The notes beneath the pieces are model-generated. The model saw only the letters and a list, made by a program, of their open reading frames with translations. It was not told where the DNA came from and ran no database searches. This document shows positions 1 to 64,000 of a DNA stretch of 64,000 nucleotides, piece after piece. Position 1 is the first letter of the stretch. Each line of letters opens with the position of its first letter. The stretch lies in the NCBI GenBank assembly GCA_937884605.1, contig CALGDM010000006.1, positions 1 through 64,000 on the forward strand, written 5' to 3'. Made by a program: the position numbers and the translations under genes. Source of the stretch: an uncultured Spiribacter sp. GTDB lineage: Bacteria; Pseudomonadota; Gammaproteobacteria; Nitrococcales; Nitrococcaceae.

Positions 1-950
1 GCCTCGTCGTTGTCGAGTAACGGCAGCAGGCACTCCGCCAGGCGCGTCAGATTCCAGTGACCGATGCGCGGCTGCTGGTTCCAGGCGTAGCGACCGCGCA
101 CGTCGATGGAACTATAGACCCGATCCGGTCGGAACCCGTCCATGAACGCACAGGGTCCATAGTCCAGCGTCTCGCCACTAAGGGTCATGTTGTCGGTGTT
201 CATGACCCCGTGAATAAACCCCACCCGCAGCCATTCGCTGATCAGCGCCGCGGTGCGCCCCACCACGCGATCCAGCAACGCAGCGGCGCGCTCGCTGGCC
301 GAGCCGTCGCGGCAATCGGGATCATGCCAATCGATGGCCATGTCAACCAGCGCCTGCAGGCCGTCGGTATCGCCCCGATGAGCGAAGTACTCGAAACTGC
401 CAAAGCGCAGATGGCTGGCCGCCACCCGGGTCAGAACGGCGCCGGGCTCGGGGCCGAATTGCCGCTCCAGCGTTGCCCCGGTGGAGACCGCCGTCAGCGC
501 CCGGGTGGTCGGGACGCCCAGCGCGTGCATCGCCTCGCTGACGATGTACTCCCTGAGCACCGGACCGAGCGCCGCCTGTCCGTCACCCGCCCGCGAAAAC
601 GGCGTGCGTCCCGAGCCTTTCAATTGCAGATCACGGATTCCGCCGTCGCGGGCCTTGACCTGACCCAGAATCAGGGCCCGGCCATCACCAAGCTGCGGCA
701 CCGGCTGACCGAACTGGTGCCCGGCGTAGGCCAGTGCAACTGGCCGTGTGCCGGCGAGCGGCCCATTGCCGGTCCACAGCGCGGCGGCATCGGCACCGTT
801 CAGCCACTGCGGGGCAATGTCCAGCGCCTCGGCCAGTGGCTCGTTGACCAGCAGCAGGGCCGGATCCGGGGCGGGTGCCGGATCGCAGAATGCGTAGCCG
901 GTTGCCGGGAGTGCGTCGGGATAGCGATTCTCGAGTGTGAACTGCGTCAT
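1..950 (-). CDS. selO: Protein adenylyltransferase SelO (YdiU family), 3' end beyond window
   Basis: The frame starts at an ATG at 950 and stays open to the window edge, so the C-terminal part is missing. Motifs typical of SelO are read near residues 75-140: a YAGHQFG block, LGDGRA, LKGSGRTPFSR and SEAMHALGVPTTRAL. SelO proteins are pseudokinases that transfer AMP from ATP to Ser, Thr or Tyr of target proteins, and are linked to the oxidative-stress response. The catalytic Asp/Asn region may lie in the missing part. dsbB is divergent, with a 65-bp intergenic region between them. Confidence 0.9.
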   Translation of the reverse strand, partial: MTQFTLENRYPDALPATGYAFCDPAPAPDPALLLVNEPLAEALDIAPQWLNGADAAALWTGNGPLAGTRPVALAYAGHQFGQPVPQLGDGRALILGQVKARDGGIRDLQLKGSGRTPFSRAGDGQAALGPVLREYIVSEAMHALGVPTTRALTAVSTGATLERQFGPEPGAVLTRVAASHLRFGSFEYFAHRGDTDGLQALVDMAIDWHDPDCRDGSASERAAALLDRVVGRTAALISEWLRVGFIHGVMNTDNMTLSGETLDYGPCAFMDGFRPDRVYSSIDVRGRYAWNQQPRIGHWNLTRLAECLLPLLDNDE

Positions 951-1015
951 GGCGTTACCGTATCCGATGGCCCGTGGGGATGGCGAGGCTGTCCCCCATT
1001 CGGCAAACTGGGCGG

Positions 1016-1525
1016 ATGATTGCATTCCTTCAACGCCAGTGGCGTCAACCCGCACACATGAACGGACTGCTGGCGCTGGTTTGCTTTGCGCTGGTGGCGA
1101 TGGCTCTGGTGCTTGAATGGGTCGGTGGCATGACGCCCTGTCCGCTGTGCGTGTTCCAGCGCATCGCCTTTATTGTCATGGGGGTCGTGCTGCTGGCGGG
1201 AATGATCGCGCCCGGTCGCACTGTCGCGGCGCTGACACTGCTCGCCGGTCTCGCCGGGATCGGCCTTGCCGGGCGGCACCTGTGGCTGCAGTCGCTGCCC
1301 GCCGATCAGGTGCCGGCCTGCGGCCCGGGGCTGGATTATCTTGTGGGGATGTTTCCGTTGACCGAGGTGGTCGGGATGGTGCTGTCGGGCTCCGGAGAGT
1401 GCGCCGAGGTCGATCGGGTGCTTGGCGTGAGCATCCCCGCCTGGACGCTGCTGACTTATGTGATCATCGCGGCGGTTGCGATTGCTGCTAACGCTCGCGG
1501 CCGCCGCGCGGTGACTGGGCAATGA
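1016..1525 (+). CDS. dsbB: Disulfide bond formation protein DsbB
   Basis: This 169-aa inner-membrane protein has four predicted membrane spans. It carries the two DsbB cysteine pairs: C42/C45 in PCPLCVFQR, and C102 (ACGPGLDYL) with C129 (SGECAEVDRVLG). DsbB reoxidises periplasmic DsbA and passes electrons to quinone. The start at 1016 (MIAFLQRQW) places the first span correctly. A longer in-frame start at 974 adds a non-conserved stretch, and another ATG lies at 1058. The stop overlaps the start of the next helicase gene (ATGA), so the two are probably cotranscribed. Confidence 0.92.
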   Translation: MIAFLQRQWRQPAHMNGLLALVCFALVAMALVLEWVGGMTPCPLCVFQRIAFIVMGVVLLAGMIAPGRTVAALTLLAGLAGIGLAGRHLWLQSLPADQVPACGPGLDYLVGMFPLTEVVGMVLSGSGECAEVDRVLGVSIPAWTLLTYVIIAAVAIAANARGRRAVTGQ

Positions 1526-3450
1526 CTGACGCTGCCGCGCTGGATCGCGCGCTTGCCGCCGACGGACCGCTCGCTGAACTGCTTGATGACTACTCACCCC
1601 GCGAGGAACAGCAGCGCATGGCCCAGGCCGTGGCGGCGGCCATTGAAGCCGAGGACTCGCTGGTGGTCGAGGCCGGTACCGGCACCGGCAAGACGCTTGC
1701 CTATCTGATCCCGGCGCTGCACTCGGGCAAGCGTGTCGTGATTTCCACCGGCACGCGCACCCTCCAGGATCAGCTCTATCATCGCGACCTGCCCATCGCC
1801 CGGGCGGCACTCGGGCGGCCTGTGCGCATGGCGCTGCTCAAGGGCCGCGGCAACTATCTGTGTCTCTACCGCATGGAGCGCACCGCCGAGGAGGGCCGTC
1901 TCGAGACCGCGGCCATGGCCGATGGGCTGCAAAAGCTGCGGGAATGGGCGGGGCGCACCAACAGCGGGGATCTGGCCGAGGCGCCCGCCGGCAGCGTCGA
2001 TGGGCGGCTGCAGCCCCGGGTGACATCCACCGCCGACAATTGCCTGGGGCAGAACTGCCCGCTCTACAGCGAGTGCTTTTTAATGGAGGCCCGCCGCGAG
2101 GCACAGGAGGCGGATGTCGTGGTGGTCAATCATCACCTGCTCATGGCGGACTGGGCGCTGCGGGAGGGCGGCTATGGCGAGGTCCTGCCCAGTGCCGATG
2201 TCTATATCCTCGACGAAGCCCACCAGCTGCCCGAGACCGCGGCCCGGTTTTTTGGTGTGACGATTTCCAGTCGCCAGCTGCAGGATCTGGTGCGGGATAC
2301 CCGCCTTGAGCAGCAGCGTGAAGCGGGCGATTCCCCGGATCTGGCCGAGCGCGCTGCGCGGGTCGAGCGCGACACGGCCGAGCTGCGTCAGGCGCTGGGT
2401 GAGACGACGCGCATGGCATGGGCGGACGCCGGCGATGCACCCCGCGCTGCGGCCACTGCGCTGGCCGCGGCCCTCGAATCACTGACCGAGGCCCTCGCGC
2501 CCCAGGCACCCCGGGGACGCGGGCTCGAGAACTGCCATAAGCGCAGTGACGAGCTGCAGTCGTCGTTGCGCGGGTTTCTGGGCAATGATGCCGACTCCCG
2601 GGAAGTGGCCTGGGTCGAGACCCGTGGACAGGGCTTTGCGCTGCGGCTGACGCCACTGGATGTCGCCGAGCATTTCCGCCGCAGTCGCGCCCGGCATGGC
2701 CAGTCATGGGTGCTGACCTCGGCCACGCTGGGTGTGAACGGTTCGTTCGAGCATTTCCAGCGTCGTCTGGGGATCGACTCGGCGCAGACCCTTCAGCTCG
2801 ACAGTCCCTTCGATTATGCCCGCAATACGCGGCTCTATCTGCCGGCATCGCTGCCGGAACCGCGCGCTCCGGGCTTTGACGAGGCCTACCTGCGGGCCGT
2901 CGAGCCGGTGCTCGAGGCCAGCGAGGGGCGCGCGTTCATGCTGTTCACCAGCCATCGCGCGCTGCGCCACGCTGCCGACTGGTTGCGAGCCCGGGGCTGG
3001 TCGGCGTTGATGGTCCAGGGGGATGCCGCGCCCAAGCAGCTACTCGAGCGTTTTCGTGCCACCACCGGAGCGGTTCTGCTGGGGACGCAATCGTTCTGGG
3101 AGGGAGTGGATGTGCGCGGCCCGGCCCTTTCCTGCGTGATGATCGACCGCCTGCCGTTTGCCTCACCCGGCGATCCGGTCCTGCAGGCGCGGGCCGCCTG
3201 GCTGAAAGATCAGGGGCGGAGTCCCTTCGCCGATCACCAACTGCCGGAAGCCATTATCGGCCTCCGCCAGGGGGTGGGTCGGCTGATCCGGGACACCGCC
3301 GATCGCGGGGTGCTGGTGCTGGGGGATACCCGAATCGTCAGCAAGCCCTATGGCCGCCTGTTTCGGGCCAGTCTCCCCCCCATGCCACTGATCCGCGACA
3401 TTGAAGCGGTTAACGATTTTTTTGCCGATCAGTCCTCGACGAGTTCATAG
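1522..3450 (+). CDS. yoaA: ATP-dependent DNA helicase, YoaA/DinG family (XPD-like, iron-sulfur)
   Basis: A 642-aa superfamily 2 helicase. Walker A is AGTGTGKT at 51-58 and the DEAH box is at 231-234. Four cysteines fit a 4Fe-4S cluster: C114, C174, C179 and C185. The C-terminal motif [12 protein letters not shown] is typical of the family. YoaA acts in DNA repair and replication-damage tolerance in E. coli, and the length matches YoaA rather than the longer DinG. It is translationally coupled to dsbB. Its last 22 bp overlap the convergent end of ectC. Confidence 0.88.
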
Positions 3451-3818
3451 GAGCCATCGGCATCATGGGTCTCGCGACCCGTGACCGGCGGGTTGAACGC
3501 GCAGATCAGGCGCATGTCCTCGGTGCCGCCGCGCAGGACATGGCGGTCATTCTGATCCAGCGCATAGAGCACGCCGTCGCGCAGCTCATGGCGCTCGCCG
3601 GTGGCGAGATCCTCGACGCTGCCGTTGCCCTCGACGCAGTAGACCGCCTCGAGGTGATTCTTGTACCACAGCGTCATTTCGGCGCCGGCAGGGATGATGG
3701 TCTCGTGAAAAGAGAACCCCATCCCGTCCTTTTTCAGCAGCAGCCGCCGGCTGGTCCAGCCCGGGCCGTGGACTTCGCGCTCGGAGCCCTTGATGGTCTC
3801 AAGATCGACAATTTTCAT
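3429..3818 (-). CDS. ectC: L-ectoine synthase EctC
   Basis: A 129-aa cupin-type protein that closes N-gamma-acetyl-diaminobutyrate to ectoine, a compatible solute. It begins [16 protein letters not shown] and contains the family blocks [20 protein letters not shown] and [15 protein letters not shown]. The start at 3818 follows a strong AGGGGAG ribosome-binding site. A longer open frame upstream is only read-through in ectA's antisense register. It lies 46 bp downstream of ectA on the same strand. The usual middle gene ectB is absent here. Confidence 0.95.
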
Positions 3819-3864
3819 TCTTTCTCCCCTGTTCGGAGTGCCTATGGGATGGATGACTGGGTGA

Positions 3865-4398
3865 TCAGGGCGCGAGCTGATTGAGGGCGGATGGCCGGTA
3901 GGGGCCGATGGTGAACAGCTCCTCCGCCGAGTGGCCGTTGTCCGGGAAATCCTCCGCCCGAAAGCAGGGGCTGATCCGGCATTCGGCATCGAGCTCGCGC
4001 GCCATTGACTGGAAAAGGGCCCGCGAGGCCTCGTTGTCGGGCGCGATGGTGGTCTCGAGCATACTGGCACGATCGGCGCCGGGCTGGCGCAGGAACGCCG
4101 CAATCAGCCGCTTGCCAAGTCCCTGCCCCTGCAGACCGGGACGGATCCCCACCTGCCAGAGGAACACCACCTCGGGATGCCGGGGGCGACGATAGCCGCT
4201 GGCAAAGCCGACGATCCGGCCCTCATGTTCTGCAATCACGCAGGTGTCCGCAAAGTCGCGGGCCAGCAGCATATAGAGATAACTCGAATTCAGGTCGAGT
4301 GTCTGCGTGTCCTTTGCCACCGACCACATGGCACCGCCCTCATCCGCGTTGGGCGAGCGCAGTCGGATGCCCTGGTCGGGGATTTCCTCGTCGATCAA
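3865..4398 (-). CDS. ectA: L-2,4-diaminobutyrate N-acetyltransferase EctA
   Basis: A 177-aa GNAT enzyme that acetylates L-2,4-diaminobutyrate with acetyl-CoA in ectoine synthesis. The acetyl-CoA-binding loop is visible as [14 protein letters not shown], and FLWQVGIRP and LETTIAPDN are typical of EctA. The start is a TTG at 4398, supported by AAGGGAGA eight bases upstream. The gene is divergent from the MFS transporter, with 117 bp between them. ectC follows directly and no aminotransferase gene (ectB) is present in the window. Confidence 0.94.
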
Positions 4399-4515
4399 TG
4401 CTGTCTCCCTTACGCATCGGCGGGTTTCAGCGTTGATAGTAGCAATGCCGAGGCAGGTCGACTATCCTCGGCGCACCCCCGTCGACGCTTTCCCAACGCC
4501 ACCATCGGTATCCGC

Positions 4516-5805
4516 ATGCAGCGCACGATCTCACCGTTTATTGCACTGTTCGTTTCATTCGGACTGCTGCTGAGCGGCGGGGGGCTGCTGACGACCCTCG
4601 TCGGTGTGCGCATGTCCGAAGAGGCCTTCGATACCCGCGTCATCGGCATTGTCACCGCCTGCTATTCGGTGGGTTTTATCATGGCAACCTGGGTATGCGC
4701 CGGACTCATCGCACGGGTGGGGCATATCCGCAGCTTTGCCGCCTTCGCGGCCATGGCGGCCATCAGTACACTCGCCTACCCGCTGCTGCTCGAACCCTGG
4801 CTGTGGGGGGCCATGCGGCTGGCCTACGGGTTCAGTCTGGCGGGGCTGTACATGGTCACCGAGAGCTGGCTGAATGATCGGACACCCAGTGAGCGACGCG
4901 GTCAGGTCCTGGGCGTCTACAGCATTGTCAGCTATGTCGGCCTGGGCGGCGGGCAGTTCCTGCTGATGGTGGGCGCGCCCGGTGGCTTTGAACTGTTCAG
5001 TCTGGCGGCCATGTTGATTGCGGCGGCGGTGGTACCGGTCACGGTTACCCGCATCGCCTCGCCCGCGCTGCCCGTGGTGGAGCGCGTTGGTCTGCGCGCC
5101 CTGTTCGACGCCTCGCCCCTGGGTGTAGTGGGCTCGGCGCTGGCCGGGACAGTGGGTGGGGCGTTTCTGGGCCTGGCCCCGGTGTATGCCCGCAGTGTCG
5201 GGTTCAGTGACAGCCATATCGCCTGGCTGATGGGCTTGAGCATTCTCGGCGGCTTTGTTCTGCAGTGGCCGATTGGCCACCTGTCGGACCGCTTCAACCG
5301 CCGCGATGTCCTGATGGGGGTCAGTTTTTTGATGACCGCCACAAGCCTCGGGATTGTCTATATCACCGGCGCCCATGAATGGGCGGTGATCGGCATGGCA
5401 GTGGTCTGGGGTGGGCTTGCGTTTACGCTTTATCCCATCTCACTGTCCCTTGCCAACGACTTTCTCGAGCCCCAGCAGATGCTGGGTGCCAGCGCGAGCC
5501 TGTTGCTGGTGCATGGCGCGGGGATGATCTTCGGCCCGCTGATTGCCACCCAGCTGATGACGGTGCTCGGCCCGGCTGGACTATTCTGGACCCTCGCGGG
5601 TGCCGGCCTGCTGCTGGGCGGCTTTGCCTGGCTGCGCCAGCGTATCGGTCCGCCGATCCCGGTGGGCGAGCCGTCGACCTACCGCATTGTGCCCCAGGAG
5701 GCGGTCTACGCCGGCGGGCTCGACCCGCGCTACGAGGCGGTACAGCTGGAGCTGGATTTTGAGACCGATACCACCGAGGCGCCTGAACCGGAGGCTGAAC
5801 CATGA
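4516..5805 (+). CDS. Major facilitator superfamily transporter
   Basis: A 429-aa, about 12-span inner-membrane transporter. The start at 4516 (MQRTISPFIALF) places the first span directly at the N-terminus; the open frame extends further upstream only through ectA antisense sequence. MFS loop motifs include GHLSDRFNRRDVLMG between spans in the second half and ESWLNDRTPSERRGQVLG in the first half. The cytoplasmic C-terminus is long and ends in an acidic tail rich in Glu and Pro. The substrate is not predictable. It overlaps tsaB by 4 bp and heads a five-gene run. Confidence 0.85.
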   Translation: MQRTISPFIALFVSFGLLLSGGGLLTTLVGVRMSEEAFDTRVIGIVTACYSVGFIMATWVCAGLIARVGHIRSFAAFAAMAAISTLAYPLLLEPWLWGAMRLAYGFSLAGLYMVTESWLNDRTPSERRGQVLGVYSIVSYVGLGGGQFLLMVGAPGGFELFSLAAMLIAAAVVPVTVTRIASPALPVVERVGLRALFDASPLGVVGSALAGTVGGAFLGLAPVYARSVGFSDSHIAWLMGLSILGGFVLQWPIGHLSDRFNRRDVLMGVSFLMTATSLGIVYITGAHEWAVIGMAVVWGGLAFTLYPISLSLANDFLEPQQMLGASASLLLVHGAGMIFGPLIATQLMTVLGPAGLFWTLAGAGLLLGGFAWLRQRIGPPIPVGEPSTYRIVPQEAVYAGGLDPRYEAVQLELDFETDTTEAPEPEAEP

Positions 5806-6503
5806 CTGCATCCCCCGTTATCCTGGGTGTCGACGCCACCACCGGCGTCTGCACGGTGGCGCTGGCCGTGGGTGATGCGGTGGTGGCGCGAACCACCCGC
5901 CAGCGGCAGGGTCAGACCCAGGCGATACGGGCGGCGGCCGACGCGTTGCTGGCCGAGACCGGGCTGAGCCGATCAGCCGTCGATGCCATTGCCTGTACGC
6001 GCGGCCCCGGCGGGTTTACCGGGGTGCGGGTGACCACCGGCGTCGGTCAGGGTCTCGCGCTGGGTCTGGATCGGCCGGTGGTGGCGCTGTCGACGCTCCA
6101 GGTGGTGGCCGAGGCGGCCCAACAGGCCGATCCCGCCCCTACGGGGACGCTGGTGCTGCTGGATGCACGCATGGGTGAGGTCTATGGTGGGTTTTTCCGG
6201 CATCCACCGGCTGGCGAGGTGGGGACGCTGCCGATCGGCGATGAATGGCTGGGTGAGCCGGTCTGTCCAGCGCTGCCTGAGGGACAGTGGTCCGGGGCTG
6301 GCAGTGGTTTCGCCACCTATCCGGCCCTCGCCGAGGGCGTTGGACTCAGCGGCATCAAGGCTGACTGCTATCCGGATATCGCCGCGGCAATGCCGCTTGC
6401 CCGGCAGCGTCTGGCCGCCGGTGAGACGGTACGGGCGGCGGCGCTTGAACCGGTGTATCTGCGCAATCGCGTCACCCACGCGGACAGGAGACAAGGCGGA
6501 TGA
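5802..6503 (+). CDS. tsaB: tRNA threonylcarbamoyladenosine biosynthesis protein TsaB
   Basis: A 233-aa ASKHA-fold protein that partners TsaD and TsaE to make t6A at position 37 of ANN-decoding tRNAs. The N-terminal ILGVDATTGVCTVAL strand and the conserved RGPGGFTGVRVTTG block identify TsaB. It lacks the metal-binding His pair that marks TsaD, as expected. It overlaps the MFS gene by 4 bp upstream and zur by 4 bp downstream, so expression is probably coupled. Confidence 0.93.
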   Translation: MTASPVILGVDATTGVCTVALAVGDAVVARTTRQRQGQTQAIRAAADALLAETGLSRSAVDAIACTRGPGGFTGVRVTTGVGQGLALGLDRPVVALSTLQVVAEAAQQADPAPTGTLVLLDARMGEVYGGFFRHPPAGEVGTLPIGDEWLGEPVCPALPEGQWSGAGSGFATYPALAEGVGLSGIKADCYPDIAAAMPLARQRLAAGETVRAAALEPVYLRNRVTHADRRQGG

Positions 6504-7006
6504 GCGCTTTCCCGGGCGAGAACCACGACCATCAGCGCTGTATTGATGACGCGCTGGGCGAGGCCGAACGGCTGTGTCTGCAGCGCGGCCGCCGACTCAC
6601 GCCACTGCGCCGGCGTGTGCTTGAGCTGATCTGGGAGAGCCATCAGCCGGTCAAGGCCTATGATCTGCTGGCGCGACTGCGTCAGGGCTCGGCATCGGCG
6701 GCCCCGCCAACGGTGTATCGCACGCTGGATTTTCTGATGGCCGAGCGATTCGTCCACCGGCTGGCGTCGATCAATGCCTACGTGGGCTGCGGGCATCCCG
6801 AACACAGCCACAATGGGCAGTTCCTGATCTGCCGCTATTGCCATCGGGTGGCCGAGCTTGACGATCACTCCATCGAGGCGGCACTGGATCAGCGCGCCGG
6901 CGACCTGGGCTTTGTCCAGTTGGAGCAGACCGTCGAAATCGAGGGCATCTGTCCACGCTGCCGCGCCCGGCTGGATGGGGACAACGCCCCGACATCCATG
7001 GAGTGA
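6500..7006 (+). CDS. zur: Zinc-responsive Fur-family regulator Zur
   Basis: A 168-aa Fur-family repressor. The winged-helix DNA-binding domain spans about 25-90, with PPTVYRTLDFLM as the recognition helix region. Two CxxC pairs, C111/C114 and C151/C154, form the structural zinc site. The block HRLASINAYVGCGHPEHSH is more like Zur than Fur, so zinc-uptake control is the likely role. No Zur operator is recognised nearby. It overlaps tsaB and is followed 4 bp later by an M23 peptidase gene. Confidence 0.85.
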   Translation: MSAFPGENHDHQRCIDDALGEAERLCLQRGRRLTPLRRRVLELIWESHQPVKAYDLLARLRQGSASAAPPTVYRTLDFLMAERFVHRLASINAYVGCGHPEHSHNGQFLICRYCHRVAELDDHSIEAALDQRAGDLGFVQLEQTVEIEGICPRCRARLDGDNAPTSME

Positions 7007-7010
7007 CACG

Positions 7011-7835
7011 ATGACCCGTATTACCTCAATGCTCGGACTCGTGCTCGTGCTTTTGCCCCTGGCCGCGGCCGCCCTCGATATCCAGGGCCCACAGCGGCAG
7101 GGTGCCCTGCTGCGCGGCGAGGCAACGCCCGGCGCGCAGGTGCGAGCCCTCGGCCACGATATCCCGGTGGATGCGGATGGGCGCTTTGTGCTGGGACTGG
7201 GCCGGGATGCACCGGCCTCGGTCACAGTGACGGCGGTCAACCCCGATGGCACGCGCCGCGAGCGCACCCTCGACGTGGCGCAGCGGCGCTATGACATCCA
7301 GCGCATCGACGGGCTCGATCGCAATCAGGTCAGTCCCAACGCCGAGACCCTCGAGCGAATCCGGCGCGACGCCTCGACGGTGCAGGCGGCGCGCTCCAAG
7401 CGCCTGCCGGCGCGGCATTTCGATGCCGGCTGGATCTGGCCGGTGACCGGGCCGATATCGGGGATCTACGGCAGTCAGCGCATTCTCAATGGTGAGCCGC
7501 GCCAGCCCCATTACGGCATCGATATCGCGCGGCCCACCGGAACGCCGGTGCGCGCGCCGTCCGACGGGGTGGTCACCCTCGCCGCCGAGGATCTGTTCTT
7601 CTCGGGCGGGACGCTGATCCTCGATCATGGCCAGGGTCTGTCATCGAGCTTTCTGCACCTTTCGGCGATGCGCGTGGCGGTGGGAGACACAGTCCGCCAG
7701 GGCGATGTCATCGCCGAAGTCGGTGCGAGCGGTCGGGTCACCGGCGCTCACCTCGACTGGCGGATGAACTGGTTCGATCAACGCATCGATCCCTCGATGC
7801 TGGTTCCACCGATGCCGGAGGCTTCCGTTCAATGA
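7011..7835 (+). CDS. Secreted M23-family (LytM-like) peptidase or regulator
   Basis: A 274-aa protein with a signal peptide (about residues 1-21, ending LAAAA). An N-terminal beta-rich region leads to a C-terminal M23 domain at about 140-265. The first metal-ligand pair HYGID (H167, D171) and H216 (FLHLS) are present. The usual HxH is H247-L-D249, so the second zinc-binding His is replaced by Asp. It may be a cell-wall endopeptidase with altered metal site or an amidase activator. It sits 4 bp after zur and overlaps the photolyase gene by 4 bp. Confidence 0.85.
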   Translation: MTRITSMLGLVLVLLPLAAAALDIQGPQRQGALLRGEATPGAQVRALGHDIPVDADGRFVLGLGRDAPASVTVTAVNPDGTRRERTLDVAQRRYDIQRIDGLDRNQVSPNAETLERIRRDASTVQAARSKRLPARHFDAGWIWPVTGPISGIYGSQRILNGEPRQPHYGIDIARPTGTPVRAPSDGVVTLAAEDLFFSGGTLILDHGQGLSSSFLHLSAMRVAVGDTVRQGDVIAEVGASGRVTGAHLDWRMNWFDQRIDPSMLVPPMPEASVQ

Positions 7836-9409
7836 CGACAATCCGCCGACTGATCGTGGTGCAGGCCGATCAGCTTGATCGCAATGGCCCGCTCCTCAGT
7901 GGCATCGATCCCGCCTGCGACACCGTCTGGATGGCCGAAACCGTCAATCAGCCGGCGGGGGGAGCGCCTCACCAGCAACGCCTGGTGCTGTATTGCTCAG
8001 CCATGCGGCATCTGCGCGATGAGTTGCGTGAGCAGGGCGTCAGCGTGCACTACCATGCCGCCGATGCGGGTCCCGCAGCGGCATTGACCGACGCGGCGCT
8101 GCCCGGGCAGTTGGCCGAGGACGTGGCAATGCTCGGACCGTCCACCGTGGCGATGATGGAGGCCGGTGACTGGTCTCTGGAGCAGGGCCTCCTCGGGTGT
8201 CTGGAGCCCCTGGATGTCGCGCTTGAGTGGCATCGCGATCGCCACTTCATGGCGAGCCGCGAGGCATTCCAGGAATGGGCATCGGGTCGCAAGAGCCTGA
8301 CCATGGAGTACTTCTATCGCAGCATGCGAAAGCGCCATGACGTGCTCATGGACGGCGGTCAGCCGCGCGGCGGCGCCTGGAATTTTGACAAGGACAACCG
8401 CGCTGCCTTTGGCGCCGAGGGACCGGGTGACCTGCCGGCCCACCCGGCGTTTGAGCCGGATGCCACCACCCGCGCCGTGATCGCCATGGTTGCTGAGCGT
8501 TACGGGCATTTCCCCGGTAACGCCGCCGATTTCAATCAGCCAGTGACACCGGCGCAGGCGGAGACCGCGCTGGACGATTTCATCCGCCACCGACTGCCGG
8601 CCTTCGGCACCTGGCAGGATGCCATCTGGGTGGGCGAGCCGCTGCTCTACCATGCCCGCCTGTCCACCTCACTCAACCTGCATCTGCTCGATCCACGGCG
8701 TTGTCTGGCGCGCGCCGAGGCAGCGCTCGATGCCGGTGCGGCGCCGGTCAATGCCGTTGAGGGCTTTGTCCGCCAGATCCTTGGCTGGCGCGAGTTCATT
8801 CGCGGTGTGTACTGGCTGCGAATGCCCGAGTACGCGGATCTTAACGCCCTTGATCACCAGGCGGAGTTGCCGTCGTTTTTCTGGGACGGGCAGACCGACA
8901 TGGCCTGTGTGGCCGATGCGATGGCCGCATTACTGCGCCATGGTTACGCCCACCATATCCAGCGGCTGATGGTGCTGGGCCTGTTCGCCCAGCTCTACGG
9001 TGTCCACCCCTACCGCTTCCATGAGTGGCATGCGGCGCTCTATCTGGACGCCGCCGACTGGGTCAGTCTGCCCAACGCCCTGGGCATGAGCCAGTTCGGC
9101 GATGGCGGTGTGGTGGGTACCAAGCCTTACTGCGCTAGCGGCGCCTACATCGATCGAATGAGTAACGCCTGCGGCCAGTGCCGATTCAACCCCCGCGAAG
9201 CGGTGGGTGAGACGGCCTGTCCGTTCACCACGTTGTACTGGGATTTTCTGGATCGCCACGAGGCCCAGCTCGCCGGCAATCGGCGTCTGCAGTTCCAGTT
9301 TCGCAATCTGCAGCGCAAGAGCGACGATCAGCGCGCGGCGATCCGGGCCCAGGCGGAGTCCCTGCGCGCCGGTATGGAACCGGGTCATCGCCCGTTTACC
9401 AATGGTTGA
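7832..9409 (+). CDS. phrB: Iron-sulfur cryptochrome/photolyase (PhrB-like, probable (6-4) photolyase)
   Basis: A 525-aa member of the FeS-BCP photolyase branch, distinct from CPD photolyases. The N-terminal Rossmann-like domain starts RLIVVQADQLD. The C-terminal FAD domain holds four cluster cysteines C359, C447, C450 and C463, with the spacing known from Agrobacterium PhrB. C434 is an extra cysteine. YGVHPYRFHEW and NALGMSQFGDGG are family blocks. It probably repairs UV (6-4) photoproducts. It is the last gene of the five-gene run; its stop codon lies inside the -35 box of the following small transcript unit. Confidence 0.9.
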   Translation: MTTIRRLIVVQADQLDRNGPLLSGIDPACDTVWMAETVNQPAGGAPHQQRLVLYCSAMRHLRDELREQGVSVHYHAADAGPAAALTDAALPGQLAEDVAMLGPSTVAMMEAGDWSLEQGLLGCLEPLDVALEWHRDRHFMASREAFQEWASGRKSLTMEYFYRSMRKRHDVLMDGGQPRGGAWNFDKDNRAAFGAEGPGDLPAHPAFEPDATTRAVIAMVAERYGHFPGNAADFNQPVTPAQAETALDDFIRHRLPAFGTWQDAIWVGEPLLYHARLSTSLNLHLLDPRRCLARAEAALDAGAAPVNAVEGFVRQILGWREFIRGVYWLRMPEYADLNALDHQAELPSFFWDGQTDMACVADAMAALLRHGYAHHIQRLMVLGLFAQLYGVHPYRFHEWHAALYLDAADWVSLPNALGMSQFGDGGVVGTKPYCASGAYIDRMSNACGQCRFNPREAVGETACPFTTLYWDFLDRHEAQLAGNRRLQFQFRNLQRKSDDQRAAIRAQAESLRAGMEPGHRPFTNG

Positions 9410-9434
9410 GTCGAAAGCCCTGCGGTGCTATATT
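9406..9434 (+). promoter_or_regulatory. Sigma-70-type promoter for a candidate small RNA
   Basis: A -35 box TTGAGT at 9406-9411 and a -10 box TATATT at 9429-9434 are separated by exactly 17 bp. The -35 box contains the photolyase stop codon. The 11-bp palindrome TTGCATCGCAA overlaps the -10 end and the predicted start point, and could be an operator. No coding gene follows on this strand. Confidence 0.6.
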
Positions 9435-9440
9435 GCATCG

Positions 9441-9498
9441 CAACACAGTTAGTTCTCTCTCTCCTCCTCTTGGCCGACGATCACGTCGGCTTTTTTTT
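9441..9498 (+). ncRNA. Candidate small RNA with anti-Shine-Dalgarno C/U tract
   Basis: A transcript of about 58 nt is predicted between the promoter (-10 at 9429-9434) and an intrinsic terminator (T-run ending at 9498). It begins with an unstructured stretch that contains CTCTCTCTCCTCCTCT (about 9455-9470), complementary to GGAGG-type ribosome-binding sites. The next gene is on the opposite strand, so it is not a leader of a coding gene. A ProQ/FinO-domain protein is encoded at 20454-20900. It may instead be only the 3' end of the photolyase transcript; expression is not shown by sequence. Confidence 0.5.
9473..9498 (+). terminator. Rho-independent terminator
   Basis: A perfect 6-bp stem GCCGAC/GTCGGC (9473-9478 and 9485-9490) with a six-base loop is followed by eight T residues. 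The T-run is on the plus strand only, so it terminates plus-strand transcripts. It is the clearest intrinsic terminator in the window. Confidence 0.9.
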
Positions 9499-9506
9499 GC
9501 GCGGTC

Positions 9507-10163
9507 CTAGTTTGCGTCCAGGGCGAATACGTGTTCACCGCTGGTCACGTAACGGCGACGGCCGGCACGCCGTTCGACGAGTGCTCCGCCGGTCAGTCCG
9601 CCAAACGCCGGTAGGACCAGACCCTGATCCGGCGCCTCGACAAAAGCGGGCAGACGCAGGCTGTCGCCGGCGGCGCTGAGCCGCACCACCGGATGCCAGT
9701 GGCCGGCAAGCCAGGGGGCGTCGGCCGTAGCGGTCGGCGGATGATGGCGCAGGCTCAGTCCATGGTGCACGAGCCCTTCCGCCTCACAGGGGATGGCAGG
9801 CTCGAGGCCGCGGATATCCCGATCGTGGTTGCCGACGATGGCAATGATCTCGACCTCCGGGTGGCGTTCGCGCCAGGCGAGCAGCGTCTTGCGCAGGGCC
9901 GGATCGGCGGCCAGCGAGGCATGCAGGATGTCCCCCAGCAGGATCACTGTGGTGGGCCGCCGCGCCTCGATCAGCGCATCGACACGCCCCAGCGTTGCCT
10001 GGTTGTCGCCCTCGGGGACCGCCAGGCCGGCGCGACGAAAACGCGCGGCCTTACCCAGATGGAGATCCGCCAGCAGCAATGTCGACATCGCCGGCCAGAG
10101 CAACGCCCGCTCGGGCAGCAGCTCCAGACTCTGCCCGTTCAGGACAATGACGGGTCCGGTCAT
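9507..10163 (-). CDS. pdeM: Ligase-associated DNA damage response phosphoesterase PdeM
   Basis: A 218-aa metallophosphoesterase. Metal-binding motifs appear in order: DLHLGK, GDILH, GNHD and GHWHP. The family is encoded with an Lhr-type helicase, an ATP-dependent ligase and an MBL exonuclease and is thought to process DNA ends. It overlaps the helicase gene by 4 bp and is the last gene of that set. No minus-strand terminator is visible after it. Confidence 0.9.
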   Translation of the reverse strand: MTGPVIVLNGQSLELLPERALLWPAMSTLLLADLHLGKAARFRRAGLAVPEGDNQATLGRVDALIEARRPTTVILLGDILHASLAADPALRKTLLAWRERHPEVEIIAIVGNHDRDIRGLEPAIPCEAEGLVHHGLSLRHHPPTATADAPWLAGHWHPVVRLSAAGDSLRLPAFVEAPDQGLVLPAFGGLTGGALVERRAGRRRYVTSGEHVFALDAN

Positions 10164-12619
10164 GGCCGATCCGCAGCCTTTTCAAGCTGCGCCACCATCC
10201 GTGCCACCCGATCCTGCCAGCTCTGGGTGCTGAGTCGGTTGCGCAGCCGCTCCGCCCAGAGCGGAAATGCCAGCGGTGTGAATCGCACCGGATGATGGAT
10301 CGCCAGCTCGGCGGAGGCCATCTGCTGCAGCGCCGCGCGCAGTCGGTCCACCTCGAGGGCGCTATCGAGGACCTCGCGCCGCGCCTGGTCGAGCAGGCGA
10401 TTGTCGGGATCGTAGCGATCGATGGTGTCGAACAGCAGCCCGCTTGAAGCCTGTAACTGGCGTGCGCTCTTGCCCTTGCCGGGATAGCCCTGGAACACCA
10501 GCCCCGCCACGCGGGCGATATCCCGAAACTGCCGACGGGCCAGCTCGCTGGCATTCATGGCTGCAGCAAGATCCTCGACGAGCCCGTCGGGATCAAACAG
10601 CGACCGCCAGTCATCGGCGCTCAGCTCGGGCAGATCACGGCCCAGCAGCTCAAAGCCGTAATCATTCACGGACAGGCTGTAGGTGGCCGGCGTGAGCTGC
10701 CCCAGACGCCAGGCGCAGAGCGTGGCCAGACCCTCGTGGGCCAGGCGTCCGGCAAACGGATAGATGAAGACATGCTCGCCCTCGCGCGAGTTGGTACGCT
10801 CGATAATCAGCCGACCTGGGCGGGGCAGGGCCGACCACTGCGACTGGACAGCCAGCAGGGGCTTAATGGCGCGCATTTCGGGCTCGTCGAAGCGACCGGC
10901 CGCGGCCTCCGCCAGCAGACTCAGAACCCGGTCGGCGAGGGCGGTGGACAGCGGCAGGCGCCCGCCCTGCCAGCGTGGGACCGCCTGGCGGCGAGCACTG
11001 GCACGACGGACATAGGCGGTCAGATCGCGCACCCGCACCAGCGCCAGGCTGCGGCCGGCGAACAGGAACACGTCGCCCGGGCGCAGGCGGGCGATAAAGC
11101 TCTCCTCGATGGTGCCGATGTGTCCGCCGCCCTGATAGCGCACGGCAATGGCGGCATCGCTGGTAATGGTGCCAATGCTCATGCGATGGCGGCTGGCATG
11201 GCCCCGTCCGGCTATCCGGTAGCGACCGTCGATGCCCGCGACCACGCGCTGAAAGTCGGGGTAGGCGGCCAGAACGGGGCCGCCGCGAGTCACAAAATCC
11301 AGGGTCCATTGCCAGGCCGCCTCATCCAGCCCGGCATAGGCAAAGGTGGTTCGCACCTCGGCGTACAGGTCGTCCGCGTCAAAGCCGTCACCGGCGGCGA
11401 GGGTGACCAGATGCTGGGCGAGCACATCGAGGCTCTGCCGCAGGGGTGGCCGGGACTCCACCTCGCCGGCCGCCCAGGCCTGGCGAGCGGCGGCGATCTC
11501 GATCATTTCGAGGGCGTTGGTGGGCACGCACAGGATCTGGCTGTGCCGCCCGGGCTGGTGACCACTGCGCCCGGCGCGCTGGGCGAGTCGCGCCACGCCC
11601 TTGGGGCTGCCGATCTGGATTACCCGGTCCACGGGGGCAAAATCCACTCCCAGATCGAGACTCGAGGTGGCCACCACGCAGCGGAATGCGCCGGCGGCGA
11701 GCCCGGCCTCGATGCGGTCGCGCAGTGACCGGTCGATGGAGCCATGATGCAGCCCCAGGCCTTCGATCCAGTCCGGCCGGGCCCGCACCAGGGCTTCAAA
11801 CCAGCGCTCGGCCTGCGAGCGGGTGTTGGTAAACAGCAGACAGCTGCCTTCGCCCTCGAGCTCGTCGATGACGCCGTCGATCAGCTGTGTGCCCAGGTGC
11901 CCTGCCCAGGGAAAGCGCTGATCGCTGGTTGGCTCCAGGGTGCGGATACGGATGGGCCGCGCCGGCGGGCCCTGGATCAGGCGTCCGGCCCGGGCGCCGC
12001 TACCCAGCAGGCAGTCCCGGGCCTCGTCGAGGTTGCCGAGGGTGGCGGACAGTCCCCAGGTTCGCAGGCCCGGGGCCAGAACCCGCAGTCGCGCCAGCGC
12101 GAGTTCAAGCTGCACGCCGCGTTTGGTGCCGATGAGTTCATGCCATTCATCGACGATTACCGCGCGCAACGGCGCGAACTGGCTGGCCGCATCGCGATAG
12201 GAGAGCAGTAGCGACAGGCTCTCGGGGGTGGTGACCAGGGCCTCCGGCGGGCGCCGCCGCTGTCGGGTGCGGGCGCTGCCCGAGGTGTCCCCCGTGCGTT
12301 TTTCGATGCGCCAGTCCAGGCCGACGCCGGCAGCGGCTGTGCGCAGATTGTCGACGGTATCGCCGGCGAGGGCGCGCAATGGGGTAATCCATAGCACCCG
12401 AAACCCGGCTGGCCGGCGGGCTCCGGCGGCGGCTTCTTCAAGCCCTTCAAGCAGCGGCCCGCCCCAGGCCGCCAGGGATTTGCCGGACCCCGTTGCCGAG
12501 TGGATCAGCCCGCTCTCGCCCGCGGCATAGGCCGACCAGGCGGCTTGCTGGAACTCGGCCGGCGTCCAGCCATTGCCGGCAAACCATTCGGTGAGCCGGT
12601 GGGGCGCTGCGTCGGTCAT
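10160..12619 (-). CDS. Ligase-associated DEXH-box helicase (Lhr-Core type)
   Basis: An 819-aa superfamily 2 helicase. It has the P-loop SATGSGKS near residues 40-47 and a DEWH box in IVDEWHELIGTKRG. QRAGRSGHQPG is motif VI. This is the short Lhr-Core form; the much longer full-length Lhr has an added C-terminal domain. Such proteins are 3'-to-5' translocases on single-stranded DNA. It is coupled by 4-bp overlaps to the ligase gene upstream and pdeM downstream. Confidence 0.92.
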   Translation of the reverse strand: MTDAAPHRLTEWFAGNGWTPAEFQQAAWSAYAAGESGLIHSATGSGKSLAAWGGPLLEGLEEAAAGARRPAGFRVLWITPLRALAGDTVDNLRTAAAGVGLDWRIEKRTGDTSGSARTRQRRRPPEALVTTPESLSLLLSYRDAASQFAPLRAVIVDEWHELIGTKRGVQLELALARLRVLAPGLRTWGLSATLGNLDEARDCLLGSGARAGRLIQGPPARPIRIRTLEPTSDQRFPWAGHLGTQLIDGVIDELEGEGSCLLFTNTRSQAERWFEALVRARPDWIEGLGLHHGSIDRSLRDRIEAGLAAGAFRCVVATSSLDLGVDFAPVDRVIQIGSPKGVARLAQRAGRSGHQPGRHSQILCVPTNALEMIEIAAARQAWAAGEVESRPPLRQSLDVLAQHLVTLAAGDGFDADDLYAEVRTTFAYAGLDEAAWQWTLDFVTRGGPVLAAYPDFQRVVAGIDGRYRIAGRGHASRHRMSIGTITSDAAIAVRYQGGGHIGTIEESFIARLRPGDVFLFAGRSLALVRVRDLTAYVRRASARRQAVPRWQGGRLPLSTALADRVLSLLAEAAAGRFDEPEMRAIKPLLAVQSQWSALPRPGRLIIERTNSREGEHVFIYPFAGRLAHEGLATLCAWRLGQLTPATYSLSVNDYGFELLGRDLPELSADDWRSLFDPDGLVEDLAAAMNASELARRQFRDIARVAGLVFQGYPGKGKSARQLQASSGLLFDTIDRYDPDNRLLDQARREVLDSALEVDRLRAALQQMASAELAIHHPVRFTPLAFPLWAERLRNRLSTQSWQDRVARMVAQLEKAADRP

Positions 12620-14205
12620 GGCAGCAATGCCCTTGCCTGATCCAGCGTATCGGCGTCACCGGGGCCCAGATCCTCACGCCAGCGGCTGATGCGCGGAAAG
12701 CGCAGAGCGATGCCGGATTTGTGGCGCGACGACGGGGCAATGCCCTCGAACGCCAGCTCGAACACTTGAACCGGCTCCACCGAGCGGACCGGACCGAATC
12801 GCTCGCGGGTATTGCGGCGGATCCATCGGTCCAGGCGTCGAATCTCGGCGTCGTCGAGGCCCGAATAGGCCTTGGCGATCGGGACCAGCCGATCGCCGTC
12901 GGGCACGGCGAAACTGTAGTCGGTGTACAGGTTGGCGCGACGCCCGTGGCCAGGCTGGGCGTAGAGCAGGATCACATCCAGGGTCAGCGGGCTGACCTTC
13001 CACTTCCACCACGGCCCGCGGGGCCGGCCGGTGGCGTAGGCGGTGTTGCGGCCCTTGAGCATGATCCCCTCGACCCCCCGGTCGCGGGACTCGTCGCGAC
13101 GCGCGGCCAGATCCGCCCAGTCCGGTGCCTCAATCAAAGGCGAGAGCATCAGGGGTGGGCCGGTGGGTGCCATCAGGGTCTCGAGCCGGGCGCGGCGGGA
13201 TTGCAGCGGGTCGGTCCGCTGGTCCTCGCCATCGGCCTCGAGCAGATCGTAGGCCATCAGCCGGACCGGCACCTCGTTCATGAACCGGCGTGTCACCCGC
13301 TTGCGGCCCAGTCGACGCTGCAGCTGCGCAAACGGTAAAACATGATCGCGCCAGGCGAGGATTTCGCCATCGATGACCGTATCCGCCGGCAGCGCGCGGG
13401 CGCCTTCGATCAGTTCCGGGAAGGTATCCGTGATCAGTGCTTCGCCACGCGACCACAGGTAAACCGCATCGGCGCGGCGCACCAGCTGCGCCCGGATGCC
13501 ATCCCACTTCCACTCGAGCTGCCAGTCGTCGATCGCGCCCAGCGCCGCGGCGGGTTCGCCCTCCAGTGGATGCGCGAGAAAGAACGGGTAGGGGCGCGAG
13601 GCGTCCTCCTGGCCGGAACGGGGATCAAACAGGCCCTCGAAAAAGGCCGGTTCGGGCAGCCACTGGCCCATCATGCGGTGCGCGATCACTGGTCGGGGCA
13701 GGCCACTGGCCTGGGCGAGTGCCCGCTCCACCAGCGTCTGCGATACGCCAACGCGCAGCGCACCGGTGAGCAGCTTGGTATGCAGAAAGCGCCCGGCCTC
13801 GTCGAGCTCCCGCCAGGCGGCGGTTACTGCTGCCCGGCGCTGCTCGTCATCGCAATCACGCAGGACCTGGATGCGGGTCTCGACCCAGTGGGCCAGCCCC
13901 GGATCCGCTGCCGCGACGCTGTCCGTGGATGCCTCGAGCATGAGCGCGACCGTTTCGGCGAGATCGCCGACATGCTGGTGGGTTTCTTCGACCAACCAGG
14001 CTGGCAGACCGGTCATCTGTGTCAGCCACTCGCGGAGCTGCACGGGACCGATCAGACGTTTCAGGCGTCGCCCGCTGAGAAAGTACACGGCCCAGGCGCC
14101 GTCCGCGGCCGATACCCGACTGAAGTAGTCCGCCATGGCGGCCACCTTGGCGTTGGTGCCGCGCTGTTCATCGAGCTCGCGAAACAGTGCGGCGAACCCC
14201 TGCAT
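12616..14205 (-). CDS. ATP-dependent DNA ligase, repair type
   Basis: A 529-aa ligase with an N-terminal helical DNA-binding domain, the nucleotidyltransferase motif KWDGIR at 233-238 (K233 is the predicted AMP-linked lysine) and a C-terminal OB domain. EGIMLKGRNTAYATGR is motif IV/V region. It is not the NAD-dependent replicative ligase LigA. Its ATG shares one base with the stop of the upstream exonuclease gene (TGATG), and it overlaps the helicase gene by 4 bp, which places it in the four-gene repair cassette. Confidence 0.93.
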   Translation of the reverse strand: MQGFAALFRELDEQRGTNAKVAAMADYFSRVSAADGAWAVYFLSGRRLKRLIGPVQLREWLTQMTGLPAWLVEETHQHVGDLAETVALMLEASTDSVAAADPGLAHWVETRIQVLRDCDDEQRRAAVTAAWRELDEAGRFLHTKLLTGALRVGVSQTLVERALAQASGLPRPVIAHRMMGQWLPEPAFFEGLFDPRSGQEDASRPYPFFLAHPLEGEPAAALGAIDDWQLEWKWDGIRAQLVRRADAVYLWSRGEALITDTFPELIEGARALPADTVIDGEILAWRDHVLPFAQLQRRLGRKRVTRRFMNEVPVRLMAYDLLEADGEDQRTDPLQSRRARLETLMAPTGPPLMLSPLIEAPDWADLAARRDESRDRGVEGIMLKGRNTAYATGRPRGPWWKWKVSPLTLDVILLYAQPGHGRRANLYTDYSFAVPDGDRLVPIAKAYSGLDDAEIRRLDRWIRRNTRERFGPVRSVEPVQVFELAFEGIAPSSRHKSGIALRFPRISRWREDLGPGDADTLDQARALLP

Positions 14206-15209
14206 CAGCCGTCCTCTTCCGTATCGCCATAGAGTGTTGCCAGCGGCCGGGCGTAGAGGCCGCGCTCGCCCAGGTAGCGCACCAGCTCGTCGGCCCGGCC
14301 GTGGGTGGTCAGGATCTCGCGGGCGCCGGTGTCCTCGATGGTCTGCAAAAGCCCCGGCCAGTCGACATGATCCGAGATCACAAAGCCACGGTCATAGCCG
14401 CGCCGGCGGCGATTGCCCCGAATCCGCATCCACCCCGAGGCAAACCCCAGGGCAGGCCGCCGGAAACGCCGCATCCAGGTGGATCCCGCCGCGCTCGGCG
14501 GCGCGATCACCAATGCAGTGCCATAGTCCTCGTCGCGCGGGGCCTCGCTGACGCGGTGCGTGGAGGGCAATTCAATGCCGGCATCGCGATAGTCCTGGGT
14601 CAGGGGGGCGACGGCGCCATGCAGATAGATGGGACCGGGGTGGGGCGCCGGCAGCGCGGCCAGCAGCCGCTGGGCCTTGCCGAGGGCGTACGAGAAGAGC
14701 ACGGTCGTGCGCCCGTTCGCCGCATTGCCGTGCCACCACTGGTGGATATCCGCCGCCACCGATTGCACCGCCGGCCAGCGGTAGACGGGCAGCGCGAAGG
14801 TGGCCTCGGTGATGAAGGTGTCGCAGGGCACTGGCTCGAAGGGGGCGCAGGTCGGGTCCGGATCCCGCTTGTAGTCGCCGGACGCCACCCACACGGCGCC
14901 CTCGTGCTCGACACGAATCTGCGCCGAACCCAGGACATGGCCAGCCGGATGAAAGCTGACGCTGACCGGGCCGAATTGCAGCCGCTCGCCCTCGTCCACG
15001 GCGTTCAGCCAGGCCTTGCCGCCCAGCCGCCGGCGCATTAGCCCGAGCCCCGCCCGCAGGCTCCAGTACTCGTCGCTGCCGGGGCGCGCATGATCGGCAT
15101 GGGCGTGGGTGATCAGTGCCCGCGGCACCGGTCGCCAGGGATCGATATGAAAGTCGCCGGCCGCACAGTAGAGACCGTGCCGGGTGGGCTGGATGAGCGG
15201 GGCTGCCAT
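14205..15209 (-). CDS. Ligase-associated DNA damage response exonuclease (MBL fold)
   Basis: A protein of 334 aa of the metallo-beta-lactamase/beta-CASP type. The metal motif HAHADH is at 35-40 and SFHPAGHVLGSAQI follows. It is predicted to be a DNA exonuclease working with the adjacent ligase, helicase and phosphoesterase. The start is uncertain: ATG at 15209 (MAAPLIQPTRHG) or 15218, neither with a good ribosome-binding site. The open frame runs on upstream to 15497 but that part lies antisense to the SDR gene. It is first in the cassette. Confidence 0.88.
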   Translation of the reverse strand: MAAPLIQPTRHGLYCAAGDFHIDPWRPVPRALITHAHADHARPGSDEYWSLRAGLGLMRRRLGGKAWLNAVDEGERLQFGPVSVSFHPAGHVLGSAQIRVEHEGAVWVASGDYKRDPDPTCAPFEPVPCDTFITEATFALPVYRWPAVQSVAADIHQWWHGNAANGRTTVLFSYALGKAQRLLAALPAPHPGPIYLHGAVAPLTQDYRDAGIELPSTHRVSEAPRDEDYGTALVIAPPSAAGSTWMRRFRRPALGFASGWMRIRGNRRRRGYDRGFVISDHVDWPGLLQTIEDTGAREILTTHGRADELVRYLGERGLYARPLATLYGDTEEDG

Positions 15210-15244
15210 AATAGGCATTGTAACGCGACAGAAGGAATTGATTG

Positions 15245-16012
15245 ATGGAAACGCTCGATCACGACTCGAATGTCCTGGTGGTCGGCGCCAGTGGCGGGAT
15301 CGGCGCGGCGCTGGTCGAGCAGCTGCTGGCCGGCTCGTCGGCTCGACGGGTCTGGGCAGCCACTCGCACCCCAAACAGTCCCCACCTGACGGCCCTGCGC
15401 GAGGCCCATGGCGAGCGTTGTAGGCCGCTGGCCGTGGATATTTTCGACGCAGCCAGCATTGCCGCGATGGCGGCGACGCTGCGGGCGGATCAGCCACGGC
15501 TGCATCTGCTGATCAATGCCTTTGGTCTGCTCCATGACGAGGCGCAGGGCATCTGGCCCGAAAAGCGCGTCGAGGCGATCAGCGCCGAGGGGATGCTCGC
15601 CAGCTATCGGGTGAATACACTTGCCCCGGCGCTCATCGCGCGGGAGTGCCTGGGGCTTCTCAACCATTCGCAACGCGCCGTCTTTGCCAGCCTCTCCGCG
15701 CGGGTGGGGAGTATCGGCGACAACCGTCTGGGCGGTTGGTACGCCTATCGCACCAGCAAGGCGGCCCAGAACATGCTGACCCGCGACCTGTCGATCGAAT
15801 GCGCGCGCCGGGCGCGCCGGGTGATCTGCCTGGCGCTGCATCCCGGGACCACGCGTACCGATCTGTCTGAACCGTTTCAGGCGCGCGTCCCCGAGGGCAA
15901 GCTGTTCAGCCCCGAATTTGCCGCCGGCAAGCTACTCGAGCGCATCGATGCCGCCACAACGGCGGACAACGGCGGGTTCTTTGCCTGGGACGGTGCGCCG
16001 ATCCCCTGGTAG
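15245..16012 (+). CDS. SDR-family NAD(P)-dependent oxidoreductase
   Basis: A 255-aa short-chain dehydrogenase. The cofactor loop GASGGIG is at 14-20, LLINAFGLL matches the NNAG-type position, and the catalytic pair Y168/K172 lies in YAYRTSK. It resembles the CsgA/YwfD-like SDR group, whose substrates are unknown. ATG at 15245 is chosen because AAGGA lies 8 bp upstream; a TTG directly before it is also in frame. It is divergent from the repair cassette and converges on the M20 peptidase gene with 7 bp between stops. Confidence 0.85.
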   Translation: METLDHDSNVLVVGASGGIGAALVEQLLAGSSARRVWAATRTPNSPHLTALREAHGERCRPLAVDIFDAASIAAMAATLRADQPRLHLLINAFGLLHDEAQGIWPEKRVEAISAEGMLASYRVNTLAPALIARECLGLLNHSQRAVFASLSARVGSIGDNRLGGWYAYRTSKAAQNMLTRDLSIECARRARRVICLALHPGTTRTDLSEPFQARVPEGKLFSPEFAAGKLLERIDAATTADNGGFFAWDGAPIPW

Positions 16013-16019
16013 GTGGTGA

Positions 16020-17441
16020 TCAGTCGGCGGCGGACTGCGCTGCCAGTGCCTCGGCCACCACACCGCTCAGGCGCTGGGCCATCGGCATGTGCAGAAACTC
16101 GTTGGGCCCGTGGGCGTTGGAGCCCGGGCCCAGCACCCCCGTGACCAGGAAGCGCGCCGCCGGGAAATGCTCACCCAGCAGGTTCATGAGCGGGATGCTG
16201 CCGCCTTCGCCCATGAACACGGCGGGTTGCCCGAACCAGGCCTGGGAACTGGCACCCAGACTGTCGCCCAGCCAGCCGGCGAACGCTGGGGCATTCCAGC
16301 CGTTGGCAGCACCCGCGGCGCGGAACTCGACCTCGGCATCCTGGGGCGGGTCTTCGGTCAGGGTCTCCTGCAGCGCGCGCATGGCCGTCTCGCCGTCGAC
16401 TGTCGGCGGCAGTCGCAACGACAGTCGCAGGGTGGTTGCCGGGCGCAATACATTGCCGGCCTCGGCGCGCGGCGGCAGTCCATCGGCGCCGATCACCTCG
16501 AGGGCAGGGCGCCACGTGCGGTTGAGGATCAGGGTCGGTGTTGACTCGCTATTGGGCCGGGTGGCGTTTGCCCAGGGGTACTTGTCGGCCAGTTCGGTGC
16601 CAATCACTGACGCCGCAAGCTTGGCCTGCTCCACGCGCTCGGCGGGGACATCGGCCTGCAGCGCGGGCATTCGGATCGCTCCGGTGGTGGCGTCCTCGAC
16701 CCGCTCGAGCAGCGCCCGGGCAATGCGAAAACTCGACGGCACCACGCCGCCGGCATCCCCCGAGTGGACGCCTTGTTCGAGCACCTTCACCGTCAGGTCG
16801 CCGGCGGCCATCCCGCGCAGCGAGGTGGTGACCCAGAGCTGCTCGTAGTTTGCGCAGCCCGAGTCCAGGCAAACCACCAGCCCCGGCTGTCCCAGGCGTG
16901 AGCCCAGATGCTTGATGTAGGCGGGCAGATCGGGGCTGCCGCTCTCCTCGGCGCACTCGATCAAGAGCATGCAGCGCGGGCAGGGCACCCCCTGGTCGTG
17001 CAGCAGCCGGACGGCCTCGAGCGACGAGAAAACGGCATAGCCGTCGTCCGCCGCCCCGCGGCCATACAACCGGTCGCCCTCGACCACCGGCGTCCAGGGG
17101 CCTTTGTCGCTGTCCCAGCCACTGGCTTCGGGCTGTTTGTCGAGATGCCCGTAGAGCAGGGCCTCCCCGGCGCCGGTGCCTGGAACATCCACCCAGAGCA
17201 GGGGGGTGCGACCGCGCAGCCGGATCACTTCAACGTGACTGCCGGCGGGGGCCTGGGCCCGGCACCAGGCCTCGACCTGGGCGACGGCCTGGTCAATGTG
17301 GCCATTCGCGGACCATTCGGCGTCGAAGGCGGGCGACTTGGCAGGGATGCGGATGAACGCCTCGAGCGCCGGGCGAATGCTCTCGCGCCAGTCCGACTCG
17401 ACCATGGCCTGCGCCTGTTCCAGATTGAGATATCCGCTCAT
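16020..17441 (-). CDS. M20-family metallopeptidase (dipeptidase-like)
   Basis: A 473-aa cytoplasmic zinc peptidase. The di-metal site is complete: H99/D101 in YGHLDKQP, D132 in GAADDGY, E165/E166 in AEESGS, an Asp in LDSGC, and a final His in NAHGPNE. A lid or dimerisation domain occupies the middle. The family includes carnosine-type dipeptidases and aminoacyl amidohydrolases; the exact substrate is open. AGAGGCGG precedes the ATG. It lies 55 bp after the SLC13 gene on the same strand. Confidence 0.86.
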   Translation of the reverse strand: MSGYLNLEQAQAMVESDWRESIRPALEAFIRIPAKSPAFDAEWSANGHIDQAVAQVEAWCRAQAPAGSHVEVIRLRGRTPLLWVDVPGTGAGEALLYGHLDKQPEASGWDSDKGPWTPVVEGDRLYGRGAADDGYAVFSSLEAVRLLHDQGVPCPRCMLLIECAEESGSPDLPAYIKHLGSRLGQPGLVVCLDSGCANYEQLWVTTSLRGMAAGDLTVKVLEQGVHSGDAGGVVPSSFRIARALLERVEDATTGAIRMPALQADVPAERVEQAKLAASVIGTELADKYPWANATRPNSESTPTLILNRTWRPALEVIGADGLPPRAEAGNVLRPATTLRLSLRLPPTVDGETAMRALQETLTEDPPQDAEVEFRAAGAANGWNAPAFAGWLGDSLGASSQAWFGQPAVFMGEGGSIPLMNLLGEHFPAARFLVTGVLGPGSNAHGPNEFLHMPMAQRLSGVVAEALAAQSAAD

Positions 17442-17496
17442 TTCCGCCTCTGCTTGTCTGTTCGGGCTTTGGAGGGCCCAGCCTATCGATGGGTTC

Positions 17497-19293
17497 CTAA
17501 AGGGGCCAGACCCGGGGGATGATCAGCAAGGCCAGCAGCATGGCGATCAGGTTGAGGGGCAGGCCAAAGCGCACATAGTCGCTGAACCGGTAACCGCCCG
17601 GGCCGAACACCATGAGATTGGTCTGATAGCCGATGGGCGTGGCAAACGCCGCGGACGCCGCGATCATGATGGTCACCGCAAACGGTGTGGATGAAACCCC
17701 GAGGGATTCCGCCGCTGCCATGGCAATGGGAAAGATCAGCACCGCAGCGGCGTTGTTGGTGATCATCTCGGTGGTGACCAGCGTCAGCAGATAGATCGCG
17801 GCGAGTGTCAGCAGGGGCCGGTCGGCGGTGACCGCAATGACTTGACTGCCGATGACCGCGGCGGCACCGCTGTTGTCCATGGCCTGACCGATTCCCAGCG
17901 CGGCACCGATGACCAGCAGGACGTTCCAGTTGACGTTGCGGATGGCCTCGCCCAGTTCGACGCAGCGCGTGATCACCAGCGCCATTGCCGCCAGCAGGGC
18001 GGCGTTGAGCATGCTCATCCAGGGGCTTGCCGCCAGCGCGACCATGCCGATCAGAATCGGGATTGCCAGGCCCGCCTTGTCGTGTTGCGGCGGTGCAGAG
18101 TCTTCAACGCCGCTGACCAGGTGGAAGTCGCGGGTATCGCGCTGGCGAGCGACAAAGCTCGGGTGGGTTTCGAGCAACAGCGTATCGCCCGGGCGCAGGA
18201 CGATATCGCCGATCTTGCCAGGCAGCTGGCGGCCCCCTCGAGCCACCGCAATGACCGCCGCCTGATAGCGTTCGCGGAAGCGGCCATCGCGTATGCTGCG
18301 GCCCACCAGCGGACAGGCTTCGGAGACCACGGCCTCTACCAGACAGCGTTCGCGGCGCGGCTCGTTGAGGTCTTCGACCGCCCGGGTAGCCGGTCGCAGC
18401 CCGCGCATTTTGTGCAGATCGACCACCGATTCCAGCATCCCGACAAACACCAGTCGGTCGCCGGCATGGAGTTTTTCCGTGGGTCCCACCGCCGGGATGA
18501 TGTCGCCGTCACGCTCGATTTCGGCCAGGAACAGGCCGGGCAGATGTCGCAGGCCCGCCTCCTCGATGCGTTTGCCCACCAGTGGGCCGTCCCGGATTAC
18601 CTCCACCTCCACCGTGTACTGGCGGGGGTCGAGCCGCTGGGCGCTGCGGTCGCGACGATCCGGCAACAGCCAGGGCGAGGCGGCCAGCAGATAGACCAGG
18701 CCCACGGCGGTGATGGGCACACCCACCCAGGCCAGGTCGAACAGGCCGAGTCCCGGCATGCCGCGGCCGTCGCGGGCGAGCTCGTTGATGATCAGGTTGG
18801 TGCTGGTGCCGATGAGTGTGCAGGTGCCACCCAGAATGGCGGCATAGCTCAGGGGCAGATAGAGCCGCGAGGCCGGCAGCTGAAGGCGCCGTGCCAGGTC
18901 ATCCACCACCGGCAGGAACACCGCGACGATGGGGGTGTTGTTGAGAAACGCGCTAAGAGCGGCCACTGGCGTCAACAGACCCAGTTGCGCCGAGCGCAGG
19001 CCGCGCGACCGGGTGATCAGCGGATCGGCGATCATGGCAATGGCACCGGTCCGGGTCAGCCCCGACGCCACCACAAAGAGCAGCCCCACGGTGATCAGGC
19101 CGCTGTTGCCAAAGCCCTCGGCAGCGCGGGCGGCATCAAGCAGCTGCCCGCTGCCACTGACCGCCGTCGCGGTGACCAGCACCGCCAGAGCGGCGAACAG
19201 TATGCCGACCGGCGAGGCAATGCCGCTGGCCAGTCCGCCCAGTACCGAGACGACCACAAGGATCGTCAGCCAGCCTTCCCAACCCATCGGCAT
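17497..19293 (-). CDS. SLC13/DASS-type permease with RCK_C (TrkA-C) domains
   Basis: A 598-aa membrane carrier of the divalent-anion:sodium symporter superfamily. Two hydrophobic halves flank a soluble insert at about 220-395 with two TrkA_C/RCK_C-like repeats ([15 protein letters not shown] and [14 protein letters not shown]). [12 protein letters not shown] and [14 protein letters not shown] are the two SNT-like hairpin signatures. Sulfate or another oxyanion is a possible substrate. The start codon shares a base with the previous stop (TAATG), so it is coupled to the corrinoid-binding-type gene. Confidence 0.85.
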
Positions 19294-20228
19294 TACTCCG
19301 TTGCCGTTGAAGCGCCCGGTGCGATTTCGGTCCGTGTTGCGGTGCGCCAGGCCCCGGGAGCGGGGTCGCTGACCGCACCGGTTTCAAGGAGATGCGCAAT
19401 GATCTCAAGCCCTGTCACGGCGGCTGGCCCCGGGCGACTGAAGAATCGGTTGCCGTCGAGCAGATACACTTGACCGGCGCCCACAGCGGGCAGCGCATTC
19501 CAGCCGGGCCGCTGTCGAAGTCGCCGCAAACCGGTTTCGGCCCCCGCCAGCGACTGGCCGCAGGGTAGCACCAGGACGTGCGAGGGCGCGAAAGCGCGCA
19601 CCTCGTCCCAGTCGATGACCACCGAGTGATCGCCCGGCGCGTTGAGGGGTTGGCCCCCGGCACTGACAATCATGTCGGGCACCCAGTGACCCCCGATGAA
19701 CAGCGGTTCGGGCCATTCCACCGCCAATACCCGGGGCCGGTCGCCGGTGCCGGGTGTGATGGCGTGACGGCGCCGGTCGAGGGTCGCGATCAGTTCTTCG
19801 CCGCGGGCCGGCACGCCGGCGGCCTCCGCCACCCGTCGGATGTCATGCAGCAGGCCGCAGAGGTCGCGCCCGTCCAGCGCCAGCACTGTGGCATCGCCGA
19901 TGGCGTCGGCGGTCAGGCTGGCGGGCGTTGCGGCACAGACGTCGCAGAGCGACTGCGAAAGAATCAAATCCGGATGCAATGCCTGCAGGGCGCCGGGGTC
20001 GGCCTGAAAAAGCGGGGCGCCACTGGCCAGTCGGTCGCGGACCTCGCGGTCAATCGCCGCCGGGTCGGTCTCGTCGGTATCCAGCGCGGCCAGGCTGACC
20101 CGCGGGCGGTCCATGAGCGCCGGTGGCTGGTCGCACTCCGCGGAAATCCCCACCAGCTGATCCCCCAGACCCAGAGCGGCGACGATTTCGGTGGCACCGG
20201 GAAGCAGCGAAACGATGCGTTGGCTCAT
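19293..20228 (-). CDS. Corrinoid/iron-type substrate-binding protein, BtuF-like, without signal peptide
   Basis: A 311-aa protein of the helical-backbone metal-receptor fold. It starts SQRIVSLLPGATEIVAALG and contains DLILSQSLCDVCA and WPEPLFIGGHWVPDM, typical of proteins annotated as cobalamin-binding. No signal peptide is visible, unlike periplasmic BtuF, so a cytoplasmic role is possible. No btuC or btuD gene is nearby and there is no cobalamin riboswitch in the short upstream region. It is coupled to the SLC13 gene downstream. Confidence 0.75.
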   Translation of the reverse strand: MSQRIVSLLPGATEIVAALGLGDQLVGISAECDQPPALMDRPRVSLAALDTDETDPAAIDREVRDRLASGAPLFQADPGALQALHPDLILSQSLCDVCAATPASLTADAIGDATVLALDGRDLCGLLHDIRRVAEAAGVPARGEELIATLDRRRHAITPGTGDRPRVLAVEWPEPLFIGGHWVPDMIVSAGGQPLNAPGDHSVVIDWDEVRAFAPSHVLVLPCGQSLAGAETGLRRLRQRPGWNALPAVGAGQVYLLDGNRFFSRPGPAAVTGLEIIAHLLETGAVSDPAPGAWRTATRTEIAPGASTATE

Positions 20229-20240
20229 GGCAAGCCGACG

Positions 20241-20423
20241 CTAGCGTCGCCGGCGCTGGCCTGAATGGTGACTGTCGATCCAGGCCTGCCGATTGCGATG
20301 GGATTCCAGGTCGCGGCGCAACCGCTGCTCGAACGCGCGTGCTTCGAGTTCCTGGTCGATCTGGCCGCGCAGCGCATCGAGCGCCTCCCGGCTCAATGCC
20401 TTCAGATCAATGCTTCGGTTCAA
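20241..20423 (-). CDS. Small basic protein of unknown function downstream of a ProQ-like gene
   Basis: A 60-aa predicted protein with a TTG start at 20423 and AGGACC seven bases upstream. It is mostly helical, with a charged middle (LRGQIDQELEARAFEQR) and an arginine-rich C-terminus. It lies 30 bp after the ProQ-like gene and 12 bp before the corrinoid-binding-type gene. I do not recognise the family. Its position suggests a nucleic-acid-related role, but that is inference. Confidence 0.55.
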   Translation of the reverse strand: MNRSIDLKALSREALDALRGQIDQELEARAFEQRLRRDLESHRNRQAWIDSHHSGQRRRR

Positions 20424-20453
20424 TGATAGGTCCTGTTGTGAAGGGCGGTTGGA

Positions 20454-20900
20454 TTACTGGTTGAAGCGATTGGCGAGCTGCTCGAGTTTTTCCTGGCGCT
20501 GGCGGGCCTCGGCTTCTTCGGCCTGCTGGCGTTTGCGCTCGGCGCTGCGCTGCTTTTGCTCGGCCCGCTGCTCGCGGGCGCGGCTGATGGCCGACTCGGT
20601 GACCGCCTCGACGGCTTCCCCACGCAGGTTGACGCGATCATGCCCGGCAATGATGGCGTTCAGGTAGGCCGGTGCCCGCGTGTACCGGGCGAGCGCCTGC
20701 CGGATCAGCCAGTTGGGGACGGGCTCCTCGTTCGGCTCGCCATCGAGGGCGGTGCGCAGGGCCTTTTCAATACCGATCTCGAGGGGGCGGATCTGGTCCC
20801 GTTTGCGGGTAAAGCAATCCGGATAGCGCTGGCTGAGTTCGTTGAGGAATTCACGGGTGCGCTCGGCACGCCGCTGCCTCTGGCGATTGGAATTTGACAT
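20454..20900 (-). CDS. ProQ/FinO-domain RNA-binding protein
   Basis: A 148-aa protein with a FinO/ProQ domain at about 15-105: LNELSQRYPDCF, RPLEIGIEKAL, ALARYTRAPAYLNAI and VNLRGE. A basic and Gln/Glu-rich coiled C-terminus follows. E. coli ProQ is longer because it has an added C-terminal domain; this is the short form. The family binds structured small RNAs and mRNA 3' ends. ATG at 20900 is chosen because conservation begins there. No strong ribosome-binding site is seen. Confidence 0.85.
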   Translation of the reverse strand: MSNSNRQRQRRAERTREFLNELSQRYPDCFTRKRDQIRPLEIGIEKALRTALDGEPNEEPVPNWLIRQALARYTRAPAYLNAIIAGHDRVNLRGEAVEAVTESAISRAREQRAEQKQRSAERKRQQAEEAEARQRQEKLEQLANRFNQ

Positions 20901-20929
20901 GACTAAAGCATACGCGATGCGAATATGGG

Positions 20930-20958
20930 TCAACAGACCGGCGGTCGGGTTGTATGAT
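20930..20958 (+). promoter_or_regulatory. Possible promoter for the unknown gene at 20995
   Basis: TCAACA (20930-20935) and TATGAT (20953-20958) are spaced by 17 bp. The predicted start point near 20965 would leave a short leader before the ATG at 20995. It lies in the divergent region between this gene and the ProQ-like gene. Confidence 0.4.
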
Positions 20959-20994
20959 GCAGTGATGAAACATGCGACGGCAAAGGTGGATTTG

Positions 20995-21414
20995 ATGAGA
21001 GCAGAGCCCGTTATCCCCAAGCAAGAGCTCCTGCAGATTCTCGAAGACAATCCATTCGAGCACCTCTCGAGCAGCGTCCACGTCATGGATAACCAGCGCG
21101 GCAGCGGCCATGAGCTGGCCGGCGTATCGTTGTACTCCAACGCCCGCGGCTGGATGGCACAGGTCAACTGGCGGGCAATTGTCGACGCCGACGAAATCAC
21201 GCTTCGCGTCGGCGATGGCGACAGTGGGGAACGCGCCTACGAACTGCGCGATGCGGATCACTTTCGTCTCGCCGTCGGTGACGATGGCGGCGATCCGGTC
21301 AGCGCCGACGAAGTCTCGGCACTGGTGGCCCAGTCGCCACTCGCCAAGAGCTGGGAGGAAGACGTCGTGGGCGTACTCAAGGAGTCCCGCGAGCGCCAGG
21401 CAACCGTGCACTGA
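20995..21414 (+). CDS. Conserved-looking protein of unknown function
   Basis: A predicted soluble protein of 139 aa that begins MRAEPVIPKQELLQILEDNP. It is acidic, with no membrane span or signal peptide. A beta-rich middle (GVSLYSNARGWMAQVNWRAI, then DEITLRVGDGDSG) is followed by an acidic C-terminal helix. ATG at 20995 is preferred because AGGTGG lies just upstream and the putative -10 box would lie too near the other in-frame ATG at 20965. I do not recognise the family. It is followed at once by the uracil-DNA-glycosylase-like gene. Confidence 0.65.
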   Translation: MRAEPVIPKQELLQILEDNPFEHLSSSVHVMDNQRGSGHELAGVSLYSNARGWMAQVNWRAIVDADEITLRVGDGDSGERAYELRDADHFRLAVGDDGGDPVSADEVSALVAQSPLAKSWEEDVVGVLKESRERQATVH

Positions 21415-21415
21415 C

Positions 21416-22096
21416 GTGCGGAGCTTGCCCGGCGCCCTGCGCGAACGCTTTCGCACGGCGGCCGCCGAGCTGACCGGCCGTGATGACGCGGTCTATGCCG
21501 CCGCCGGCCGCGATCCGGCGGAGCCGGTTTTTGGTCTGGGGCCGGCGGATGCCGACATCGCCTTTTTTGGTCGGGATCCGGGGCGCGACGAGGTGCACAT
21601 CGGCGTGCCCTTCATTGGCGCCGGTGGTCGTCAGGTCCGCCGGGTGCTCCACGAGCGCCAGTTCCATGCCCCCCTCACCGACACCGCCGGGGCGCTGGCA
21701 GCGGGAGAGGCCTATTTCTGGGCCAATACCGTCCCCTACAAACCCGTCGGCAACAAGGCCTGGCCCATGAAGGTCAAACGCCGCTTTCAGCCGCTGGTCG
21801 CCGAGCTGCTGCTCGATCAGTGGCAGGGGCGCGAGGTGATTACCCTCGGGCGCGAGGCCTTTTTCTGGTTTGGGCTTGACCAGCCGCCGGCGGAGCGGCG
21901 CCGGCTGGAAGATCATTGGCAGCTTGACGAGCGCTTCACGGCGTCCATCGAGATGGATTTCTGTGGCCCGGACGGGGTTCGCCGGCCGCTGCGGTTGCAT
22001 CCGCTGCCGCATCCTTCGCCGCTCAATGCCACCTGGTTCAAGCGCTTCCCGGGCCTGCTGGCGGCGCGTCTGGACGCGCTGGAGGGTCGGCCATGA
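21416..22096 (+). CDS. Uracil-DNA glycosylase superfamily protein
   Basis: A 226-aa protein with a GTG start one base after the previous stop. Two superfamily motifs are visible: IAFFGRDPGRDEVHIGVPFI, which corresponds to the GExPG...GxPF active-site block, and HPLPHPSPLNATW, the HPSP-type motif. The residue after the first Gly differs from classic family 4 enzymes (GRDPG rather than GEAPG), so the base specificity may differ. No clear Cys quartet for a 4Fe-4S cluster is seen. It overlaps the creatininase gene by 4 bp. Confidence 0.72.
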   Translation: MRSLPGALRERFRTAAAELTGRDDAVYAAAGRDPAEPVFGLGPADADIAFFGRDPGRDEVHIGVPFIGAGGRQVRRVLHERQFHAPLTDTAGALAAGEAYFWANTVPYKPVGNKAWPMKVKRRFQPLVAELLLDQWQGREVITLGREAFFWFGLDQPPAERRRLEDHWQLDERFTASIEMDFCGPDGVRRPLRLHPLPHPSPLNATWFKRFPGLLAARLDALEGRP

Positions 22097-22902
22097 GCGC
22101 CCACGACTGGGCCGACCACACCAGCCATTCCCTGCGCGGCGACATCAGCGAGGCAAGCGTCGCGCTGCTGCCGCTGGGTGCGATCGAGCAGCACGGCGGT
22201 CATTTGCCGCTTGCCACTGACACCTGGATTGCCGAGGGGCTATCGAAGGCGGCGATGCAGCGCTGTGATGAGCGGGTGCACCTACTGCGGATGCCCACGC
22301 AGGCGTTGGGACAGGGCCTTGAGCACATGGACTGGGCCGGCACTCTGGCCCTGTCCCCGGCCACCTTCGAGGCAATGCTCTATGATCTGGGCGCGTCGTT
22401 GGCCCGGGCCGGGGTGCGCCGGGTTGTGATGTTCTCCGCCCATGGCGGCAATCTCGCCACAGTCGCCACGGCCGCGCTGCGCCTGCGGCGGGACTTTGGT
22501 CTGCTGGTGGTGCAGACCTGCTATTTCGACTTTCCGCCCCCTGCCGATGCATTAACCGCCCGTGAGGCGCGCGAAGGATTGCATGGCGGGGCGCTGGAGA
22601 CTGCCTTGATGTGGCATTTTGCGCCGCAACAGGTGGTGCCGAGCGCGATCGACCATCACGCGTCGGTGGAATTCGAGGCGCTTTCGGCGTTCGAGTGGAT
22701 CGGTGCTGAGACGCGCCCGGCCCGGTTCGCCTGGCTGGCCGGCGATCTCAACCCCGCCGGGGTGTGCGGTGATGCGCGGGTGGCGGATGCGGCGCTTGGC
22801 GCCCGTCTGGCGGCGCACTACGCGGAGGCACTGGCAGCCATTGTGACCGAGGCGGCGGACTTTCCCCTGGATTGCCTGTCGCCGCCGGCCCCCGGGGGCT
22901 AG
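22093..22902 (+). CDS. Creatininase-family amidohydrolase
   Basis: A 269-aa metal-dependent hydrolase. Metal ligands match the family: E32/H34/D43 in GAIEQHGGHLPLATD, H117 in SAHGGN, and a Glu in HGGALETAL. The superfamily includes creatininase, the mycofactocin protein MftE and the archaeal ArfB deformylase that acts on a GTP-derived formamidopyrimidine. It converges with, and overlaps by 4 bp, a GTP cyclohydrolase II gene. A role in the neighbouring GTP-derived pathway is therefore possible but unproven. No mycofactocin genes are present. Confidence 0.85.
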   Translation: MSAHDWADHTSHSLRGDISEASVALLPLGAIEQHGGHLPLATDTWIAEGLSKAAMQRCDERVHLLRMPTQALGQGLEHMDWAGTLALSPATFEAMLYDLGASLARAGVRRVVMFSAHGGNLATVATAALRLRRDFGLLVVQTCYFDFPPPADALTAREAREGLHGGALETALMWHFAPQQVVPSAIDHHASVEFEALSAFEWIGAETRPARFAWLAGDLNPAGVCGDARVADAALGARLAAHYAEALAAIVTEAADFPLDCLSPPAPGG

Positions 22903-24011
22903 CGGGACTGCTCGCCCACCGATCCCGAGACGACATCATCGAGCCAATGGCCCGCCCGCTCGGCCTTGGTGGTCAGGTAGCGCTCGTTGTGGCGGTTGAG
23001 TGCGCCATGAACCGCTTCGCGACCAGCGATCTCGATGCCGTGCCGTTCGAGGGCCGCGATCTTGCCCGGGTTGTTGGTCATTAACCGAACCCGACCGATT
23101 CCCAGGTCATCGAGCATGGCCGCGGCCACCTCGTAACGGCGTTCATCCGCGCCGAATCCCAGCAACCGATCGGCGTCGACGGTGTCGAGGCCTGTGTCCT
23201 GAAGCCCGTAGGCCCGCAGTTTATTGGCAAGGCCAATGCCGCGACCTTCCTGAGCCAGGTAGAGCAGGATGCCGCCCCCTTCCTCCGCGATCGTGCCCAC
23301 CGCACTGCGCAGCTGCTCGCCGCAATCACAGCGCAGTGACCCGAACAGATCCCCGGTGAGGCAGGCTGAGTGCATGCGCAGCGCCGGCGTGTCCGGCCAC
23401 TGCTCGGGATCGCCCACCATTAACGCGACATGCTCGAGCAACCCGTCCGCCTCGCGATAGAGGATGAACCGCGATTGCTCGGAGTCGGTCAGCGGGACCC
23501 GCGCTTCGCTGATCCGCTCGGGTTGCCGGGCGTTTTCGATACCCGCTGCGTGGATGTCCGCGACGTCAACCGACAGGATCTCGCCATTGCGGATTTCATC
23601 GCCCAGCCGGTCATCGCCATCGCGGGTGTCAATCGCTACGAGTGCCGGCATCAGGGTAGCCTGGCGGGCGAGGTCAAGCGCCGCCTGCTCGTCGGCGCGC
23701 GTGTTGCGGGCCGCCGGCCGGGCGCTGCGGGTGGTGAGATCGCCGGCCAGCGTAACGGCCGTCTCGACGCTGTCATGCGCATCCAGCGTCACGGCCAGAT
23801 CCTCGCCGGGGACGGTCTCCATGCCGATGGCGCGGGCGCGGTGGCGGGTCATCAGCAACCGTGCCTCTCCCGACGCCAGCGCTCGCGCCCGGGTCATCAG
23901 TCCATCGCTGAGGTTTTCCAGCGCCAGCACCAGCATCCCGCCGGCGGGGTGGGTTACGTGGACGGGTTCGCCCCGCCTGAGGTCGATCAGTGCGCGCCGG
24001 ATGCGCTGCAT
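22899..24011 (-). CDS. ribA: GTP cyclohydrolase II with degenerate RibB-like N-terminal domain
   Basis: A 370-aa protein. The C-terminal half is a complete GCH II: zinc cysteines C217, C228 and C230 in HSACLTGD/SLRCDCG, QEGRGIGLANKLRAYGLQD with Y268, and TNNPGK. It opens GTP and releases formate and pyrophosphate. The N-terminal 160 residues resemble RibB in the opening ALIDLRRGEPVHV but lack the acidic DDEDRENE and the RPGH and GHTE motifs, so DHBP synthase activity is not expected. GGAGCAGGC precedes the ATG. It is divergent from the RibD-type reductase gene by 62 bp. Confidence 0.88.
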   Translation of the reverse strand: MQRIRRALIDLRRGEPVHVTHPAGGMLVLALENLSDGLMTRARALASGEARLLMTRHRARAIGMETVPGEDLAVTLDAHDSVETAVTLAGDLTTRSARPAARNTRADEQAALDLARQATLMPALVAIDTRDGDDRLGDEIRNGEILSVDVADIHAAGIENARQPERISEARVPLTDSEQSRFILYREADGLLEHVALMVGDPEQWPDTPALRMHSACLTGDLFGSLRCDCGEQLRSAVGTIAEEGGGILLYLAQEGRGIGLANKLRAYGLQDTGLDTVDADRLLGFGADERRYEVAAAMLDDLGIGRVRLMTNNPGKIAALERHGIEIAGREAVHGALNRHNERYLTTKAERAGHWLDDVVSGSVGEQSR

Positions 24012-24073
24012 GCCTGCTCCTTGGAATCGATTTCTCGCAATAGACCGTTCATGCCTGTAACAATTCCATCAAC

Positions 24074-24895
24074 ATGACACAGCATAACCGATCGCGGGAG
24101 AGCAGCTCACCGTCGACGGGCTGGGAGGCACTTGTTGCCCAGTGCCGTCGCGACGCCCTGCCGGCTGCAACGCCACCGACGGCTTGTCCGGCGGACATCG
24201 ACGGTCTCGGCGCCGACGCCGTCGGGCCGGCACTGCAGGCGCGCTACGCGCCGTTGCTGGCTCCGGTCCAGCAACGGCCACGGGTGGTCGCGCAGCTTGG
24301 ACAAAGCCTCGACGGGCGGATCGCAACCGCCAGCGGGCATTCCCATTACGTGACCGGCGCCGCCGACCGGGCCCACCTGCATCGCCTGCGGGCGCTCTGC
24401 GACGCGGTACTGGTCGGGGCCGGGACCGTGGCGGCGGATAATCCCCGTTTGACCGTTCGCGAAGTGCCGGGGCCCAACCCGCGGCGCGCGGTGGTCATGA
24501 GTCGTCCGGGGCTGCCGGCCGACGCGGCGCTCTTTCGGGATGGCGCCGCCCCCACCTGGGCGCTGACGGGTCCGTCGGTGTCTGCACCGGCGGTGGATCG
24601 CGGCTTTGCACTGCCCGATCTGGCACCGGCCACCGTGCTCGAGTGCCTGGCGGCGGCCGGTATCCAGCGGTTGCTGGTGGAGGGCGGGGCCCAGACCGTT
24701 TCGGCATGGCTCGCGGCCGGGCTGGTGGATACGCTCTATCTGGTGGTCGCGCCGGTGATTATCGGGGCCGGGCCGACCGGCCTGAACCTGCCGGGCATCG
24801 ATCACATGGACCAGGCCCTGCGCCCTGCGGTCACCCCCTTCGACCTGGGGGATGACCGGCTCTACCGGCTTGACTTCAGCGCCGTAACAGCATGA
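24074..24895 (+). CDS. RibD C-terminal-domain (pyrimidine reductase) protein without deaminase domain
   Basis: A 273-aa dihydrofolate-reductase-like protein. The RibD_C domain begins near residue 70: VVAQLGQSLDGRIATASGHS, VGAGTVAADNPRLTVR and LLVEGGAQTVSAWL are typical NADPH-reductase blocks. The N-terminal 68 residues show no deaminase zinc motif. It would reduce a ribosylaminopyrimidine phosphate, or a related compound. It faces the GCH II gene across 62 bp, and its last 20 bp overlap the convergent flippase-like gene. Confidence 0.85.
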   Translation: MTQHNRSRESSSPSTGWEALVAQCRRDALPAATPPTACPADIDGLGADAVGPALQARYAPLLAPVQQRPRVVAQLGQSLDGRIATASGHSHYVTGAADRAHLHRLRALCDAVLVGAGTVAADNPRLTVREVPGPNPRRAVVMSRPGLPADAALFRDGAAPTWALTGPSVSAPAVDRGFALPDLAPATVLECLAAAGIQRLLVEGGAQTVSAWLAAGLVDTLYLVVAPVIIGAGPTGLNLPGIDHMDQALRPAVTPFDLGDDRLYRLDFSAVTA

Positions 24896-25754
24896 TCAGC
24901 CCGGGGGTGCTGGCTGCCAGTGACAGTGCGCCGTAGAGCACCGCGGCGGTGATGCCTTCGGCCGCCGGCAGTCCGGCCAGCGGCCAGAGCAGGGCGGCCG
25001 CTCCCTCGCGCAGCCCCCATCCCGCGATGCTCGCGGGGATCAGCATGGTGAATAGAACCAGCGGGATCAGTGGCAGCCAGCTTGACGCCGGTGCCGCCGG
25101 ATCCAGCGCCAGAACACAGCAGGCATAGACGCCAATATAGCTGGCGGCGACGGCGAGGGAGGCGGCCAGCTGGACGGGCAGCACCCGCGGAGCAAGCAGC
25201 GCCGACTGCATCGCGCGGCCCCAGTCACTGAGCCCGGCGCGTCGGTGACGCGGAATCAGACGGATGGCGATGATCACCGCCGCGGCCACGCCCACGGTCA
25301 GCGACAGGCCGCCCCAGGAAACTGGCAGACTCAACGCGCCGCCGGGTGGCGACCATACCCACACGCCCACCGCGATCGCCACCATCGCGAGCTGTCCCGA
25401 TAGACGCTCGATGACAACGGCCTGAAAGGCCGGTCCCCGACGCGGCATCTCCTGACTATGGCGCCAGGCGCGCTGGGCGTCGCCGATGACACCGCCGGGC
25501 AGCACCTGATTGACCAGTGTGGCCAGATAGTACTCGCCAACCGCCCGGCCCGCCGGCAGCGCAATCTGCAGCCGGGCGGCGGTAAACTGCCAGCGCCACG
25601 CCGACAGAAGCACCTGGGCGACGGTGATGGAAAGCGCCATGATCATCCAGCCCGGCTGGATGGCCTGCAGCCGCTCGAGCACACCGGCCCCGAACTGTTG
25701 GGCAACCAGGCCCAGAATGGCGAGGCTGATCAGCAGTCGAATCAGTCGCGGCAC
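24876..25754 (-). CDS. Lysylphosphatidylglycerol synthase TM-region/AglD-like (UPF0104) membrane protein
   Basis: A 292-aa integral membrane protein with about eight spans. NQVLPGGVIGDAQRAWRH, VIERLSGQLAM and GWGLREGAAALLWPL are the usual signatures of this family. Related domains are the flippase part of MprF and archaeal AglD, and are linked to moving or modifying lipids. It is the last gene of a five-gene minus-strand run that includes a methyltransferase and a glycosyltransferase, overlapping the former by 13 bp. Its substrate is unknown. Confidence 0.82.
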   Translation of the reverse strand: MPRLIRLLISLAILGLVAQQFGAGVLERLQAIQPGWMIMALSITVAQVLLSAWRWQFTAARLQIALPAGRAVGEYYLATLVNQVLPGGVIGDAQRAWRHSQEMPRRGPAFQAVVIERLSGQLAMVAIAVGVWVWSPPGGALSLPVSWGGLSLTVGVAAAVIIAIRLIPRHRRAGLSDWGRAMQSALLAPRVLPVQLAASLAVAASYIGVYACCVLALDPAAPASSWLPLIPLVLFTMLIPASIAGWGLREGAAALLWPLAGLPAAEGITAAVLYGALSLAASTPGLIMLLRR

Positions 25755-26563
25755 GGAATAACCAGCAGATCCTGATGCCCGACCGTGATGAAACTGCGCT
25801 CGAGAAGGCGCAGACGCTCGTCCCGCCAGCGATCGATGGCGGCCGCTGCGTCGGGTTGCTGGGTCCGGGCGGCTTCATGCCAGCCTTCGATGAGGGGCCG
25901 TTGCAGCGCCGCCTGTTCAGGGGTGAGCTGCCAGTCACTGGGCCGGCAATGGACGTCTGCGCCGCGCTCGCGGAATAACTGCGCCGCAACGGCGGGGGCA
26001 TCCGGGCCCAGTGCCGGCCCCATGTCCTTGGCACCGCGCTGGTGGGCAAGGACCGCGGCCGCGACCTGCCAGTCACCCTCCAGCGTGGGTGAAAACGCCA
26101 GTCGCCCGTCCACGCTGAGGGCAAACAGGGCCGGCAGGCACCGCCGGCAGCAGGTGTCCACCACCCGCCGCAGCCAGTCCTCGGAGACCAGATCCAGCAG
26201 TGCCGAGGCGGTGAGCAGATCAGGTGGGGTGTCGAGGCAGTCGGGAAAGCCCCCCAGATCGGCCGTTTGGGCCCGCGCCTGAACCCGCGCTGCAGCGCCG
26301 TCATCATCGGCCGGATGCGCCATGGCCACGGCCTGGTCCAGCAGTTCGCGGTCGTGATCGATGAGCGTCCACTCCTGCGCCTGGGGCAGGCGCGGACCCA
26401 GATAGCGCAGGTTGCTGCCGGCGCCGGCGCCCAGATCGCTGATCCGGATCGTTCGGTCCCGGGGCAAAGCGTCGATCAGGGCACTGAGCAGCGTGTCGTC
26501 GCGGGCCGCATGGTCAGCCGGTTCACGCAGGGTCAGCCAGCGGGCGGCGAATTGCTCGGGCAT
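25742..26563 (-). CDS. Class I SAM-dependent methyltransferase
   Basis: A 273-aa protein with the SAM-binding motif ISDLGAGAGSNLRYL near residues 41-55 and the acidic end of beta-2 in LIDHDRELLD. LTASALLDLVSEDWL lies at the motif IV/post-I region. The substrate cannot be told from sequence. It overlaps the glycosyltransferase gene by 31 bp and the flippase-like gene by 13 bp, which strongly suggests joint expression with the surrounding pathway genes. Confidence 0.85.
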   Translation of the reverse strand: MPEQFAARWLTLREPADHAARDDTLLSALIDALPRDRTIRISDLGAGAGSNLRYLGPRLPQAQEWTLIDHDRELLDQAVAMAHPADDDGAAARVQARAQTADLGGFPDCLDTPPDLLTASALLDLVSEDWLRRVVDTCCRRCLPALFALSVDGRLAFSPTLEGDWQVAAAVLAHQRGAKDMGPALGPDAPAVAAQLFRERGADVHCRPSDWQLTPEQAALQRPLIEGWHEAARTQQPDAAAAIDRWRDERLRLLERSFITVGHQDLLVIPCRD

Positions 26564-27609
26564 GGTGATGCCTCCTCGATAAGAGCCATGAAAAGCGCGA
26601 CGCTCTGATCCCAGTCATTGAGCTGACGGCGAGCGCGACGGGCGCCCCGGGCCAGGGCCCGACGCCGGGGGTGAGCATCCAGCAGATCGGCGATGGCATC
26701 GCGCAGCGCTGCCGGGTCATCCGGCGGGACGGCAATGCCCGCCTCCGGCGGAAGCGTGGTTGCAAGGGCGCCGCCGGTGGTGGTGATCACCGGCAGACCA
26801 TAGGCGATGGCCTCGCTGATCACCATGCCGTAGCCCTCGTAGACCGACGGCAGGACGAACAGGTCGGCGTGGCGATAGGCCGCGTCAAGGCGCTGCTCAT
26901 CCGCGGCGCCGTTGATCGAGACGCGATCCCTCAGGCCCTGGGCATCGCGCTGCCTCGCCACGGCAGCGGCATAGTCGGGATCCAGCTCTGACGAGCCGAT
27001 GAGCTGACACTCCCAGGACCGGTCGACAACCCCGGCAAGTGCCTCGATCAGGTGGTGCTGAGCCTTGCGCGGCGTAATGGACGCCACACAGAGCAGCAAG
27101 GGCGGCTGCCCCGGGCGTCCCGTGGCGAGGGGGCGCGGCGTGCATCCGGGCGGGATCACGTCGACTTCGCCGTGATGCAAACCCAGCGCGTTCAAACGCC
27201 GGGCGGTGAAGGCGCTGGTGGCGATAACGCGGGTTGCCACGTCCAGGGCCCGGGTTTCGTCACTGATCAATTGCTGCACCCGGGCGGGATCAACACCGGT
27301 TTCGTCGGCGAGGGGATGATGAACCAGCGCATGAATGCGGAGGCGTCCGGCATGGGGTTTGACGGCCGCCGCCAGCCTGCCCAGCACCAGACCGTCAATC
27401 ACCACCACCCGGCCGTCGGGGATTCGCGCAAGCGCACCATCCACGGCCTGACGGGCGGTGGCATCGGCATCGGGAAAGCAGCCGGGCAGCTCGTCGACGT
27501 GGACTGCGAGGCCCGCGGCGCGCAGGCCGTCGATGATCCGGCGGTCATACCGACTGCCCCCGGTGGGGCGGTCCAGCGACCCCGGCACCAGGAAATGGCA
27601 GGCGGTCAC
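26533..27609 (-). CDS. GT4-family glycosyltransferase
   Basis: A 358-aa GT-B glycosyltransferase. The N-terminal domain has the short GGSRYDRRIIDGL loop. The C-terminal domain has LLCVASITPRKAQHHLIEAL and the EX7E-like motif in YEGYGMVISEAIAYGLPVI, which binds the sugar-nucleotide phosphate. No signal peptide or membrane span is seen, so it works in the cytoplasm. The acceptor is unknown; the neighbours suggest a small molecule derived from GTP or a lipid carrier. It overlaps the PTPS-like gene by 4 bp. Confidence 0.88.
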   Translation of the reverse strand: MTACHFLVPGSLDRPTGGSRYDRRIIDGLRAAGLAVHVDELPGCFPDADATARQAVDGALARIPDGRVVVIDGLVLGRLAAAVKPHAGRLRIHALVHHPLADETGVDPARVQQLISDETRALDVATRVIATSAFTARRLNALGLHHGEVDVIPPGCTPRPLATGRPGQPPLLLCVASITPRKAQHHLIEALAGVVDRSWECQLIGSSELDPDYAAAVARQRDAQGLRDRVSINGAADEQRLDAAYRHADLFVLPSVYEGYGMVISEAIAYGLPVITTTGGALATTLPPEAGIAVPPDDPAALRDAIADLLDAHPRRRALARGARRARRQLNDWDQSVALFMALIEEASPCPSNSPPAG

Positions 27610-28010
27610 AGCTGGAGCGAGCGCTCGTAGGCGGCCGAGGCGATATGCGACTCGTGCAGGGTGATGCGCAGCCGATCCAGGGTCCGGGCGGTTTCGCCCA
27701 GCTCACCGGCATGAATGGCGGTCGCCAGCGCGTCGGCGATATGCCGGGCGAGGAACTCCGTGGTGGTGTTGACGCCCTCGAACTCCGGCAGGCTGTCGAG
27801 GTTGGTGAGGTTGTAGCGGCCCAGAATGTCATGCAGCACCGTGCTGGCGCGGGCAATGTCGACGACGACATTGTCGTCATCGAGCCGGTCACGAAAAAAC
27901 GTGGCATCGGTGACATAGGTGGCGCCGTGGAGGGCCTGGGCCGGCCCGAATGTCTCGCCCTGAAAGCTGTGGGCAATCATGAAGTGATCGCGAACGTTGA
28001 CGCGGTACAT
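27606..28010 (-). CDS. 6-pyruvoyltetrahydropterin synthase/QueD-like protein with altered active site
   Basis: A 134-aa T-fold protein aligned end to end with QueD. Of the three zinc histidines, H14 and H28 remain but the third is A30 (LHGATY instead of HGH). The catalytic Cys position is A24, and the Asp-His pair of the catalytic triad is replaced in YNLTNL. The substrate-anchoring Glu (E120 in LHESH) is kept. It may bind a pterin without the usual reaction or catalyse something new. It lies 9 bp after the dehydrogenase gene. Confidence 0.8.
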   Translation of the reverse strand: MYRVNVRDHFMIAHSFQGETFGPAQALHGATYVTDATFFRDRLDDDNVVVDIARASTVLHDILGRYNLTNLDSLPEFEGVNTTTEFLARHIADALATAIHAGELGETARTLDRLRITLHESHIASAAYERSLQL

Positions 28011-28019
28011 GCTATCTCC

Positions 28020-28994
28020 TTAATACTTGATGCGGTGGCAGAGGCCCGGCTGGGTGACGATGCTGTCCATCGCCGCGGGCAGGTCATCGAATGCGGTTTC
28101 GCCGTCGATCAGGCAATCCCAGTGGGCGCGGTGGGCGAGCAGCTCGAGGGCCTTGCGCATGCGCCGGCCGTGGTCCCAGCGCGGGCGCATGGCCGGGGCG
28201 AGCTGCCCGACCTGGCTGGCGCGCAGGGCCAGACGGCCCGAGTGAAAGGCTTCGCCCAGCGGCACCCGTGGCGAGCGGTCACCAAACCAGCTGGCCTCGA
28301 TCACCACGGCCTCGTCCGCGGCAATCTCCAGAGCCAGGGCGAGGCCGGCCTCGCTGGCGCTGGCGTGGATGACCCGATCATTGTCAGGGCGCGCCGCATC
28401 GGGCGCCGTGAAGGCGACGCCCAGCTGTGCGGCGAGTTGCCGGCGATCGGGATTGATGTCCACCAACTCCACCTCGGTGCCGGGCATTTCGGCGCAAAGG
28501 GCTGCAGCCAGGGCGCCCACCACGCCCGCGCCGATCACGCTGATGCGCTCGCCGGCACGGGGCTCGGCGTCCCAGCAGATATTCAGGGCCGTTTCGACAT
28601 TGGCGGCCAGTACGGCACGCTCGGGCGGCAGGTCAGCCGGTAGCGGATAGGCGGCGGCCGCCGGCACGGTGTAACGGCGCTGGTGGGGGTAGAGGCAGAA
28701 CACCGTCTGCCCGATCAGCGTTTCGGGGCCGGCGTCGATCACGCCGACACTCGCGTAGCCGTACTTGACCGGTGCCGGAAAATCCCCCGCCTGGAAGGGT
28801 GCCCGCATGCGGGTCTGCTGGCTGTCGGGAATGCGGCCCTGCCAGACCAGCGATTCGGTGCCATGGCTGATGCCTGAGTAGAGAGCGCGAACGCCCACCG
28901 ACTCCGCCCCCACGGCGGGGACCGCTTCGTCTTGAATCTCGCCGCTGCGCGGCGCCACGACCCAGAAGGCCTGGCTGCTCTGCTGGCTGGTCAC
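28020..28994 (-). CDS. MDR-family (zinc-binding alcohol dehydrogenase-like) oxidoreductase
   Basis: A 324-aa medium-chain dehydrogenase. The Rossmann motif is VIGAGVVGALAAAL and the family block ALYSGISHGTESLVWQG lies near residue 40. The usual structural-zinc cysteine cluster and the catalytic Cys of alcohol dehydrogenases are absent, so it may be zinc-independent. It is the first gene of the minus-strand run (dehydrogenase, PTPS-like, GT4, methyltransferase, flippase-like) and is divergent from the CDP-alcohol transferase gene by 60 bp. Confidence 0.82.
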   Translation of the reverse strand: MTSQQSSQAFWVVAPRSGEIQDEAVPAVGAESVGVRALYSGISHGTESLVWQGRIPDSQQTRMRAPFQAGDFPAPVKYGYASVGVIDAGPETLIGQTVFCLYPHQRRYTVPAAAAYPLPADLPPERAVLAANVETALNICWDAEPRAGERISVIGAGVVGALAAALCAEMPGTEVELVDINPDRRQLAAQLGVAFTAPDAARPDNDRVIHASASEAGLALALEIAADEAVVIEASWFGDRSPRVPLGEAFHSGRLALRASQVGQLAPAMRPRWDHGRRMRKALELLAHRAHWDCLIDGETAFDDLPAAMDSIVTQPGLCHRIKY

Positions 28995-29054
28995 GCCGAT
29001 GCTGTCCTCATGCTGCTAGAATCCGGGAATTGACTCGGAAACCGGAGCGTAGCA

Positions 29055-29771
29055 TTGGTTCCTCCCGCGACCGACGATTCGCCACTGCAGATCCTGCCCG
29101 ATTTGCTGGTGGCTGCCATTGTGCTGACGGCGGCGGCTGGCGGGCTGCAGCAGGCACTGGATTTGCCCGCGGGCGTACTGCCGCTGGCGCTTGCCGCCTA
29201 CACGGCGCTGGCTCTGCTGGTCTGGCGTCTGTTGGGCAACCGGGCGCTGACGCCGGCCGATCGGGTGACCATGGGGCGCGGCCTGCTGGTGATGCTGCTG
29301 ATCGGGCTTCTGCCCGCCGCCGGCACCGGTCCGAACGTGGCCATGTTGCCCTTCGCGGTTGGCATGACGGCATTTCTGCTCGATGGTGTCGACGGCTGGG
29401 TCGCACGACGCCTGGGATGCCAGACCGCCGCGGGCGCCCGCTTTGATATGGAACTGGATGCCGTTCTGCTGCTGGTGCTGACGCTGTGGCTGCTACGGCT
29501 TGATCTGGCGGGCGCCTGGGTCCTGGCCATCGGCGCTTGGCGCTATGCATTCATCCTTGCAGGTTACTGGCGTCCTGCGCTGCGCCGGCCTCTGCCGCCT
29601 TCGCAGCGCCGCCGGATGATCTGCGGGGTTCAGACCGGCGCCCTGGTGGTATTGCTGGCACCGGATTTTCCGACGCTCTGGGTCGCGCCTGTGGCTGCCG
29701 TGCTGCTGATCCTGCTCAGCTATTCCTTTATCGTGGATGGGGTCGCGTTATGGCGGCCCGCCGATCATTGA
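29055..29771 (+). CDS. CDP-alcohol phosphatidyltransferase
   Basis: A 238-aa membrane protein with a perfect family motif: DGVDGWVAR, then eight residues, G, three residues, D, three residues, D (LLDGVDGWVARRLG then GARFDMELD). These enzymes transfer a phosphoalcohol from a CDP-alcohol to another alcohol. The N-terminus has two or three extra spans. TTG at 29055 is chosen because GGAG lies eight bases upstream. The alcohol acceptor is unknown. It is followed 11 bp later by yceI. Confidence 0.86.
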   Translation: MVPPATDDSPLQILPDLLVAAIVLTAAAGGLQQALDLPAGVLPLALAAYTALALLVWRLLGNRALTPADRVTMGRGLLVMLLIGLLPAAGTGPNVAMLPFAVGMTAFLLDGVDGWVARRLGCQTAAGARFDMELDAVLLLVLTLWLLRLDLAGAWVLAIGAWRYAFILAGYWRPALRRPLPPSQRRRMICGVQTGALVVLLAPDFPTLWVAPVAAVLLILLSYSFIVDGVALWRPADH

Positions 29772-29782
29772 GGAGATCTCTC

Positions 29783-30379
29783 ATGCTTCGACAGTTGATG
29801 CGCTCGACGGCCCTGCTGGTTGTGCTGGGCCTGATGTCGACACCGATCCAGGCCGAGCCGGAGCGCTTTCGGCTGGATGAAAGCCATATCAGCGTTGGCT
29901 TTCTGATCGGGCATGCCCGTTTCGCTGATGTTCTTGGTCAGTTCACCGATGTCAGCGGTGGCTTCCGCTACGACGCCGAGACCCGGACATTGCATTCGGG
30001 ACGGGTTGAAGTGGCCGCTGCCAGTGTCTTTACCGGCCACGACGAACGCGATGGTCATGTGCGTGACGATGACTTTCTGGCGGCGGACGCCCATCCGGCG
30101 ATTGTCTTCGAGGCCAGCGGCTACGAGCCCACGGGCGAGCGCGAGGGGATCCTGCGCGGCGAGCTGACCCTGCTCGGGGTGACGCGGCCCATCGAGCTGG
30201 ATCTGACCCTCAACCGGCGTGGCGCCCATCCCATTGGCGGTGCCGACACCCTGGGCGGGTCGGCGCGGGGCGCGATCCGGCGCAGCGAATTCGGCATGGA
30301 TTACGGGCTCGAGGGGGATCTGGTGGGTGACCGCGTCGAGCTGATCATCGAGTTCGAAGCCATCCGTCAGGATGACTGA
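29783..30379 (+). CDS. yceI: YceI-family periplasmic lipocalin-like protein
   Basis: A 198-aa exported protein. The signal peptide ends near residue 24 (TPIQA). The mature part has the YceI pattern: FRLDESHISVGFLIGH, DERDGHVRDDDFL, and a conserved ending with SEFGMDYGLEGDLVGDRVEL. YceI proteins have a lipocalin-like barrel that can hold polyisoprenoids. AGGAG lies seven bases before ATG 29783; the frame upstream is read-through of the previous gene. It overlaps the patatin gene by 8 bp. Confidence 0.9.
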   Translation: MLRQLMRSTALLVVLGLMSTPIQAEPERFRLDESHISVGFLIGHARFADVLGQFTDVSGGFRYDAETRTLHSGRVEVAAASVFTGHDERDGHVRDDDFLAADAHPAIVFEASGYEPTGEREGILRGELTLLGVTRPIELDLTLNRRGAHPIGGADTLGGSARGAIRRSEFGMDYGLEGDLVGDRVELIIEFEAIRQDD

Positions 30380-31205
30380 ATCACGCGAGGCGTCCCCGGG
30401 CCGGCGCATCGGCCTGGCCCTGGGCGGCGGCGCCGCGCGGGGATGGGCGCATATCGGCGTCATCCGGGCCTTGCGCGAGCAGGGCATCGAGCCGTCGGTC
30501 ATGGCCGGGACATCGGTGGGGGCCATCGTTGCCGCCATGTTCTGCAATGGCCGGCTGGATGCGTTTGAGACCTGGGTGCGATCGCTCAAGCGCCGTGATG
30601 TGCTGAGCTACATTGACGTCAACCTGGGGCACGGCGGCTTCATCCAGGGTCATCGCCTGATGACGCAGCTCGATCGCACGCTGGGGGCGGTGGACTTCGG
30701 TGCCCTGCAGCGGCCGTTGGGTGTGGTGGCCACGGATCTGTACAGCGGTCAGGAGCGTTGGTTGCGCAAGGGCGATCTGGCCACCGCCGTGCGGGCCTCA
30801 ATGGCTTTGCCCGGGCTTTTTACCCCGGTCTACCGCGATGCCGAGTGGCTGGCCGACGGCGGGCTGGTCAATCCGGTGCCCATTTCGCTGTGCCATGCGA
30901 TGGGGGCCGACCGGGTGATTGCGGTCAACCTCAGCGACGGGTTGATGGGGCGGCGCATTCCGGCCCAACCCGCCGATGCCAGCGCCCCGCCGGGGGTGTT
31001 CGATGTGATTGCCACGGCGGTGAACGTGATGCAGGACCGCATCACCCGCAGCCGCATGGCGGGTGATCCCCCGGATCTGCTGATTGCCCCGCAGCTTGCC
31101 CACATTGATCTGCTGGAACTGCATCGCGCCGACGACGCCATTGCCGAGGGCGAGGCGGCGGTTGCCCGTCTGCAGCCGGCCATCGAGACCTTCCTGCGCG
31201 ACTAG
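30372..31205 (+). CDS. Patatin-like phospholipase (RssA family)
   Basis: A 277-aa cytoplasmic lipid hydrolase with a Ser-Asp dyad. The oxyanion loop is GGGAARGWAHIG, the nucleophile Ser is in GTSVG, and the catalytic Asp is in ADGGLVNPVP. It is predicted to cleave acyl esters of phospholipids or lysophospholipids. It overlaps yceI by 8 bp on the same strand and the convergent kinase gene by 4 bp. Confidence 0.88.
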   Translation: MTESREASPGRRIGLALGGGAARGWAHIGVIRALREQGIEPSVMAGTSVGAIVAAMFCNGRLDAFETWVRSLKRRDVLSYIDVNLGHGGFIQGHRLMTQLDRTLGAVDFGALQRPLGVVATDLYSGQERWLRKGDLATAVRASMALPGLFTPVYRDAEWLADGGLVNPVPISLCHAMGADRVIAVNLSDGLMGRRIPAQPADASAPPGVFDVIATAVNVMQDRITRSRMAGDPPDLLIAPQLAHIDLLELHRADDAIAEGEAAVARLQPAIETFLRD

Positions 31206-32215
31206 CCGCTCAGCGCGACAATGCGGTTGAGCACCGGCCAGGCCACCAGCATCTGGGCAAACCGAACCGTGGATGGCTGCGCCGCCCCGTTACCCGGATC
31301 ACCCGCCGGCGCGTCGAGCCCGACGAACGCCGAGATCGCGTATTCCAGGGTTTCCAGGGCCGTCGGCGCCATATAGCCGTCCACATGCAGCACATTCACC
31401 GACTGGCCACGAAACTGGCTGGGCACGGTGGCCAGCATGAACGGCATGGCCGTCTGGCGGGTCATGTTGCTCAGATCGACCGGCAGGAACAGCGACTGCT
31501 GGTCGTCGTCGCGGGGCGTTACGATGAGCTCCAGGTGATAGCAGGTTTCGGGGATTTCGGCGCTCAGCTGACCCACTGCCAGTTCACTGAGTTCGCTGGG
31601 GTGAATACGCAGGATGACGTCTGCGACATCCTGCTGGCCGGCAATCCAGCGTTCGTACTGATCGGCGCGCCGCTCGATTTCAGCCGCGGCGTCGGATTCT
31701 GCATAGCCCCGCTCCCGGGTGTCACGGCGCTGTTTCCAGTCGCGTTTCACCGCCGCGGCGGTGTCCACATAAACCGAGAAGTCGAGCAGCGGGCGAAAGG
31801 CCGGATAGAGGGTATGCAGCCCCTCGATGACCACCACCGGCGTCGGCGTGTGCAGGCGAGGCGCGCGAAATGCGCCCGACGCATGGTCATAGACCGGCAC
31901 CTCGACGGCTTCGCCGGCACGCAGGCGCTTGATATGGCTGACGGCGCGATCCAGGTGGTTGGCCTCGGGGTCCAGCGGCGTGCGCCCGGACACGCGGCGC
32001 GTGGCACGGTCTTCGGCATGATAGCCATCAAGGCTGATCTGGCTGACCCGCTCGGCGCCCAGCAGCCACTCGATGCCCTGGGTATAGGTGCTCTTGCCGC
32101 TGCCGCTGTCGCCGGCGACACCGATAATGATCGGCCGCTCCCGTGCCGCCAGTCGGGCCGGCAACTGATTGGCGCCGGGGCGCGGCGCCTTGTCGGGGGA
32201 AAAGCTGGCTGTCAT
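31202..32215 (-). CDS. Phosphoribulokinase-like P-loop kinase
   Basis: A 337-aa kinase. The P-loop GVAGDSGSGKST is at 32-43. SLDGYHAEDRATRR, ANHLDRAVSHIKRLRAGEAV and VVIEGLHTLYPAFRPLLDFS match PRK-type enzymes of the longer (about 330-aa) kind rather than the shorter proteobacterial Calvin-cycle PRK. No RuBisCO or other Calvin gene lies nearby, so the substrate is uncertain. A start at 32245 is also possible; ATG 32215 has AGGTCGAG upstream. It is divergent from rraA by 146 bp. Confidence 0.7.
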   Translation of the reverse strand: MTASFSPDKAPRPGANQLPARLAARERPIIIGVAGDSGSGKSTYTQGIEWLLGAERVSQISLDGYHAEDRATRRVSGRTPLDPEANHLDRAVSHIKRLRAGEAVEVPVYDHASGAFRAPRLHTPTPVVVIEGLHTLYPAFRPLLDFSVYVDTAAAVKRDWKQRRDTRERGYAESDAAAEIERRADQYERWIAGQQDVADVILRIHPSELSELAVGQLSAEIPETCYHLELIVTPRDDDQQSLFLPVDLSNMTRQTAMPFMLATVPSQFRGQSVNVLHVDGYMAPTALETLEYAISAFVGLDAPAGDPGNGAAQPSTVRFAQMLVAWPVLNRIVALSG

Positions 32216-32361
32216 CACTCGACCTGCGCCGCCATCCGGCCACATGGGCCGCGTAGCGGTATTGTCCGCCGCCGCAGCGGCGTGTCAAACCGGACCGCTT
32301 GCGGAGTTGCTCGCAAATCAGTGGACGGTTAGCGTTGGGGCATCATCCAAGGAGTCCCGGA

Positions 32362-32841
32362 ATGGCAATCAAGACGACTGATCTTTGCGACGACCATGCC
32401 GATGCGCTGCGCGTGCTGGCCCCGATCTTCGGCGACTACGGCGGCCGCCACGGCTTTGCCGGCGTGATACAGACCGTCAAGACGTTCGAGGACAACAGCC
32501 GTGTCCGGGAGGTGCTCGAGACCCCGGGTGACGGCCGGGTGCTGGTCGTCGACGGCTCGGGATCGCTGCGCTGCGCGCTGATGGGCGATCAGCTTGCGGC
32601 CAAGGCGCGGGACAACGGCTGGGCGGGGCTGCTGGTGTATGGCTGTGTGCGTGATGCGGCCGACCTGGCCGATCTGGATATCGGCATCAAGGCGCTCAAC
32701 ACCCATCCGTGCCGCAGTCAGCCCGAGGGCGCCGGCGAAGTCGGCGTGGTGGTGACCCTGGCCGGCGCCACGATGACCCCCGGCGAGTGGCTCTGCGCTG
32801 ATCGCGACGGTATTGTGATCGCAGAACAAGCGCTGGCGTAA
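32362..32841 (+). CDS. rraA: RNase E activity regulator RraA
   Basis: A 159-aa protein of the RraA family, trimeric in relatives. It has TTDLCDDHADALRVL, PIFGDYGGRHGFAG, LVVDGSGSLRCALMGDQLA and YGCVRDA, all typical. RraA binds RNase E and slows RNA decay in E. coli. Some relatives are aldolases, but the match here is to the regulator group. AAGGAG lies eight bases before ATG 32362. The 146-bp upstream region holds no promoter I would call with confidence. Confidence 0.9.
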   Translation: MAIKTTDLCDDHADALRVLAPIFGDYGGRHGFAGVIQTVKTFEDNSRVREVLETPGDGRVLVVDGSGSLRCALMGDQLAAKARDNGWAGLLVYGCVRDAADLADLDIGIKALNTHPCRSQPEGAGEVGVVVTLAGATMTPGEWLCADRDGIVIAEQALA

Positions 32842-32871
32842 CCGGCGCGACGACCACTGGAGGAGAGGCTG

Positions 32872-33330
32872 ATGCCCAATACCATGCGATCGCTGCTGCG
32901 CGAGGGAAATGGATCCCTTCAGGCACTGGGGCCGGAGAGTACGGTCGCGGATGCCGTCGCGCTCATGAACCGTCGCAACATCGGCGCCGTGCTGGTGATG
33001 ACGCCCGACGAGTCCCTGCTGGGTATCTTTACCGAGCGCGATGTGCTGCGGCGGGTTCTGGGTGAGCGGCTCGATCCCGCGACCACGCCCCTCGAGGCGG
33101 TCATGACCCGAGAGGTATTCTGGATCGGTCCCGCCGGCACCACCGATCAGGCCCTTGCCCTGGTGGCCGAGCGCAATGTCCGGCATCTGCCGGTCATGGA
33201 CGAGCAGCATGTGCTGGGAATGGTGTCGGTGCGGGATCTGAGTGCCGCCGTCGTGCGCGAGCGCGACATGGAGGTGGCGGCGCTGACCAGCTACATGCAC
33301 GGCAGTTACACGGGATACGCTGATGGCTGA
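32872..33330 (+). CDS. CBS-domain-pair protein
   Basis: A 152-aa protein made of two CBS motifs and nothing else: STVADAVALMNRRNIGAVLV then GTTDQALALVAERNVRHLPV. Such proteins sense adenine nucleotides or SAM and control unknown partners. The ribosome-binding site is strong (GGAGGAGAG at 32859-32867) and fully complementary over nine bases to the C/U tract of the candidate small RNA at 9441-9498. It overlaps hslR by 8 bp. Confidence 0.88.
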   Translation: MPNTMRSLLREGNGSLQALGPESTVADAVALMNRRNIGAVLVMTPDESLLGIFTERDVLRRVLGERLDPATTPLEAVMTREVFWIGPAGTTDQALALVAERNVRHLPVMDEQHVLGMVSVRDLSAAVVRERDMEVAALTSYMHGSYTGYADG

Positions 33331-33712
33331 ATCGGTGCGCCTGGACCGCTGGCTGTGGGCGGCGCGTTTTTTCAAGACCCGACGGCTGGCGGTGGATGCG
33401 ATCAAGGGCGGTAAGGTCGATGTCGATGGTGTGCGCGCCAAACCGGCCCGGGCGGTTCGCGCCGGTCAGCGGCTGGTGATCCGCAAGGGCCCCCAGACCT
33501 TCGAGGTCGACGTCGAGGGCCTGGCCGAACAGCGCGGTCCGGCCCCTCAGGCCCAGGCCCTGTACACCGAGACCGACGCCAGTGTCCGCGACCGCGAGCG
33601 CCAGCGCGACGAGCTGCGGGCGGCCGCCGCCGCCCAGCCGCGCCCCGATCATCGCCCCGATCGCCGCGACCGACAGCGTCTGGCAGCCTTCAAGCGGAGC
33701 GGCCGCGACTGA
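33323..33712 (+). CDS. hslR: Ribosome-associated heat shock protein Hsp15 (S4 domain)
   Basis: A 129-aa RNA-binding protein. The S4 domain is at the N-terminus (VRLDRWLWAARFFKTRRLA, then GGKVDVDGVRAKPARAV). The C-terminus is rich in Arg, Asp and Gln, as in Hsp15. In E. coli it rescues stalled 50S subunits carrying nascent chains. It overlaps the CBS gene and its stop abuts the stop of the convergent uvrA gene with no base between them. Confidence 0.9.
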   Translation: MAESVRLDRWLWAARFFKTRRLAVDAIKGGKVDVDGVRAKPARAVRAGQRLVIRKGPQTFEVDVEGLAEQRGPAPQAQALYTETDASVRDRERQRDELRAAAAAQPRPDHRPDRRDRQRLAAFKRSGRD

Positions 33713-36700
33713 TCAGCGACCCGCGCCCATGAACTCGCCGAGCAGTCGTCCGGTGTGGGATGTGGTGTTGCGGCAGACCTGCTCGGGGGTGCCCTGGGCA
33801 ACGATCTGCCCGCCGCCATCGCCACCTTCCGGGCCCAGATCGATCAGCCAATCCGCCTCGGCGAGGATGTCGAGGTTGTGCTCGATCACGACGACGCTAT
33901 GGCCTGCCTCCACCAACCGATGGAGCACGCCGATCAGCCGTTCGACGTCGGCGATGTGCAGCCCCACCGTGGGCTCATCGAGGATGTAGAGCGTCTTTGC
34001 CGCGCGCGCACCACCGCTATCGGGGCGTGCCTTGGCCAGTTCACTGACCAGCTTGATGCGCTGCGCCTCGCCGCCGGAGAGCGTCGGGCTGGGCTGGCCG
34101 AGGGTCAGATAGCCCAGGCCCGTGTCGCGCAGCAGTCCGAGGGTGTGGTGGAGGCGATGATGGGCGGCAAAAAAGTCCACCGCCCGGTCGATCTCCATGT
34201 TCAGCACTTCGCCGATCGAGCAGCCCCGCCAGGTCACCGCGAGCGTCTCGGGGGTAAAGCGCTGTCCGTGGCAGCTCTCGCAGGGCACGGTCACATCCGG
34301 CAGAAAATTCATTTCCACCCGGCGCATGCCCTGACCCTCGCACTCCGGGCAGCGGCCCTCACGGGTGTTAAAGGAAAACCGCCCGGGGCCGTAGCCACGG
34401 ATACGGGCCTCTTCGGTCTGGGCGAACAATCGCCGGATCTCGTCGTAAATGCCCACATAGGTGGCAGGGCATGAGCGCGGCGTCTTGCCAATGGGGGTCT
34501 GGTCCACCTCGAGGATGCGATCGAGTGATTCCCAGCCAGTGATGGTTCGGCAGCCATGGGTCGGGCGATCGGGATCGCCGCGGCGCCCCAGGCGGCCGGC
34601 GAGGCTGCCGTGCAGGACGTCGCGGACCAGCGTGCTCTTGCCCGATCCGGATACCCCGCTGACGCCGATCAGGCGCGCCAGCGGCAGGCGGGCGTTGACC
34701 CGGCGCAGGTTGTGAGCCTGCACACCGGTGAGTTCGATGGCATCGGCCTCGTGTGGATCGCGGCGTTGACCGCGCAGGGGATGCACCAATGGATGGGCCA
34801 GAGCGCGCCCGGTCACCGAATCGGGGTTGTCGAGCAACTCCTCGAGGCGCCCCTCGGCGACGATGCGACCGCCCTCAATCCCTGCGCCGGGGCCCAGATC
34901 AATGACATGCTCGGCCCGGCGAATGGTGTCCTCGTCATGCTCGACCACCACCAGGGTGTTGCCCTTGGCCTCGAGGGCCGAAAGGGTATCCAGCAGCATG
35001 CGGTTGTCGCGGGCATGCAGGCCGATGGTGGGTTCGTCGAGGATGTAGCAAACACCCTGGAGGTTAGAGCCGAGCTGCGCGGCCAGCCGGATGCGCTGCG
35101 CCTCGCCTCCGGACAGGGTGGGTGCAGCCCGGTCAAGGGTCAGATAACCCAGGCCGACCGCCTCGAGAAAGCCGAGACGACTTTTGATCTCCGCGATGAC
35201 GTCATCGGCAATCACCGCCTGGCGGGGCTCGAGGGCGACATCCCGGAAAAACGCCGCCGCCTGTTCCACCGAAAACTCGCCATAATCGGCGATGCCGCGA
35301 TCCAGAAAACGCACCGACAGGGCCTCGGGCCGAAGCCGATGGCCATGGCAGGCCGGACACGGACGAGCCGGATCAGCGTCGGTCTGGCGCCATTGACGCT
35401 CCTCGCCGGTCTGATCGGCATCAAAGCCCTGGATCAGCACCCCGGTGCCGTAGCAGCGCGGGCACCAGCCGTGTCGGGTGTTGTAGGAAAAAAGCCGCGG
35501 GTCGAGCGGGGCAAAACTGCGGTTGCAGCCCGGACAGGCGCGCTGGGTGGAATACAGCGTCGACTCGCCGTCGGCGGGGGCGACCCGGACCTGTCCCTTA
35601 CCATAGCCGAGGGCGTGCTCCAGGGCGCTGTCCAGCGCCTTCTCCCGCGCGGGATCGGGCGTCAGTGTAGCCACTGGCAGGTCGATGTCATGCTCCTGAT
35701 AGCGATCCAGACGCGGCCAGTTATCGGTGGGCAGATCCTGGCCGTCGACCCGCAAGTGGGTGAACCCCTTGCCGGCCGCCCACTGGGCCAGATCGGTGTA
35801 ATAGCCCTTGCGCGCCACCACCAGCGGTGCGTACAGCGTAATGGCCGCGCCCCGGTGATCTTCCAGCAGCCGGGCGGCGATGGACGCCTGGCTCTGCTCC
35901 TGGATGGGTCGGTCACATTGCGGGCAGTACTGCGTGCCCAGCTTGACGAATAAAAGTCGCAGAAAATGGTGGAGCTCGGTCATCGTCGCGACGGTGCTCT
36001 TTTGCCCGCCGCGACTGGTGCGCTGCTCGATGGCCACGGTTGGCGGGATACCGAACACGGCATCGACGTCGGGTCGTGCTGCGGGCTGCACGAACTGACG
36101 GGCATAGGCGTTGAGCGATTCCAGATAACGCCGCTGACCTTCGTTGAAAAGGATATCGAAGGCGACTGTGCTTTTGCCCGACCCCGACAGCCCGGTGATG
36201 ACCGTGAGCTTTTCCTGGGGGATGGACACATCAATGCCGCGCAGGTTGTGCTCGCGGGCATTGCGGATCTCGATGGCCTTTGGGGGGCTGTCCGGGGCGA
36301 CGGGGCCGGAGGTCTCGGCCACCGCCGTGGCGGCGTCGACGGGAGCGGACTGCTCGGCCAGATAGCGCTTGAGCGCGATGCCGGTATGGCTTGCCTCGAC
36401 CTGCATGACCGTGGCGGGCGGACCGGCCGCCAGCAGTTGGCCGCCACCGGTGCCGCCCTCGGGGCCCAGGTCAACCAGCCAGTCCGCGGCGCTCATGACG
36501 TCGAGGTTATGCTCGATGAGGATCACCGAGTGACCCACGGTCAGCAACCGCTCGAGGGCGGTGAGCAGTACCCGGATATCCTCGAAGTGCAGGCCGGTGG
36601 TGGGCTCGTCAAACAGAAACAGCTTATGGCCGCCGCCACGCCGGCGCGCCTTGGCCAGATGTCCGGCCAGCTTGAGACGCTGCGCCTCGCCGCCGGAGAG

Positions 36701-39226
36701 GGTGGGAACAGGCTGACCCAGGGTCATATACCCCAGTCCGACGGCGGCCAGCGGCTCGAGGCCGCGCAGCACATCCGGCTGATCGGCGAAAAAGCCGCGG
36801 GCTTCGTCCACCGTCATGTCCAGGCATTCGGCGATGGAGGCGGGCGCGCGGTCGCACTCCGCCGCCGGAGCCAGGCGCACCTCGAGCACGGCATCCCGGT
36901 AGCGACGCCCGTCACAGGTCGGACAGCGCAGATACACATCGGAGAGGAACTGCATTTCGACGTGTTCAAAGCCGTTGCCACCGCAGGCCGGGCAGCGGCC
37001 GGCGCCGGCATTGAAGCTGAATGTGCCGGCGGTATAACCGCGCTCGCGGGCCAGTGGCTCGCGGGCGAAGGCCTTGCGAATCGGGTCGAAGGCGCCGACA
37101 TAGCTGGCCGGGTTGGAGCGTGTGGTCCGGCCGATGGCGGATTGGTCCACCAGCACGACTTCATCGATCGGCCGGTCATGCTCGATCCCGTCATGGTCAC
37201 CGGGCGGGTCCACCGCCTCGCCCAGCTGCTTGCGCAGTCCGCGGTAGAGGATCGATTCAAGCAGGGTGGATTTGCCCGAGCCCGAGACGCCGGTCAGGCA
37301 GACCAGGCGGTTGAGCGGCAGGTCGACATCGATACCGGTCAGGTTGTGCTCGCGCGCGCCACGGATTCTCAGCCACTGCTCCGGCGCCGTGCGCGCCGGC
37401 GGCTGATCACTGGCCGCGACCTGGCGATGTCCCTGTAGATAGGCGCCGGTCAGCGACTGCGTGTCCGCCGCCAGTGCCTGCGGCGTGCCGTTGAACATGA
37501 TCTGGCCGCCGGCGCGCCCCGGCCCGGGGCCGATGTCGATCACCCGGTCGGCGGCGCGCATGATATCGGGATCGTGCTCGACCACCAGCAGGGTGTTGCC
37601 GGCATCGCGCAGACGATGCATGACGCCGGTGATGCGCCCGATGTCACGGGGGTGCAGACCAATGCTGGGCTCATCAAGCACAAACAGGGTGTTGACCAGT
37701 GAAGTCCCCAATGCGGTGGTCAGGTTGATGCGCTGCACTTCGCCGCCGGACAGCGTCCGCGACTGACGATCAAGGGTCAGGTACCCCACGCCGACCTGGG
37801 CCAGAAAACCCAGCCGGGTCTGGATGGCCTCGAGCAGCAGGGGCACCGCGTCGTCCATGGGGGGTGGCAGATGAAGGGCCGCAAAAAATGCCTCCGCCTG
37901 ACTGAGCGGCAGCGTCATCAGATCATGCATGTTCAGGCCTGGCAGGGCCTCGAAGCGTGATGTCTCAAGGGTGAGCCCGCGAGGCCGATGGCGGTCGGCG
38001 GGATCCATCGCTGCGTTGGCCTCGGCATGATCGCCCAGGCGCCAGAGCAGCGCCTCGGGATTGAGCCGGGCGCCGTCGCAGTCAGGGCAGCGGTCGTAGC
38101 TGCGATACTTCGACAGCAGCACCCGCACATGCATCTTGTAACTCTTTGATTCGAGCCAGTCGAAAAACCCGCGCACGCCATACCAGTCATTGCGGCCGCG
38201 ACCGTCGCCCTCGAGCACCCATTCACGATCCGACTCGGGCAGATCGCGCCATGGAATGTCGGTGGCAACGCCGCGGCGTCGCGCATGGCGCATCAGATCC
38301 TTCTGACACTCCGCCGATTTGCCCGATTGCCACGGCCGGATGGCCCCGCCGGCGAGGCTTTTGGACGGATCGGGGATGACCAGGCCATCGTCGATGCCCA
38401 TGATGCGGCCAAAACCCCGACAGGTCTCGCAGGCTCCCACGGGGGAGTTGAACGAGAAAAGGCTCGGGCTGGGGTCACGGTAATGGCGATTGCAGTCGGC
38501 GCAGTGCAGGGCTTGGGAAAAGCGATGCTCGGCGACGGGTTCGCGCGCCTCGTCGAGCACCTCTACCACCAGGTGGCCGCGACCATGCTGGAAGGCGGCC
38601 TCGGCGGCCTCCACCAGCCGGTCGCGGCGTCCCGCTTCGACCCGGATCCGATCCTGAGTCACCCGCAGCTGGTTGTCGTCGAGCTCGCGGATGCGCGTAT
38701 AGCCCTGGCGCTCGAGCAATGTGCGCAGTTCCGTGGCGCTGTATTGCTCGGGGATGGGTGTGTCAAAGCTGATCACCACTCGTGAGCCGGGGCAGCGTTG
38801 CTCGAGCTGGTGATAGACGCCGTCGGCGGTATCGCGTGTGACATGGCGGCCGCAGCCGGCGCAGAAAAGCCGCGCACCCCGCGCGAACAGCAGCTTGAGG
38901 TGGTCATTGAGCTCGGTCATCGTGCCCACGGTGGAGCGCGAGGTGCGGACCGGGTTGGTCTGGTCGATGGCAATGGCGGGCGGGATGCCCTCGACCCGGT
39001 CCGTGGCGGGCCGGTCCATGCGGTCAAGGAACTGCCGCGCGTAGGGCGAGAAGGTCTCGACGTAGCGTCGCTGGCCCTCGGCATAGATGGTGTCGAAGGC
39101 CAGCGACGACTTGCCCGATCCGGACACCCCGGTGATGACGGTGAACTCGCCGGTGGGCAAGTCCAGGTCCAGGTTGCGCAGGTTGTTCTGGCGGGCACCG
39201 CGAATGCGGATGCAGGCGTCACTCAT
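33713..39226 (-). CDS. uvrA: Tandem (double-length) UvrA excinuclease subunit
   Basis: A 1837-aa protein equal to two UvrA chains in one frame. Four P-loops are seen: GVSGSGKSS at about 33, and again near 650, 1010 and 1520 (GVSGSGKST, GLSGSGKST, GVSGSGKST). Each half has LSGGE signatures and CxxC zinc pairs. UvrA scans DNA for lesions with UvrB. Fused forms are known in some gammaproteobacteria. The start at 39226 (MSDACIRIRG) follows GAGG; it overlaps tmcA by 8 bp. No frameshift or stop lies in the linker. Confidence 0.92.
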   Translation of the reverse strand: MSDACIRIRGARQNNLRNLDLDLPTGEFTVITGVSGSGKSSLAFDTIYAEGQRRYVETFSPYARQFLDRMDRPATDRVEGIPPAIAIDQTNPVRTSRSTVGTMTELNDHLKLLFARGARLFCAGCGRHVTRDTADGVYHQLEQRCPGSRVVISFDTPIPEQYSATELRTLLERQGYTRIRELDDNQLRVTQDRIRVEAGRRDRLVEAAEAAFQHGRGHLVVEVLDEAREPVAEHRFSQALHCADCNRHYRDPSPSLFSFNSPVGACETCRGFGRIMGIDDGLVIPDPSKSLAGGAIRPWQSGKSAECQKDLMRHARRRGVATDIPWRDLPESDREWVLEGDGRGRNDWYGVRGFFDWLESKSYKMHVRVLLSKYRSYDRCPDCDGARLNPEALLWRLGDHAEANAAMDPADRHRPRGLTLETSRFEALPGLNMHDLMTLPLSQAEAFFAALHLPPPMDDAVPLLLEAIQTRLGFLAQVGVGYLTLDRQSRTLSGGEVQRINLTTALGTSLVNTLFVLDEPSIGLHPRDIGRITGVMHRLRDAGNTLLVVEHDPDIMRAADRVIDIGPGPGRAGGQIMFNGTPQALAADTQSLTGAYLQGHRQVAASDQPPARTAPEQWLRIRGAREHNLTGIDVDLPLNRLVCLTGVSGSGKSTLLESILYRGLRKQLGEAVDPPGDHDGIEHDRPIDEVVLVDQSAIGRTTRSNPASYVGAFDPIRKAFAREPLARERGYTAGTFSFNAGAGRCPACGGNGFEHVEMQFLSDVYLRCPTCDGRRYRDAVLEVRLAPAAECDRAPASIAECLDMTVDEARGFFADQPDVLRGLEPLAAVGLGYMTLGQPVPTLSGGEAQRLKLAGHLAKARRRGGGHKLFLFDEPTTGLHFEDIRVLLTALERLLTVGHSVILIEHNLDVMSAADWLVDLGPEGGTGGGQLLAAGPPATVMQVEASHTGIALKRYLAEQSAPVDAATAVAETSGPVAPDSPPKAIEIRNAREHNLRGIDVSIPQEKLTVITGLSGSGKSTVAFDILFNEGQRRYLESLNAYARQFVQPAARPDVDAVFGIPPTVAIEQRTSRGGQKSTVATMTELHHFLRLLFVKLGTQYCPQCDRPIQEQSQASIAARLLEDHRGAAITLYAPLVVARKGYYTDLAQWAAGKGFTHLRVDGQDLPTDNWPRLDRYQEHDIDLPVATLTPDPAREKALDSALEHALGYGKGQVRVAPADGESTLYSTQRACPGCNRSFAPLDPRLFSYNTRHGWCPRCYGTGVLIQGFDADQTGEERQWRQTDADPARPCPACHGHRLRPEALSVRFLDRGIADYGEFSVEQAAAFFRDVALEPRQAVIADDVIAEIKSRLGFLEAVGLGYLTLDRAAPTLSGGEAQRIRLAAQLGSNLQGVCYILDEPTIGLHARDNRMLLDTLSALEAKGNTLVVVEHDEDTIRRAEHVIDLGPGAGIEGGRIVAEGRLEELLDNPDSVTGRALAHPLVHPLRGQRRDPHEADAIELTGVQAHNLRRVNARLPLARLIGVSGVSGSGKSTLVRDVLHGSLAGRLGRRGDPDRPTHGCRTITGWESLDRILEVDQTPIGKTPRSCPATYVGIYDEIRRLFAQTEEARIRGYGPGRFSFNTREGRCPECEGQGMRRVEMNFLPDVTVPCESCHGQRFTPETLAVTWRGCSIGEVLNMEIDRAVDFFAAHHRLHHTLGLLRDTGLGYLTLGQPSPTLSGGEAQRIKLVSELAKARPDSGGARAAKTLYILDEPTVGLHIADVERLIGVLHRLVEAGHSVVVIEHNLDILAEADWLIDLGPEGGDGGGQIVAQGTPEQVCRNTTSHTGRLLGEFMGAGR

Positions 39227-41192
39227 CGTCGATCCTCGGGCGTTGGGCAATCAGTTGGCGCAATCGGGCAAGCGCTGCTCGGCGCCCCGCTACGCCACCG
39301 GCATCGGCCAGGGCGGTGGCGTCCTGAGGCGTTTCGACCGCGGCGGCGAGCAATGCCCGATCGCGCGTCGATCGGATGGCGTCGGCGGCGCTCGATGCCG
39401 CCCATCGGCACAGCGCGGCATGGGTATCAAGCAGCGAGCGATGCCCCAGAGCAAAGGCCCGCAGGTCGTCGCTGTCGATGCGTCGCCGCGCCGGCCCATC
39501 CGGTGGGTCGCGCCAGAGCCGATGGCGCAAGGTAGGGGACAGATCGCGGAGGCTGTGGTTCAGTTGGTCGGGCAGGTGGACCGCCAAGCGCTGACCGGCT
39601 TCCTGGCACAACCGCTCCCCTGCCGTGCTCAGTCCGTCCAGAAGGATAACCGAGAACGTCCCGCTGCGGGCATCCCGGTGATTGCCCACGCGCACCGGCG
39701 TCAACCCGCAGGCCGTCCAGAAATCCAGCAACCCGGCCGTCATCCCAAAACTCGTGCCAAGCCAGTCTTCGCCGGCGGCCCGGGCGTCATCCCGGGCGGC
39801 TGCGATCAGCCGTCGGCCGATACCCTGATATCGACAGTCGCCATGAACGGCAATGCGCTGGATGCGTCGCCCACGGAGTTGCGCCGCTTTCGCCACGCCG
39901 GCATGAAAGGTCAGCGACTGGGCGATCAGATGCCCGGCCGGGCGGCGTCGGCCGTGGTGGATCTCATGGCACAGATCGGCATCCATGCCGCCTTCGGTGC
40001 GGGCAGCGAGGATGCCGACGATGCGTTCCTGATGGCGGGCGATGTAAAGGCGGAGGGCCGGGTCGTCGAGCAGCTGGCGCAGATCCCGGGGGCGCGTCTG
40101 GTAGTGCCCGGCAACCAGGAGGCCGAAGGCATTGCGCAGGTCCGCTTCGTCGGCGGCCAGATCGGCGGCATCGATGGGCATGACCGTGACCGGACCCGCC
40201 GACCCAGGGCCTTCGGGCTCGGCGCTCAGCAGCAGGAGGCGGTCGACGAGCGCCTCGAGCGGGTCGTCCGCGGCCCAGCGGACCGGTTCGTGCAGGGTCA
40301 GATGCTGGAGGGGGCGCTGGCCGAGTGCCTCGGCGAGCCGCAGGATCAGGCCGCGACCACTGCCTTCGTAGCCGTGGACCGTACCGGTCAGTACGCAGTA
40401 CGGGTTGTCGTTGACCTGGCGAATGATCAGGGGCAGGGGCAGGGCCGCCGCTTCGTCGATAAGCAGCAGCGAGTCATCCGGCGTGACATCCTCGGGGGCG
40501 ATGAAACGCGGGGCCGCCTCTCCGGCGCGGTCGAGGGCGGTGGCGGCGGCTGCCCGGGAGGGGGCAGTAAGACGCACGCGGCGGTATGGCGGCATCGCCT
40601 GAAGCGCCATGCCGAGGGCGGCGGATTTGCCCCGGCCACGGTCGGCGGTCACCAGCAATGTGCCGTGCGTCGGGCGCTCGGCAAGGGTGGTAATGGCCTG
40701 AATCACTCGGTGTTGATCGGCGGTCGGCCGATCGCCGGCCGCGGTCGTGGGCGGTATGGCAGGCCCGGGAAGGGCGGTTACCCGGGCGGGGCGCTGGACG
40801 GCGGGGTCCCGCGCCAGGCAATCGATCAGGCGGCGAATGAAAACCGAGCCGCCCCGGGTTGCCTCAAAGGGCCAGTCCTCGGCCGGAGGGGTCAGCAACA
40901 GAACCGTGCCAGTCCCGTCGATGGTGCCGGCAAGGGCGCCCAGGTCATCCGGATCAAGGCCCATATGGGCGTCAATGACCCCCGCCGCCAGGGTTTGTCC
41001 GAGCAGTTGACGACCCTGGCCCGGCGGCAGCGGCTGCAGTCCGCGGGCCAGTGGGCTCGAGTCGTCCTCGAGCCCGGCACCAATCCAGCCGATCCGCGCC
41101 GCCGGCCAGTGGGCGAGCAGTGTCAGCGCCTGACCACGGGTTGCCTCGCGATCACCCTCGAGCCAGATCAGTGACCGCCGGCCGCCCGGCAT
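39219..41192 (-). CDS. tmcA: tRNA(Met) cytidine acetyltransferase TmcA
   Basis: A 657-aa enzyme that makes ac4C34 in elongator tRNA-Met. The helicase-like domain has the P-loop TADRGRGKSAALG, LLIDEAAALPLPLI and GTVHGYEGSGRG. The GNAT domain follows, with RIAVHGDCRYQGIGRRLI and a C-terminal tail. It uses acetyl-CoA and ATP or GTP. It shares one base with the ABC exporter stop (TAATG) and overlaps uvrA by 8 bp, so these three are likely cotranscribed. Confidence 0.92.
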   Translation of the reverse strand: MPGGRRSLIWLEGDREATRGQALTLLAHWPAARIGWIGAGLEDDSSPLARGLQPLPPGQGRQLLGQTLAAGVIDAHMGLDPDDLGALAGTIDGTGTVLLLTPPAEDWPFEATRGGSVFIRRLIDCLARDPAVQRPARVTALPGPAIPPTTAAGDRPTADQHRVIQAITTLAERPTHGTLLVTADRGRGKSAALGMALQAMPPYRRVRLTAPSRAAAATALDRAGEAAPRFIAPEDVTPDDSLLLIDEAAALPLPLIIRQVNDNPYCVLTGTVHGYEGSGRGLILRLAEALGQRPLQHLTLHEPVRWAADDPLEALVDRLLLLSAEPEGPGSAGPVTVMPIDAADLAADEADLRNAFGLLVAGHYQTRPRDLRQLLDDPALRLYIARHQERIVGILAARTEGGMDADLCHEIHHGRRRPAGHLIAQSLTFHAGVAKAAQLRGRRIQRIAVHGDCRYQGIGRRLIAAARDDARAAGEDWLGTSFGMTAGLLDFWTACGLTPVRVGNHRDARSGTFSVILLDGLSTAGERLCQEAGQRLAVHLPDQLNHSLRDLSPTLRHRLWRDPPDGPARRRIDSDDLRAFALGHRSLLDTHAALCRWAASSAADAIRSTRDRALLAAAVETPQDATALADAGGVAGRRAALARLRQLIAQRPRIDDE

Positions 41193-42988
41193 TACTGATA
41201 GCCCGCCGCCTGCAGCCTGAACAGCCGGGCGTAGTGGCCGTCCGCCGCCAGCAGGGATTCGTGATTGCCGCGCTCAATGATACGGCCGGCGTCGACCACG
41301 AGGATCTCGTCGGCCATGCGCACGGTGGAGAAACGGTGCGAAATGAGGATCGCCATGCGGTCTTCGGTCAGGGTGCGGAAGTGCTCGAAGATTTCCGCCT
41401 CGGCGGCGGCATCCATTGCCGCGGTCGGCTCGTCGAGCACCAGCACATCGGCGCCCTCGCGCATGAAGGCGCGGGCGACCGCGATTTTCTGCCATTGACC
41501 ACCCGAGAGCTCGCGGCCGTCGCGGAACCAGCGACCCAGCTGAGCGTGATAGCCGCCGGGGATATCCTCGATGAAGGTCTCCGCGAGCCCCTTGCGGGCC
41601 GCGCGCTGCCAGCGCTCCTCGTCCTGGAAGTGCGCCACGTCGCCGGCGCCGATGTTCTCGCCGACCGGCAGCTGATAGCGCATGAAATCCTGGAAAATGA
41701 TGCCGATCCGCTCGCGCAGGGCCGTGCTGTCCCAATCACGCAGATCAGTGCCATCGAGCAGGATGCGCCCCGCGGTGGGGGCGTACAGCCCCGCCAGCAG
41801 CTTGATCATCGTGGTCTTGCCGGATCCGTTGCTGCCCACCAGCGCAATGCTGCGTCCGGGTGTCAGATGCAGCGATACATCGCTGAGCGCCTCATCCTCG
41901 CTACCGGGATAGCGAAAGCTGACTGACTCGAAACGCAGCCCGTCACCGGGAGTCTCGCCGGCGGTGGCCTCGCCCTGACCGACACTCACCGGCTGTTCGA
42001 GATACTCGTAGAGGTTGGACAGATAGAGGTTGTCCTCGTACATGCCGCTGATGGCGGTCAGGCTTGCGCTGACCGCACTCTGACCCTGGCGAAAAACACT
42101 CAGATACATGGTCATCTGGCCCAGCGTGATGCGGCCCGCGACGGTCGTCACCACGATCCAGGCATAGGTGCCATAGAATGCCAGCGTGGCGATCAGCCCC
42201 AGACCAAAGCCCCACAGGTCCCGGCGCAGCGTCAGGCGCCGGTCTTCGCGATAGAGCCGTCGGAAGATATCGCGGTAGCGTTGCAACAGCAGTGGGCCGA
42301 GCTGGAAGAGTTTGACCTCTTTGGCGCTGTCCTCGCGCGCCAGAACGGTTTCCAGATACATCTGCCGGCGGGTGTCGGGACTGCGCCAGCGGAACAGCCG
42401 AAACGCATCGCCCGAGAATTTCGCTTCGGAGAAGAACTGCGGCAGCCCGGCTAGCACCAGGATCAACACCGCCCATGGCGAGAAGCCGAGCAGCAGACCG
42501 GCAAAGCTCGCCAGCGAGATGCCGTTCTGGATCAGACCGAAGGTGCGATTGACCAGGCTGAGCGGTCGGCTCGAGGCCTCGCGGCGGGCCCGGGTCAACT
42601 TGTCATAGAACTCCGAGTCCTCGAAATCGGCGAGCTGCAGGGACTGCGCCTTCTCGAGAATCATGACGTTGACACGCTGGCCAAGCTGGGCGCGCAGCAG
42701 CGACTGAGCAATCTGGATCGCGCGCTGGGCTCCGGCGATCCCCATCATGATCGCCCCCTCAAGGCCCACCAGCCAGAGCAGATCCCGGGGGATGCCTTGA
42801 TTGGCATCGATGGCCGCGACCACCCCATCGACAATCAGCTGTCCGACCCAGGCGGCGGCGGCCGGCAAAAGCCCGGCGACGAGTGTGCCGGTGGCCAGCA
42901 CCAGCGTCAGCAGCCGACTGGTCTGCCATACCAGCTCGATGGCGCGGCGGCTGTAGCGGAATACGCCCAGGTACTGTGAAATTGCCAT
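41192..42988 (-). CDS. ABC exporter, fused permease-ATPase half-transporter
   Basis: A 598-aa half-transporter. The N-terminal region has about six spans with a membrane domain at 20-320. The nucleotide-binding domain has Walker A GSNGSGKT, the signature LSGGQWQKIAVARA, Walker B VLVLDEPTAAMD and a switch His in ISHRFSTV. It is like bacterial multidrug or peptide exporters (MsbA/ATM class), with no peptidase domain. Substrate unknown. It lies 17 bp after recQ and is coupled to tmcA. Confidence 0.88.
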   Translation of the reverse strand: MAISQYLGVFRYSRRAIELVWQTSRLLTLVLATGTLVAGLLPAAAAWVGQLIVDGVVAAIDANQGIPRDLLWLVGLEGAIMMGIAGAQRAIQIAQSLLRAQLGQRVNVMILEKAQSLQLADFEDSEFYDKLTRARREASSRPLSLVNRTFGLIQNGISLASFAGLLLGFSPWAVLILVLAGLPQFFSEAKFSGDAFRLFRWRSPDTRRQMYLETVLAREDSAKEVKLFQLGPLLLQRYRDIFRRLYREDRRLTLRRDLWGFGLGLIATLAFYGTYAWIVVTTVAGRITLGQMTMYLSVFRQGQSAVSASLTAISGMYEDNLYLSNLYEYLEQPVSVGQGEATAGETPGDGLRFESVSFRYPGSEDEALSDVSLHLTPGRSIALVGSNGSGKTTMIKLLAGLYAPTAGRILLDGTDLRDWDSTALRERIGIIFQDFMRYQLPVGENIGAGDVAHFQDEERWQRAARKGLAETFIEDIPGGYHAQLGRWFRDGRELSGGQWQKIAVARAFMREGADVLVLDEPTAAMDAAAEAEIFEHFRTLTEDRMAILISHRFSTVRMADEILVVDAGRIIERGNHESLLAADGHYARLFRLQAAGYQ

Positions 42989-43005
42989 CCGCCCAGTCTA
43001 ACGTC

Positions 43006-44844
43006 TCAGCGAGGGGTGGGATCGGCCAGATTGGCCAGTGTCTCCAGAAAGGCTTCGCCGTAGCGCTCGAGCTTGCGGGCACCGACGCCGGGCAGTGCCG
43101 CGAATTCCTCGAGACTGCGCGGGTGCTGCTCGACCATCGCCAGCAGCGTGGCATCGTGAAAGATGACGTAGGGCGGTACCCCTTCGGATTCGGCCAGATG
43201 TCGGCGCCGGGCGCGCAACGCCGCCCAGGTGTCCGGTGCCATGGCCACATCCGCCGCGGCCACCCTGGCCCGCGACGGAGGCCGCTGGGCCGGCAGATCC
43301 TCGCGCAGCTCGAGCCCCTGTTCGCCGCGCAGCAGGGGCCGACAGGCGGGGTTCAGGCGCAGCCCTCCATGGCCCTCGGGATCAGGTTCGAGATACCCGT
43401 GCGCCAGCAGCTGACGGATCACCGACTGCCAGGTGCTGCGCGACAGGTCGGTGCCGATGCCGAAGGTGCTCAGCTGGTCGTGGCCGCGCTGCCGGATCCG
43501 ATCGTTGTCCTGGCCCCGCAGCACATCGATGACATGAGCCGCCCCGAACCGCTGCCCGGTCCGATAGACGCACGAGAGCAGGCGGCGGGCCGGATCAGCC
43601 GCGTCCCAGGTGCGCGGCGGTGACTGGCAGTTGTCGCAGTACTCGCAACGCCCCGCGTAGCTTTCGCCAAAATGCCCCAGCAGCGTCGGGCGCCGGCATT
43701 CGTGGGTCTCGCAAAAACTGAGCAGGGCTTCCAGGCGCTGTTTTTCGCGCCGTTTGTGCCCTTCGCCGGCGGTGGATTCGGCGCCCATCTGGCGGATGCG
43801 GTAGATGTCCTGCAGACCATAGACCAGCCAGGCATCGGCGGGCAGGCCGTCGCGGCCCGCCCGACCCGTCTCCTGATAGTAGGCCTCGAGGGTCTTGGGC
43901 AGGTCGAGATGCGCGACAAAGCGCACGTCGGGTTTGTCGATCCCCATGCCAAAGGCCACCGTTGCCACCATCACCAGACCTTCCTCACGCAGAAAGCGGG
44001 CCTGATGGTGGGCGCGCAGGGTCTGCTCAAGTCCGGCGTGATACGCCAGTGCCGGGACGCCGCGGGTGTTCAGCCAATCGGCGATCTGTTCGGTGGCGCG
44101 CCGCGACATGCAATAGACAATCCCCGATTCATCGGCATGGCGGCTGCGGATAAAGGCCAGCAGCTGCTCCCGGGGGCGTTCCTTGAGGCCCACCTCGTAG
44201 CGGATGTTGGGCCGATCAAAACTCGACACGAACGAAGCGGCGTCATCGGGCAGCAGTCCGTTGCGGATCTCCTCGCGGGTACGCTGATCCGCCGTGGCGG
44301 TCAGGGCCAGCCGCGGGACGTGGGGGAAGCGCTCGCCGATGGCGCCCAGCTGCTGGTACTCGGGCCGAAAATCATGACCCCACTGCGACACGCAGTGCGC
44401 CTCGTCGATGGCAAAAAGGGCAACCTCGATGGCGCTCAGCCGGTGCATCAGATCGCTGTTCAGCAGCCGCTCCGGGGCCACGTACAGCAGATCGATGGTG
44501 CCGGCCTGCAGGGCGCGTTCGGTCTCGGCACGCTCCTCGGCGGGCAGGCTCGAGTTGAGCGCGGCGGCCCGCACCCCCTGCTGTCGCAGGGCACTGACCT
44601 GATCGGTCATGAGTGCAATCAACGGCGAAATGACCACCGCCACCCCGCGGCGCACCAGTGCCGGGATCTGGTAGCACAGGGACTTGCCGCCCCCCGTGGG
44701 CATGAGCACCAGGGCGTCGCCGCCATTGATGACATGCTCGATAATTTCGGCCTGACGGCCACGGAATTGCGAATAGCCAAAGACCGATTCCAGGATCTGG
44801 CCGGCTTCGGTGACCGCCGGGGGGCTCGATATCGCGTTGGGCAT
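43006..44844 (-). CDS. recQ: ATP-dependent DNA helicase RecQ
   Basis: A 612-aa RecQ with helicase core (P-loop [16 protein letters not shown] in [16 protein letters not shown]), zinc domain cysteines near CEYCDNC, winged helix, and one HRDC domain at about 530-605 ([21 protein letters not shown]). It unwinds forks and recombination intermediates 3'-to-5'. It lies 66 bp after dnaE2. No SOS box is visible in that gap. Confidence 0.94.
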
Positions 44845-44910
44845 GGGCTGGATCAGTGGGCGTCCGGTTGGGTTGATGCCCCCTATCCTATCGCCACCGG
44901 GCGAGCGCCG

Positions 44911-47900
44911 TCAGTGGAAATCCCGTGACCGGGTCTGCAATTCGCCCAGAAGGTGGCTGTGATCCTCGAGTCGCCCGGCCACGAGGTGACAGACATCGTC
45001 GCGTTGTTCCCAGATACCGATGACGCCGAGCAGGCGCGCCCCAACCACCTGCGGGCGCTGGCGCTCGGCAAGGTCTTTCCAGATCACCACGTTGACACTG
45101 CCGGTCTCGTCTTCGAGGGTCAGAAAAACCACGCCACCCGCCGCGCCCGGGCGCTGGCGATTGATGACCAGGCCCGCCGCCCGGGCAATGCGGCGGTGAC
45201 CGCTGCCGGCCAGTTCCGTAGCCGGCCGAAAACCCCGCTGCCGCAGTCGTGGCCGAAGCAGTGCCAGTGGATGCCGGCCCAGGCTGAGCCCCAGACCGCG
45301 ATAGTCGCCGAGCAGGTCTTCGGCCTCGGAAGGCGCGGGCAGATCCGGGGTGGGTTCCCGGGCCGGCGTTGATGCAAGCAGCGGGCCCCGCGCCTCGATG
45401 CCCAGGACCTGCCACCAGGCCCGACGGCGATGCCCGCCGATGCCCGCCAGCGCTCCGGCGTCAGCCAGTGCCCGCAGACTGCCCCGGTCAAGGTGGGCGC
45501 GCCGGGCAAGGTCGGCGACATCGCGAAAAGGCCCATCCTGCTCGCGGGTCTGGCACAGGTGCTGGGCGGCCTGCGCGCTCAGTCCCCGGATCAGGCGCAG
45601 GCCCAGCCGCAGACTGGGCGGGTTAGCCGAGTCATGATCCCGCTCGAGGGTCGAGTCCCATTCGCTGAAGCGCACATCAACGCCGGTCACCTCGACGCCA
45701 TGGGCGCGGGCGTCGCGAACCAGCTGCGCGGGGGCGTAAAAGCCCATGGGCTGGCTGTTGAGCAGCGCGCAGGTGAACACGCCCGGGTAATGGCACTTGA
45801 GCCAGGCCGATACATACACCAGTAGAGCAAAACTGGCGGCATGGGACTCGGGGAAACCATAGTCGCCAAAGCCGCAGATCTGCTCGAACACCCGCTCCGC
45901 GAACTCGGGCGCATAGCCACGCGCGTGCATGCCCTCGAGCAAGCGCTCCCGGAACGGCCCCAGCCCACCGCGCTTCTTCCAGGCGGCCATGGCGCGACGC
46001 AGGGAATCGGCTTCGCCCGGGCTGAAGCCCGCCGCGACAATGGCGAGCTGCATGACCTGCTCCTGGAAAATGGGGACCCCCAGGGTGCGCTCAAGGACGC
46101 CGCGAACGGCCTCGCTGGGGTAATCGACCGCCTCTTCATTGGCCCGCCGGCGCAGATACGGATGCACCATGTCGCCCTGGATCGGCCCCGGACGGACAAT
46201 GGAAATCTCGATGACCAGATCGTAGAAGCAGCGCGGCCGAAGCCGCGGCAACATGGCCATCTGAGCCCTCGACTCCACCTGGAAAACCCCCACAGTATCG
46301 GCTCGACCCAGCATGTCGTAGACCGCTGGATCTTCGGCGGGGATGTCCGCCAGCGTCAGGCGCTGTCCGTGATGCTGCTCGATCAGTGCCAGACTGCGCC
46401 GGATGGCGCTGAGCATGCCCAGGGCCAGGCAGTCGACCTTGAGCAGTCCCAGTGTCTCGAGGTCATCCTTGTCCCACTGGATGATGCTGCGTCCGGCCAT
46501 GGCGGCATTCTCGGTGGGCACCAACTCGCTGAGCGGACCCTGACTGATCACGAAACCGCCGACATGCTGGGAGAGGTGACGCGGGAATCCCACCAGTGCA
46601 TGGACCAGTGTCAGGAGGCGATGGATCATCGGGTTGTCGGGCTCGAAGCCTGCCTCGGTGAGTCGGTCGGCCTCGACGGTCTGGCCATCCCACCATTGCA
46701 GGGTGCCGGTGAGGCGTTCGATCTGATCGCCATCCAGCCCCAGCGCCTTGCCGACGTCGCGCACCGCGCTTCGGGGTCGGTAGCAGATCACCGTGGCGGC
46801 CAGGGCGGCGCGATGACGGCCGTATTTGCGGTAAATGTACTGGATGACCTCTTCGCGCCGGTCATGCTCGAAGTCAACATCAATATCGGGTGGTTCATTG
46901 CGCTCGCGCGAGATGAAACGCTCGAACAGCAGACTGGAGCGGGCTGGATCCACCGCGGTGATCCCCAGGCAGTAGCAGACGGTGGAGTTGGCCGCCGAGC
47001 CGCGTCCCTGGCAGAGAATGCCCTGACGGCGGGCGAATTCGACCATGTCGTGAACGGTCAGGAAGAACGGCTCATAGGCCAGCTCGCGGATCAGTGCGAG
47101 TTCATGCTCAATCGAGGTACGCACCGAGGCCGGAGCACCGTCCGGCCAGCGTGCGCGGGCGCCGGCCTCTACCCGGTCGCGTAGCCAGCTGGCGGGGGTG
47201 TGACCGGCGGGGACCAGTTCTTCGGGATATTCGTAGCGCAGTTCGTCGAGGCTGAAATGGCAGCGCTCGGCGATCCGCAGGCTTTCGTTGATCATCGCCC
47301 GGGGATAATCGCGGGCGATATGCCGCGCCGGGCGCAAATGCCGTTCGCCATTGGCCATCGCGGCCTGGCCCAGCTCGCTGAGCCGTCGACCGTGACGGAT
47401 GGCGGTCAGGGTGTCCTGCAGGGCCCGTCGCCCGCGCCGGTGCATGACGATGTCACCCGTTGCCACTGCCGGCAGACCATGGCGATGGGCGAGGTCCTGG
47501 CACTGCCGGATTCTGTCGGCGTCGCGACCATCGCGCCGGATGGCAGTGGTAAGCCAGGCCCGGTCGGGGAATGTGCGCCGGACCCAGGCGGCGTCTCCCG
47601 CGGGGCTGTCCGGTTGGGTGACCAGCAGGGCCAGACAGCCGGGCACGCCATCCTGAAGATCGCTGCGCTCGAGCCGGTAGTGACCCTTGTCGGCCTGGCT
47701 GCGGCCCAGGGCGATCAGCGCCGACAGACGTGCATAGGCCGCCCGGTCCGGTGCCAGCAATATCAGATGCAGGCCATCCTCCAGCCGGAATTCGCTGCCG
47801 ATGATGAGCGACAGATTGCAGTCGCGGGCGGCGGCATGGGCCCGAACCACGCCGGCGAGGGAGCATTCGTCGGTCAGCGCAAGTGCCCGATAGCCCAGGT

Positions 47901-48003
47901 CGGCCGCCCGGCGCACCAGCTCTTCGGGGTGCGAGGCCCCGCGCAGAAAGCTGAAGTTGCTGATGCAGTGAAGCTCGGCATAGGTCGCGTCGACGTCTGC
48001 CAT
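44911..48003 (-). CDS. dnaE2: Error-prone DNA polymerase DnaE2/ImuC
   Basis: A 1030-aa C-family polymerase. The PHP domain opens with [38 protein letters not shown] carries catalytic Asp residues of the palm, and the C-terminal OB domain has [19 protein letters not shown]. DnaE2 does translesion synthesis with ImuA and ImuB. The length matches DnaE2, shorter than replicative DnaE. It begins 6 bp after an EamA transporter gene that separates it from imuB. Confidence 0.93.
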
Positions 48004-48009
48004 GGTGGA

Positions 48010-48936
48010 TCAGCCGAGGAATCGTCGAGCGCAGCCCGGCACGGTGAGCAGCGTGACGGCCACGGTCAACATGACCGCACCGAGCAGTCCGAACGAGCCC
48101 AGGGCCTCGCCCAGCAGGGCCCAGGCCAGCAGTGCTGCACCCAGTGGCTCCAGCAGCACGAGAATGCTCGAAATGGTGGCCGTGGTATGTCGCAGCCCGC
48201 TGAAAAAGCAGACGTAACCCAGCGTGGTGGGGATCAGCGCCAGATAGGCGAGGGCGGGGACGGTCAGCTCCGCGGTCTCGATGACCGGTGCCAGACCCTC
48301 CATCGATAGTGCCGGCACCATCACCAACGCGCCCACTCCGAACCCCAGCGCCGCGCTTTGCATGGGGTGGACATGATCGGCGGCATAGCGACTGACCAGG
48401 GTAAAGGCGGCGTAGACGCCGGCGGCAAAAAGTCCAAAGCCAACGCCGGCCCAGAGGCCTTCACCGATGTCCATGGCCTGGGGCGAGATGACCAGCAGGG
48501 CGGTGCCGGCAATCGCGATGGCCAGGGCCGTGAGTATGCGGCGGGTCAGCGCTTCACCCAGCAAGACCGTACCCAGAAGGGCAACAAGAACCGGCGCCAG
48601 ACAGAGAGTGATCAACGTGGCCAGTCCGGCACCGATCTTTTCCACCGAACTGAGGTACCCCACCTGGAAACCGGCCTGGGCAAGCCCGAGCAGCAGCAGC
48701 CAGCGGCCGGTGGCGGGGGGCAGGCGCAGAAAGTCGCGCCCCTGGTGGAGCAGACCCATTGCCGTGAACAGCGGTGCGGCCACCGCCAGTCGGATGAAGG
48801 CCACCATCAGGGGCGAGATCTCGGTCTGCTCGAACAGCACCCGCGAGACCACCCCGGTGGTGCTCCAGAGCAGGGCTGCCAAAGCCACGAGCACCATGCC
48901 GCGACCCGGCCCGAATCCGGAATGACGATCGTGCAT
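48010..48936 (-). CDS. EamA/DMT-family transporter
   Basis: A 308-aa, ten-span inner-membrane protein with two EamA repeats. LVALAALLWSTTGVVSRVLF opens the first repeat and LWAGVGFGLFAAGVYAAFTL the second. GYVCFFSGLRHTTATISSIL is the usual end pattern. Substrate unknown; an exporter of amino acids or other metabolites is likely for the family. ATG at 48936 is one base after the imuB stop. A longer frame to 49047 lies antisense within imuB's frame and is not favoured. It sits inside the mutasome operon. Confidence 0.85.
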   Translation of the reverse strand: MHDRHSGFGPGRGMVLVALAALLWSTTGVVSRVLFEQTEISPLMVAFIRLAVAAPLFTAMGLLHQGRDFLRLPPATGRWLLLLGLAQAGFQVGYLSSVEKIGAGLATLITLCLAPVLVALLGTVLLGEALTRRILTALAIAIAGTALLVISPQAMDIGEGLWAGVGFGLFAAGVYAAFTLVSRYAADHVHPMQSAALGFGVGALVMVPALSMEGLAPVIETAELTVPALAYLALIPTTLGYVCFFSGLRHTTATISSILVLLEPLGAALLAWALLGEALGSFGLLGAVMLTVAVTLLTVPGCARRFLG

Positions 48937-48937
48937 G

Positions 48938-50386
48938 TCAGGCAAAGATCCCGTGAAGATACCAGTCGCGCTGTCCCCGCCGGTTACGGAATATCCAGAC
49001 GCGGCGTCCCTCGGCGGTACAGGCATGGTAGTAGTCGCGCGTGACATCGAGCCCGTCCCACCAGCCGGTCTCGATGCGTTCGGGGCCCGTCTCGAGCACC
49101 AGTGGGGCGTTGTCGTATTGCGGGCGTCCCTGGCGGCTGCGCAGCGGTAACGGACGCTCGAGCAACCAGGCAGGTCGTGCGACGGTGCAGGGGGGTGGGG
49201 CTGACGAGTCGGCCTTTTCAGGCCGCCGATAGGCCCAGGCTCGCTCCGGTCGGTGTTCGGCCATGGGAGTGATCATGCAGACTCGTTCCTCGCCCAGTCG
49301 GCTGTCGAAGGTTTCGATGAGTGTTTCCCAGTTCGCGTCCCGCGCCGGCTGGTCATCGCGGTCGAGCAGGTCGAATGCCCCGCTTGCCGCCTGCATGGCA
49401 TGGAAGCGGCCAGCGCGCAGAGTAACCGCGGTGACGTCGGCCGTCAGCTCGAGACGCTCGAAACGCCGCTCGACCAGCCATTTCAGGTGACTGGCATCGC
49501 GGGTTGGTGACATGACCCCCACGGGCAGGCATGTCGGGTCGCGATCACGGTGCCGGAGCATGAACCAGAGCCGCATGATGGCAGTGTCGCGCTCGCGCAG
49601 ATGGCCGCAGAGTGTGTCCAGAAGCTGCTGGGTCAGGGGGTGGAGACCAGCCACGTTCGCGACTGCCTCGGGGCAGTCGATGTGCTGCTCGAACTGGCCG
49701 GGAGGCTGCCAGTTGCGGCGCGGATCGGGACGTTCTCCATGGGCCCGCTGGAGCGTTTCGAGCAGGGGGCGACCGAGTCGCCGGGTGGCTCCATCACTGG
49801 GCAGCGCCCGGACAGCTCCCACGCACTCGCACCCCAGGCCTTCCAGGGCGTCGCGAACCCGTTTTTCCAGCGGCAGCGCATGGACTGGCAGGGGAGCCAG
49901 GCGTTCAGCCACTGCAGCGCGGGTCGTGACCGGGGTGCTGTCACCGGCCCGGGCCAGCATCCACGCCGCGGTGGGTGTTGGTGCGATCCCGGTCCCTGCC
50001 CGATGCCCGCGCCGGTCAAGGCCCGCCGAGATCCGCTGGCGGAGGGGCTCGAGGCCCTGAAAGTAGTGCAGGCTCCCGGCCACTTCCAGCAGCAGCGTGT
50101 CGGGCGGCTGGAGGCTTACCCGCGGCGTGAATTGCAGGGCCCAGGTCGCCAGATGCTCCAGCGTCTGGCGTTCTCGATGGGGATCGCGAACTCGGTGCAG
50201 GCCCGCTTCGCTGAGTGCGCGGGCGGCGGTTGGCAGCATACCCGGTCGAATGCCCAGGTGCCGCGCCGGTCGGTTGGCACCAATGACGCGGCCCGCCTCG
50301 GAGACAAAAAGCGGTTGAGCGTTCTCCTCGCCGCTGCTGAAGCATTCCACCGGCAAGTCGCGGAAATGCAGGCACAACCAGAGCAT
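48938..50386 (-). CDS. imuB: ImuB, inactive Y-family polymerase homologue
   Basis: A 482-aa protein of the DinP/UmuC-like family. It starts MLWLCLHFRDLPVECF. The catalytic acidic residues of Y-family polymerases are not present at their usual places, as in known ImuB proteins, where it serves as an adaptor to the beta clamp. C-terminal WYLHGIFA is typical. It lies between imuA (34 bp) and the EamA gene (1 bp). Confidence 0.92.
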   Translation of the reverse strand: MLWLCLHFRDLPVECFSSGEENAQPLFVSEAGRVIGANRPARHLGIRPGMLPTAARALSEAGLHRVRDPHRERQTLEHLATWALQFTPRVSLQPPDTLLLEVAGSLHYFQGLEPLRQRISAGLDRRGHRAGTGIAPTPTAAWMLARAGDSTPVTTRAAVAERLAPLPVHALPLEKRVRDALEGLGCECVGAVRALPSDGATRRLGRPLLETLQRAHGERPDPRRNWQPPGQFEQHIDCPEAVANVAGLHPLTQQLLDTLCGHLRERDTAIMRLWFMLRHRDRDPTCLPVGVMSPTRDASHLKWLVERRFERLELTADVTAVTLRAGRFHAMQAASGAFDLLDRDDQPARDANWETLIETFDSRLGEERVCMITPMAEHRPERAWAYRRPEKADSSAPPPCTVARPAWLLERPLPLRSRQGRPQYDNAPLVLETGPERIETGWWDGLDVTRDYYHACTAEGRRVWIFRNRRGQRDWYLHGIFA

Positions 50387-50420
50387 TGCCGTTCATTCAC
50401 CCATGAAAGGACAGCGCCCC

Positions 50421-51095
50421 TCAGCCCTCCAGCGGCAGGGGCTGCTGCGTGCGCACGGGTGCCGTCGACCAGCTGTCGAGTGCCACTGACCCCGGCGGTG
50501 TGCCCCGGCACTTGAGCACACGAAGGTTGAGCTGTTGACCGCTGCTCTCTCCGAGTGCCAGCCGTAGTGCCGCTGGTGAGCGCTCCTGAGCGGCGGCGGC
50601 GTCACGGAACAGCAGGGCCACGCTATCGCCGGATTCCGCCGCCAGCTGGAGACGTCGCAGGCTGCGATCATCACAGCGGCTGGGCCAGGCCAGCACGGCC
50701 GCACAGGTCCCGCTTCTGAGGGCCTGTTCGATAGACCATAACGCCTGGGGCTGATCCCCGGGGTGGACGATCAGCAGCCGCGACAAGTCGATCCCCTGGG
50801 CGGCGAGTGCCGGCGCGTAGGGCACGAAAGGGGGAGCAATCATGGCAATCCACCGGCCACTGCGCGACAGCCGCGCCAGGGCCGGCATCACCAGACGCAG
50901 TTCACCCACGCCGTGGCCCTCATGGAGGATCTCGGTGAGGGAGTTGCCGGGAAAGCCGCCACCGGGCAAGACCCGGTCCAGTGCCGCGAAGCCGCTGGGT
51001 ATGTGGTCGAGGGCGGCATCCGAGCCTCCACGCTGGGGGTCGTTGGCACGCCAGATGCCGGGCTGGTCAAGCAGCTCGTGGATGGCTTCTTTCAT
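50421..51095 (-). CDS. imuA: ImuA, RecA-like mutasome component
   Basis: A 224-aa protein with a RecA/SulA-like domain: IPSGFAALDRVLPGGGFPGN, then EILHEGHGVGELRLVMPAL. It lacks a classical P-loop GKT. ImuA helps the ImuB-DnaE2 mutasome. Its C-terminus is QQPLPLEG. It lies 24 bp after lexA on the same strand, so it is probably LexA-controlled from the lexA promoter. Confidence 0.9.
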   Translation of the reverse strand: MKEAIHELLDQPGIWRANDPQRGGSDAALDHIPSGFAALDRVLPGGGFPGNSLTEILHEGHGVGELRLVMPALARLSRSGRWIAMIAPPFVPYAPALAAQGIDLSRLLIVHPGDQPQALWSIEQALRSGTCAAVLAWPSRCDDRSLRRLQLAAESGDSVALLFRDAAAAQERSPAALRLALGESSGQQLNLRVLKCRGTPPGSVALDSWSTAPVRTQQPLPLEG

Positions 51096-51119
51096 GGTGA
51101 ACCTCCTGTCGATTCAGCG

Positions 51120-51755
51120 TTAGAGCCCGGAACGGATGACACCGACGCCGATTCCCTCAATGACGAGTTCCTCGTGTCGCAGGTCGAGTTCGATGGGCTT
51201 GAATTCGGGGTTTTCCGGGAGCAACTGGACCCGGTGACCGGTTCGGGAGAAACGCTTGACGGTGACCTCGTCCTGAATGCGGGCGACGACGATCTGGCCG
51301 TCGCGGACGTCGGTGGTGGAATGCACGGCGAGCAGATCGCCGTCGAGGATGCCGGCATCCCGCATGCTCATGCCGCGCACCCGCAGCAGATAATCCGCAT
51401 CCGGCGAGAACAGACCGTCGCTGACCCGGTAGTGATGATCGATATGCGCTTCTGCCAGCAATGGACTGCCCGCCGCCACGCGGCCGACCACCGGCAGTCC
51501 ATCCGCCTCGGTGCTGTCGACATCGTCGCTGGCGACGGCGGTCCGGTCGCAGAGACGAATGCCGCGTGACGCCCCGGGTTGAAGGGCAATGAAGCCCTTG
51601 CGCGCGATGGCCCGCAGATGCTGCTCGGCGGCGTTGGCCGATCGGAACCCGAGCTCCGCGGCGATTTCGCTGCGTGTGGGCGGGTAGCCGGTACGCGCCA
51701 GAAAGCGCTGGATAAGCTGGAGGATCTGGTCCTGACGAGGCGTCAGCGTGCTCAT
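51120..51755 (-). CDS. lexA: SOS repressor LexA
   Basis: A 211-aa repressor. The winged-helix N-terminal domain starts [17 protein letters not shown]. The self-cleavage site is A95-G96 (VAAG), and the Ser-Lys dyad is S130 (GMSMRDAG) and K167 (VTVKRF). It represses its own gene and others until RecA filaments trigger self-cleavage. Two SOS boxes lie upstream at 51785-51818. It heads a run that contains imuA, imuB and dnaE2. Confidence 0.96.
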
Positions 51756-51784
51756 GGTTGGCGACCGATGTGGCTACAATGTGA

Positions 51785-51800
51785 CTGTTAATCTATACAG
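51785..51800. promoter_or_regulatory. LexA operator (SOS box 1)
   Basis: CTG at 51785-51787 and CAG at 51798-51800 are separated by exactly ten A/T-rich bases, the full CTG-N10-CAG rule of gammaproteobacterial SOS boxes. It lies 30 bp before the lexA start and covers the expected lexA -10 region, fitting autorepression. Confidence 0.85.
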
Positions 51801-51802
51801 TA

Positions 51803-51818
51803 CTGTATGGATATTCAA
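51803..51818. promoter_or_regulatory. LexA operator (SOS box 2, one mismatch)
   Basis: CTG at 51803-51805, ten bases, then CAA where CAG is expected. The tandem placement with box 1 resembles E. coli lexA, which also has two boxes. A minus-strand TTGAAT (51813-51818) within it could be the lexA -35 box, and a plus-strand relA promoter candidate (TGGATA 51808, TAGAAT 51832-51837) overlaps it. Confidence 0.6.
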
Positions 51819-51844
51819 TACCCATAGACGCTAGAATCCGAATC

Positions 51845-54061
51845 ATGGTGAAAGTGAACGACAATCCGGCCGTCGATCGGCCCGGTGACCAGTCCGCGGC
51901 GGAATGGATCGCCACCATGCCCCGGTCCCCGGGGGCGGAAGAGCGGGCCCGTCTGATCGGAGCGTGGGAGTATGCCGCCGACCATTACGGCGATGGTCAG
52001 CGTGCTGCCGGGGACCGCCGCTTTGATCATGCCGTCGCGGTGGCGGATATTCTGAGCGGCCTCGAGCTTGACGCCGATTCCGTGATTGCCGGGCTTTTGC
52101 ACGACCTGCCGGACGCGGGCGGACCGGACCTTGCGGCCATTGCCGAGCAGGCCGGCGATACAGTGGCCAGTCTGGTGGAAGGCTGCCTGCGCATGGGGCA
52201 GGTCAGTCGTCTGCACACGGGGGCGGACAGTGCGCAGCAGGGCAAGCGTGCCGAGGCGCTGCGCAAGATGCTGCTGGCGATGGCCCGGGATATTCGGGTG
52301 GTGTTTCTGGTGCTGGCCGAGCGCCTGCATGATCTGCGCGTTCTGGGCGGTCTGCCCGAGACCGATCGCCAGCAGATCGCCCGTGAAACCCTCGATCTGC
52401 ACGCGCCGCTGGCGAACCGGCTGGGTATATGGCAGATCAAGTGGGAACTCGAGGATCTGTCGTTCCGCTATCTCGAGCCGGACAGCTACAAGCGCATCGC
52501 CCGGCTGCTGGCCGAACGCCGGGTCGATCGCGAGCGTTTCATCGAGGCCATGAAAGCGCGCATGGGCACGCATCTGGCCGAGGCGGGGCTGAACGCCGAG
52601 GTCACCGGCCGGCCCAAGCACATCTACAGCATCTGGCGGAAGATGCAGCGCAAGGGACTGGGCTTTGACGAGCTTTTCGACCTGCGTGCGGTGCGTGTTC
52701 TGGTGGACACCGTGCCGGCCTGCTACACCGCACTGGGGATTATTCACAGCCTCTGGCAGCCGATTCCCCGCGAATTCGACGACTATATTGCCAGCCCCAA
52801 GGAGAACGACTACCGCTCGCTGCATACCGCCGTGATGGGCGAGGGCGGACGCCCCGTCGAGGTCCAGATCCGCACCCGCGAGATGCACGACCAGGCCGAA
52901 CTGGGCATCGCCGCCCACTGGCGCTACAAGGAAGGTCGCAGTGCCGACCCCGACTTCGATGCCCGGGTTGCCTGGCTGCGTCAGCTGCTCGAGTCGACTC
53001 CGGACAGTGAGACCGATGGCGATCTCATCGACCGTTTCCGTGCCGAAATCTTTGAGGATCGGGTCTATGTGATCACGCCCGGAGGCGATGTGATCGACCT
53101 TCCCCGGGGCAGCACGCCGCTGGATTTTGCCTACACCATCCATAGCGAGATCGGGCATCACTGCCGTGGTGCGCGGGTCAACGGCCGAATGGTCACCCTG
53201 ACCCAGTCCCTGCAGAATGGCGATCAGGTCGAGATCCTCACCGCCCGTCATGCCCGGCCCAGCCGCGACTGGCTGAACCCGGCGCTGGGGTATCTCAACT
53301 CGCCACGCTCCCGCGCCAAGGTACGGGCCTGGTTCCGGCAGCAGGATCAGGACAAGACCATTCAGTTGGGGCGTGAGCTGCTCGAGCGCGAGCTCCACCG
53401 GCTGGGGCTCGCCGACGTCAATCTCGAGTCACTGGCCGCGCGATCACGCTACGCGCGGCTGCCCGATTTTCTGGCTGCCCTCGGGCGGGGGGATATGACC
53501 GGCGGGCAGGTTGCTCATCTGCTGCGTGACCGGCTGCTGCCTACCGAGCCCCAAAGCCGCGAGCAGCTGCTGCGCCGCCGCAGCGGCAGTGCCTCGACCC
53601 CCACCGATCCCGAGGACGACATCAGTATCTACGGCGTCGGCAACCTGATGACGCGGATGGCGCGCTGCTGTCAGCCCACCCCGGGTGACGCCATCCTCGG
53701 CTTTATCACCCGCAACGAGGGGGTCACGGTCCATCGCAGCGACTGCGCCAACATCCGTCGATTGCAGGAGACCACGCCGGAACGCCTGATCGAGGTCAGC
53801 TGGAGTCGCGGGTCGGGGCGTGCCTATCCGGTGGATATTGTTGTCGAGGCCTATGATCGCCCGGGTCTGATCCGCGACATCTCGTCGTTGCTCAACAACG
53901 AGGGGATCAATGTGACGGCGGTCAATACCCGCACTGATCCCGATGATCAGGTGGCGCGCATGGTCATGACCGTTGAGGTGGCCGACGTCGATCAGCTGAG
54001 CGGGGTCATGCAGCGAATGGTGGGTCTGCGCAATATCCGTGATGTCCATCGGGCGGTCTGA
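51845..54061 (+). CDS. relA: (p)ppGpp synthetase RelA
   Basis: A 738-aa long RSH protein. The synthetase domain has EFDDYIASPKENDYRSLHT, with the acidic ExDD motif of RelA rather than SpoT, and VEVQIRTREMHDQAELG. TGS and ACT domains follow, with CCQPTPGDAILGF in the zinc-finger region. The HD region reads LLHDLPDAG: the HD pair is kept but the later ED is altered, so hydrolysis is doubtful. No ribosome-binding site precedes ATG 51845, and a TAGAAT -10 candidate would start the mRNA almost at the ATG. Divergent from lexA. Confidence 0.93.
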   Translation: MVKVNDNPAVDRPGDQSAAEWIATMPRSPGAEERARLIGAWEYAADHYGDGQRAAGDRRFDHAVAVADILSGLELDADSVIAGLLHDLPDAGGPDLAAIAEQAGDTVASLVEGCLRMGQVSRLHTGADSAQQGKRAEALRKMLLAMARDIRVVFLVLAERLHDLRVLGGLPETDRQQIARETLDLHAPLANRLGIWQIKWELEDLSFRYLEPDSYKRIARLLAERRVDRERFIEAMKARMGTHLAEAGLNAEVTGRPKHIYSIWRKMQRKGLGFDELFDLRAVRVLVDTVPACYTALGIIHSLWQPIPREFDDYIASPKENDYRSLHTAVMGEGGRPVEVQIRTREMHDQAELGIAAHWRYKEGRSADPDFDARVAWLRQLLESTPDSETDGDLIDRFRAEIFEDRVYVITPGGDVIDLPRGSTPLDFAYTIHSEIGHHCRGARVNGRMVTLTQSLQNGDQVEILTARHARPSRDWLNPALGYLNSPRSRAKVRAWFRQQDQDKTIQLGRELLERELHRLGLADVNLESLAARSRYARLPDFLAALGRGDMTGGQVAHLLRDRLLPTEPQSREQLLRRRSGSASTPTDPEDDISIYGVGNLMTRMARCCQPTPGDAILGFITRNEGVTVHRSDCANIRRLQETTPERLIEVSWSRGSGRAYPVDIVVEAYDRPGLIRDISSLLNNEGINVTAVNTRTDPDDQVARMVMTVEVADVDQLSGVMQRMVGLRNIRDVHRAV

Positions 54062-54064
54062 GTC

Positions 54065-55684
54065 GTGAGACGCATCACCCTGTTGATCGGTCTGGTTCTG
54101 GCGTTATCCAGCGCCGGCGTTCAGGCCCGTCCGGCGTGTGGGGCGGCGGGTGCGACCCCGCTCGCGGCCATCCTCGGCACGGATGGCGAGGCAGTGCCGG
54201 CGGGTCGTGAGGTCGAGGTCCAGGCTCTGATCAGCGGGCGTTTTCCCGGCGATTCCGGGCTCAACGGCTTCTATCTGGTCTCGGAATCATCGCCGCTCGG
54301 GATTTTTGTCTATGCCCCCGATCTGGCACCCGCGGCCACTCCGGATCGTCAGACGCGCCTGCGGATCCGGGCTCACACCGGGCGTTACCGGGGGCAGATC
54401 CAGCTCGAGCGGATTGTGGCGATGACCCGATGCGGGGTCGGCAGCGTTCGGCCGACCCGGCTGGAGCCGGGGGATTCAGCGGCCTATGCACGCCTGCGCG
54501 ACCGTCTGGTGCGCCTCGACGGGCCGCTCGGCATTGCCGAGGTCTACAACCTGGGGCGCTACGGTAGCCTGCGTCTGGCCCGCGGCGGGCGACCGTTTCA
54601 CCCCAACAACGGCGTCACGGGCGGCGAGCGGCTGGATCTGCTCCTCGATGACGGCAGCTATCGGCGCGATCCGCGACCGGTCCCGCACACCCGGGACGGC
54701 ACCCGGCGGGCCGGCGATCGGGTGGAGCGGGTGACCGGGATCCTGACGCGTGCATTCGGGCGCTGGCGCATCCATCCCACCCGGGCGCCGTCCTTCCAGA
54801 CCGGCAACCCACGCCCGGCGGTGCCGGATCGTGGCCCGGGCCTGCGCCTGGTGCAGCTCAACCTGCAGAATTATTTTACCGACCGAAGCGGCCGCGGCGC
54901 ACAAACCGAGCGCGCCTTCCAGCGTCAGCGCGAGCGCTTGCAAGGCCTTGTGCAGGCGCTGGATCCCGACCTGCTGGCGCTGCATGAGGTCGAGAACAAT
55001 CCGGCGACCGTCGACAACCTGATCAGCCTGCTGAACGCGTCGACGCCGTCGGCGGATGATTATCGGGCAGCGGTGGATGACCGGGGTGACGCAGTGATTC
55101 GCAGCGTTCTTTTGTATCGTCCCGATCGGCTGAGTCGGCGCACGGGCGACCGCCAGTCGCATCCCGCTCATCCGCGCCAGCCGATTGCCGCCCGGTTCCG
55201 GACGCCGGACGGACGCGAATTCCGCGTGGCAACGGCGCATTTCAAGTCGCGGGGCGGCTGCCCGCAGCATGGCGATGTCGATCGTGGCGAGGGGTGCTGG
55301 GCGGACCGCCGCGAGGCCCAGAGCCGGGCAATGATCGACTGGCTGGAGGGGCGTCCCGTCCCGGATACCCCGCTATTGGTGTTATCGGACTTCAATGCCT
55401 ATCCGGCGGAGCGGGCGATTGCTGAGTGGACATCCGCCGGGTACCAGGATCTGCTGGCGCGCCACATAGCGCCCATGAATCGGTATACCTATAACTACCG
55501 GGGTCGCGCCGGCTACCTCGATCACGCATTGGCCAACCGGGCGATGCTCGCGCGGATTGCTGCGGTCAGCGTCTGGCCTATCAATGCCGACGAGCCCGCG
55601 TATCTGGCCCGCGAGGGCACCGGCGTCTGGCGGCTGTCGGATCACGATCCGATCATTATTGATCTGCACCCACCGACGCGATGA
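54065..55684 (+). CDS. Secreted endonuclease/exonuclease/phosphatase-family nuclease
   Basis: A 539-aa exported protein with GTG start and signal peptide (about 1-21, ending VQA). An N-terminal OB-like part leads to an EEP nuclease domain from about residue 260. Catalytic-type blocks are VQLNLQNYF, LLALHEVENNP (Glu), VATAHFKSRGG (His), VLSDFNAYP (Asp, Asn) and LSDHDPIIID (final Asp-His). It resembles ExeM/NucH extracellular DNases, which may feed on or remodel extracellular DNA. It follows relA by 3 bp. Confidence 0.87.
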   Translation: MRRITLLIGLVLALSSAGVQARPACGAAGATPLAAILGTDGEAVPAGREVEVQALISGRFPGDSGLNGFYLVSESSPLGIFVYAPDLAPAATPDRQTRLRIRAHTGRYRGQIQLERIVAMTRCGVGSVRPTRLEPGDSAAYARLRDRLVRLDGPLGIAEVYNLGRYGSLRLARGGRPFHPNNGVTGGERLDLLLDDGSYRRDPRPVPHTRDGTRRAGDRVERVTGILTRAFGRWRIHPTRAPSFQTGNPRPAVPDRGPGLRLVQLNLQNYFTDRSGRGAQTERAFQRQRERLQGLVQALDPDLLALHEVENNPATVDNLISLLNASTPSADDYRAAVDDRGDAVIRSVLLYRPDRLSRRTGDRQSHPAHPRQPIAARFRTPDGREFRVATAHFKSRGGCPQHGDVDRGEGCWADRREAQSRAMIDWLEGRPVPDTPLLVLSDFNAYPAERAIAEWTSAGYQDLLARHIAPMNRYTYNYRGRAGYLDHALANRAMLARIAAVSVWPINADEPAYLAREGTGVWRLSDHDPIIIDLHPPTR

Positions 55685-55754
55685 GCGGATTGGGCGACAT
55701 CGCCATGTTGCGCTGCTAATCTAGTCATCGCATTGTCATCCGTCGGGGAATCCC

Positions 55755-56549
55755 ATGGAAGAGACCGCGATCGAGCTGCGCGGTATACACAAGCGCTTCG
55801 GTGACCTGGAAGTCATCAAGGGTATCGATCTGACCGCCCGGCGCGGAGAAGTGGTGGCGCTGATCGGGGCCAGTGGCTCGGGCAAGAGCACCCTGCTGCG
55901 CTGCGTCAATCTGCTCGAGCGTCCGGATGCCGGTCAGATCCTGTTCAATGGCGAGTCGATCGATCTGCGCGCCGGTCGCGACGGCACACTGCGCCCCGCC
56001 CACCACGACCAGATCACTCGGGTGCGGGCGGGCATCGGATTTGTATTCCAGAACTTCAATCTCTGGCCTCACATGAATGTTCTCGAGAACGTCATCGAGG
56101 CCCCGATTCATGTCTCCGGCCTGTCCCGACGTCAGGCCGTTGCCGAGGCCGAGCATCTGCTCGAGAAGGTCGGACTGGGCGACAAGAAAAACGCCTATCC
56201 GGCTTTCCTCTCCGGCGGCCAGCAGCAACGGGCCGCCATTGCCCGGACCCTGGCCATGAAGCCCGCCGTCATCCTGTTTGACGAGCCGACCTCGGCCCTC
56301 GATCCCGAACTCGTCGGTGAGGTGCTCGGTGTGATCCGGCAGCTTGCCGAGGAGGGGCGGACCCTACTGATCGTGACCCACGAGATGCGCTTTGCCCGCG
56401 ATGTGGCTCATCGCGTTGTGTTTCTCGATGCCGGCCGGATCGAAGAGCAGGGGCCCCCCTCCGAGGTCTTCGGGCGGCCCCGATCAGAGCGCTGTCGCGC
56501 ATTTCTCGCAACCCATCTCTCAGAAGACGAAGGAGTGACACTGTCATGA
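55755..56549 (+). CDS. Polar amino-acid ABC transporter ATPase (HisP-like)
   Basis: A 264-aa ATPase with Walker A GASGSGKST, the signature LSGGQQQRAAIARTLA, Walker B VILFDEPTSALDPE and switch IVTHEM. The HisP/GlnQ family motif VFQNFNLWPHMNVLENV is present. It powers import of a cationic or polar amino acid (arginine, lysine, ornithine or histidine type). It starts the four-gene importer operon and overlaps the binding-protein gene by 4 bp. A 70-bp region precedes it, with no promoter I call. Confidence 0.9.
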   Translation: MEETAIELRGIHKRFGDLEVIKGIDLTARRGEVVALIGASGSGKSTLLRCVNLLERPDAGQILFNGESIDLRAGRDGTLRPAHHDQITRVRAGIGFVFQNFNLWPHMNVLENVIEAPIHVSGLSRRQAVAEAEHLLEKVGLGDKKNAYPAFLSGGQQQRAAIARTLAMKPAVILFDEPTSALDPELVGEVLGVIRQLAEEGRTLLIVTHEMRFARDVAHRVVFLDAGRIEEQGPPSEVFGRPRSERCRAFLATHLSEDEGVTLS

Positions 56550-57283
56550 TCCGTTCCATGCTTGCCTTGCTGCTTGGCAGCCTCATCGCCGTGCCCGTTT
56601 TTGCCCAGGACACGCTGCGCATCGCCACCGAAGGTGCCTACCCGCCCTTCAATTTCATCGACGCCTCGGGTGAGGTCAAAGGCTTCGATGTCGACATCGC
56701 CGAAGCCCTGTGTGCCGAAATGGGCGCGGACTGCGAGCTGGTCACCCAGTCGTGGGATGGCATTATTCCCGGCCTGATTGCAGGGCGCTACGACGCCATC
56801 ATCGCCTCGATGTCGATCACCCCCGAGCGCCAGGAGGCCGTGAGCTTCAGCGAGCCCTACTATTCGAACAAGCTGCAGTTCATCGCGCCCAACGCGAGTG
56901 ACTTCGGTCCGGGCGATGCCTCGGAGGCAGTGATCGGTGCCCAGCGCGCGACGATCGCCGCCCAGTGGCTTCAGGACAATGTCCCCGAAGCGGATATCCG
57001 GGTCTACGACACCCAGGAAAATGCCTACCTCGACCTTGAGAGTGGCCGTCTGGACGCGGTGCTCGCCGATGTCTATGTGAGTTACGAATGGCTCGAGAGT
57101 GACGAGGGTGCCGCCTACGAGTTCAAGGGCGACCCGGTCTACGACGATGACAAGATCGCCATTGCCGTGCGCAAGGGTGACGAGGCACTGGCCGAGCGTT
57201 TCAGTGAGGCCATCGAGGCAATTCGTGCCGACGGGACGTATCAGGCGATTAACGCCGAGTACTTCCCCTTCGATATCTACTGA
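56546..57283 (+). CDS. Periplasmic amino-acid-binding protein of the importer
   Basis: A 245-aa family 3 solute-binding protein. The signal peptide ends near VFAQD. The mature part begins LRIATEGAYPPFNFIDASGE with DVDIAEALCAEM next, and has IIASMSITPERQEAVSFSEP, all like the arginine/lysine/ornithine/histidine binding group. The mature sequence is clearly acidic, as expected for a protein exposed to high salt. It overlaps the ATPase gene and is 18 bp before the first permease gene. Confidence 0.9.
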   Translation: MIRSMLALLLGSLIAVPVFAQDTLRIATEGAYPPFNFIDASGEVKGFDVDIAEALCAEMGADCELVTQSWDGIIPGLIAGRYDAIIASMSITPERQEAVSFSEPYYSNKLQFIAPNASDFGPGDASEAVIGAQRATIAAQWLQDNVPEADIRVYDTQENAYLDLESGRLDAVLADVYVSYEWLESDEGAAYEFKGDPVYDDDKIAIAVRKGDEALAERFSEAIEAIRADGTYQAINAEYFPFDIY

Positions 57284-57301
57284 TCCGCCGGGCGACTGCG
57301 C

Positions 57302-57994
57302 ATGGATCTTCAGGGATTTGGCGCGCAGCTCGCCGCCGGCACCTGGGTGACGGTACAGCTTGCCATCGTCAGCATGGCCTGTGCCGTCATCCTGGGTTTG
57401 CTGGGTGCCAGTGCGAAGGCCGCCGGGCCGGCGCCGTTGCGGGCACTGGGTACGCTCTACACCGGCACTGTTCGGGGTCTGCCCGAGCTGCTGGTCATCC
57501 TGCTGGTGTACTTCGGCGCGGCAAACGCGATCAACGCGGTCGCTTCAACACTGGGCTATACCGAATACATCGCGCTGTCGCCGTTTATGGCAGGTGTGAT
57601 TGCACTGGCGTTCAACTACGGCGCCTACATGACCGAGGTTTTTCGCGGGGCCCTGGCGACGATTCCGGCGGGGCACCGCGAAGCGGGACAGGCCCTGGGT
57701 ATGGGCCGGGCCCGGATTTTTCGGCGTATTGTCCTGCCCCAGGTCTGGCGGGTTGCCCTGCCGGCCAGTGGCAATATCTTTCTCTCGCTCATCAAGGACA
57801 CCGCACTGGTGTCGGTGATTGGCCTTGAGGATCTGATGCGCGAGACATCGGTCGCGGTGGGGTACAGCAAAGAGCCATTCACCTTTTACGTCGCCGCGGC
57901 CTTCATCTATCTGGGGCTGACGGCGTTGACCACGCTGGCGATCCACGGGCTTGAACGCCGCACCACGCACGGCATGAGGACGCTCAGCGGATGA
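57302..57994 (+). CDS. Polar amino-acid ABC transporter permease (HisQ-like)
   Basis: A 230-aa inner-membrane subunit with about five spans. The EAA loop reads EAGQALGMGRARIFRRIVLPQ and contacts the ATPase. LFLSLIKDTALVSVIGL-type sequence (NIFLSLIKDTALVSVIG) follows. It pairs with the next permease and overlaps it by 4 bp. Confidence 0.9.
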   Translation: MDLQGFGAQLAAGTWVTVQLAIVSMACAVILGLLGASAKAAGPAPLRALGTLYTGTVRGLPELLVILLVYFGAANAINAVASTLGYTEYIALSPFMAGVIALAFNYGAYMTEVFRGALATIPAGHREAGQALGMGRARIFRRIVLPQVWRVALPASGNIFLSLIKDTALVSVIGLEDLMRETSVAVGYSKEPFTFYVAAAFIYLGLTALTTLAIHGLERRTTHGMRTLSG

Positions 57995-58677
57995 ACTGGC
58001 AGGTGATGATCGAGAGCCTGCCGGCGCTTGCCGAGGGGGCACTGCTGACGCTGGAGCTGGTCGCCGTCTCAGGGGTGTTCGGGCTGATGCTGGCCGTCCC
58101 CATGGCGATGGCGCGTGTTTCTCCGCGTGGGTGGGTCAAGGCCTTGCCCATGGCGCATATCTATTTCTTTCGGGGCACACCGCTGCTGGTGCAGATCTAT
58201 CTGGTCTACTACGGCAGTGGGCAGTTCGAGGCGATCCGGTCGTCGTTTCTGTGGCCCTATCTGAGCGAGGCGTACTGGTGCGCCATTATCGCCTTTACCC
58301 TGAACACCTCGGCATACACCGCAGAGATTCTGCGTGGCGCCCTGCAGGCGGTGCCCCGCGGCGAGGTCGAGGCGGCAGAGGCCGTGGGTATGACCCCCGC
58401 GCTGATCTGGCGGCGTATCCGCCTGCCCCGGGCGTTCCGGATCGCGCTGCCCGCCTATAGCAACGAAGTCATCCTGATGCTCAAGGGCAGCGCGCTGGCG
58501 AGCACCATTACCTTGATGGATCTGACCGGCGTGGCGCGAACCATCATCGCCCGGACTTACACCCCCATGGAGCTGTTTCTGGCCGCCGGACTGCTCTATG
58601 TGCTGCTTACATTCCTGATTCTGGGTGGGTTTCGGCTGCTCGAGAAGCGGCTGAACCGGCATCTGCAGCCGCGTTGA
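57991..58677 (+). CDS. Polar amino-acid ABC transporter permease (HisM-like)
   Basis: A 228-aa second permease. The EAA loop is EAAEAVGMTPALIWRRIRLP, and FFRGTPLLVQIYLVYYG is typical of HisM. It completes the channel. Its last 71 bp overlap the 3' end of the convergent GNAT gene, the largest coding overlap in the window. Confidence 0.9.
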   Translation: MNWQVMIESLPALAEGALLTLELVAVSGVFGLMLAVPMAMARVSPRGWVKALPMAHIYFFRGTPLLVQIYLVYYGSGQFEAIRSSFLWPYLSEAYWCAIIAFTLNTSAYTAEILRGALQAVPRGEVEAAEAVGMTPALIWRRIRLPRAFRIALPAYSNEVILMLKGSALASTITLMDLTGVARTIIARTYTPMELFLAAGLLYVLLTFLILGGFRLLEKRLNRHLQPR

Positions 58678-59290
58678 AGGCCCGTACCGCCTGAGTGCCG
58701 GTCCACGGCAGGTCGACCTGATCGCCGGCTGCGGCGGGCAGAAGGCCGCGGCGCCGGGGGTCAATGACCCACTCCAGGCGCGTGGCAACCGGCCGAAACC
58801 CGGCACGCTGGTAAAAACCCAGCGCCGCCGCCGAATCCTCACTGCAGGTATGCAGCCAGATGCGGCGGGCTCCGAGGGCGCGCGCGCCGGCCAGAGCACT
58901 GCCGATCAGCCGCTGACCCAGCCCGCGCCCGCGGGCGCCGGGCACGAGCCCGCAATGCAGTACTTCCGCCTGGCCACCGCTGCGCACAATCAGTTCACAG
59001 AATCCGGCCAGCCCGTCCTGCTGGTCGATGCGCCAACAGCAATGATCGGGGTTGTCCAGATCACAGGCGATGGCGCTCTGGCCCCGCGCCAGTCGATCCG
59101 ACCAGAGCCACGGATTGCCGACCCGGTGATACGCGTGAAGATAAGCCTCGACATCGGGGAACCAGCGCCGGGCCCCGCCAGCCCAATGGGTTGTCGAGTC
59201 AACGGGTTGCTCGAGAAATACCACCCGCGAGCTGTAGCCGAATTGATCGGGCTGATAGTGGCGCTGGAAGGGTTCTAGCGGCTCATTCAT
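58607..59290 (-). CDS. GNAT-family N-acetyltransferase
   Basis: A 227-aa protein with a C-terminal GNAT domain: the acetyl-CoA loop GARGRGLGQRLIGSAL and ALGFYQRAGFRPV. The N-terminal third is less conserved. ATG at 59290 (MNEPLEPFQR) is preferred; GTG at 59302 is also in frame. The final 25 or so residues lie in the overlap with the permease gene and look poorly conserved. Substrate unknown. Confidence 0.78.
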   Translation of the reverse strand: MNEPLEPFQRHYQPDQFGYSSRVVFLEQPVDSTTHWAGGARRWFPDVEAYLHAYHRVGNPWLWSDRLARGQSAIACDLDNPDHCCWRIDQQDGLAGFCELIVRSGGQAEVLHCGLVPGARGRGLGQRLIGSALAGARALGARRIWLHTCSEDSAAALGFYQRAGFRPVATRLEWVIDPRRRGLLPAAAGDQVDLPWTGTQAVRAFNAAADAGSAASRAAETHPESGM

Positions 59291-59332
59291 GGTATGACAC
59301 ACTCATAACGGGTCGTTATTGGATAGCGATTG

Positions 59333-59358
59333 TTGACACGACAGCGCAGCCGGCTGGT
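59333..59358 (+). promoter_or_regulatory. Weak candidate promoter for the secreted helical protein gene
   Basis: A perfect -35 TTGACA lies at 59333-59338. The best -10 is only TACTTT at 19-bp spacing, so the call is weak. It lies in the 115-bp divergent region between the GNAT gene and the gene at 59406. Confidence 0.3.
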
Positions 59359-59405
59359 ACTTTGCCGGCTTGTACTTGTACAGAACACACTGGATGGAGT
59401 CATCA

Positions 59406-59978
59406 ATGTCGCATTTACCTATTCGCCACTGGACGCGGCGCCTCGTCTTCACGCTTGCGATTGCCGCAGTCGGCGCGACGGGGCTTGCTCAGGCCCAGAA
59501 CTCGGATGGCCCATCGTCGAGTCGTCAGGAGCTGCAGTCCCTGCAGCAGTCGCTGGCATCGATTCGCGAAGAGGCGATCACCCAGAACCCCAATCTGGCA
59601 GACCGACAGCAGTCGCTGGAAGACCGGATGATGTCGCGGATGCGCGACGAGGGCGTCAACCCGCGTGAGGACGTCAAGCGCCTGCAGGATATCGCCAGTG
59701 AGCTGCGCGGTGGCGAAGTGGCGGAGGAAGAGCGGACCGCCATGATGGAGGAGTATCAGAGCACGCGTCAGGAGCTTCTCCAGGCACGTCGTACCGCCAT
59801 GCAGGACAGCGGTATCCAGGAAGACCAGATGCAGCTGCAGGAAGACATCGTCAGTGCCATGTCCGATATCGATGGCAGTGTTCCGCAGATGATCGATCGC
59901 TTCGAAACGCTTCGCAGCAACGTCCAGTCGCAGCGACAGTCGGGCGGCGGCGTCGGTAACGGCAGCGGCGCCCAGTAA
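59406..59978 (+). CDS. Exported helical protein of unknown function
   Basis: A 190-aa protein with a basic N-terminus and a signal peptide ending near LAQAQNSD. The mature part is almost wholly helical and charged, rich in Gln, Glu, Arg and Met, with likely coiled coil from about 40 to 165, and a Gly/Ser-rich tail. There is no lipobox Cys. I do not recognise the family. GGAG lies six bases before ATG 59406. It starts a run with a DUF2721 gene and a diguanylate cyclase. Confidence 0.7.
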   Translation: MSHLPIRHWTRRLVFTLAIAAVGATGLAQAQNSDGPSSSRQELQSLQQSLASIREEAITQNPNLADRQQSLEDRMMSRMRDEGVNPREDVKRLQDIASELRGGEVAEEERTAMMEEYQSTRQELLQARRTAMQDSGIQEDQMQLQEDIVSAMSDIDGSVPQMIDRFETLRSNVQSQRQSGGGVGNGSGAQ

Positions 59979-60002
59979 GCGCTCGTCAGCGGGGAGCAGG
60001 GC

Positions 60003-60398
60003 ATGGATCTGACGCTGGGAACACCGTCATTGCTGTTTCCAGCGGTCTCTCTGCTGCTGCTGGCTTACACCAACCGGTTTCTGGCGCTGGCCTCGCTGAT
60101 CCGGGATCTGCAGGCCCGCTACTCGAGCACCCAGCGGCGCAGCCTGCTGGCGCAGATCGATAACCTGCGTCGGCGCGTCAAGCTGATTCAGTATATGCAG
60201 GCGGCCGGCGTCGGCAGCCTGATGGCCTGTGTGGCCAGTATGTTCCTGCTGTTTGGTGGCTTCGTGTTGGTCGCGCGCTGGCTGTTCGGCCTCAGCCTGA
60301 TCCTGATGATGGTATCGCTGGCCTTGTCGGTGCGCGAGATCTGGATTTCGGTGAACGCCATCAATATCCAGCTGGCCGATATGGAGTCGGAGCGATGA
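60003..60398 (+). CDS. DUF2721-family membrane protein
   Basis: A 131-aa membrane protein with three spans: one at the N-terminus and two in the last half. The charged linker LIRDLQARYSST and RRRVKLIQYMQAAGVGSLM match DUF2721, a family with no known function. It lies 24 bp after the exported helical protein and overlaps the diguanylate cyclase gene by 4 bp. Confidence 0.8.
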   Translation: MDLTLGTPSLLFPAVSLLLLAYTNRFLALASLIRDLQARYSSTQRRSLLAQIDNLRRRVKLIQYMQAAGVGSLMACVASMFLLFGGFVLVARWLFGLSLILMMVSLALSVREIWISVNAINIQLADMESER

Positions 60399-61462
60399 AC
60401 GCGCTGCCAGGGGTGATTCTGCCGGGCAATGATCCGCGGCAGTCCCTGCGGGTGCGACGCTTCCTGCTGGCGGCTACCGTCTATGGCCTGGCCGTTGCCC
60501 TGATGGGATTGTACGTCCGTCAGGGGCTGCTGGCCGTCCCCGAATGGCAATTCCTGAGTCTGGCCATCGTGCTGGTGAATGCCGGGCTCTACGCGCTGCT
60601 GCGCAGCGGCCGCAACGAGCGTTTTGTCGATCCCAGTCTCACCGGGCTGCAGATGTTCATGGTCTGCCTGCTGATGGGACTGACCATGTACTTGCTTGAT
60701 GGCGGTCGAGGCGGGCTTCTGCTGCTGTTCCTGGTGCTGCTGATGTTTGGCGTGTTGCGCCTCAATGCCCGGCAGTTTACGGCTCTGGGTGGGTTCGCGC
60801 TGCTCTGCTATGCCGTGGCGGTGGGGGCTGTCTGGCAGCAGCGGCCGGAGGCCTTTAATGCCCAGGTGGAGCTACTGCATCTGGTGGCGCTCAGCACGCT
60901 GGTGCCCTGCGGCGGATTCTTTGCGAGTCACATCAGTCGTCTGCGGCGCTTGCTGCGGGACCGCCAGATCGACCTGCAGCGCGCCCGGGAAGAGGCGCAC
61001 GACCTGCGGGTGCTGGATCCGCTGACCGGCATCAGCAACCGCAGCGCCATCATCGCGTTCATTGACCAGGAGCGGCAGCGGGCCGAGCGCCTTGACCAGC
61101 CGCTGGCGGTCATCTTTATCGATCTGGTGCACTTCAAGCGCATCAACCGCGAATACAGCCACGCCACCGGCGACGAAGTCCTGCGCGAGGTCGCCCGTCG
61201 GTTGCGCGGCTGCGTGCGCGACATCGACGGTCTGGGGCGTTATGGGGGCGAGGAGTTTCTGGTGGCGTTGCCCGACGCCGACGAGGACGAGGCGCTGCGG
61301 GTGGCGAAAAAGCTGCGCAGCTGTATCGAAAGCCAGCGCTTTGCCGCCCTCCCGGTCCGTCAGCGTGTGCACTGTGCGCTCGGCACCAGCCTGTTCCATT
61401 CATCCGACCCGGATATCTGGCAGGCCATCGAGCGGGCCCGTATCGAGTCCGAGTCGCCGTAG
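60395..61462 (+). CDS. Diguanylate cyclase (membrane GGDEF protein)
   Basis: A 355-aa protein with about six N-terminal spans (to residue 190), a short coiled linker and a GGDEF domain from about 205. The active site is GGEEF at 284-288, and the inhibitory I-site R275-x-x-D278 lies five residues before it, so product feedback is expected. DPLTGISNR marks the domain start. It makes c-di-GMP. The signal sensed by the membrane part is unknown. Confidence 0.9.
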   Translation: MNALPGVILPGNDPRQSLRVRRFLLAATVYGLAVALMGLYVRQGLLAVPEWQFLSLAIVLVNAGLYALLRSGRNERFVDPSLTGLQMFMVCLLMGLTMYLLDGGRGGLLLLFLVLLMFGVLRLNARQFTALGGFALLCYAVAVGAVWQQRPEAFNAQVELLHLVALSTLVPCGGFFASHISRLRRLLRDRQIDLQRAREEAHDLRVLDPLTGISNRSAIIAFIDQERQRAERLDQPLAVIFIDLVHFKRINREYSHATGDEVLREVARRLRGCVRDIDGLGRYGGEEFLVALPDADEDEALRVAKKLRSCIESQRFAALPVRQRVHCALGTSLFHSSDPDIWQAIERARIESESP

Positions 61463-61482
61463 ACGTTCGGGAGTGGTGAGCG

Positions 61483-63012
61483 ATGGCCGTCGACACAGTA
61501 CACACCAATGAGTCTTTCAATGAGGCCGGTGAGATTGCGGCGGTTGATCTCGGCTCCAACAGTTTTCACATGATCATCGCCCGGCCCGACGAGTCGGGGC
61601 TGCGCACCCATGACCGGCTGCGTGAGTCGGTGCGGTTGGCGGCCGGGCTCGATGCCAAGAAGCGATTGTCCGCCGACGCCCGGGCGCGGGCGCTTGCCTG
61701 CCTCGAGCGCTTCGGTCAGCGGGTTCGCGAACTCCCTCAGGGCGCCGTCCGGGCGGTGGGCACCAATACCCTGCGACAGTCGCGCGACAGCCGGGCGTTT
61801 CTGCGCGAAGCTGAGCAGGCCCTCGGCCACCCCATTCAGATCGTCTCCGGCTACGAGGAGGCGCGCCTGATCTATCTGGGGGTCGCACACAGCATCGCCG
61901 ATGACGAGGATCGCCGGTTGGTGATGGACATCGGCGGCGGCAGCACCGAGTTCATTATTGGTGAGCATTTCGTCCCGCGCGAAATGGAAAGCCTGCACAT
62001 GGGGTGTGTCAGCACCACGCAGCGGTTCTTTGCCGATGGCGCGATCACCGATAAGCGCCTGCAGCAGGCCGAAATTGCCGCCCGTCGCGAACTCGAGCCA
62101 ATTGCCGATCGCTACCGGCGACTGGGATGGGAACGGGCCATCGGTGCCTCGGGGACCATTCGCGCCATTGAGCGATGCCTGCGCGAAAATGGCTGGACGC
62201 CCGGCGGGATCGATCAAAAGGGACTGCAGAAATTGCGTCGCGCGCTGGTCAAGGCCGGCGATATCAAGCGGCTCAAACTCGATGGCGTCAATGCGTCGCG
62301 GGCCGAGGTATTGCCGGGTGGCCTGGCGGTGCTTCTGGGCGCTTTCCAGCAGCTTGGGCTCGAGCAGATGGAGGCCGCGGACGGAGCGCTGCGGGAAGGC
62401 CTGTTATTTGATCTGATCGGGCGGATCCAGCACGCCGATGTGCGCACGGCCAGCGTTCGCGCGATGGCCGAGCGCTATCATGTCGATCAGGATCAGGCGC
62501 GTCGCGTGGCAACGCTTGTCGATTACCTGCGCGGCGAGGTGGCAACGGCCTGGGGGCTAACGACGCCAGCCGCCGGAGATACCCTGCAGTGGGCGGCCTG
62601 GGTCCACGAGATTGGTCTGGATATTTCGCACAGTCAGTACCACAAGCACGGCGAGTATATCGTGCGGCACAGCGACCTGGCCGGCTTTGCCCGCGAGGAA
62701 CAGCAACTGCTGGCGACGCTGATTCGTGCCCATCGGCGCAAATTTCCGGCCAATGCTTTTCGCGAGCTGCCTGAGGACTGGCAGAAATCCTCGATTCGAA
62801 TGGCGATACTGCTGCGTCTGGCGGTGGCGCTACACCGCGCGCGCAGTGACGAGCCCCTGCCGGCACTCACGCTCAAGGCCGCGGATCGGAAGTTGACGGT
62901 GCGTTTTCCCGCCGGTTGGCTGGATGACAACCCGCTGGTCGAAGCCGATCTGAGCGAAGAGGCCGGCTTTCTCGAGGCAGCGGGTTTTCGTCTCAAGATC
63001 AATCGCGACTGA
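61483..63012 (+). CDS. ppx: Exopolyphosphatase / guanosine pentaphosphatase (Ppx/GppA)
   Basis: A 509-aa ASKHA phosphatase. The first phosphate loop is AAVDLGSNSFHMII and the second VMDIGGGSTEFI, with ASGTIRAIE later. A C-terminal HD-like domain follows (WVHEIGLDISHSQYHKHGEY). It degrades polyphosphate from the end or pppGpp. It lies 20 bp after the diguanylate cyclase and abuts convergent ppk. Confidence 0.9.
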   Translation: MAVDTVHTNESFNEAGEIAAVDLGSNSFHMIIARPDESGLRTHDRLRESVRLAAGLDAKKRLSADARARALACLERFGQRVRELPQGAVRAVGTNTLRQSRDSRAFLREAEQALGHPIQIVSGYEEARLIYLGVAHSIADDEDRRLVMDIGGGSTEFIIGEHFVPREMESLHMGCVSTTQRFFADGAITDKRLQQAEIAARRELEPIADRYRRLGWERAIGASGTIRAIERCLRENGWTPGGIDQKGLQKLRRALVKAGDIKRLKLDGVNASRAEVLPGGLAVLLGAFQQLGLEQMEAADGALREGLLFDLIGRIQHADVRTASVRAMAERYHVDQDQARRVATLVDYLRGEVATAWGLTTPAAGDTLQWAAWVHEIGLDISHSQYHKHGEYIVRHSDLAGFAREEQQLLATLIRAHRRKFPANAFRELPEDWQKSSIRMAILLRLAVALHRARSDEPLPALTLKAADRKLTVRFPAGWLDDNPLVEADLSEEAGFLEAAGFRLKINRD

Positions 63013-64000
63013 TCAGCCGTCCTCGCCGTAGCCCTCGAGCAGGGCGGTCTGTGCACTGACGCGGGTCTCCTCCGCCCCGGGGGTCAGGCGACGGTATTCA
63101 CCCTCGGCATCCAGCACCCAGGCCTGAGTGTTGTCGGCAAGATAAGTCTGCAGATCGGCAAGCACCCGATCGCGGAGTTCGGCGTCCAGTAGCGGGAAGG
63201 CCGCCTCGACGCGCCGGAAGAAGTTGCGCTCCATCCAGTCCGCTGAGCTGCAGTAGAGCTCGGGGTCGTTATTGTTGGCAAAGTAGAACACCCGTGTGTG
63301 CTCGAGGAACCGGCCGATGACCGAGCGCACGCGAATGGTTTCGCTCACGCCCGCGACGCCGGGGCGCAGGCAGCACATGCCACGCACGATCAGGTCGATC
63401 TCGACGCCGGCCTGTGACGCTGCATAAAGGGCTCGAATGACCTTGGGTTCGACCAGCGAGTTGACCTTGATAATGATGCGGCCCGGTCGGCCGGCCTCGG
63501 CGTGGCGCTGCTCACGGGCAATCTTCTCGAGAATGCCGGGGTGGAGTGTGAACGGTGATTCGAGCAGATGACTGAGCGCCGAGACCTTGCCGAGACTGGT
63601 CAGTTGCAGAAACACTCGATGGACGTCCTCGCCAATGGCCGGGCGCGTTGTCATCAGGCCATAGTCGGTGTAGAGCCGGGCCGTGCGCGAGTGGTAATTG
63701 CCGGTGCCAAGGTGGACATAGTGGCGCAGCCGCCCGCTCTCCCGACGGACGATGAGCATCAGTTTGGCGTGGGTCTTGTGACCCACCACCCCGTAGACCA
63801 CATGCGCCCCGGCCTCCTGCAGCCGGTTGGCAAGGCCGATGTTGGCCGCCTCATCAAACCGGGCGCGCAACTCCACCACCACGGTCACTTCCTTGCCGCT
63901 GCGCGCCGCGGTGACCAGGTGATCGACCACCGCCGAGTCGGGACCGGTCCGGTAGAGGGTCTGTTTGATCGCCAGCACATCAGGGTCCTGGGCCGACTGG
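63013..64000 (-). CDS. ppk: Polyphosphate kinase Ppk1, 5' end beyond window
   Basis: The frame is open to the window edge, so the N-terminal half is missing. A GTG near 63978 is a Val codon within PDVLAIKQTLYRTG, not a start. The C-terminal catalytic region is clear: VTVVVELRARFDEAANI, GHKTHAKLMLIVRRE (with the predicted phosphorylated His in KTHAK) and LYTDYGLMT. Ppk1 makes polyphosphate from ATP. It converges on ppx with no intervening base. Confidence 0.93.
   Translation of the reverse strand, partial: QSAQDPDVLAIKQTLYRTGPDSAVVDHLVTAARSGKEVTVVVELRARFDEAANIGLANRLQEAGAHVVYGVVGHKTHAKLMLIVRRESGRLRHYVHLGTGNYHSRTARLYTDYGLMTTRPAIGEDVHRVFLQLTSLGKVSALSHLLESPFTLHPGILEKIAREQRHAEAGRPGRIIIKVNSLVEPKVIRALYAASQAGVEIDLIVRGMCCLRPGVAGVSETIRVRSVIGRFLEHTRVFYFANNNDPELYCSSADWMERNFFRRVEAAFPLLDAELRDRVLADLQTYLADNTQAWVLDAEGEYRRLTPGAEETRVSAQTALLEGYGEDG

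Follow-up and report, generated by a model that had tools for sequence, protein, structure and literature searches.

A gene cluster retained in three bacterial phyla may lead a GTP-derived ribityl-pyrimidine into envelope or membrane-lipid assembly

A cluster of nine genes in an uncultured Spiribacter sp. is retained across Actinomycetota, Pseudomonadota and Gemmatimonadota, and its conserved genes most likely serve one pathway. The cluster lies in a window of 64,000 nucleotides, the whole stretch of DNA that was analysed. With confidence that is about evenly balanced, the pathway is proposed to take GTP through dedicated early riboflavin steps and to pass a ribityl-pyrimidine to envelope or membrane-lipid assembly. 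Computation shows that the unit is conserved, that its signature residues are intact, that this genome has an extra GTP cyclohydrolase II (GCH II) and that an LtaS-like enzyme co-occurs; we infer every reaction, the order of the reactions and the lipid link. GCH II would open the ring of GTP to give the diaminopyrimidine APy, a reductase-only RibD would convert the ribosyl group of APy to ribityl, and the pathway would then leave the riboflavin route before riboflavin. Past the ribityl-pyrimidine we infer all of the chemistry. The PTPS-IV protein and an MDR-type dehydrogenase might rearrange or oxidise the ribityl-pyrimidine, possibly to a pterin-like ring, and a methyltransferase and a GT4 glycosyltransferase may decorate the heterocycle product. 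A PgsA-like CDP-alcohol phosphatidyltransferase (CDP-OH) would couple the sugar-alcohol part to CDP-diacylglycerol, a flippase-like protein would translocate the lipid and the LtaS-like membrane enzyme, encoded elsewhere, would act on it outside the membrane.

Pfam profile matches located all ten genes named in the original prediction. The creatininase-family hydrolase (22093–22902, plus strand; PF02633, 199 bits) is followed by the GCH II paralogue (22899–24011, minus; PF00925, 192 bits) and by a RibD with the C-terminal reductase domain only (24074–24895, plus; PF01872, 144 bits). On the minus strand lie a flippase-like UPF0104/LPG_synthase_TM membrane protein (24876–25754; PF03706, 126 bits), a class I SAM-dependent methyltransferase (25742–26563; PF13649, 23.3 bits, the cut-off of 27 not being reached), the GT4 glycosyltransferase (26533–27609; PF13692, 100 bits), the PTPS-like member, which is a SCO6650-like T-fold protein of the PTPS-IV group (27606–28010; PF01242, 76 bits), and the MDR-type dehydrogenase (28020–28994; PF00107, 19.7 bits, the cut-off of 31.8 not being reached). 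The CDP-OH gene (29055–29771; PF01066, 50 bits) and a YceI-like gene complete the locus on the plus strand, the latter within an open reading frame at 29537–30379 (PF04264, 121 bits) whose true start is probably near 29780. Five genes had been described as one overlapping run. Four of them do overlap, by 13, 31 and 4 bases along the run from the flippase-like gene through methyltransferase and GT4 to PTPS-IV, but the fifth, for MDR, lies 9 bases upstream of the PTPS-IV gene without overlap. The reading frame at 29008–29550 (minus), antisense to the CDP-OH gene, was rejected as a gene for its odd composition and want of a family match.

Gene neighbourhoods were compared in two samples. The PTPS-like protein has at least 583 named relatives. 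At the loci of the best 80, MDR and GT4 were each present at 79, the methyltransferase at 76, CDP-OH at 71, the flippase at 64, GCH II at 59, the creatininase at 45, RibD at 42 and YceI at 14; the RibD figure is an underestimate that missed Halomonas copies and is superseded by that of the second sample. This comprised 192 loci, of which 155 were well covered. Here MDR was found at 153, GT4 at 151, the methyltransferase at 138, the flippase-like protein and CDP-OH at 127 each, GCH II at 113, the RibD reductase at 104 and the creatininase at 69. YceI, at 19 of the 155, is only a loose companion of the cluster. The gene order MDR-PTPS-GT4-MT-FLIP, together with GCH II, RibD and CDP-OH, is common to the three phyla. 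Order and content at 80 and then 192 loci rule out a chance association of neighbours, as does a control with the genes flanking the cluster in the window: those for UDG, patatin, PRK and ProQ each recur at one of the 80 loci, that of the nearest relative (L019). The original prediction had left the unity of the pathway to inference and proposed a search of distant genomes; the genes do keep together there, and one pathway is most likely because the same set and order recur in three phyla.

Alternatively, two or more separate pathways might lie side by side, one for a nucleotide-derived cofactor and another for an unrelated glycolipid. Members are indeed absent at some of the 155 loci (RibD at 51, GCH II at 42, CDP-OH and the flippase at 28 each), and the single Myxococcota locus, from one MAG, holds a partial set only. 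Nevertheless, MDR, PTPS-IV, GT4 and the methyltransferase are mutually adjacent in unchanged order across the three phyla, 30 of the 42 loci without a cluster GCH II still retain RibD, and the LtaS-like membrane partner co-occurs even when unlinked, which makes such a patchwork improbable. Under a single pathway, genomes without RibD, GCH II, CDP-OH or the flippase at the locus would have to rely on a copy encoded elsewhere or do without that step.

The PTPS-IV marker was found in 96 of 298 sampled genomes from the order of Actinoplanes and in 27 of 398 from the window's phylum. In a genus with assemblies of 1.2–2.2 Mb, the cluster or its marker is kept in 13 of 14 genomes, the exception being 74% complete. 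Genes for LtaS-like, FkbM-type and cytochrome b561-like proteins are among the extra recurrent neighbours at the 80 loci; these extra neighbours were judged to be mostly shadow reading frames or families present at 10 loci or fewer.

The cluster GCH II is an additional copy in this genome, where the housekeeping RibA is separate. It has an N-terminal extension of about 165 residues and scores 328 bits against NF006456, under the cut-off of 464, and retains the catalytic core and the three zinc cysteines. In cluster GCH II proteins the cysteines are kept in 129 of 130 aligned rows, the remaining row being a gap. The switch residue in the window is Tyr268, equivalent to Tyr105 of E. coli. According to work of Spoonamore et al. 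from 2006, this tyrosine is reportedly required for GCH II to proceed from FAPy to APy. As the zinc cysteines and Tyr268 are kept, the window enzyme is predicted to form APy.

A creatininase is present alongside GCH II in 51 of 51 clusters without the switch tyrosine, compared with 13 of 61 with it (Fisher P = 1.7e-19 for 111 loci, one of 112 having been dropped for having no MDR or GT4; Fisher P-values ignore the kinship of the genomes). The rule is strict, but few evolutionary events stand behind it. The switch residue and the creatininase each change only three times on the tree, and with two independent pairs on supported branches (three on all) a sign test cannot reach 0.05. The unbroken pairing suggests that the creatininase of the non-Tyr clusters is a FAPy deformylase. 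BrbF, a known bacterial FAPy formamidase, falls within the creatininase superfamily. Such a role leaves the window's own creatininase unexplained, since the window GCH II has the tyrosine. This creatininase belongs to a mostly Gram-negative clade accompanying Tyr-type GCH II, with a mean identity of 31.5% to the creatininases of non-Tyr clusters. The ArfB model did not match it, and gave 20–37 of 180 bits with three cluster relatives, the Streptomyces one scoring 36.7. The route of archaeal ArfA-ArfB-ArfC and bacterial BrbF runs from GTP through FAPy to APy and on to the ribityl-pyrimidine. It has in common with the cluster a creatininase-family protein (the formamidase BrbF) and a reductase-only RibD. 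It differs in that the cluster's first enzyme is GCH II, not GCH III, and in that the window has the tyrosine and no ArfB match.

RibD in the window has PF01872 and lacks the deaminase domain. The nearest solved sequence, 6p8c (E = 1.5e-27), is named 2,5-diamino-6-ribosylamino-4(3H)-pyrimidinone 5'-phosphate reductase. An extra RibD is present in four of four non-actinobacterial carriers other than this genome, each with exactly two RibD_C copies. The PTPS-like protein is 60% identical to SCO6650 (3d7j, E = 5.6e-48) and has the FGPAQ signature, which is exact at 184 of the 192 loci; both neighbours of PTPS-IV, PF00925 and PF01872, are present in the window as they are at the 113 and 104 loci counted above. 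Of the three histidines that bind zinc, two are kept, as is the anchoring glutamate, and the third histidine is absent. At 191 of 192 loci the glutamate is present and the third-histidine position is alanine, with one gap in each case. A canonical PTPS or QueD, with the motif CxxxHGH or CxxxxxHGH, respectively, was rejected, as HGA stands in place of HGH and the QueD model scored 35.7 of 89 bits. The MDR dehydrogenase apparently lacks the catalytic zinc motif and is weakly BchC/Tdh-like, with the NCBIfam models Tdh (39.8 bits) and bchC (39.4 bits) both far below their cut-offs.

The cluster shares early enzymes with flavin and deazaflavin (F420) synthesis, and might be read as supplying F420 or riboflavin. 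CofH is above its cut-off in three of three actinobacterial carriers, and a review, drawing on unpublished work, suggested that PTPS-IV takes part in F420 or riboflavin supply. Nevertheless, neither pathway has a known place for methyl, glycosyl and lipid enzymes, and a housekeeping RibA is present. Among 17 carriers from the proteobacteria, one of them this genome, CofH is nowhere above cut-off; six have matches far under it (E = 3.6e-9 to 6e-4), as does E. coli. This shortfall rules out an F420 role in the proteobacteria, and the supply reading as a whole is very unlikely.

The predicted model of the methyltransferase has a pLDDT of 95, and methyltransferases make up 50 of the 50 Foldseek matches listed. 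No substrate hint was found for it by Foldseek on this model, nor for GT4. The flippase-like protein has 292 residues and the TM domain only. It was rejected as an MprF lysyl-phosphatidylglycerol synthase, since the C-terminal synthase domain is absent and the MprF model scored 22 of 600 bits. The CDP-OH motif DxxDGxxAR(8)GxxxDxxxD is complete in the window, and its residues are invariant in 40 aligned members. The predicted fold shows a weak preference for PgsA, the closest structure being 7drj (best E = 1.4e-3, with none below 0.001). PgsA uses CDP-diacylglycerol as substrate.

Among 59 relatives, an LtaS-like gene was present in 23 of 23 cluster carriers and 2 of 36 non-carriers. The 298 genomes from the order of Actinoplanes divide into 92 with both, 4 with the cluster only, 5 with the LtaS-like gene only and 197 with neither; in 24 of the 92, the two lie over 40 kb from each other or on different contigs, some possibly through assembly breaks. 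Where linked, the LtaS-like gene often adjoins CDP-OH, which was found at 53 of 55 loci with this gene compared with 74 of 100 without it. In this genome it is encoded elsewhere, unlinked to the cluster, and the protein (41% identity) shares the GDH motif of LtaS-like members, which is metal-binding in PF00884. PF00884 matched 9 of 12 members (E up to 1, best 5.2e-7), the first member being without a match, and the N-terminal membrane part was assigned by eye. The partner is a putative, divergent relative of the LtaS/OpgB-type lipid head-group transferases. Nothing significant was found for it in the PDB, where the lipoteichoic acid primase 4uop (E = 0.21) stood among chance matches, and this genome has no MdoG.

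That the LtaS-like enzyme tracks the cluster even when unlinked favours an envelope or lipid-linked product. The product might instead be a soluble or secreted pterin or pyrimidine glycoside, such as a pigment, cofactor or signal, with CDP-OH making a phosphodiester that is soluble and the role of the membrane proteins limited to export. MDR, GT4 and the methyltransferase, each more constant at the 155 loci than CDP-OH and the flippase, are in keeping with such a product. The close tracking by an LtaS-like membrane enzyme, its frequent place beside CDP-OH and the CDP-diacylglycerol substrate of PgsA speak against it, and a soluble glycoside is considered rather unlikely. On the reading of a lipid-linked product, a tentative and bolder proposal is an undescribed type of envelope substituent or membrane lipid, made by bacteria of several phyla. 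Its head group would be a methylated, glycosylated ribityl-pyrimidine or pterin made from GTP by GCH II, RibD and PTPS-IV, fixed to lipid by the PgsA-like enzyme and transferred outside the membrane by the LtaS-like one.

The PTPS-IV group of COG0720, with its FGPAQ signature and PF00925 and PF01872 neighbours, was noted in 2017 in the AGeNNT paper (PMC5445326). The window shares the signature and both neighbours; the section of that paper on the group names those two only, gives no function and labels PF00925 as GTP cyclohydrolase I/FolE2. No product of the cluster was found in the literature searched, which included available text of PMC5445326, PMC5041015, PMC9478397, PMC3610822 and PMC2853524 and had most subscription journals and supplements outside its scope. 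The claim that the locus is undescribed was too strong, the PTPS-IV member having a solved structure and its GCH II/RibD neighbourhood being in print. With this and the place of YceI corrected, the one-pathway part of the original prediction is supported. The analysis extends the list of genes, adds a co-occurring partner pointing to the envelope and yields the sequence rule linking switch residue and creatininase, which is open to test with purified enzymes. The PTPS-IV marker is widespread and includes a solved structure, yet no product is tied to it in the papers searched; 3d7j is still labelled uncharacterized in the PDB.

Streptomyces loci L076 and L096 have the order CDP-OH, MDR, PTPS, GT4, MT, FLIP, creatininase, GCH II. 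This order fits the numbering of the SCO6650–SCO6655 region of Streptomyces coelicolor, whose other genes may be numbered by analogy. SCO6655, which we take to be the GCH II of the region, is said by Spoonamore et al. (2006) to stop at FAPy. The switch position is Met in the Streptomyces cluster GCH II and Tyr in the window. The Streptomyces loci are also mostly without RibD, whereas the window has RibD, YceI and a creatininase of a different clade. In the text available of PMC2853524, SCO6655 is listed among anticorrelated genes.

The ten-gene locus consists of ordinary parts that form a really conserved unit. Every gene claimed in the original prediction was confirmed at 22093-30379, within a genome of 1.8 Mb in 30 contigs: GCH II, a reductase-only RibD, a PTPS-like protein, an MDR dehydrogenase, a methyltransferase, a GT4 glycosyltransferase, a flippase-like UPF0104 protein, a CDP-alcohol phosphatidyltransferase, YceI (start probably near 29780) and a creatininase-family hydrolase. 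When named genomes were scanned with the PTPS-like protein, at least 583 related proteins were found, and the best 80 (loci L019-L098) span Actinomycetota, Pseudomonadota (alpha, beta and gamma), Gemmatimonadota and one Myxococcota MAG; the closest are Ectothiorhodospiraceae MAGs and one isolate of that family (L019-L021). From these matches the window most likely belongs to a gammaproteobacterium, which by kinship and genome size would be Spiribacter-like. In these 80, MDR-PTPS-GT4-methyltransferase-flippase is the recurring core order, flanked by GCH II, RibD, the CDP-alcohol enzyme and creatininase. The Myxococcota locus (L024) showed only MDR, PTPS, flippase and RibD in this comparison, with matches to the CDP-alcohol enzyme and an LtaS-like protein detected afterwards. 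The neighbourhood comparison proposed earlier thus favored a genuine cluster that most likely serves one pathway: the gene set recurs across phyla, whereas the window's flanking genes (ProQ, patatin, PRK and a UDG-superfamily gene at 21110-22096, forward strand, overlapping the creatininase gene by 4 bases and not kept with the cluster) were each present in 1/80 loci, namely the closest relative.

A second sample of 115 loci, taken with the first 80 and the window and less four duplicates, gave 192 loci in total, of which 155 were well covered (at least 7 kb either side of PTPS). In these 155, MDR was counted 153 times, GT4 151, methyltransferase 138, flippase 127, CDP-alcohol enzyme 127, GCH II 113, RibD 104, creatininase 69 and YceI 19; the pooled counts are biased frequencies, because 71 of the 115 added loci come from the order of Actinoplanes and the first 80 were chosen by similarity. 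With centre genomes counted, the PTPS-IV marker occurred in 27/398 sampled genomes of the window's phylum, 10/396 of the phylum of Streptomyces (L033), 12/274 of the class of Methyloversatilis (L089) and 96/298 of the order of Actinoplanes (L038), Mycobacteriales in GTDB. It was found in 13 of 14 genomes of the window's genus, the exception being 74% complete. An FkbM-family methyltransferase lies near the cluster in 18/192 loci (for example L070:16217-17041, reverse strand) and a cytochrome b561-like gene, a weak NCBIfam match, in 9/192 (for example L097:15789-16544, reverse strand).

The window's PTPS-like protein matches SCO6650 (PDB 3d7j; E = 5.6e-48, 60% identity). Of the three zinc histidines, two are conserved in 191/192 loci, as is the anchoring glutamate, and the third histidine is replaced by Ala in 191/192, the remaining row being a gap in each case. 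Judged from these residues, the protein would fit a T-fold with a pterin- or pyrimidine-like ligand and no PTPS chemistry; the 3d7j paper reportedly took much the same view. The window protein also carries FGPAQ, which PMC5445326 describes as the signature of the PTPS-IV group. The cluster is already partly noted in print; the same text gives PF00925 and PF01872 as PTPS-IV neighbours. PTPS-IV has been tied to F420 from unpublished work, as cited in PMC5041015. CofH scored above cut-off in 3/3 actinobacterial carriers as against 0/17 proteobacterial carriers (six had matches far below cut-off, as did E. coli), and F420 was therefore ruled out as the general role of PTPS-IV.

The cluster GCH II is additional to a canonical RibA (L001:1420-2031, reverse strand) and a separate RibBA-like protein (L003:883-2037) whose GCH II half has, by eye, apparently lost its zinc cysteines. 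In the cluster copies these cysteines are kept in 129/130 rows, the other being a gap. Exactly two RibD_C copies were present in each of four non-actinobacterial carriers other than the window genome. The window's cluster GCH II has an N-terminal extension of about 165 residues (23517-24011, reverse strand), perhaps a decayed DHBP synthase domain, which Gram-negative copies share; most actinobacterial copies have a short one or none.

Spoonamore et al. reportedly found in 2006 that E. coli Tyr105 decides whether GCH II yields the diaminopyrimidine APy or its formylated form FAPy. This position is occupied in the well-covered loci by Tyr (61), Met (31), His (18) or Gln (2). A creatininase was present in 51/51 non-Tyr versus 13/61 Tyr loci, a rule resting on few events, as each trait changes only three times on the tree (two to three independent pairs). 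It held within the best 80 (28/28 versus 7/19) and the added loci (23/23 versus 5/41); the one Tyr locus outside both sets is the window, which has a creatininase. The creatininases found with Tyr-type GCH II, among them that of the window, form a group separate from the non-Tyr ones, with mean identities of 53% and 70% inside the groups, of 16 and 55 loci, as against 31.5% between them; five further loci were left ungrouped. Because BrbF of alphaproteobacteria, according to PMC9478397, is a creatininase-family FAPy formamidase, the natural reading is that the creatininases of non-Tyr clusters would be FAPy formamidases.

The chemistry of the cluster is deduced throughout from family membership. 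GT4 is a generic glycosyltransferase, and the predicted methyltransferase structure (pLDDT 95) resembles a wide range of methyltransferases. The CDP-alcohol enzyme has the full motif of its family, and its predicted model (pLDDT 93) is closest in fold to PgsA (7drj chain A, E = 1.4e-3, TM 0.58/0.71; chain B, TM 0.59/0.74). PgsA moves phosphatidyl onto a polyol phosphate, and a site of this kind might accommodate a ribityl 5'-phosphate. From position and numbering, SCO6652 should be the cluster methyltransferase of Streptomyces coelicolor. Table 3 of PMC3610822 lists it with the genes of unknown function that are most strongly induced in second mycelium, with log2 ratios of 0.8, 4.3 and 4.1 at 24, 48 and 72 h, which suggests developmental use in that species.

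An envelope or lipid reading of the product is the better supported candidate, and the strongest argument for a product reaching the envelope is co-occurrence with a membrane protein encoded outside the window. This partner (535 residues in the window genome, 579 in L097) has a GDH motif and a PF00884 match in 9/12 members, and we read it from sequence as a probable relative of the LtaS/OpgB head-group transferases. It lies within the fetched stretch at 63/192 loci, often adjoining the CDP-alcohol gene; in the window genome it is unlinked, about 100 kb from the cluster (contig C6:128784-130292; L217:1501-3009), and the ORF directly downstream resembles, by eye, a UbiH-type FAD monooxygenase. 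Among 59 relatives, counting as absent the weak PTPS matches (E = 2.4e-5 to 6.2e-7) of five genomes, the partner was present in 23/23 carriers versus 2/36 non-carriers (G008, 74% complete, and G043, 97%). In the set of 298 genomes, 92 had both, 4 the cluster only, 5 the partner only and 197 neither; P was 2e-14 and 4e-65, respectively, with kinship of the genomes ignored. In 24 of the 92, cluster and partner were separated by more than 40 kb or lay on separate contigs. MdoG was found in 0/5 tested genomes of the window's genus. At two places in other genomes (G458:C5:39704-42961 and G017:C1:2062853-2066220), the LtaS-like gene adjoins an extra MdoG (periplasmic glucan) gene.
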